Shown one piece after another: positions 1 to 31,861 of a stretch of DNA of 31,861 bases (its first letter is position 1; each line of letters begins with the position of its first letter). Both the position numbers and the translations under genes were made by a program. The notes beneath the pieces were generated by a model that made no database searches, was not told where the DNA came from, and saw only the letters and a program-made list of their open reading frames with translations. This stretch comes from Hysterium pulicare CBS 123377 (Eukaryota > Ascomycota > Dothideomycetes > Hysteriales > Hysteriaceae), in contig AJFK01000372.1 in the NCBI GenBank assembly GCA_000467715.1, positions 1-31,861 of the forward strand, given 5' to 3'.

Positions 1-160
1 GGCCCGGCAGATCAGGGAAACGATCGAGCAACTTCGGGCGCTAACGGCGAGTTTGTCTGAAAATAGGGCGGGACTGGATGCGCTTGCAGAGCGGTTGGAT
101 GCCCTTATGCGGGCCAATGGAGCTGGGTGGCGGGCGGGTCGTAGGGGCGTGGGTCAGTAG
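1..160 (+). CDS. 3' end of a gene, coiled-coil C-terminus (partial)
   Basis: The frame beginning at base 2 is open from the window edge to a TAG at 158-160 and gives 52 residues. They form a heptad-like amphipathic helix (motif IRETIEQLRALTASLSE, then ALAERLDALM) followed by a Gly/Arg-rich tail, so this is probably the coiled-coil C-terminus of a protein lying mostly to the left. The product cannot be named. It converges on NOG2, whose stop codon is about 230 bases away; nothing else is seen in that gap. An opposite-strand frame over 41-316 is less helical and is taken as a shadow. Confidence 0.45.
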   Translation, partial: ARQIRETIEQLRALTASLSENRAGLDALAERLDALMRANGAGWRAGRRGVGQ

Positions 161-392
161 AGGTCGGGAAGATGCTTGGGAGTGCGAGCGGTGGAATACG
201 CGGATCTGAGAGAATCCATCGAAATTCCGAAGGCGTGGAAACGCATGTACTGTACCTGTCCTTCTATGAACCGAGATATTCGTAACAAATAGACTGCATG
301 ATGCCCAATACACCAAGAATCAGGAACTCAGAAGTCATCTCAGGGTATCATTTTTTCATTCTCCGGTAGTTCTCATAGACACATAAGCCAAT

Positions 393-2959
393 CTATCTTT
401 TCTGCTTCTTCGCCTTCGCCAATACTTCTCCAATAGCATGAACTTCCTCTTCAACGCCCTCATCTTCATCATCGTCCTCCCCATCACTACCAGCAACCAA
501 AGTTACCGCATCACCATCTTTATCCTCGACATCTTCTTCCCCGCTACTCTCCCCTTCCACATCCTCACCCTCTTCGCCAAAGCCCTCAAAGTCTTCCGCA
601 TCGTCTTCATCGCCAACAACCACAGCCTCGTTCTCGCCAGCCGTGCTCTCATCCTCCCTCTTCCTCTTCCGTCCCATCTCCCCAAGCCTCCCCTCCCTCC
701 CTTCCACCCCCTTCACCCCACCCCCATCTTTACCCTCACCCTCCCTCACCTCAGGCGCCACAAACCAAGGAATCTTCCCGCGCATAAAATCATTAATCAT
801 CATCTTCGCGACACCATCAAGATCCGGCTCACCACCCTTCAACAAGCGTCCCGATTTTCGTGCGAGGATTTCGAGGAATTCGGTAGAGTCGCTGTAGGCG
901 CCGTCCTTGACGTCGTAGGTGCGTTGCAGGTGTTTGGGTTGGACGCGTTCGAGGAGGGCGTCGATGTATTGGGCGGGGTATTCGACGTTTTCGACGCGGA
1001 TGGAGCCGCGGAGGAGGAGGAGTGTATCGGTGTCTGTGTTATTGGGAGGGACGATGCCGGGGCCTGTAAGGAGGGTTGGTTAGGATAGGAATGGTGCGGA
1101 GGTTATAGTAGAGTACTTACAGTCGATTAGGTAAATTCGTTTCATAAGGGTTACGTATTGCCAAACCTTTGTTTCGCCTGAAGTGTGTCAAGTCAGCCAG
1201 AATTCAGAAAAGGCACTTGGGACATGAATGATATCGTACCAGCAATAGGCGCTACAGTGCACACCTTTTTCTTCCGAAGGGTATTGATAATAGACGACTT
1301 GCCAGTATTTCTGCGGTAGAACAATGTTAGTTTCGGGGTACTCGGCCTTGCTGAGGTGATTGAGTGCTTACGGATAACCGACGAGCCCAACAGAGATTTG
1401 TTTTCGGTCCGAGTGAAGAGAGGAGAACTGGCGGAGAATCTGGATTAAAGAGCCTTTGCCGAAGGAATTGTTCATGTTGGCGTGCTATCAGTGTGCGTTA
1501 GTCTCGAGGTAAGAATAGTGTGTGGCGGAGATGAGGACATGAGACTTACAAAAGCGAGTGTGGGGAACTCTTTCGAGAGTGTACGGACCCAAGAAGCCTA
1601 TTCTCACAGTATCACGTTAGCCGACGCATCCACAAGGTAACGCATCAAGAACGATATCGAACGCAACAAAAGATGCGAGGAGAATGATATGTGAAACGTT
1701 ACTAAGAGGACCATCACAAGCCGCCATAAGACGGTAGATGGAGCTCAACTCAAACGGAACACTCTCAACTCTAGTTGACGCGGCCTCCAAAACGGCGACC
1801 AATGTCTAACCCAATGACCATAACGGCCACCGGGCGAAGCGAGAAGAGATTGATTTTCCAAAGTTGTAACAGAATCCATCCATGGAGATGTTGCATTAGA
1901 TGCAGGAAGGAACCTTGACTTAACGATGGGACAAAATGCTGAGGAATAGCGAACAAGAAATAAAGGGAAGGATCGAAAGGAGAAAAGGACATACAGCTAC
2001 CCGACTAGGGACCAGATCCACCTTGTTAAGGACAAAAACAAGGTGCTTATGACTGGCGTTCTCCTTCAAGTATTTCTCGATTGTCCGACACCTCGTCCCG
2101 AGCGGATCTCTCGCATCCAGAACCTGCATATCGTCATTAGCTCCAAGACAGCGGACTGAGAGGAAGAGGTTAACACACGTGAAGAATAACATCCGAGGAG
2201 TCGATAACTTTATACAACTCATTCCAAATCCTCTTCGACGTCCCCTTATTGAAGATAGATTCCCTCGCAGTCGAAAGCGTCCCATCCTCTTCAATTCCCT
2301 CACCCCCATTCTCCGCCTCTCCAGAAGTTCCAGAAAGTAAGCGAGCCTGCTCCAGACGTTCGAGGTAGTTGTCGTGCATGTCCCCCGTCCTCCCCGCCAA
2401 ATCTTCGACGGAGCTATAATCAAGCTTGACCCTCTTCCTCTGCGCTTTATCTCCGAAGGTATCTTTGAACGGTGCCGACTCAATCGCAATCTTCGCCGCA
2501 TGCTCCTTCAATCCGTTCGCATTCCGCGCTCCCTTCTCTTCTATGAGGGACATGGGGAGTTTATTTTGTCGAAGGAGATACGTATTCGGCTCGGAAGCCT
2601 GGGCCTGAACTGCCGAGCGGAAAGACTCGAGTGCATCCTGCGATATGACACGGGTAGCATTGAACCATTTTCTATTCGGTTCGACTCTTGCGACGGGGCG
2701 ATCTCTCGACTGATACGATGCTGCTTTCGTGATGTCGCCGGCGGCATTGCGCTGGGGCTTTCCGTCTTTGAACATATTCAGCGTCTTGATCTTCTTCGCA
2801 TTTCTGTAGCGCATGCAAGTTTAGTCCTCCACACGTATCCGAATTGTGAATGCCGAAATACCTGTAGAAATTCTCTCCCTTGACCTTGATATTTCCGGTG
2901 CCCTGTCCCGTCTTCCCCTCCCTCTCCTTCCGATTCGCTTCTTTCTTGTGCGTACCCAT
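393..2959 (-). CDS. NOG2: Nucleolar GTP-binding protein 2 (60S ribosome assembly GTPase)
   Basis: Spliced model: exons 2959-2862, 2803-2179, 2123-1995, 1597-1550, 1484-1372, 1310-1240, 1177-1121 and 1063-393, all GT-AG, summing to 1812 nt (603 aa). The protein opens with the family signature [20 protein letters not shown], then an NGP1NT-type region. The GTPase motifs are circularly permuted: DARDP near 244, G4 NKVD at 274-277, G1 GYPNTGKSS at 336-344, G3 DCPG at 380-383. This order is diagnostic of the YlqF/NOG2 family. The C-terminus (after about 470) is highly acidic and ends in a Lys-rich tail, as in fungal orthologues. Nog2 binds nucleolar/nucleoplasmic pre-60S particles and must leave before export. 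The usual Pro before GET in switch I is Ala here (PIAGET). Start chosen as the only ATG giving the conserved N-terminus. One intron (1598-1994) is unusually long. Identification is firm. Confidence 0.96.
1598..1994 (-). other. Long 397-base intron of NOG2, candidate snoRNA host
   Basis: The donor GTATGT and acceptor GAATAG join ...SRVA to ASWVRTL..., which restores the conserved NOG2 sequence, so the intron borders are secure. It is about seven times longer than the other NOG2 introns here (55-65 bases). It contains partial hairpins (such as TGCAT-CTA-ATGCA) and several ANANNA and ACA strings, which are too common to prove an RNA. In Saccharomyces cerevisiae the NOG2 intron carries the H/ACA snoRNA snR191 (established). 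Conservation of that arrangement here is inferred from host gene and intron size only. Two short open frames inside the intron have no recognisable product. Confidence 0.5.
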
Positions 2960-3127
2960 CTTGTCCTGTCGTCCTTGCTGTATTCTTCGAATGTAGAGTT
3001 GAAGATGTGCAGTCGAGAAAAGAAAGGTTGGGTGGTTGAACTTTTTTGCCGAAAGTCTTGGCAAGAAATTTCCTAACGACAACCCATCAACTCTCATCCC
3101 TCCTCCGCATCACCATCACAACCCAAA
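2960..3127. promoter_or_regulatory. Divergent promoter of NOG2 and mS26
   Basis: Only 168 bases separate the two start codons, so transcripts for cytosolic ribosome assembly and for the mitochondrial ribosome start from one short interval. The stretch before the + gene is C/A/T-rich (CATCCCTCCTCCGCATCACC), typical of fungal 5' leaders; no clear TATA box is visible. Co-regulation is an inference from spacing. Confidence 0.5.
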
Positions 3128-4069
3128 ATGCCACCACCACGCCCCCGAATCCTCTTCCCTTCCTACAAACCGTCAAGATGTAACCAATTGCATCCTCTCC
3201 AACGGCAGCCCTTCTCAACTTCCCCTCGAAAGCACGCCCTAGGCCCCGAATCCCCAAACTACATCCCGGTCCCAAAACCCATCCAACCAACCTCCCCCCC
3301 GAAACCCATCATAAAAGGCGTTCTGCCCATCCCTCGGAACATCTTCCGCACACGCTCCGCCCACCCCAAAGCCTCTCCTCCCTTCCTCTCCGCCGCGACC
3401 CAAGAACCCACCTCCCAACGGCGAATATCCCCTTACCAGCGCGAAGCCGACCGACTGGAATATAAACGCCGATTAGCCGAGACACGGCGCCAAGCGCTGA
3501 GGAGCGGGATAACGGGTTTGCATGAGCGGAAAGTCGACACGGAGACGAAGATGTTTGAGAGGAGGGCGAGGCTGAGCGCTGAGCATATCGCGCTTGTGAA
3601 TGCGCCGGAGCGGGACGCGGATCGGTTGACCAATCCTTCTGTCTCGAAGTCTATTCGGGATTTCATGGCGAATAAACTCGTTCCTTCGTCGAGGACTACG
3701 CTGGCTCAACGCCGACAGCGATATTCTAGTCTCCAGGCGAGGAAGGCGAGGGAACGAAAGGACCAGCTGCATACGTTGTATGTGAATGCTAGGGACTTTA
3801 TTGTTGAGGAGAAGCAGTTGGATGAGGCGATTGAGAAGGCGTTTGGGGATGAGGAGAGTCCTGTTGGTTGGCATGTGGATGGGACTATGGAGCCCGGTGC
3901 CAGGGGCCAGAGTGTGTGGGTTGGTGGAACGCCCGAGGGAGTGAGGGATTTATTGGAGAGGAGTTTGAGTGGGGCGAATGGGGATAAGAAGAGTGGGGAT
4001 GGGGGGTATAGTGTTGCGAGGGAGAGGATGAAGAGGATTGCCGAGGGTCTGACTGGAGGAAAGATGTGA
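3128..4069 (+). CDS. Mitochondrial small-subunit ribosomal protein mS26 (PET123-like)
   Basis: Single exon, 313 aa. The N-terminus is rich in Arg/Pro/Ser and lacks acidic residues over the first 40 or so, with a presequence-like stretch RQPFSTSPRK, as expected for mitochondrial import. The core motif KGVLPIPRNIF (about 63-73), then a long Arg/Glu-rich helical region (YQREADRLEYKRRLAETRR and RRQRYSSLQARKARERKDQL), matches my recollection of fungal Pet123/mS26, a protein of the mitochondrial 37S subunit. The start is the first ATG, in an ACCCAAAATGCC context. It is head-to-head with NOG2 and tail-to-tail with ILV1 (308 bases). The family call rests on remembered motifs and overall composition; another basic mitochondrial coiled-coil protein cannot be excluded. 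Confidence 0.72.
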   Translation: MPPPRPRILFPSYKPSRCNQLHPLQRQPFSTSPRKHALGPESPNYIPVPKPIQPTSPPKPIIKGVLPIPRNIFRTRSAHPKASPPFLSAATQEPTSQRRISPYQREADRLEYKRRLAETRRQALRSGITGLHERKVDTETKMFERRARLSAEHIALVNAPERDADRLTNPSVSKSIRDFMANKLVPSSRTTLAQRRQRYSSLQARKARERKDQLHTLYVNARDFIVEEKQLDEAIEKAFGDEESPVGWHVDGTMEPGARGQSVWVGGTPEGVRDLLERSLSGANGDKKSGDGGYSVARERMKRIAEGLTGGKM

Positions 4070-4377
4070 GGGGAGCAGCCGCTGTATTGTATTAATGGAT
4101 GTGTATAGAGGGAACGTATGTTTCATATTGCATTGGTGTGGAGACGTCGGATTGTAGATCATCAGACATAAATCTAGGACTCTCTTTCCTTCTCTGTATC
4201 AACCCCGAGCCACATATTACCATCATGTTCAGAGGTACAAATGAACAAATAGCAGGTGATTCCATATATCTTTCCCCTATCTATCGGATATCACGAAAAA
4301 CGCCGTCCAGAATCTATATCAACCCACGACCCAATCTCCGCAAAACTCCCATATAAGCATTCCTCCACTCCCACATT

Positions 4378-6198
4378 CTAATCCCTCAAAAACATCTTAT
4401 AAACACTATTCCCTGTCTCCTCCTCAAACGGATACTTAATCTCCCTCAAAAATATCCTCAAATCCTCCTCCCACTCCTCCGGACATTGGATCCCCGCCAA
4501 AATCCTCCCAACATCGCCCCCATAGTTCCGATAATGAAACATGGAAATATTCATCCCAGGTTGGAGCGTCGTCAAGAATTTGTACAAAGCCCCCTGCCGC
4601 TCGGGAAACTCGAATGTGTAGATACGCTCGTCGGCCACGTTGCTGCGTCCTCCGACTAAGTAGCGAATATGCGATTTTGTTAGCTCGTCGCCGGAGAGAT
4701 CGGTCGCGGGCATGTCTTCGGCTGCGAGGCGGGCGATGAGGTCGGCCAGGTCGGTGGAGCGCGTTGCGGCTTTCATTTCGACGCCGACGAGGATGTTGGC
4801 GGAGGAGGCGGAGGAGTAGCGGTAGGAGAATTCGGTGACCTGCATGGGGTAGATAACCTTCACTAACGCAGCGAACGCGCCTGGTTTCTCGGGGATGGTG
4901 ACGGAGAGGAGGGCTTCTTTGTTCTCCCCAAGAGCTGCGCGCTCGGCGACGAAGCGGAGGCGGTCGAAGTTCATGTTTGCGCCTGATGCTATGGCTATGA
5001 GACCGCGGTTTGTGTTTGATGATGGGTTACGCTGGACGTAGATTTTCAGACCTGCGAGAGCGAGCGCGCCGGCTGGTTCGACGATCGAGCGTGTGTCTTC
5101 GAACATGTCTTTGATAGCGGCGCAGGTTTCATCGGTGGTGACTTGAATGACTTCGTCCACGACTTCTTGGCAGAGACGAAAGGTTTCTTCTCCGACTGTC
5201 TTCACGGCGGCGCCGTCGGCGAAGAGACCTACGTCTTTGAGGACAACGCGGTGGCCGAGTTTGAGGGATTGCACCATGGCGTTTGCGTCTTTGGTTTCTA
5301 CACCTATGACTTTCACGTGGGGTGCTATGCGCTTGATGTAGACTCCGATGCCTGCGATGAGTCCGCCTCCGCCTATGCAGCAGAACACTGCTTCGAGGTC
5401 TTGGAGGTTGGTTTGGCGGAGGAGCTCCATGCCTATTGTTCCTTGTCCTGCTATTACGTATGGGTCGTCGAATGGGGGTATGCTAATAAGACCATGGAGT
5501 TTCTCCAATCGATGTGCCTCCTCCTTCGCTGCGTCAAAGTCTGCGCCGTGCAAGACCACCGAACCACCTAGTCGAGAGACGTTCTTGTGCTTGATATCCG
5601 GTGTGCCGGAGGGCATGACGATGGTCGCTGGTACTCTGAGTTTTCGGGCGGAGTATGCGACTCCTTGTGCATGATTTCCTGTGCAACGATTAGACATGCG
5701 GGCGTTCAATCTCCATAGCTATGCCTACCTGCAGAGCAGGCCACAACACCCCTCCACCGATCCTCGTTGGGCAGGTGGGCCATCTTATTGTATGCCCCAC
5801 GAAGCTTGAAGCTGAACACCGGCTGGAGGTCCTCCCTTTTCAGCATTACTTGACATTCTAACCGGTTGCTGAGGTTCGTGGCATGTGTTAAAGGTGTTTC
5901 CTGCACAACCTCGTAGACTCGAGATGTGAGGATAAGTCGCAAGTACTACAACCGAGTCAGAAAGATCTTGACCAAGCTCTAGTTGCTTTCAGAGGTGAGA
6001 ACATACATCTGGATAGCCATTAGGCAGTAAAAAAGCCTCCGGAACAGCTGCTTGAACTTTTCTCTTCGGTGACTCTGACTTTGGAGATGGATTTGCGGTG
6101 TACTCGGTCAATGCGAGGCCGGTCTGACGAGGTGTTACAGGAGAGTACGAGCCATTGGTCTTGTTTTCGGGCGTGGTAGGCCTGGAATAATCTGCCAT
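4378..6198 (-). CDS. ILV1: Threonine deaminase (threonine dehydratase), biosynthetic
   Basis: Exons 6198-6007, 5945-5729 and 5678-4378 sum to 1710 nt, 569 aa. The enzyme converts L-threonine to 2-oxobutanoate plus ammonia, the first step of isoleucine synthesis, in mitochondria. The PLP domain has [12 protein letters not shown] with the Schiff-base lysine at about 111, SAGNHAQG at 135-142 (split by intron 2) and the phosphate-binding GGGG loop near 239-242. Two C-terminal ACT-like modules follow ([15 protein letters not shown] and [15 protein letters not shown]), the isoleucine/valine-sensing part of biosynthetic enzymes, so this is not a catabolic single-domain form. Start chosen as MADYSRP: the longer reading upstream begins at non-ATG codons. 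The N-terminus is Pro/Ser/Thr-rich and only weakly presequence-like. TGACTC strings lie at about 5954 (intron 1) and 6069, the core of Gcn4/CpcA sites, but inside the gene, so regulation through them is doubtful. Confidence 0.97.
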
Positions 6199-7569
6199 GA
6201 TCCGCAATTGAAATTGAAATTGAGCAGGCAAATGTTTTGGTATTGTGCTTCAATCCGCGAAAGTCTTGGCACTGAATCAAGTTGGCGGTATTACTGCCCC
6301 TCCAAGTAACCGGCTCAACTTCGGCTTGGCCGCACAGCCGTTACTTACTAACTACTTACCCTCTGCCCAGGTGTTCACCCCCTTTTTAAAGGACTCTAAT
6401 ATATAAAAATTCCATTAGTTTTATGCGGGGCCCCAGCTCTAGGCACCCAGGTTCCCTGAAGTAAGCTACTGCTAATAAAAATAGCTCTTAGCAGACTAAC
6501 GAATTGTCCCGTAGAAACATCAGCTCAAATGCTGAGTTGTGTGTTTTGCTGCCTCTGACAGATCTTCCATGCACGTCTCTCTGTCCTTCCTGTTCGCTAT
6601 CTTACCCGAACATCTCTCTATAGCTAAGTGGTAATCGTGCTTGGTTTCTGTTTATAGTAACGAGAAAGGAGAGCCTAACGTAGTCACTTCCGCAAGCCAG
6701 AGAACGGGGCTCTAAAGAGTCTACTGAAAGCATTAATGGCAAGACAGTTCAAACGAAACTTTAATCGCAGGTAGAGAAGAACTACTGGAGGCAAGTCGAT
6801 CCAAGGTTCGAGTATGTGTTGCTGCTTCCAACTACCTGCTATTATGTTCTGACCGTCTTGGCAAGACAAGCTCGGGAAAAGGATCTTCCAGCGTGGTCTA
6901 TGCGGTGAAGAGGCCCCGGTCGCAAAGCATCTCTACTAGTGTTGGCTGAGTTGGACTGGTCGGTCGCGATGACTACTTTCGAAACCGTTGGCTTCGGAAG
7001 GTTGCGAATCTTCAGCCAAGGCTAATGAAGGCAGATGTTCGACTGGAAGCTCCCAGGTAAGCCTTCAGAAGCCTGAAGCTATCGATAACAAGCTTATATG
7101 GAGCTGGATGATTGGGGTTGTGGGAGTCGTGTGACAAGCAAGCCACCCCAACAAGCGTAGAATAAGAAGTCGGACATAGGCGACAAGAACATCAACGTAG
7201 CCAGAGAATAAAGCAACGTACAACTGCGAATAGTTTAGCTAGAAATCCAAAACTTAACAAAAGAGGCAGTGCTGCTTAAGAAGAGTCGACGCGACTGTGT
7301 TTATTGATAGGTTGTTTGCAACGGCTGTAGTATTGTTGCTTGCGAAAAAGGAAGACTTGTTGGGTGTTTGTTCGGGCGGACAAGATGTGGGATTTCGTCA
7401 GCGCGCAGGCTCAGAGCGATAGCCCATGTCGACGCCTATCGAAAAGCTTCTCGCAGCTGGAGAGATACAGACGGACTAGCAGCTGCTAAACATGCATTTT
7501 GCCCCCAAGACCCTGGCCGCGGTTCAATGCGAGTCGCTAATCGGGCTCGATCACAGCTGGCAGCGGCTT
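6199..7569. other. Intergenic spacer between ILV1 and the permease
   Basis: No gene could be supported. Stop codons are frequent in all frames; the frames of 60-67 codons at 6684-6869, 7368-7571 and 7537-7728 have no recognisable domain. The left end is the ILV1 promoter, with an A/T-rich patch (TAATATATAAAAATTCC) near 6398-6415. The rest shows no repeat or tRNA-like structure. Confidence 0.6.
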
Positions 7570-7780
7570 AGATAAGATGGGGGGCTTGGGGATTGCTTGA
7601 TGTGATCGAGTAACACCACCCCGCCGCACCCTCCCCGCCATTCTGAGCTTGGCCTGCTCCGCGCTTGATAGGCATCGCCCGCCCATTCTTGCATTGCGTG
7701 CATCTTGACTGCACATCAGCGAGACCATGGGAATTAGCCCATAGCTGATCGTTTTCTAGCTTTTCTTTTTTTCCTTATCT
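7570..7780. promoter_or_regulatory. GATA-factor (AreA/NIT2-type) sites upstream of the permease
   Basis: AGATAAG occurs at 7570-7576 and, on the other strand, at 7774-7780, with a TGATAG near 7665. These fit the HGATAR consensus of fungal AreA/NIT2 nitrogen regulators. Purine, allantoin and uracil permease genes are commonly under nitrogen catabolite control (established for several Aspergillus genes). Here binding is inferred from sequence only; the second site is about 105 bases before the ATG. Confidence 0.4.
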
Positions 7781-7884
7781 TGTCCCTCAACCGCAGTTAT
7801 ATAACCATCCTTGTCTTCCCTTCTCCCTGCGTCTCGTCCGCATTGACTCGACATCATCGTATATCACCACCACCACCACCCACC

Positions 7885-10249
7885 ATGGCATCCGACGATA
7901 ACAAGCTGTTCTACGACGAGAAGAATGGCTCGCCGGCCGCTTCCTTCGAGCCTGTCGAAGCCGGTCGCGTGTCCGGCATCAAGAGACGCCTACCCGGCTT
8001 CAGCCTTGCCGTCCGTCAAGAGGAGAGCAGCTTTGCCGCCACAAAGAGAGCCTCCAATGCCGATTTCGACCCCATTCCTCCGTCAAAGCGCACCTGGAAC
8101 TGGGGCGCCTATGTCGCCTACTGGATGGCCGACGCCTGGGCTGTCTCCAACTGGGAAGTCGGTGAGTCCCCCGCGACGAGCTTCGTCTGTGGAGTAAGAG
8201 AATGTGGCGGTGCTGAAACTTTGGTGGCACAGCTTCTTCCATGATCGCAGTTGGCCTCGACTGGAAAATGGCAATCGGCGCCTGTGTCCTTGGCAACACC
8301 ATCATGGGTATCGTCATTACTGTCAATGGCAGAATGGGTGCCACTGTGGGTTGCCTACTTCTTCAAACGCTGAGCGGAGCTTACTTGGAATAGCTTCACA
8401 CTCCGTTCCCCGTTCTCGCACGCATGCCATTTGGCTACTACTTCAGCTACTTCGTCGTCGTGTCCCGCTGCGTCCTCGCCATCGTCTGGCTCGGGTTAGT
8501 TCTGTCCAACCAACCACTTCATCACTTCAGGAGGCTTAATTCTACGCAGTGTCCAAACCACGACTGGCGGTCAATGTATGACCGTCTTGCTCACAGCCAT
8601 CTGGCCAAGCTTTGCCAACATCCCCAATCACATACCCCTCAGCGAGGGCATCACCACGGCAGGAATGTGTGGCTTTGTGCTCTACTTCCTGCTTCAGCTT
8701 CCCTTCTTATGCATACCTTACACCAAGGTATGGCCCTGCAGCCACCCCCTCCCCCTCCCTCCCCCCCCAGTTCATAGACCCGTCTAACACCACCAAGGTC
8801 CAATACTTCTTCGCCTTCAAGAGTATTATTGCACCGATGGTTTTCCTAGCCGTTTTCGGTGACACGTTGCGCAAGGCCGGCGGCACCGTCAGCCATAGTA
8901 CGGTCATCACCCAGGGCACCAAAGTGGGCGGTTCGGCACTCGCTTGGGCCTTTTTCGCCAGTAAGTGATGCTCTGTACACGGATAGTCCCTCGCTTCCCT
9001 CTAACTAGAGTCCCTCTTGCAGATCTCAACGGAGTCTTGGGCAACTACGCCACCTTGGGCCTGAACATCGCGGATTTTTCGAGATACGCCAACAAACCCA
9101 GCGCACAGAACGTCCAAGCCATCGTCATCCCTGTCATCTTTAGTGAGTTGCCCACCGCACATTCTCACGTCGATCTTGCTAATCAATTGGATCGCCAGCT
9201 ATTGTTGGCCTGCTTGGCATCTTCACTGCCGCAGCCGCAGAGACGGCATATGGCCATGTCATGTGGAACCCCATCGACATCATCAATCTGTGGATGAAAT
9301 CCGGGTCCCACGGTGGCCGCGCTGCTGCTGCCTTTGCCGCCATCGGCTTGATCATCGTCACCCTCGGTATCAACATCTCGGCCAACTCCATAAGCGCGGC
9401 CAACGACCTCATGTCTTTCTGCCCCAAGTACATCAACATCCGCCGTGGTCAACTGCTTGCTGCCGTCATTGGGAGCTGGGGCTTTGTTCCAGTAAGTCGG
9501 CCTGCCTTTTTGCAAAGCTGCCATTCCCCCGCTGACCACAACCGCAGTGGAAAATCCTCGCATCAGCCGCAAAGTTTCTTGCTTTCCTCGGCGGCTATAC
9601 CATTTTCCTGGGTCCCATGACATCCATTCTCATGACTGAGTTCGTCCCCCACAACCCCACCACACCACCCACCTACTACGTCCATATCCACTAATCCGTT
9701 TGTCTCGTGCCGCAGCTACTACATCGTCCGACGCGGTAACGTGTCCGTCCCCGACATGTACAATTTCCACGGCATCTACCGATACTCGCCCAAATTCGCT
9801 AGCAACTGGCGCGCCGTCGCCGCTTTCTTCATCGGCTGCGTTCCCCCGCTCCCCGGCTTCGTCAACAACATTGTTGTAGCGGGCGATGGCAAGACCAGCG
9901 TCACTTTGGGCGGTCAACACCTGTGAGCCTCTTCCCCTTTCCTCTCCCCGCAAGCAACTTTCTCGCAAAGAGCTTGCTGCTAGCCAAAGTCGAGCGCAAC
10001 TATGGTCGGAGCCACGCTAACATGTCTAACTTGTGCAGTTTCAACATCGGCTACATCTACTCCTTCATCGCCGCCGGCGTCTTCTACTGGGGCTTCAATC
10101 GATTTTTCCCGCACACCGAGTCCATGATGGACCACGCCGAGACGGGCGAGGACATCATTGCGGCCAACGACGCCCGAAATGTTGAGAAGCGTCGCGCGAG
10201 TCTGGCTGGGCGGAGGCCGAGTATCGTTGCTCAGGTCTTCGAGGTTTAG
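7885..10249 (+). CDS. NCS1-family purine/pyrimidine-type permease (Fur-like)
   Basis: Ten exons: 7885-8161, 8233-8345, 8394-8494, 8550-8727, 8798-8960, 9023-9142, 9199-9491, 9548-9639, 9716-9922 and 10039-10249; sum 1755 nt, 584 aa. An H+-coupled plasma-membrane transporter with about twelve helices. Family marks: cytosolic DFDPIPPSKRTWNWGAYV before TM1, WEVASSMIAVGLDW in TM1, GRMGATLHTPFPVLARMPFG, and GNYATLGLNIADFSRYAN mid-protein, which is the Fur-branch (uracil, allantoin, uridine, thiamine) rather than the Fcy-branch pattern. The exact substrate cannot be read. Start: ATG in a CACCATGGC context after a CACC run. One donor is GTTCGT (9640). At exon 5 an alternative acceptor at 8770 would add nine residues; the 8797 acceptor fits the family better. 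The tail is Lys/Arg-rich, cytosolic. Confidence 0.93.
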
Positions 10250-12860
10250 AGATCTTGTATAACTACGCTTCGGCACGATCTTTAGAAGCGTCAAAAGGCT
10301 TTTCGGCGCGGTCTATGGAGGTGTAATAGTAACGGGTCGGGGCGGGTGGAAGGTGCATCTTTTATCATCCTGCGCATAATGGCGCACATTTTTGCAAAGA
10401 GATAGATACAGACGAGCTCGTGTACGTGCAAATATGTAATGGCCACGTGGAAAAACAGCCTCTGTCCAATGTCGACGAAGTGTACACACCCACTCCGCCA
10501 AATGATCGTGGTCTACGAGATCTTCTCCTCGATGCACATTGTAGGATGCGAGGATGCGAATACCTCGCATCATGCATGATCCACCACCACACCAGTTTTG
10601 CACACATTATCTCCTTCATACATGCGAAGCCAGTCACAGCAATCCCGTGGAGCTGCCTGAGATACGTAGCAAGCATCTCCCCCTTCGCGAGACCATCACA
10701 CTTATGTCGCTCGCAAGATGCCAAGGCAAGACCCTCACTCAGCACGGAAGCCAGGCGAGATGATCGAAGGCACGGAAGAAGCCTGATACTCGCACCATCG
10801 ACACTGATAAGCTTCTGCGCCACTTACGCTACCGCTATTCCAGAGACAGCTTTAGCGCGTATTCTATTGCGACGAATGCGGTGCTTTGACAACCGAGGAA
10901 TCTTTTCATTGCGATATCTGCAATAAAGGGCAATTTTTGGATCTGCCCAAGATATTATTCACCCAAGGATTCGTTCCTCTGATTCAGAACATCGGCTGAT
11001 GAGGCGGCGGATATTGGGAAAGGATCGTGTCGTTGATGTGTCTTGACTCTTGTTCAGCCGCTTAATTCACCTGCGTACTCGGTTGAGGCTTTTGCATAAG
11101 CCACTGGACTGCCACATCGATAACAGGAGACGGGCTTGCTCAGATCATAGCCTACCGTGAATGATCATCTACCACTAACCCGTATTAACCCGTATAGGTG
11201 TTTTCGTGGCGGGGTCTGCCTGATCGTTCGAGTTTCGCTGAATTGACTGCACGGGTTAATTACTATCATCACCTGCTTGCTTCGAACGAACCGCTGATCT
11301 TCTCCTCGCTCCATTTTCTGGTGCCATTCACTGTGGGGTAAAAAGGCAGTCAACCAGATGCTGATGGTGTTGCCGTACTCAATACATGGAAACGGACTTG
11401 AAATTGAAGGGGAGGATATCCATGTTCGAACATACCCCAATGTAAAAGAACAAGTATCTACCGTTCGATCACGTTCGTCTCTCTATGAAGTATTGGCATG
11501 ACGCAAGTCTTTGTCGTAACTCAACTCCTTGGACCATCTTTGAACTTCTCCATGCTAAAACATCTAGTCGATCCAATGATTCCAGTCTCTTATTCCCCGC
11601 AACGCTAAGGTTCCAACCTCATATTCCGTAGATTCTCATCTTCGAACCTGTTATCTCCCAATTCGCTCAATCCCCATTCCTCAAATCTCTTCCTTCGTAA
11701 TCTCTCGTCCCTTTTCCTCTCATTTCCCCGGCTTTCCTCTCCTCCAATCTCTCCTTCGCTCTCATCTTCACTCTATTCGCCTAAATCATATCTGCTATGT
11801 CCCCATTTTTATACAACAATACCTTTACCGGGGCCCGTCGACCATTCGTCGTTAAGGACATGAAAATGCCCCGATTTCTTAAACCCGTCCATGCTTTGGA
11901 AATACCTATTTCCCACGGTAGACAGCTCCGAAGAAGGACTCATGGGCCTGAGCCTTGAGGGAGCGGATGTGGTGGTGGCGTGAGGTAGGCCTTGAATTGG
12001 TTGTATGGACTGTGGAAGATATCGAGCGAGGGAAATTCTGCGTGAGTGAAGCGGCCGTTTGGGTGCGGGAGTGTGATGTTGGCAATTGGGAGGTGGAGGC
12101 GAGGGGACTGGATGTGAGGGTTTGGATGCGACAAGTTCGCGGCAACGAGGCAACTGGATTGTAATGCATAGTATCGAATTATGGAGCATGGAGGTGGATG
12201 CGAGATTGCTAAGGCGAGACGAGAGGTTAGATTGGAGGCGAGAGTCGGGATTGCGGAGATGGGAGCATGGAGACGGGAATGTGAAGCTGGGGCTGCGGTG
12301 ATGGAGTGCACAATTCCACCGTATGGAGAGGTCCGAGGGGCATATATCATGATCCGGGCATTCATGGCGGGGCAAGATACGAGGTGCATAGATGTGAACA
12401 GTAACCCACGGTGATAAGGTCATGAGGGTGAGGCAATCAAGGTGAGGCCGCCATTATGATAAAGATATACCAAGCAAGCACTAGATCAATGTCTTCGAGT
12501 TCATCTCGCATAATGTTGGAGGCACGTTGCACCACAACTGGTATGGGCACAAGAAAAGCATATGGACAAGTTCTAATGATAATGATTTTGATTCTGGACA
12601 CTGTATGGACTTACCAGTGGGAGGGCTTACATGATGAGGAGCCTACAAGGCAAAGAAATTACAAGTTGAAGTGCATGCAAGCTGAAGAGTCTACACTATA
12701 AAGAGCCTACAAGTTGATGGAGGTGACCTAAGAACAAATCAGCCAAAGGAGATCAAAGGGGATCAAAACCTACCGCCAGCATCTGATTGGAGCCCCTGCC
12801 ACGCATCCAATCGGTGAGCCCCGCCAAAATGTTTGGGCCCTCCCGCTGCTGAAGAAGTTC
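10250..12860. other. Gene-poor stretch, no supported gene
   Basis: The 3' flank of the permease is followed by 2.6 kb without a recognisable product. Frames of 150-200 codons at 10365-10823 (-), 10420-10926 (+) and 11809-12423 (-) overlap on both strands, lack domains and change composition, so I do not call them. A pyrimidine-rich tract (about 11690-11790) precedes a 53-codon + frame at 11797-11958 beginning MSPFLYNNTFTGARRPF; this is a possible small gene, unproven. Small inverted repeats lie near 10545-10580. Confidence 0.45.
10545..10571. repeat. Perfect 9-bp inverted repeat (hairpin)
   Basis: GATGCGAGG (10545-10553) and CCTCGCATC (10563-10571) are exact reverse complements around a nine-base loop. 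It lies about 300 bases past the permease stop. It is directly followed, overlapping by three bases, by the 12-bp palindrome ATCATGCATGAT (10569-10580). Confidence 0.6.
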
Positions 12861-13160
12861 GCTTGGTTTCCCATCACCACGAGGGCAAGGTACTTATCCC
12901 CGACACCACGAAAAGGTGCGAACTCAAATCGGGGTAAAGAAGGATTCTCCACCCAAATGGATGCAGAACAGTAGACAAAAGAACAGTTCTTCATCGCCTG
13001 AATGCAGAAGTAGAGGGGAATGACAGAAAGAAAAAGAAAGTTCTTGCTATGGGAGACAAGAAGTTGGGAGAAGGAAACAGAAGGAGATGGCGCGTACTCT
13101 TGGTTTCACTTGCCGAAGCAAGCTACTTATCCCCAACACCGTCGGAAAGGTGGTACAGCT
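12861..13160. repeat. Pair of degenerate direct repeats, about 65 bases each
   Basis: Copies at about 12861-12926 and 13099-13160 share CTTGGTTTC, then GCAAG-TACTTATCCCC and ACACC-GAAAGGTG in the same order, with substitutions and small gaps. They are about 238 bases apart. They look like remnants of a repeated element, perhaps a transposon edge, but no transposase or reverse transcriptase motif is visible. Confidence 0.5.
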
Positions 13161-13170
13161 CGTTGAGGGT

Positions 13171-13395
13171 CCCAGTGGCAACGGTGCAAGAGCCACCAGG
13201 CGACGAACCCATACAGACTGATCAGATCCATAGGCCTTGGTCGTCGTGATAACCTTGTTTAGCGTGAGGTAGTACCAGTCTCACTCCCAGAGTCAACGGT
13301 GCAAGAGTCTCTAGGTGACGAACCCATACAGACTTAGTCCATAGGCCTTGGCCGTCGCGATAACTTTGTTTTACGTGAGGTAGTACCAGTCTCAC
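13171..13395. repeat. Two tandem copies of an approximately 110-115 bp unit
   Basis: Units 13171-13285 and 13286-13395 are head-to-tail. Shared runs include CAACGGTGCAAGAG, GACGAACCCATACAGACT, CCATAGGCCTTGG and GTGAGGTAGTACCAGTCTCA. The second copy lacks a few bases after ACAGACT and carries scattered transitions, so the duplication is not very recent. An opposite-strand open frame crosses both copies and so appears internally repetitive; I consider it a by-product. Confidence 0.85.
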
Positions 13396-13400
13396 GTGAC

Positions 13401-13479
13401 GGAAGGGAAGAAGGGAGGAGGAAGGGAGGAAGGGAGGAAGGGAGGAAGGGAGGAAGGGAAGAAGGGAGGAAGGGAGTAG
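13401..13479. repeat. Purine-only minisatellite (GGAAGGGA-type)
   Basis: An uninterrupted run of G and A on the + strand, largely iterations of an eight-base GAAGGGAG unit with a few variant units. It begins directly after the tandem 115-bp repeats and a CACGTGAC string. Such homopurine mirror-like tracts can form triplexes and commonly vary in length. Confidence 0.85.
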
Positions 13480-13505
13480 GGAATGCCTGTGAAGAAGTAA
13501 GCAGT

Positions 13506-13746
13506 TCAAGAAGAAAGTGTGACGTTGGGGTTGGCTGATGTTGAAGTCAAGCATGGATTGAAGAACTGTTGGTATGTTAGTGCAGATAAAGTGAGGTTGA
13601 GGTGAGTTGAAGTAAGAGTAAGTGTGAGGAAGGGTTATGTAAGTATGGGTGAAGGAGGATGTAAGCGTTAGAGACGAAGGGGGAAGTGAGTGGGGGTGGA
13701 TGTGACATACCAGAAGATCTGTGCTGAGATGAGGGTGGAAGGTCAT
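13506..13746 (-). CDS. Possible tiny spliced ORF, unknown product
   Basis: Exons 13746-13711 and 13565-13506 give 31 codons beginning MTFHPHLSTDLL. Support is only signal-based: a TATA-like box about 140 bases upstream, a C/A-rich leader, a good donor (GTATGT) and an acceptor preceded by CTAACATACCAACAG. No homology is recognised, and it may equally be the start of a non-coding transcript. Several longer frames in the same DNA are low-complexity. Confidence 0.2.
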
Positions 13747-13883
13747 GATCGAGGTGGATGGCGCTAGTCGAGATAGTCGAAAGTGGTGGAGTATATCGAG
13801 TGTGGTCAAAGTATTGAGTAAGTCGAATGTGATCGAGGTGGTTGTGGAAAGAAAAGTTTGTGGAAAAGTTTGAGGGCGAAGAA

Positions 13884-13916
13884 GTATTTATATTTTTCTA
13901 GCTAAGACGTCACGTG
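13884..13916 (-). promoter_or_regulatory. TATA-like box plus overlapping CRE/E-box
   Basis: On the minus strand CACGTGACGTC (13916-13906) combines an E-box core and a TGACGTC CRE-like half, followed about ten bases later by AAAAATATAAATACTTC. This resembles a fungal RNA polymerase II core promoter reading leftward into 13746 and the repeat block. It is a pattern match only. Confidence 0.35.
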
Positions 13917-14474
13917 CCTCCTTAGTGGCGTTTTTCGACCGTGCACAGTTTCGTGGGCCGTGTAATGAGTGGGTAGTGGTGGGGATAGCTGTGCTTGAAG
14001 CTGAGTAAGAGAGCATGCTGCAGGCGTGCTATTTCTCGCAAAGAACACCTATGTGTGCAGTTCAGCACAGTCAAGATCAATAGAGCCTCTTTATCCCTTT
14101 GAATTGAGGAGAAGCACTAGTGGAATAATATCAAGAACACAAAATCAACTTGTAGCATTGTCGAGCAGCATTATGGGTTAGTGATGAAGGGCACCAACAA
14201 TCCTCAAAAATCTTCCGCTATAACTGGCAACCTGTTTTCCAGCTCCAACTTGAACTGAACTTAGTGTACGAGGTAGTCAAGCTTGTAAGTGAGACTGTTA
14301 TGATGTTAGGCGATATTCAGTCTCATTTCCTGGGGTTGAGTAGGTCAGAGAGAACCGCGAGGCTCACGCTCTTGATCAGAACATCCCAGGCACCACAGTG
14401 CAGCAAGACTAAAAGAGTGGAATATATACTAGTGTTAGAACGTATTCGTTCAATCTGATTTACGCAGTCTACTA
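13917..14474. other. Intergenic, nothing recognised
   Basis: About 560 bases with stops in all frames; a 64-codon + frame at 14264-14458 has no family resemblance. No repeat or RNA structure is apparent. Confidence 0.5.
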
Positions 14475-15678
14475 ATGACCGTTTGCTTTACAGGCTGCCG
14501 ACGCGTCGCGCATCCCAACGAAGTACTTCAGCTTCCCAACACTCGAAAGGTGCACCTCCACCTCAATTCTCGCCTTCAAGAAGTGCGGTGGCTTCGTGGC
14601 GTACCCAACACTGAGAGAAGCAATCGGCATCACTTCACGATACTGGGCATCATGACTCATGTCCAAAGCAGCGATTCCTCACCACAGCATCACTACGGGG
14701 CCAAAAATCAGATCAGCAAAGGAAAGGCCACTCACCTGAAGCCACTCCATCGCCAGATTTGTTCCTCTCTTCGACGTCATCCCTAGACTAAAAGATGGCT
14801 CCATGAGCAAAGATCTTCGATCGTCACACTCTGCCTCACTCCGCCGTCTACCTTCGTCGTCAAACTCACTTTGCGAGATCTGGGACAAGCTTGGAGGATA
14901 CAAGACAGGAGGTCAGCGGGCAATAGTTGTCAATGTCTTTGGAGATGTTCCAGGGCGAAATGGTACCGGCGAGTTTGGGGTCGCGTTGCGGTTTCCGCGC
15001 CGAGACATCGTTGCTGCAAGTGTAGATGCCGATGTAGTCGTGGACTTCACATTCAGGACATCTTTATCTTCTGTGAATACAAGGAAACACTGGTCAAGAG
15101 GTGACATCGTAGAAGCTAAAGTCCTTCATAGTGGCCTGCATCATCCTGCGCAAGCTTTGGGATCGCCACAGGTGCGCCATAATCACCAAAACAAGTATTC
15201 GCCTTTATGGATGTCAACGGAAAGGTTGGTAATGTTCTACCACCTACCTTGACTGCAGCGGCATCCATCATCGTCAATTCAAACGATCATCAGCAGCAGC
15301 ACTTCCACCGCCGAAGCTCCTCTACCCAAGCCCCGCCAAGTTCCCTTCTAGATAAGACATAGCCATTCCTATCGTGCATACCTATGACAATTCAGATAAA
15401 GTACTAAGCTTTATAAGGTCCAATCCAATGCATCTCACATTGGCGCCTCACTCGGCTCCAACCGTCCGAACAACTGCTTCACCGACACAACCAGATCCAA
15501 CATTTGGCTGACCCGCCACACATATCTCTATCCGCACCAACATGAATACTTTCGCCTATACATCCATCTCCTCAGTCGTAGAGCCAAGGTCAAAACATGG
15601 AGAGTACAAGATACGTTCGCCACGGAGTATGCGACCGTCGGCGGAGACGAAGCGGATGAGGCGTTCCCAGGTGGATAT
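14475..15678 (-). pseudogene. Decayed fumarylacetoacetate hydrolase (FAH) family gene
   Basis: Pieces of one FAH-domain protein appear in the right order but in shifting frames: TWERLIRFVSADGRILRGE (near 15675-15615), VKQLFGRLEPSEAP then VRCIGLDL (about 15490-15430), GGRTLPTFPLTSIKANTC and GDYGAPVAIPKLAQDDAGH (15250-15125), DYIGIYTCSNDVSARKPQRD (about 15045-14985), NYCPLTSCLVSSKLVPDL, LTTKVDGGVRQ, SLGMTSKRGTNLAMEWLQ, and the end VGYATKPPHFLKARIEVEV (about 14615-14560). Functional relatives hydrolyse or isomerise C-C bonds of dicarbonyl acids using a metal held by an E-x-E motif. Here that motif is lost (YEGL then a stop), the expected start codon reads ATA, an early TAG follows EEMDV, and several frameshifts intervene. 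Full length is about that of intact genes, so decay is by point changes and small indels, not truncation. Confidence 0.8.
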
Positions 15679-16090
15679 ATGGATGGTTATTTATAAAATA
15701 CAGGTGCTATAATCCAAGGAAAAGCTTTCGAACTGAGTCTGTTTGTGGGTTGATGTTAAGGATGAAGTTCAATTAAGCATCGTTCCCGGGGACGATGTAC
15801 CGAACGGGGAAGGACCCGGACGTGGCATGACACAGGAACTAAACTGCTTCCGGGTATCCGTTAGATCGGTGTTTGGAAAGGACAGGAAGTCTGGACATCA
15901 TTTAAACATGGACAATTAATACAAGATTACTGAACATAATACTACAGTTCAATAATCACATCGTAGTGCTTGAGATGCGGCTGTCAACCGGAACCGGCAA
16001 ATCGAAATCTATTCTTTGAGATGACCCATTGGACTTGGGGGCATAGTGACTGCGATACGCTCAAACCTTCTCATGCTCCAGGCAACCCGC
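15679..16090. other. Intergenic, nothing recognised
   Basis: About 410 bases between the FAH relic and the membrane-protein gene. The A/T-rich part near 15900-15960 (ACATGGACAATTAATACAAG) has no recognisable element. Confidence 0.5.
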
Positions 16091-17374
16091 TCAATGAACA
16101 ATGATTTCGCTAATGCGAACGGTCTTCCCATTCATGCCCTGAGATCGATGTTCACCCTCATGGAGTTTCTCCAAACCAGGAACGGCCCATACGTTTCCAT
16201 GGCGGAAGGTTTGGGAAGTAGGTTCCCTAGAACCTCTAAACTTATGCACGAACATGGCCCTCATCTCCCCTACGCTTTCTTTGACCCATCCCGTAAATTT
16301 GGGCAGCACAGGAATACACAGCACCATGTACCCAGCCGCCATCTCCGGATACGCCCAAAATCCCATGATGTTACCGTAGTAGGTGATGTCTTTGGCGTAG
16401 TCGACTCGGACTGTGTAGTAAAGACGCACAGCGGCGAAAGTGCACGCGCTATCAAGGAGAGGTCAGTAAGTTATGGTAGGGCTGAATCAAACCTACTAAC
16501 AGAATTCCGGAGAGAAACGCTACTGAAAGACCTCTTCTCTGAGACGTCGGCATATTTAACTCCAGAATAGCTTTTTGCGGAGTCAATAGGATTGCGACAT
16601 CCGATAGGACGTTGAATGACCCAGCCGCGTTGTTCATAGCATTCACACTGAGGCACGAGCCGGAAGTAATTGATATATCCCATGCTTTTCTGATGGGATG
16701 GCACGAGAAAATGACGAGGAAAGTGCACAATGTGTAGAAGAGAACATTTGTCCATATCAAAATATGGCAGGTCCAACGTATTGGTGCCTTTTGTCCGAAT
16801 ACTCGAAGAATTTGAATGAGGATGGCGAGCTTTAGCTGCACTATGACTATGCCGTAGAGTATAGACCCTGTGTATAAATACTTTCAAATTAATACGTTAG
16901 AAGTCTTCTATAGTATTTATTTCATGAATTCTTACCGAGAGATAGGTGCTAAGTCGCTTCAGCTGCATGTCCCACTGGTGAATGGTAGGCGCGTAATCGA
17001 GAGTTACAAAGGCCAGAGCGATGTGACCAATAAAGCCGAGCTATCGAAAATTAGCCACTTGATAGTACTTTGACGTCGCTTCGTACCGATGCCGAAAGAA
17101 GGAAGTCTAAGGGTTTGTCAGGCCCGTCATTCGTGGGAGAGGGAGTTTTGAGATATAACTACTCACAGTCTTCTCGATGCATTCGACGAACAAGTCGGAT
17201 CTTCACGAAGAACCGAATGCTGGCCGCTATCATAGCGATAACCAGACATACTATGATGCCAACCAGAAATATCGGGCGGTGATTTGGGGGATCTTCGAAG
17301 TTTGGGATTATCCCAGGAGGCGGATTTAGAGCTGGTCCTTCCAGCGGGTCATTTACATCGCTCCTGTTCCGCAT
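16091..17374 (-). CDS. PTH11-like / fungal rhodopsin-domain integral membrane protein
   Basis: Exons 17374-17167, 17106-17087 (a 20-base micro-exon), 17040-16936, 16835-16501 and 16448-16091; sum 1026 nt, 341 aa. The extracellular N-terminus PPPGIIPNFEDPPNH leads into seven predicted helices: IFLVGIIVCLVIAMIAASI, EDYFLLSASLGFIGHIALAF, LKLAILIQILRVFG, WTNVLFYTLCTFLVIFSC, FNVLSDVAILLTPQKAIL, LSVAFLSGILACTFAAVRLY and YPEMAAGYMVLCIPVLPKF. This is the layout of the large fungal rhodopsin/PTH11-like family, seven-helix plasma-membrane proteins in which a few members sense surfaces or nutrients. The tail is Arg/Gly-rich and cytosolic. Oddity: the obvious acceptor at 16868 adds SILYGIVIVQ, a good helix 3, but in the wrong frame. 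The model uses the next acceptor (16836), which shortens helix 3. The allele may carry a one-base frameshift there. Confidence 0.75.
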
Positions 17375-18085
17375 CGTGAGAGACGCGGCTATAGATCAGA
17401 AGAATTATGAGCAAATGGGTTGGTAAAGGCAGGATACGCATGAGATATACGTCGGGTTCTTGTAGGAATTCAGGAGACATCAGGCGGGGGAAAAGCCATC
17501 GCTAAAGATGGAAAGGCTGTGTGACTGGTAAGTGTGGGGGTCGGCAGATGTGGGTTACCGAAGGAGTTGGTGGCTGTTTGAGGTGTTCATTGACCATTCA
17601 AATCTCCAGTTTCGCGAATCGTGGCGCGATGAGGCGCAACGTCTGAAAGGCGACGGGTGCCCCTGGGCGCCTTGCAGTTTGCCTTGTCTCGTTGAAACCG
17701 ACGCCTTGTTTACGCGCCAAACCAAAACCCTCCCAGCAGAAGACGAAATTAAAATAGTCACTCAAGTCTAGAGTTTATTATCAATTGATCGGATATAGGT
17801 ATGCAATTGTCATCGTCTCCTCCGCGTTCCTTGGTATTTCCTCCGCGTTCCTCTGCCCAAAAAACCGCTCCCATGTACCCAGCTCAACTTTCCCACTACC
17901 CGAGCCCGGAACGACGCAGAAAAGGTGCAGTGGTGTTGGTCAGTTATTGGCGAATCTCCCAAAGAGGCTCGTCATTCTTTGCCTTTGCCGGGCCTATGGT
18001 AACCTGCTCGGGACCATGTGGAATCAAATCGGCTTACAATGCGGATGCTCATGGTTGAATACTCGCTTCATTCAAAATGGTGCCT
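17375..18085. other. Intergenic region between membrane protein and regulator
   Basis: Upstream flank of the membrane-protein gene and downstream flank of the Zn-cluster gene. The + frames at 17532-17771 and 17785-18162 are short, lack domains and overlap each other. No regulatory motif stands out. Confidence 0.5.
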
Positions 18086-20060
18086 TCAGTCTTCATTTAA
18101 GACAAACCACACTTCCCACATCCTTCCCCCGCCGCTTCCTCGAAGGACTGCTCCCTTTCTAGGTGGCTTTAGATGACTCGACGACGCGGTCTTCTCCAGC
18201 AACCCACTGGGGTCGAACCCGTCCGTCGCGGAGAAGCGGGCCCAGAAGCCCCCACTCGCATCCATGTCTCCATTGATACCAACACTCCAGAGTCGAGTGC
18301 TTTCAATAGGCCAGCCCGTCTGCGGATCAACCTCGCTCTCTTCCATCTCAATTACGCCTTCTGAAATGACGGCGAGCTGTTTTGGGTCCCAGAGTCCCTC
18401 CCGAGGCGGGTTCAAAGAGAGAAGTGAAAGCGCTTCGCGGCGAGTGACAGGGCAGCGGCAGTTTAACGCGGTCGTGTAGAGAGCAGGGACTACGGAGGTC
18501 TCAAATGTGAAATTGGCGGCAGGCGGGGATTGAGGAGAAATCTTCGTCGTTGCGGGGCTAGAGCTTTGGAATGGAAGACTGCCTTTGGCAGACGGCAAAG
18601 TCGAGCGGGGAGAAGAAGGATCAATGGGTGCGGCGGTGGTAAGGTTCATAGATTGGAGAACAATCCTTGCATGGTGGTTGATAGCTTTGTATTTGTCGAG
18701 GTGCTGGTCATATCGGAGCGTGCCATTATCTGTAGCGAGAGAAACCGCGATATAAGTGCAATAGTACGATATCTTGAGTCTACTTGTAATTACTTTGTCT
18801 TCTGGAGTAAGCTTCATTTCTTTCTCAATAGAACTAAGGCGCTGAAGCCAGACACAATGGTAGTTGAGGAGGAACATTTGGTGTCGGAGATCCTGTGCTG
18901 TTATTGGATCTGCGTCAAAGTTTTTAATGGCTAGTGCCCGAGCCCACAAGATAGAGTGATTCTGAAGCTTGTGACACGAGGATTGTGCCTCCGAAAGGGT
19001 GGAAAACGGGTTCGTCTGAAGGTCCTTCAGCAAGGGAATCGACAATTTGAAAATGTGCTCGATGGACCGGCCGAATAAAAGTGCATTTGCTGTCATTCTC
19101 GTGAACATCGGGACCAGGTTCTCCTCGATTATCGTTGTTGGGCTAGAATATCTGCTCATACTTCCTGTAGTGCGTTGTGAGGAGGGCGAACGACTACTCG
19201 CGCTTCCCGAAAAGAATTGCAGAGACGGCGAGAGACTCGATGAGCCATCATATTTCATTTTCAACCATTCAGATATCAATTTCAGTCCACCTTCCCAGTG
19301 CTCGAACGCTGTGGCGTAATTGCCTCGCATGAATTCGATGCATATGAATAGCACACAGGTGACAAGTCCAATCTCCGCTGAATATGTCGGCTCGGCCATA
19401 CGCTCAACGAGGCATCTAACGGCCTTGTTATAATGAAGCAACAGAGTCCTTCCTTCATGGTCATTTACGAACCTTTGGCGAGCATGCTTCAGACTGCCAG
19501 ATTCAGTTCGATGCAGATACCCTAGAGCAATCAAGGCATGGCGCACGGCTGGCTCGGCATGTGCAATTTGAAGGCAGATGCGACACCAAAACTCGTTCTC
19601 AAACCTACTTGCTAGACCAGGCCCAGCAAAGCGATGGTAGAATTCCAGATGCTGAATATTATCGCCAAGATTCGAAAGCATTGAAATGCCAAGTCGAAGA
19701 CCGGATGCTTCGGGAAAACTGACTGTTTGAAGATGACAGTCGTTGTTTTGGGCATAGCCATCACATTTGCGACCGGTGTTCGTGCACCTGACCAGGTTAG
19801 CACGTTCTTCGGACGGCTGTAGGTGGGCGACGGCGAATACCTCACGCATTTGGGTCTCTTCTCGTCGCATTTAACGTGCCGAATCCTGCGAACAAGCTTA
19901 GCGATATGTCATTAGGATCAATACGAACAGATTTGAATTTGATAGCATATGGAAGAGCTTACTTGCATGTTATACAGCCAGTTCTCACCTTCTTCCCATA
20001 AGATCGGCGGCTCTTGCTGGGTAACGTCATGCTAGGCCCACTCAGTGGCACGATTGCCAT
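18086..20060 (-). CDS. Zn(II)2Cys6 binuclear-cluster transcription factor
   Basis: Exons 20060-19963, 19885-19841 and 19787-18086 sum to 1845 nt, 614 aa. The zinc cluster is assembled only after splicing: C29-x2-C32-x6-C39-x6-C46-x2-C49-x6-C56, with VRTGCITCKIRHVKCDEKRP and RCTNTGRKCDGYA on each half; both introns sit inside the cluster. The rest is the middle homology region of fungal-specific regulators: a helical stretch FYHRFAGPGLASRFENEFW, then AVRHALIALGYLHRTESG and a Ser-rich linker near 210-240. It acts in the nucleus as a DNA-binding regulator; the target genes are unknown. The start MAIVPLSGPS was chosen, though a second ATG ten codons on would also keep the cluster. Its neighbours (membrane receptor-like protein, F-box-like family) do not form a recognisable metabolic cluster. 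Confidence 0.92.
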
Positions 20061-20655
20061 GTTGATGGAGGCTCTCAAGGGCGAGTTCCCCAAATGATTC
20101 TGTGGTTTCCAGCTGTCGTTTGATGTAAACTCAGGAGAAGATTGTGAGGAAGGATTCCTGAGCTTCTTTAGCGTCCCACGTGATGTTGCGACTGCGCCGA
20201 ATCAAATTGATGTTTCGTTAGTCAGCATTTTGAGGTAGGCAATAGGGAGCGGGCGCTCGGCTTTTCATGTTTCGCATCAAAGATCGTAATATCCTCACCT
20301 CGCGGACTTCGCAGGTATCAGAGAGTGCATTCTACTGTGTTTGTCCATCGAAGTGGAGTTCCAGCGCAAGAAAGCATCTGGTTGAGCCGCTCCGTTTGCT
20401 GCTTGCTGCATTGTAACTTCTCTGCGAAAAGCGCGAAAGTTCTTACGAGAGTAACGGGATAACTGAAGCATTCCGCAGGATAGATATTCATCTCATTCTC
20501 ATAGTCATCGTCGACTCCAACTCGGTGTTGGTAAAGTGAGACGGCCGCTGGCGATGCGAATGGTTGTTGCTTGACCAGAAACAGACTACCGTAGCTCCAT
20601 TTCTCCCATCCATACCTAACATCGACCTGCACTTCCACTACGTTGACACCCCATC
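20061..20655. other. Spacer between regulator and first F-box-like gene
   Basis: Contains the promoter side of the Zn-cluster gene. A minus frame of 125 codons (20318-20695) overlaps the end of the next gene; it includes GWGVNVVEVQVDVRYGWEKW, which looks coding and might be a frameshifted or alternatively spliced C-terminus of that gene. No other structure is seen. Confidence 0.4.
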
Positions 20656-22297
20656 CTATCGATGCACCGCACTCCTCGACACACCGGACCTCCATTTCCA
20701 GTCTGCTTGGAACTCCTGCGTCAGATCATCGCCAACTCCACCTCGCCGTGTATGGCCGGGTTCGATCGATAGCTTATGGTCGCGAAAGAAGGGTCGGCCG
20801 AATTGGTGGAAGATAAGGTCATGCCTGTCCTCGTCAGCCCCGATATATCAATCTTTAAAATGAACCACCATACCTTGTGATCGTTATTTTGTAGTTGTCT
20901 GACAGGAGTAGTCGTCCGAGGGAACAAATGATGTGGTTGATAGGCTGGGCCATCTATTTTCCTCCTGTTTCGTGATACTATCGGCTCGAGAAGGTCGTGA
21001 GCGGCCTGAAAGCCAGTGATTGTAAACTCCTGAACTCCACAAAAGTCCTTCAACATGACAAAGCCACGAAGTTTTAGCAGTACCCTTTGCGCTCCCCTAT
21101 CCCAATTACCTATGTTGACCTTCAAGGCAAGCTTTCTTAGGTGGTATGATTCTCCCAGGTAACTAATGACCCTGTTGAAAGCCCTACCTCTTGATTTAAG
21201 AGCCTTGCGACCTAATGTACGCTCGAAACTGACGCATATTGTGATAGAGCTTATGAGTTGGCGGTTATCTGCTCCGATAGTACGCAGAACCTTTATGATG
21301 GGGCGCACTTTCCGGAATAAGAACCCGTTTTCGCCATAGAATGCCTTAGCTGCCAGCTGGTGGAAATTTTTACTGACCAACAAAGGCGCAAAAAATTCCC
21401 GAGATGGTGGTAGCTGGTCATCGTGGGGAACAACAAACATGCCAAGACTGTGGTCATCTCGGTAGATCTCATCGATACACACAGATCCCTCAAGCTTCAG
21501 TACATATTTAAGTATCATTAACTTGATCTCAGCCGGAAGGGGAGTGAACAGGTCGGTAGCGGCTTGTGGAGATTTCGTCTCAAGGGCTGGCATCATATTC
21601 TGTAGAGGCCACCATCTGAATATAAACATCTCGTGGCCGACTGGTAACCTATAAGTCCTGGGTTGTCGACTACGCGGGTCCTTCGGCCGAGCAAGAAAGT
21701 CGCGGTCATACATTCTGTCATGATCGCGCAAGACAGAGCGCATCACGCCTTCTAAATCTCTGCTTAGGCCATAATGGCGAAAGTAGGGGAAAGTGTTTTG
21801 TACCCAGTGGCACGCATAGTCTTCGTCCGTCTCACGATCATTGCTGCTCAAATGAGCTAGTGCCAGGAGCTCAGTTGCGTTGAATGCGGGATATGAGCCT
21901 TTCATGAAGGAATCCAGAAGAACGAAACGGAGGAATGATTCCGGACGTGTCACTTCCTCCTCAAAACATGATGTAATTCCTCCCTGCCGAAGGCCAGGCA
22001 GCGCGCGGAGCAACCCCTCCAAAACCTCGTCGCCATGCGAATCCGCACCAGTATGGACACTGAGTTTATATTCCCGAAGAAGGCGCATGCCATTGATGAA
22101 GGCCCTAGACTCCCCGTTCGTTGATGGGATGACCCGCAGTGGTGATCCATAACTAAGGGGTGGGGGAATCTCTTCTTCCATCCTGTAAAGAAGCATGTTG
22201 GTTGATGTGGGCAGACACGGAGGAGTTTCCACTGAACTGCAGTTAGTTGCTATTGGAAATAGAAGATGCGAATGTCTTAAGGGTGTACTCACGACAT
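20656..22297 (-). CDS. F-box-like family protein, copy A (unknown function)
   Basis: Model: a 5-base first exon 22297-22293 (ATGTC), intron GTGAGT...CTGCAG, exon 22236-20869, a 44-base intron (CTGAC branch), exon 20824-20656; 1542 nt, 513 aa. Three blocks are shared with the copy at 26741: an acidic start to a helical block (FEEEVTRPESFLRFVLLDSF, about 93-112) with DEDYACHWVQNTF (about 140-152); an aromatic block LPVGHEMFIFRWWP (about 199-212); and an F-box-like helix PLPAEIKLMILKYVLKLEG (about 234-252) followed by LLVSKNFHQLAAKAFYGENG. F-box helices bind Skp1 in SCF ubiquitin ligases; whether this divergent one does is unknown. Copy A has a C-terminal extension (including HDLIFHQFGRPFFRDHKL) missing from the plus-strand copy. 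TATATAAA lies at 22375-22368. Translation could also begin at the later ATG before EEEIPPP. Confidence 0.75.
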
Positions 22298-22367
22298 GAA
22301 CACCGTAGTAGTAGAGTTGGAATTAGGTTTGGACTTTGAAGAGTTACGCGTGCATTTTCATGGGGTG

Positions 22368-22375
22368 TTTATATA
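22368..22375 (-). promoter_or_regulatory. TATA box of F-box-like copy A
   Basis: TATATAAA on the minus strand, about 70 bases before the proposed ATG at 22297, a normal distance for a fungal core promoter. Confidence 0.5.
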
Positions 22376-22379
22376 CCTC

Positions 22380-23687
22380 CAATGAAGGGCCACCCGTAAA
22401 TTCACCACGCGAGTGAATGTCGATCATCGTAGATCTCCAGACGGCCGACCAGCTTCGTTTGGCCATCAACTTGCCCGATCGAAAATGGGACGCCAGCGTC
22501 TGGATTGTACTGTCGCGGCGAATACCTGCGAAAGCGTTTTCGCCGTGCTCGTTTGTCGTAGCGTGGATCTAGCGTATGCAAGTTGCAAGTGTCAAACAGA
22601 TGCGCTTGCTGCTCGCTGTGTAGCAAGCTTGCAGGGCCGACATAGAGATTTTTGGGAGCAGCGGCCGATCCTCTATCCCTACTGGACGACAGGTAAGTCT
22701 TTCCCTCTTGGGTCCCCTGCCGAAGTCCACGAACATGATGCAGGCCTCTTCCAATCTGAAGGGAAGGGGTTCCTGCTTTGCCACGGCTAGATCTTTGTGC
22801 ATTCGTGGCTCCGTTCTCATACACTACACCCAGTCTTATCATGCTGAGTGGCTTATGGAAATGAATCAACATTTATCATCCCAATGAAAAGGCAGCGATG
22901 ACTTGCTTTTGATGGAGTAACCTAAACATGTAGTCTTTCATCGCCTGTCCGATGCATGTCCCTTCGCGGTGCCTTTGATGGATCTGCCAGCCTGCTAACA
23001 AACTTGCAGGGTCTCTCAATTTGTCATATCTTTCCATCGAAGCTTCCGTTAAATGAGTGTCGTCGCCGCATCCAGGGCTAGCGGTCGATCCTCAGAGCCA
23101 GCCCGGGGGTTGAGGTGGGTTGTATTCGCTCATCCGCGGCGGTACGCCTTGATATAATAAATCTTTGAATCCTGTTGCCACGAAGATAAAATCAAATAGT
23201 AAGGGATGGCTGTCTCCTAGAATACCGACCCAATACCGACCTTATACCGGAGATTATCCATATGTAATTCCTCCCAAAGTCAGATGCCAGGAATCTAGAT
23301 TGTGGTATGTGCAGGTATTGGCAAAGCCGCTTAAGCTTAAGAGACATAACACGTATAAAAAACGTTAGTTATCTCTCTTCATGTCTTCTCTTTAAATGTT
23401 CCGCCCTTAGGTAAAATGCTCCCGATCTCCATTGAAGTGCTGAAATTTAAGGTAGAAGTCCCCACGTGTAAGCTCGATCCGTACGTGGTAAGCTCTTTCG
23501 GATCTCTCCACCGGTATACCATGATTAAAACTCACTATTCATAGGACGTAAAGCAAGAATCTTCCCGGCGTATCTCATGTCTTTCTTCAATGCCTGAGTG
23601 ACTCAATTGCGGATCTTTCCTACGACAGATTTCAGTGATACTTTGCACCATACCGGATGTCACCTTTCCTGCTTTGTAATTTCTACG
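22380..23687. other. Spacer with unassigned overlapping frames
   Basis: Minus-strand frames at 22402-22872 (156 codons) and 22569-22820 (83 codons) overlap in different frames; segments such as RLEEACIMFVDFGRGPKRER and LDPRYDKRARRKRFRRYSP look protein-like, but no family is recognised. They could be a degraded gene. From about 22880 to 23687 stops are dense; three imperfect ATACCGACC-like units occur near 23222-23249. Confidence 0.35.
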
Positions 23688-24917
23688 TTATATCGTTGCG
23701 GTTATCTTCCCGGCTCTTGGTTCTTCTATGTATATGAGGCTCCTAATTTCGATCAATGACTTGGCCATTACAAGCCAAACGCTTCGGTGTGGCTTATTTT
23801 GATCGAAGCTCCATCTAATATTTATTATTGGACCTTCAGTATGACTCCGGAGATCTAAGGTCACCAATTTCAAGGCCTTGCGACGGTCTTTGCTTAAGCT
23901 TCGATGGATTCTCGGATGACTGGGAATCTCAACTCTGGTCGAAGATAACTCTGATATTGAACTGCCACTAACATAAGCAGAAACACCGTAGGCATTTGGC
24001 AAGATCTGGTTCGAGGAAGATTATCGCCACATGAAGAACGCTGGGGCGACGGATGCGGCAGAGGTACCAGAACATCCGGCATGTCATTTCCTGTGGCCAC
24101 CTTCGAAAAGTACTAACAGTGTCAGTAAAAGGCGCTCTTGAATGCTTAATGGCTAAGAACTCCAACTAGCCGTTCGAATCCAATAGTATGGCTGTATTTC
24201 ATCGCTTGCAGCGGTTCTTTCAATGGTTCTGATGCAGGAGCTTGCATGAGCCCAACCCGAAGCCGCAGCCCGTAGACGTGATGCTCAGCAACTCTCCTGA
24301 GGTTCCTTCGAGAATCATTAAGATGCCTCGAGACCCAGTTTATAATGTCTTCTCCTGTGCGTTGGAGTTCGTCTTGGTTACGTGGGGGTTTCTCCACGCG
24401 AGCGGGACTTGCGGATTCGTCGGGGATGCTTTGTCTCCTGAATAAGGCTGGCAAGAGCAAGGTAAGTTACAGCTCTGGTGATGTTTTCGATCCTTGCTAC
24501 TGTCATCTTTAGTCCACGTTGAGCTGCTCCAGCGCCGGGGCGATGGGCGAGGAGTACCAGATGTCCGCCTGAAGCTTCTGCCACCTAGTCTATGCCGGAG
24601 ATGTTAAAGCGTGTCCCTGTAACTTGTTTTAAAAGCTTGCTGAGTCTCTCGAACAGTTGATAACTGTCATTTCCGCTGTCTTGCTGGTAAGAACGGGGTG
24701 CAGCAGCGGCTGTGAGTTGAGCCGGTCTGCTATAACTCTGGAGTCGGAAGGGATCGCATCTGGAAGAATGAAGGGCAGGTATAATGCAGGACCGGAAAAA
24801 GTTATTTGAAATCGTTATGAGCTTCGTTGTGGTTGTTATAGCAGCTGTACTTGGCGAGTTCTGTGGGAGGTTTGGCAGCGACGCGGAGCAAGGGAGCCTC
24901 CGGTGTAGCGACAACAT
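23688..24917 (-). pseudogene. Decayed F-box-like family member, copy D
   Basis: Fragments occur in the same order as in copies A and B but in different frames. From the 5' end: an ATG frame from 24917 ending QLFERLSKLLKQVTGTRFN before a TAG; VARIENITRAVTYLALASL (compare ISRPDSLLRYALL in copy B); TGEDIINWVSRHL (about 24355-24320; compare DEDYACHWVQNTF in copy A); WPQEMTCRMFWYLC (about 24098-24057; compare LPAEIKLMILKYVL); and SKDRRKALKLVTLDLR (about 23895-23850; compare GKDNRNLLRVFGTDM). Individual matches are weak; the collinearity is the argument. At least three frame changes make an intact product impossible without undetected introns. Alternatively, some frames belong to an unrelated small gene. 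Confidence 0.45.
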
Positions 24918-26740
24918 GGAAAAAGTCTCTCATACAGCCACAACCTAACTCAATCACAACAAAAACTCCCGTTTTTCCACTCTAGGTTCATTTTGAATCA
25001 CTGCATACCCTCTATATTTTGCTATAGCCCAAGATTTGCCCTCCCATACCCTGAACATCACGCTTAAAAGTCACCAGCCGATTCACCAACCTCTCAACTA
25101 ACAACTACCGTCCCTCGTAACTACCAGCAAGCCTCCTTGTCACCCAACGCCAGCGTCCCTTAGGGGGTAAGACAACCTACAACGCAGCTATCTACAATGC
25201 TGGCTTCTTTCAATATGGCGTCAAGGGCTAGTTCTAGCTCCCATGAGAGTATCCCTCGACACTCTCCCAAGCATTACCTCTTATGTGCCCGAGCTAACAC
25301 TACAACGATAGCGAAGAAGTGTCGATGAACGGGGCTTAGGATCTCGAGTAAGATATGGCCATCAGGACAATGTGATAGGCAAGAATGCACAAAGATCCAG
25401 TAATGGTACTGTCACATTCACCAAATGGGTACATTTAGGCCTCTCGGGGTGCCTAGGTAGCCTCCCTATTGCGGTCATGACGGTAAATCCATAAACCAGA
25501 AAGATCGTTATATCACGGCTGAGTTCAGAGAAGTCTTCTCCCGTCTAGCCCACTCAAGATGTTTTCTTAAACGTTCTACTTCTGAATCGTGTTTCATCTT
25601 CGTTCGAGGAGTCGAGGACGCGTCAAGAAAACTTCCATTTTCGTTTGAGAAACCTGTCAACATTTTCTCCATTTCTTCTCGATAAAGTCAGTCCCATCTT
25701 CTGCTTCCATACTTAATGAGATATGAAACGATTTCTTCACATATTGGTTCTCTGAACGCTTGCTTATATCTAGGCCTTCGAAAGAACCCCAATTTTTTTC
25801 AAGTGTGCCAGCACAAGTTTGCAAGAGATCATCCCCTCCAACCTGGCATTATGAGAGTGACGGCCTGTATTCGGCCGCAAGGTTCAACAGACGGGTCTTG
25901 GAAAACCGAATCTCCTAGACTTTGAGCGCAGTGAAGCAACTAGCTGTATGGGTAAATTTATCGAATAAAGTTAAGAGTAAGGTTATGAACTTCTTTAGAG
26001 CAGGGAGATTGAAGTTAACATAGGTATAGAATTAAAGGACAAATAAAGCTCCGGAGTATTAACTTAAAGACAGCTTAGCATTCCTGATCCTTTCTCATGG
26101 TCTCTTTGAGCGAGGGCGAAGGGAGTTTGAATCCCCTTGCAGTACGCAAAGGACCCCGAGAAAAGAAACAGATTGCCATTTCGGGTATCAAACGTAGACC
26201 AGATTATGAAACTCATAAGGTACAAGCAGTCTAATTCACTTTCACAACCCTGTCTTCGAGAATGGCGGCGTCGGGAAGTGTCATATCCCCCCACTACAAG
26301 GTCAATTCTCCGAAACATCCTTAACAAGGGTAAAAGGCGCTCTCTGCTTATCTTCGTATCGGCTGGACAAAAACCCTGCTTGTTCTTTTAGCTAGGGATG
26401 CCCAGCGGGCACATTCCCTTTAGTCTGCAGTCATGTGGAGGAGACGGCTTCAATAAGCCCTGAAATCCAGGCCACCCCACTCTTCTAAACCACACAACAA
26501 CTCCTCCACTTGATGACCACAACGAAGCTCTTCTCACCCCAACATTGGAGGCAAAGAAAACTCGTCACATCCTGGCCGTTCCCTAGGCTTTCCGGTGCTG
26601 GTGTCCAACTTCGAAGTCGAGAACCCGTCGATTGTGAACATTGTTAACGTATGTCTGCTTCACTTCGCAATGTTGTTTCATACAGAGATTCATTAATCCT
26701 AGATACCAGAATTTACAACGACCCTTATTCAGAAGAGCAG
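24918..26740. other. Intergenic, no supported gene
   Basis: About 1.8 kb. Frames longer than 80 codons at 26064-26327 (-) and 26137-26391 (+) overlap each other and have no domain. GTTTGAATCCCC near 26125 resembles a tRNA T-loop, but no matching acceptor or anticodon stem was found. The right end is the promoter and leader of copy B: GTATGTCTGC at 26649 and TTTCATACAG at about 26676-26685 could bound a leader intron. Confidence 0.45.
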
Positions 26741-28087
26741 ATGGAGAACAGCGTCGGCGCAGCGCCATCCAACCTGCCGCTCTATTCCGGGCTCTTGAAA
26801 TCTCAACCTTCCCAGCCTCCCAGCATCACCAACCCCGATGCTCCTGCGGCTGGACATCGCTTGAAAGTTCTGATGGATTTCCAGCGGCGGAACAATGAGG
26901 TCTGGAATGACGACCGACATCTCCGCCGACTGCTCGGCGCGCTTCGAGGCAACGTTATCTCTGGCATTCACGGTGACAAAAGAACATCCGACTTCGAGAT
27001 AGAGATAAGCAGGCCGGACTCTTTACTACGCTATGCGTTGCTAAGACACTTCCGTCAGAAAGGCCGTCCACCGTTTTACGACGAGGAGTTTGTCGCACTT
27101 GCACTTCTGGCAATGCCAAATCGGGAAGCAGACGCGACAGCAATCTGCCAGTGGATTATCCACAATTTCAAATTCTTCTCAAAAGAAGTGGAGGACGACC
27201 ATCTCGCAGGCCGCTACTTTGCCCCTACAGACACTCAGAGAATTCAGGGTATTATTCGACGATTCCTTCAACAAGAGAACGAGAAGTTTGAATCCAATTT
27301 CCATTCGCCGCTGCGAACTTGGGGCAATTTTTCCATTCCCCGTCAACTGCTTACTGATTGGTACAAACTACCTCCTGGTCAAGAAATGGTCATCCTATCG
27401 CGTTGGCTCCCTCAACCTCACCTTCACTCGGCACAGCTCCCGCCATTGTACAATCTTAGCCAATGTTGGCAATCTCTCCCCGATGAACTCAAATTGAAAG
27501 TTTTAAAGATGCTATTAGTCTTCGACCAGCCGGGGGGGATTCAGATACTTGATAACGGCCGAGGAAAGCTCACCATGCAAGTCCGTCCTCCTGACGCGGT
27601 GCACACAACGGCCGAGAAATGGACACTTCCTTCCTCGAAAGCACTCTTATCACTACTTGCAGTGAACTCGTGGTTCAAGACAGAGGGATCAAAGATTTTC
27701 TACGGGGCAAATGGCTTTGTGTGCTTGAATTTTACCATCCACGGAAAACGAGCCAATGTGGCCGAAAAGTTCCTCAGCAATATCGGCAAGGACAACCGCA
27801 ACCTCCTCAGGGTATTTGGGACAGATATGGTGTTCAGCCGTACGCATAGATTGACGCACCAACTGTTCGAGGATGTTGCGCGCCTCCTAGAGAACGATTG
27901 TACAGCACTGGAGGAGATATGTTTTGATGTATATGAGGGGACTCTACCCCAGCGGTCAAGGGCCGATATAACCAAGATGCCAGGGTTTCGCAGTCTGTCC
28001 AACATGCGTGGACTGAACAAGGTTGACTTTAAGAGCTGTCCGCGGGCTCAGGCAGCGTTAGAGCGTCTTATGAAACTGCCGAAATAA
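26741..28087 (+). CDS. F-box-like family protein, copy B (unknown function)
   Basis: Uninterrupted frame; 448 aa from MENSVGAAPSNL, or 478 aa if the ATG at 26651 is used. I prefer 26741 because the upstream ATG lies within a consensus donor (GTATGT) with an acceptor 40 bases on, and the related minus-strand genes start M-E/D-rich. Shared blocks: HLRRLLGALRGNV, FEIEISRPDSLLRYALLRHF, ATAICQWIIHNF, the aromatic block LPPGQEMVILSRWLP, an F-box-like SLPDELKLKVLKMLL helix and AVNSWFKTEGSKIFYGANG, then GKDNRNLLRVFG. The protein stops about where copy A begins its C-terminal extension. No signal peptide or membrane segment; probably cytosolic or nuclear. An adaptor role through Skp1 is only a possibility drawn from the F-box-like helix. 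It is the best-preserved member of the cluster. Confidence 0.85.
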   Translation: MENSVGAAPSNLPLYSGLLKSQPSQPPSITNPDAPAAGHRLKVLMDFQRRNNEVWNDDRHLRRLLGALRGNVISGIHGDKRTSDFEIEISRPDSLLRYALLRHFRQKGRPPFYDEEFVALALLAMPNREADATAICQWIIHNFKFFSKEVEDDHLAGRYFAPTDTQRIQGIIRRFLQQENEKFESNFHSPLRTWGNFSIPRQLLTDWYKLPPGQEMVILSRWLPQPHLHSAQLPPLYNLSQCWQSLPDELKLKVLKMLLVFDQPGGIQILDNGRGKLTMQVRPPDAVHTTAEKWTLPSSKALLSLLAVNSWFKTEGSKIFYGANGFVCLNFTIHGKRANVAEKFLSNIGKDNRNLLRVFGTDMVFSRTHRLTHQLFEDVARLLENDCTALEEICFDVYEGTLPQRSRADITKMPGFRSLSNMRGLNKVDFKSCPRAQAALERLMKLPK

Positions 28088-28849
28088 GGTACGCCACTTC
28101 TACTGTATACACAAAGCGACAGTTTCAAGACTAATCGAACAAGTGAACGAGTCAGCATGAACATATCAGCTTCTTCCAACCTTCTCCAGCTTATGTGCTA
28201 CGGCCTCTCTGCTATATTCTCGGCCGAAGCCTCTCTATTTTAGCATCTCTATGGCGTCTTACCGAAGGAGATTTCTCTACGGTATCTTCGCCACGGTAAC
28301 TTCAACTTATTCTTCAACTGGTTCATAGTTATTGCTTCTGACCTATAGCCTCGAGTCTTTTATATTGCACCATATACCATATACCCACATGGGGAAAGCG
28401 AATATTCCGATGCGCCCCAGCTGCGTGTCAAGAAGGCCGCTTAGGATGCTGGACTGCTGGTCAATGTCACGATACTGATTCACTGGTTCTCATCTCAATG
28501 AGAGCTGTTTCACCGAGCGTTGCATTTATGTTTATGATGTCAGATATACCATCTGTTGCACGATCTCAAAACTTCACCAATGAGCCATCTTAGATTTGCA
28601 TTAAACCGAGCGCTGCATTCTGAATCAGGTTTTATCGAAAGTTTGTAGCATTATCCCCTTACTTATCCTGCTTGCTGTTTTTGTTTTCGGCGTGCGTTAT
28701 ATCTAACACTCTTTGCCAAAGATATGCTTTGACATCGGTATAGCTAATTGATACAACATCAAACCCTCCCAAATATTGTTGTCCCCCGAAATTGCTACTA
28801 TGAAGGTTTGGTTGCTGGTTGGCGTTCAGAGTTGAAGTTCTATTAAGCA
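28088..28849. other. Intergenic between copies B and C
   Basis: About 760 bases between copies B and C (convergent). No gene seen. The minus frame 28659-28853 (starting MMLNRTSTLNANQQ) has no family resemblance and does not continue the F-box-like reading of copy C in frame. Confidence 0.45.
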
Positions 28850-29486
28850 TCATTCTCGGTACCTATTGAGTATCATATATGCCTGAAAGTGTATCGGCGA
28901 ATGTGCGCTGATGTTAGAGCCGATTTTTTGCGCATTGATACGGATGCCTCCAGCTGTGGGAAATTTCAGCACATATCGTAGGATCATGAGTATAACCTCT
29001 GGAGGCATATCAGCCAAACCCAGGCGAGATCCAGCAAGTTTTGCTGTCTTGGCTATACTATTTGGCCCGAAGAACTTGAAGCAAGAGGAGAATATGGGGA
29101 ACTCTCCGCCAGATGGTAGGCTGAAGGTATCGTTTTGGCTTCTCCGATTGGGTATTATATCGTTAGGATTTAGGATCGCCGGAGGAAAGTCGCAGTCGAA
29201 ATGGTGAGCTTGATCCCACAGCAAGAAATGAATTCTTCCCTGAATTCTCCTTGAGTCCGTCACCGAATAGAAGTTTGAAGCTAGTTGGTCTTCCAGGAGT
29301 CGGTTCTGGTGAAAAGGGATATTTCTTAGAATCCATTTGCAAATATCGTCCTCGTAAAGCAGTGTTTAGGGGAGAGCCTTCAATAGAGAGCTCCTCCTCA
29401 AACCGAGATTGGGGCTGGTCCTGGCTCATTTTGGCCAAGTTGTTGACGAACTCGCGGGTCCGGACAAGCTGTCTGTCGTCGTCCAT
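28850..29486 (-). pseudogene. Truncated, frameshifted F-box-like member, copy C
   Basis: Begins MDDDRQLVRTREFVNNL at 29486 with a block RFEEELSIEGSPLNTALRG that aligns with FEEEVTRPESFLRFVLLDS of copy A. The middle helical region is largely missing: the reading passes straight to PTSFKLLFGD. About 29240-29200 the coding signal moves by one frame into GRIHFLLWDQAHHFDCDFPP (aromatic block) and DMPPEVILMILRYVLKF (F-box-like helix), then ends at a TGA (28850-28852) without the VSK-FH...FYGENG part. The possible donor and acceptor around the frame change would leave an intron of only 26 bases, so a one-base indel is more likely. I treat it as a broken paralogue, although a shortened expressed protein is not excluded. 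Confidence 0.65.
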
Positions 29487-29926
29487 TATGTCGTGGGTGT
29501 GGTTGTTTTGGGGTAAGGCGAGGCTGAAAGGCACAGGGAGAGGAAGTTGTAATCTACACATCGCGGATATGGTGAAACTGACTTCAAGTTTGTTCACGAT
29601 TGAAACATGTCTCATGCTCTAGTAAGACGATTTAGATCACAACCATTACGTGACAAAAGTGTCACACGTTATAGTGGAATACATTGTGTAGAGATCTTCA
29701 TAAAGGCTGTCAGGATCACCGCCTGAAGAATTTCTTTTATCGAATTTGAGGTGCCTTGCGCTCTTTTACATCTTACAAGAAGGCTACCACAGTGTCAGAA
29801 AGCACTAATCCTCCGTGCGGGAGGGGTACTCGCAGAGCAGCGTAACCAACGCAAAGTTCTCTGGCAGGTAAACTCCATCAAGCCATATCTCGGAATGGGG
29901 CCCTACAACCACCGCTTCCTCTACCA
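29487..29926. other. Spacer between copy C and the coiled-coil gene
   Basis: Promoter side of copy C. In-frame ATGs upstream of 29486 (up to 29615) would extend copy C by a Pro/Leu-rich stretch; this looks like leader rather than protein. No other feature seen. Confidence 0.4.
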
Positions 29927-30822
29927 TCAGATGTCTTCCTGTTCATCCTCCTCAGCAGGACTACCATCGAACTCCCCAGCGAAGTCACTATCAAACTGCG
30001 CCAATTCCTGCTGCTGCAGCGCTGGCGACTGTATGTAGTGTACCGCGATAAGCACTCTGGCCAAACCCTTCAGCTGTTTACCAACGGAAACAGCATCATC
30101 AAGCATCTGCTCGATGTTCTGCTTCTGATTTTCCAGGTTTCTGATTTGGTTGTGCTGCTCAGCGATGATAGTGTTGGCGCACTGGAAGTTTGTAGTGGCC
30201 TCGTTCTCTTTCTTGCGCGACTCGTCGAGTTGCTTGGAGATAAATTTAACTGCGCTGTTTACTTGGCGTAAGTCCTTCCGAAGCTGCCTGTTCTGGGCCT
30301 CGAGGCTTTGCCCGCGTGTATCGGCAGTCTTGAGTATCTAGAGGGAGTTAGTAGATTCGTAACAGAAGTGAAAGTCTTGATTAGACCGGCGATAAGTACC
30401 TTTTCGCTCCATTTTTCTCCGATGGATTTCATCTTCCGGATCTTGGGGGTCTTTTCGGGCGACTCATCCGTTGTAATCTTGAGCGGAGTGATACTGGAAC
30501 CACTGAGTGAAGCACCTCGTTTGTTCTCCGTGACGTTGCTGTTGGTTTTACGATTGTCGGTACGGATCAGATTCTGGCTCGCCGTAACATCGCTGTTGGT
30601 CTTTCCACTGTCGTTGGGCTTCAGATTCTCGTCCTGCTTAACCTCGTTGTCCTCCTCTCGGGGCCTCTCCTCTTGTTCACTATCATCGCGTGAAGGGCGT
30701 TTGCTCGCATCGATTCTTGTACCGCTCTGCTCTTGAGTTTCCTCCGTCTGCACCTGGGGTGGATCTGGGTTGGTAATCGCCAACAAGTCACATCGAGCTT
30801 TTTTTCTAAAGAGATTTCTCAT
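29927..30822 (-). CDS. Coiled-coil protein of unknown function
   Basis: Exons 30822-30400 and 30337-29927 (GTACTT donor, CTCTAG acceptor, 62-base intron) give 834 nt, 277 aa. Residues 1-140 are charged and disordered-looking, with a near-repeat DSGKTNSDVTASQNL / DNRKTNSNVTENK and a basic segment TPKIRKMKSIGEKWSEK just before the intron. Residues 141-240 form a long heptad coiled coil (QSLEAQNRQLRKDLRQVNS, then NQIRNLENQKQNIEQMLDD), followed by an acidic C-terminus EEDEQEDI. The first ATG starts MRNLFRKKARC; the longer upstream reading has no ATG. No membrane segment and no known domain. It is adjacent to the F-box-like cluster but not related to it in sequence. Function unassigned; the gene model is good. 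Confidence 0.7.
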
Positions 30823-31338
30823 GATTAGCGAGCTTGAACAATTAAAACACTGGACACCTGGCGGGTGCGGGAGAGGTGTGAGTGAGTATGAGATTGTTGG
30901 TGTTCGGCTGTCTTGCTGGCAATATTGATTTTTTTTAGGTTGGATGGTGAAGCAATTCACCGTAGAACAGATCACGTCATCGGGGCTTACATCATTTCCC
31001 CTAACTTTTTCACATCCAGATCATGCAGATCATCGAAACTCCAGACCTTATTCCCCATGTTGCGACTGTTGGGTTCCCGTCTTGTTGAAACCGGCGCCCC
31101 AGGATATGATTAATCGGAGAGTAGCGAAGATGTAAAGCTGGGTTCGTGAACGGTTCCTAGAAAAGTGAACATCACTTTGGGGATGGAACGTTTCCACTTT
31201 TGTGCTTACATAATATGATACGACATGCGGACCAATCCATCGTCAATCTAGCATTTGAGAGTCGAGCAAGGCTTATTCCAATTTCCTGATCTCTGTAAAC
31301 TGCACTTTATGTCCTCTTCCTATGCAGCCTCTCCTCCT
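30823..31338. other. Intergenic, promoter side of the coiled-coil gene
   Basis: About 515 bases with short frames only (66 codons at 30913-31113). No repeat or RNA gene recognised. Confidence 0.4.
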
Positions 31339-31861
31339 ATGTCCCTCAACTCATTTTCTGCGTCACCTCTTTCGGTCAATACCCACCTACACAGCCTCCA
31401 TGATAAAAGCAACAGGACTACGATTTCTCAAGACGAGTATCGTGTACCACTCATAGCCCGCCTTTCTCTAAGAGGAAAAGCTCATCTCTCTAACAGTTCT
31501 ACCCATCAGCAGAGAAGTCCGCGGCCGCATCTTCGGTCACGCGCCCAGGGGTATGCTCATCATCCCGCTTGTCAAGCTCGTCAACGTAAACCATACGTTT
31601 CATTCGACGTAATAAGTACCGGTCACGTTGGAGGCCAGACCATGATCAATATCTACCTCATTGAAATCGTTGACGACATACTTGGAGGCTATCACATTGT
31701 GGAGCGGCAACGACGAAGAAGACAGAAGAAGAGGAGGATGAAGAAGAGGAAGAGGAAGATGAGGAAGATGAGAACGAGGAAGAAGAAGAGGAGGACAAGG
31801 AGGACAAGGAGGACAAGGAGGAGAAGGGGGGGAAGGAGAAGGAGGAGGAGGAGGAGGAGGA
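31339..31861 (+). CDS. Open frame running off the right edge (partial, uncertain)
   Basis: From ATG 31339 (MSLNSFSASPLSVN) the frame stays open for 174 codons to the window end, through TGHVGGQTMINIYLIEIVDD and into a Lys/Arg-rich repeat encoded by the GA-rich tract. An alternative + frame at about 31514-31612 reads EVRGRIFGHAPRGMLIIP, which resembles the start of an F-box/2EXR-like helix, and the GA tract in the third frame gives Glu/Asp/Lys. Which frame is used, and where introns lie, cannot be decided without the sequence to the right. Confidence 0.3.
   Translation, partial: MSLNSFSASPLSVNTHLHSLHDKSNRTTISQDEYRVPLIARLSLRGKAHLSNSSTHQQRSPRPHLRSRAQGYAHHPACQARQRKPYVSFDVISTGHVGGQTMINIYLIEIVDDILGGYHIVERQRRRRQKKRRMKKRKRKMRKMRTRKKKRRTRRTRRTRRRRGGRRRRRRRRR
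31705..31861. repeat. GA-rich triplet repeat at the right edge
   Basis: About 157 bases almost free of pyrimidines on the + strand, built from GAA/GAG/GAT/GGA-type triplets, with three tandem GACAAGGAG units around 31792-31818 and a terminal (GGA)n run that continues beyond the window. Such tracts usually code for Glu/Lys-rich low-complexity stretches in fungal nuclear proteins, or are non-coding microsatellites. Confidence 0.85.

Follow-up and report, generated by a model that had tools for sequence, protein, structure and literature searches.

A small gene family of Hysterium pulicare that appears to join a degenerate forkhead domain to an F-box-like module

Proteins of the large fungal DUF7730 (PF24864)/2EXR (PF20150) LPxELR family carry an LPxEhK/R helix, a later LLxVxxxFxxxAxKxFYGxNxF block and then an IGxDNRxLI segment. 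Forkhead (FOX, PF00250) domains are winged helices, and in forkhead-DNA complexes bases are read by an Asn and a His in the recognition helix. In F-box proteins with leucine-rich repeats (LRRs), such as SKP2, COI1 and TIR1, an F-box helix is followed by an alpha/beta tail. Two proteins encoded on one contig of Hysterium pulicare CBS 123377, which we call A and B, resemble all of these. They share the three elements of the DUF7730/2EXR proteins, but stay below the Pfam cut-off and have an N-terminal forkhead-like domain. This N-terminal half resembles FOX domains in the sequence pattern of helices 1 and 2, the order of its elements and, in a low-confidence model, the predicted fold, whereas it scores below the PF00250 cut-off, lacks the Asn and His that read bases and is fused to an F-box-like module; in B and in a third, broken copy (C), the loop ahead of helix 3 is also longer. 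Regarding SKP2, COI1 and TIR1, the likeness lies in an F-box-like LPxE helix with an alpha/beta tail after it, structural matches being weak; unlike them, A and B have the LPxE helix in mid-protein, an insertion ahead of the FYGxNG segment, no curated F-box match and a tail whose LRR nature is putative.

Both halves are of known kinds. Their fusion was not found described in the open-access literature searched, which is far from all print, nor in the available portions of PMC11750091, PMC9744329, PMC11423578 and PMC10158824; an F-box protein that degrades a forkhead protein is the subject of one paper, as far as its available portion goes. The name DUF7730 was not found in the open-access literature searched. 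Judging from the sequences, the family is a worn-down forkhead domain joined to a fungal F-box-like module, with two intact-looking genes and one broken one, and this two-part architecture (forkhead-like plus F-box-like) is well supported.

Copies A, B and C and their surroundings

The window that we analyzed, 31,861 bases long, is contig C291 in its entirety, one of the 596 contigs in an assembly of 37.2 Mb, and its features are collected in Table 1. According to a Pfam scan of the window, the neighbors around the copies are ordinary fungal genes. The cluster had been proposed to lie in an accessory region; looked at for RIP and AT-richness, it shows RIP indices that are not elevated, and between the copies the GC content drops to 0.43-0.47. 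Positions 29930-31017 (-) probably encode a coiled-coil protein, one frame giving sub-threshold Pfam matches and the other none. A purine-rich low-complexity run occupies 31700-31861 at the contig end, and is possibly the reason why the contig breaks at 31861.

Table 1. Features of the window, with the evidence for each
Feature	Position	Strand	Evidence
NOG2-type GTPase N-terminal domain, neighbor gene			Pfam scan
Threonine dehydratase, neighbor gene			Pfam scan
Purine/cytosine permease-like start, neighbor, below cut-off			Pfam scan
Fungal rhodopsin-domain protein, neighbor gene			Pfam scan
Fungal_trans_2 regulator gene, adjoins copy A	18086-19870	-	Pfam E 2e-7
Copy A, gene model, 437 aa	~20819-22181	-	Start ATG 22181, stop ends 20819; open frame; paralogy with B
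Copy A, predicted intron, 49 nt	20825-20873	-	GT..branch point..AG pattern only
Copy A, putative degenerate forkhead-like winged helix	21630-21902	-	hhalign 31.6, PDB profile matches, Foldseek
Copy A, putative DUF7730/LPxELR F-box-like module and alpha/beta region after it	20874-21560	-	HMM E 7e-9, hhalign 95.6%
Copy B, single-exon gene, 448 aa	26741-28087	+	Open frame; alignment start common with A
Copy B, putative degenerate forkhead-like winged helix	27056-27385	+	Pfam Forkhead E 0.016, hhalign 31.5
Copy B, putative DUF7730/LPxELR F-box-like module and alpha/beta region after it	27473-28030	+	HMM E 9e-4, hhalign 49.9% alone
Copy C, broken relative, two frames	28853-29486	-	tblastn with B, own-genome searches

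A and B are paralogs: in a protein alignment they are 26% identical across 395 aa (E 2e-25) and align through all the blocks named in the original prediction, which held on this point: the helical block reads EVTRPESFLR in A and EISRPDSLLR in B, the aromatic block LPVGHEM and LPPGQEM, the LPxExKL block LPAEIKL and LPDELKL, and the FYGxNG block FYGENG and FYGANG. The coordinates predicted for copy B were exact; its open frame covers 26648-28087 (+), with 479 aa from stop to stop, and the upstream in-frame ATG at 26651 is a possible start. Copy A had been placed at 20656-22297, which captures a real gene with an extent somewhat wider than our best model, in an open frame of 20724-22322 (-) with 533 aa from stop to stop. 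Against a profile of the three copies, A, B and C took the top three places among the 1004 ORFs that the window has with 20 aa or more, at E 3e-77 or better, an outcome to be expected as the copies had built the profile; the next window ORF gave E 0.25, and the reversed window none below E 2.3. Mutual identity of the three is about 26-34%, varying by stretch, so the duplications look old.

Copy C was recovered by tblastn with B as two pieces, 29492-29355 and 29383-28937 (-), with a joint E of 4e-12 and about 35 residues missing between them, after the first block. It stops after the LPxE helix, and hence the FYGxNG block and everything downstream are absent. The original prediction had described a cluster of four members, with C and D as broken copies; three members stand, C is indeed broken, and D was not found in the window by tblastn, HMM or hhalign. 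With tblastn, the best other window matches to A or B had E values of only 0.038 and 0.047; the HMM yielded nothing beyond A, B and C among the 1004 ORFs (next E 0.25); and when hhalign compared the 387 ORFs with 45 aa or more to both half-profiles, non-copy ORFs scored at most 23.1 and 21.5. The likeliest place for D, the ORFs at 23691-24929 (-), did not rise above noise with any of these methods. Pfam gave nothing with an E of 0.1 or less for three ORF pieces of that region, whose several ORFs are possibly the exons of one gene, with a 54-nt intron pattern at 24113-24166. Of the duplication and inversion that had been proposed, local duplication agrees with the three members, and inversion is a reading of their orientation (-,+,-) and of nothing else. 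An old local duplication with copy C decaying is the best explanation of the locus.

We also looked for relatives elsewhere. Six-frame searches of the genome with the B protein matched B, A and C only, and those with the A protein matched A, B and, weakly, the locus L014 on contig C281 (E 0.0075). When each N-terminal half was a separate query with an E limit of 10, that of B gave 3 matches, that of A 2 and that of C 2, including self and all on C291; these single-protein searches within its own genome detected no further N-half copies in the 37.2 Mb assembly. Neither a collection of genome contigs (69 pattern stretches) nor one of viral contigs (48 pattern stretches), both poor places for a fungal family, gave a confirmed relative.

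Forkhead likeness of the N-terminal half

At the profile level, the 'RPDS...LPxGxEM' half of A and B appears to be a degenerate forkhead winged helix, predicted at about residues 94-185 of A and 106-215 of B, with the E-x-S/T-R-P block just ahead of it and the LPxGxEM block at its end. The pattern is PAF..LLALAHLS..WV..FPYFR..LEGVMRSVL..DF..YRLPVGHEM in copy A and RPPFYDEEFVALALL..ICQWI..FKFF..IQGIIRRFLQ..F..YKLPPGQEM in copy B, where the loop ahead of the recognition helix is longer than in A. When Pfam was searched with the N-half of B, Forkhead (PF00250) was the sole family listed (E 0.016, 15.7 bits), short of its curated cut-off of 27 bits; A and C were not listed. The whole-genome PF00250 list consisted of five true forkheads and the C291 locus, represented by copy B, the sole sub-threshold place listed genome-wide. 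All 16 PDB sequences matched by the N-half profile were forkheads, including FOXP4, FOXP3 and FOXP1. Comparison with own-genome forkheads by hhalign gave scores of 31.6 for A and 31.5 for B, which none of 566 decoy ORFs reached; copy C alone showed no forkhead signal (19.1). An HMM of the own-genome forkheads, run over 6989 ORFs, ranked B (8.6 bits) behind two unrelated frames and did not list A. Using a low-confidence model of the A domain, Foldseek ranked forkheads first, in all 50 of the best rows listed. A specific profile-level likeness to forkheads was found in the PF00250 list, the PDB profile matches, the decoy comparison and a reverse search. The motifs of the three-block architecture originally described are all present in A and B; the forkhead identity of the N-terminal blocks, to which Pfam, the PDB profile, the decoys and Foldseek point, had been missed.

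The AF2 model of full-length B had a mean pLDDT of 42, and Foldseek found nothing for it at E 0.001 or better and no F-box chain in the best 50 of 622 rows. PDB sequences searched with B alone gave no match up to E 1, and NCBIfam nothing but an irrelevant flavodoxin model (E 0.16).

In an alignment with own-genome forkheads, the recognition helix reads WQNSIRHNL in the forkhead L067, against LEGVMRSVL in A, IQGIIRRFL in B and IQGRIHFLL in C. The forkhead Asn and His are gone in all three copies, a His being present one position earlier in C; the core hydrophobic pattern is kept, and so is the Arg in A and B. Since the base-reading Asn and His are lost, sequence-specific DNA binding of the forkhead type by A and B is unlikely. 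The fifth forkhead of the genome (L071, C57:141298-141531, 51 bits, 679-aa frame) has a recognition helix without the N..RH core as well (WETGISAVL, WETGISAVLSQNKDF); like A and B it is devoid of the Asn and His, it is also without the Arg, and by eye its PAF...WV..FP pattern is closest to that of copy A.

Kinship of the C-terminal half with DUF7730 and F-box proteins

HMM and profile-profile scores above those of shuffled sequences indicate that the half with LPxExKL...FYGxNG is related, though divergent, to the DUF7730/LPxELR F-box-like family. The locus L014, a DUF7730 match of 25.5 bits (30 counting neighbors), parallels A in MSLPAELRVLVYEFFL...LLRVSKLVYSEAAKIFYGMNEFRF...WLRTIGPNHYQHLRHVTL; because it had first been found with A, the test was repeated without it. 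Our DUF7730/2EXR profile comprised 20 own-genome loci (19 without L014), selected manually, for matching close to the LPxE end, out of 53 loci (L014-L066) fetched with A or by the two families. With the corresponding HMM, A gave E 7e-9 (31.7 bits) and B E 9e-4 (15.0 bits), the best of 1000 shuffled sequences giving 6.2 bits; the copy C piece (3.1 bits) was in the shuffle range. With L014 left out, hhalign placed A and B together with these same-genome proteins over LPxE..FYxxN..IGxxNR at 96.8% and a score of 67.0 (78.7 with L014), compared to at most 19.8 in 300 shuffles, and the single copies at 95.6% (A), 49.9% (B) and 34.8% (C). The curated cut-off of PF24864 (27 bits) was missed by A (11.9 bits), and B and C gave no match.

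The tie of this half to true F-boxes is confined to the first helix (15-20 columns). Against eight own-genome F-boxes, hhalign aligned this helix weakly, with 71% for the DUF7730 profile and, over 15-17 columns, 85% for C alone, 25% for A and B together, 8% for A and 5% for B; the A and B score was 24.6, with at most 17.4 in 200 shuffles. None of the 59 own-genome F-box (PF00646) matches listed, from 150 of 159 candidates scored, lies on C291, and the Pfam scan of the window gave no curated F-box at E up to 1. The F-box-like reading first offered for the locus is upheld at family level, through the DUF7730/LPxELR kinship, and not at the level of curated F-box or DUF7730 cut-offs; as none was passed, a role in ubiquitin targeting can only be proposed.

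The genome holds 92 stretches matching DUF7730 and 22 matching 2EXR, counted per exon, the genes being fewer. No sign of a forkhead-like N-terminal domain appeared in the frames of the DUF7730/2EXR loci that had been fetched. DUF7730 matches often occur several to a contig (C438, C51, C134, C254 and C167), some with internal stops, and both features are due in part to introns. It may be usual for DUF7730 genes to cluster locally and to decay.

Possible function and alternative readings

In the most likely reading, to which we give an even chance, A and B act as adaptors of the SCF type in which a forkhead-derived domain has been turned into a binding module, in a two-part protein multiplied by an old local duplication. 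The N-half would be a forkhead-derived winged helix that has kept the fold-determining residues and lost the base-reading Asn and His, and the C-half would be a fungal LPxELR/DUF7730 F-box-like module with an alpha/beta tail, possibly LRR-like. Within an SCF ubiquitin ligase, the LPxE helix would be the docking site for Skp1, and the winged helix and tail would bind a client that is plausibly nuclear or part of chromatin. What we infer is this adaptor mechanism, with Skp1 contact and client binding through the winged helix, as well as a tail of LRR type and a protein that is expressed and located in the nucleus. There is a known case of a fungal F-box protein that acts on a transcription factor in the nucleus (PMC11750091).

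One could argue that A and B are transcription or chromatin factors whose forkhead-derived domain has retained DNA binding, perhaps without specificity, as in a linker histone, the LPxELR half being a protein contact outside any ligase. This is unlikely, given that the recognition helix of A, B and C has other residues in place of the Asn and His of WQNSIRHNL, and that the C-half is akin to an F-box-like family. Alternatively, ordinary divergent DUF7730 proteins could have acquired an unrelated helical N-terminal extension, with the forkhead likeness reflecting a generic helix-turn-helix. The sub-threshold Pfam score, an own-genome forkhead HMM that puts B no higher than unrelated frames, the concentration of the likeness in helices 1 and 2 and the low confidence of the structure model all fit such an origin; we nevertheless hold it to be quite unlikely, because a generic fold is at odds with forkheads in all 16 PDB matches and in all of the best 50 Foldseek rows, with decoys that never reached A or B and with a PF00250 genome list limited to the five true forkheads and this locus.

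The locus could also be a relict in which every copy is decaying and none is functional. Copy C is broken, the likeness between A and B is down to about 30%, no further N-half copies were found in the genome, and GC3 is lower in A (0.51) and B (0.56) than in the conserved neighbors tested (0.64 and 0.60). However, GC3 is much the same in the neighboring regulator gene (0.52), RIP indices show no rise at the locus, stop-free frames of 436 (A) and 448 (B) codons are kept, and the blocks are conserved in protein despite the deep divergence, which makes a relict distinctly improbable.

Returning to the SCF-type adaptors, a more far-reaching version, which we regard as doubtful, is that A and B represent a new adaptor type, in which a forkhead that does not read DNA has been reused for client or chromatin recognition and fused to an F-box-like/LRR-like body, in a family that diversifies by local birth and decay, like recognition receptors. 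If the adaptor reading is true, a transcription-factor domain would have turned into the recognition part of a ligase, and recognition of the transcription-factor type would be tied directly to protein degradation. This genome has many DUF7730-type proteins, and a subfamily with a recognizable forkhead module suggests, in a form that can be tested, what such proteins bind.
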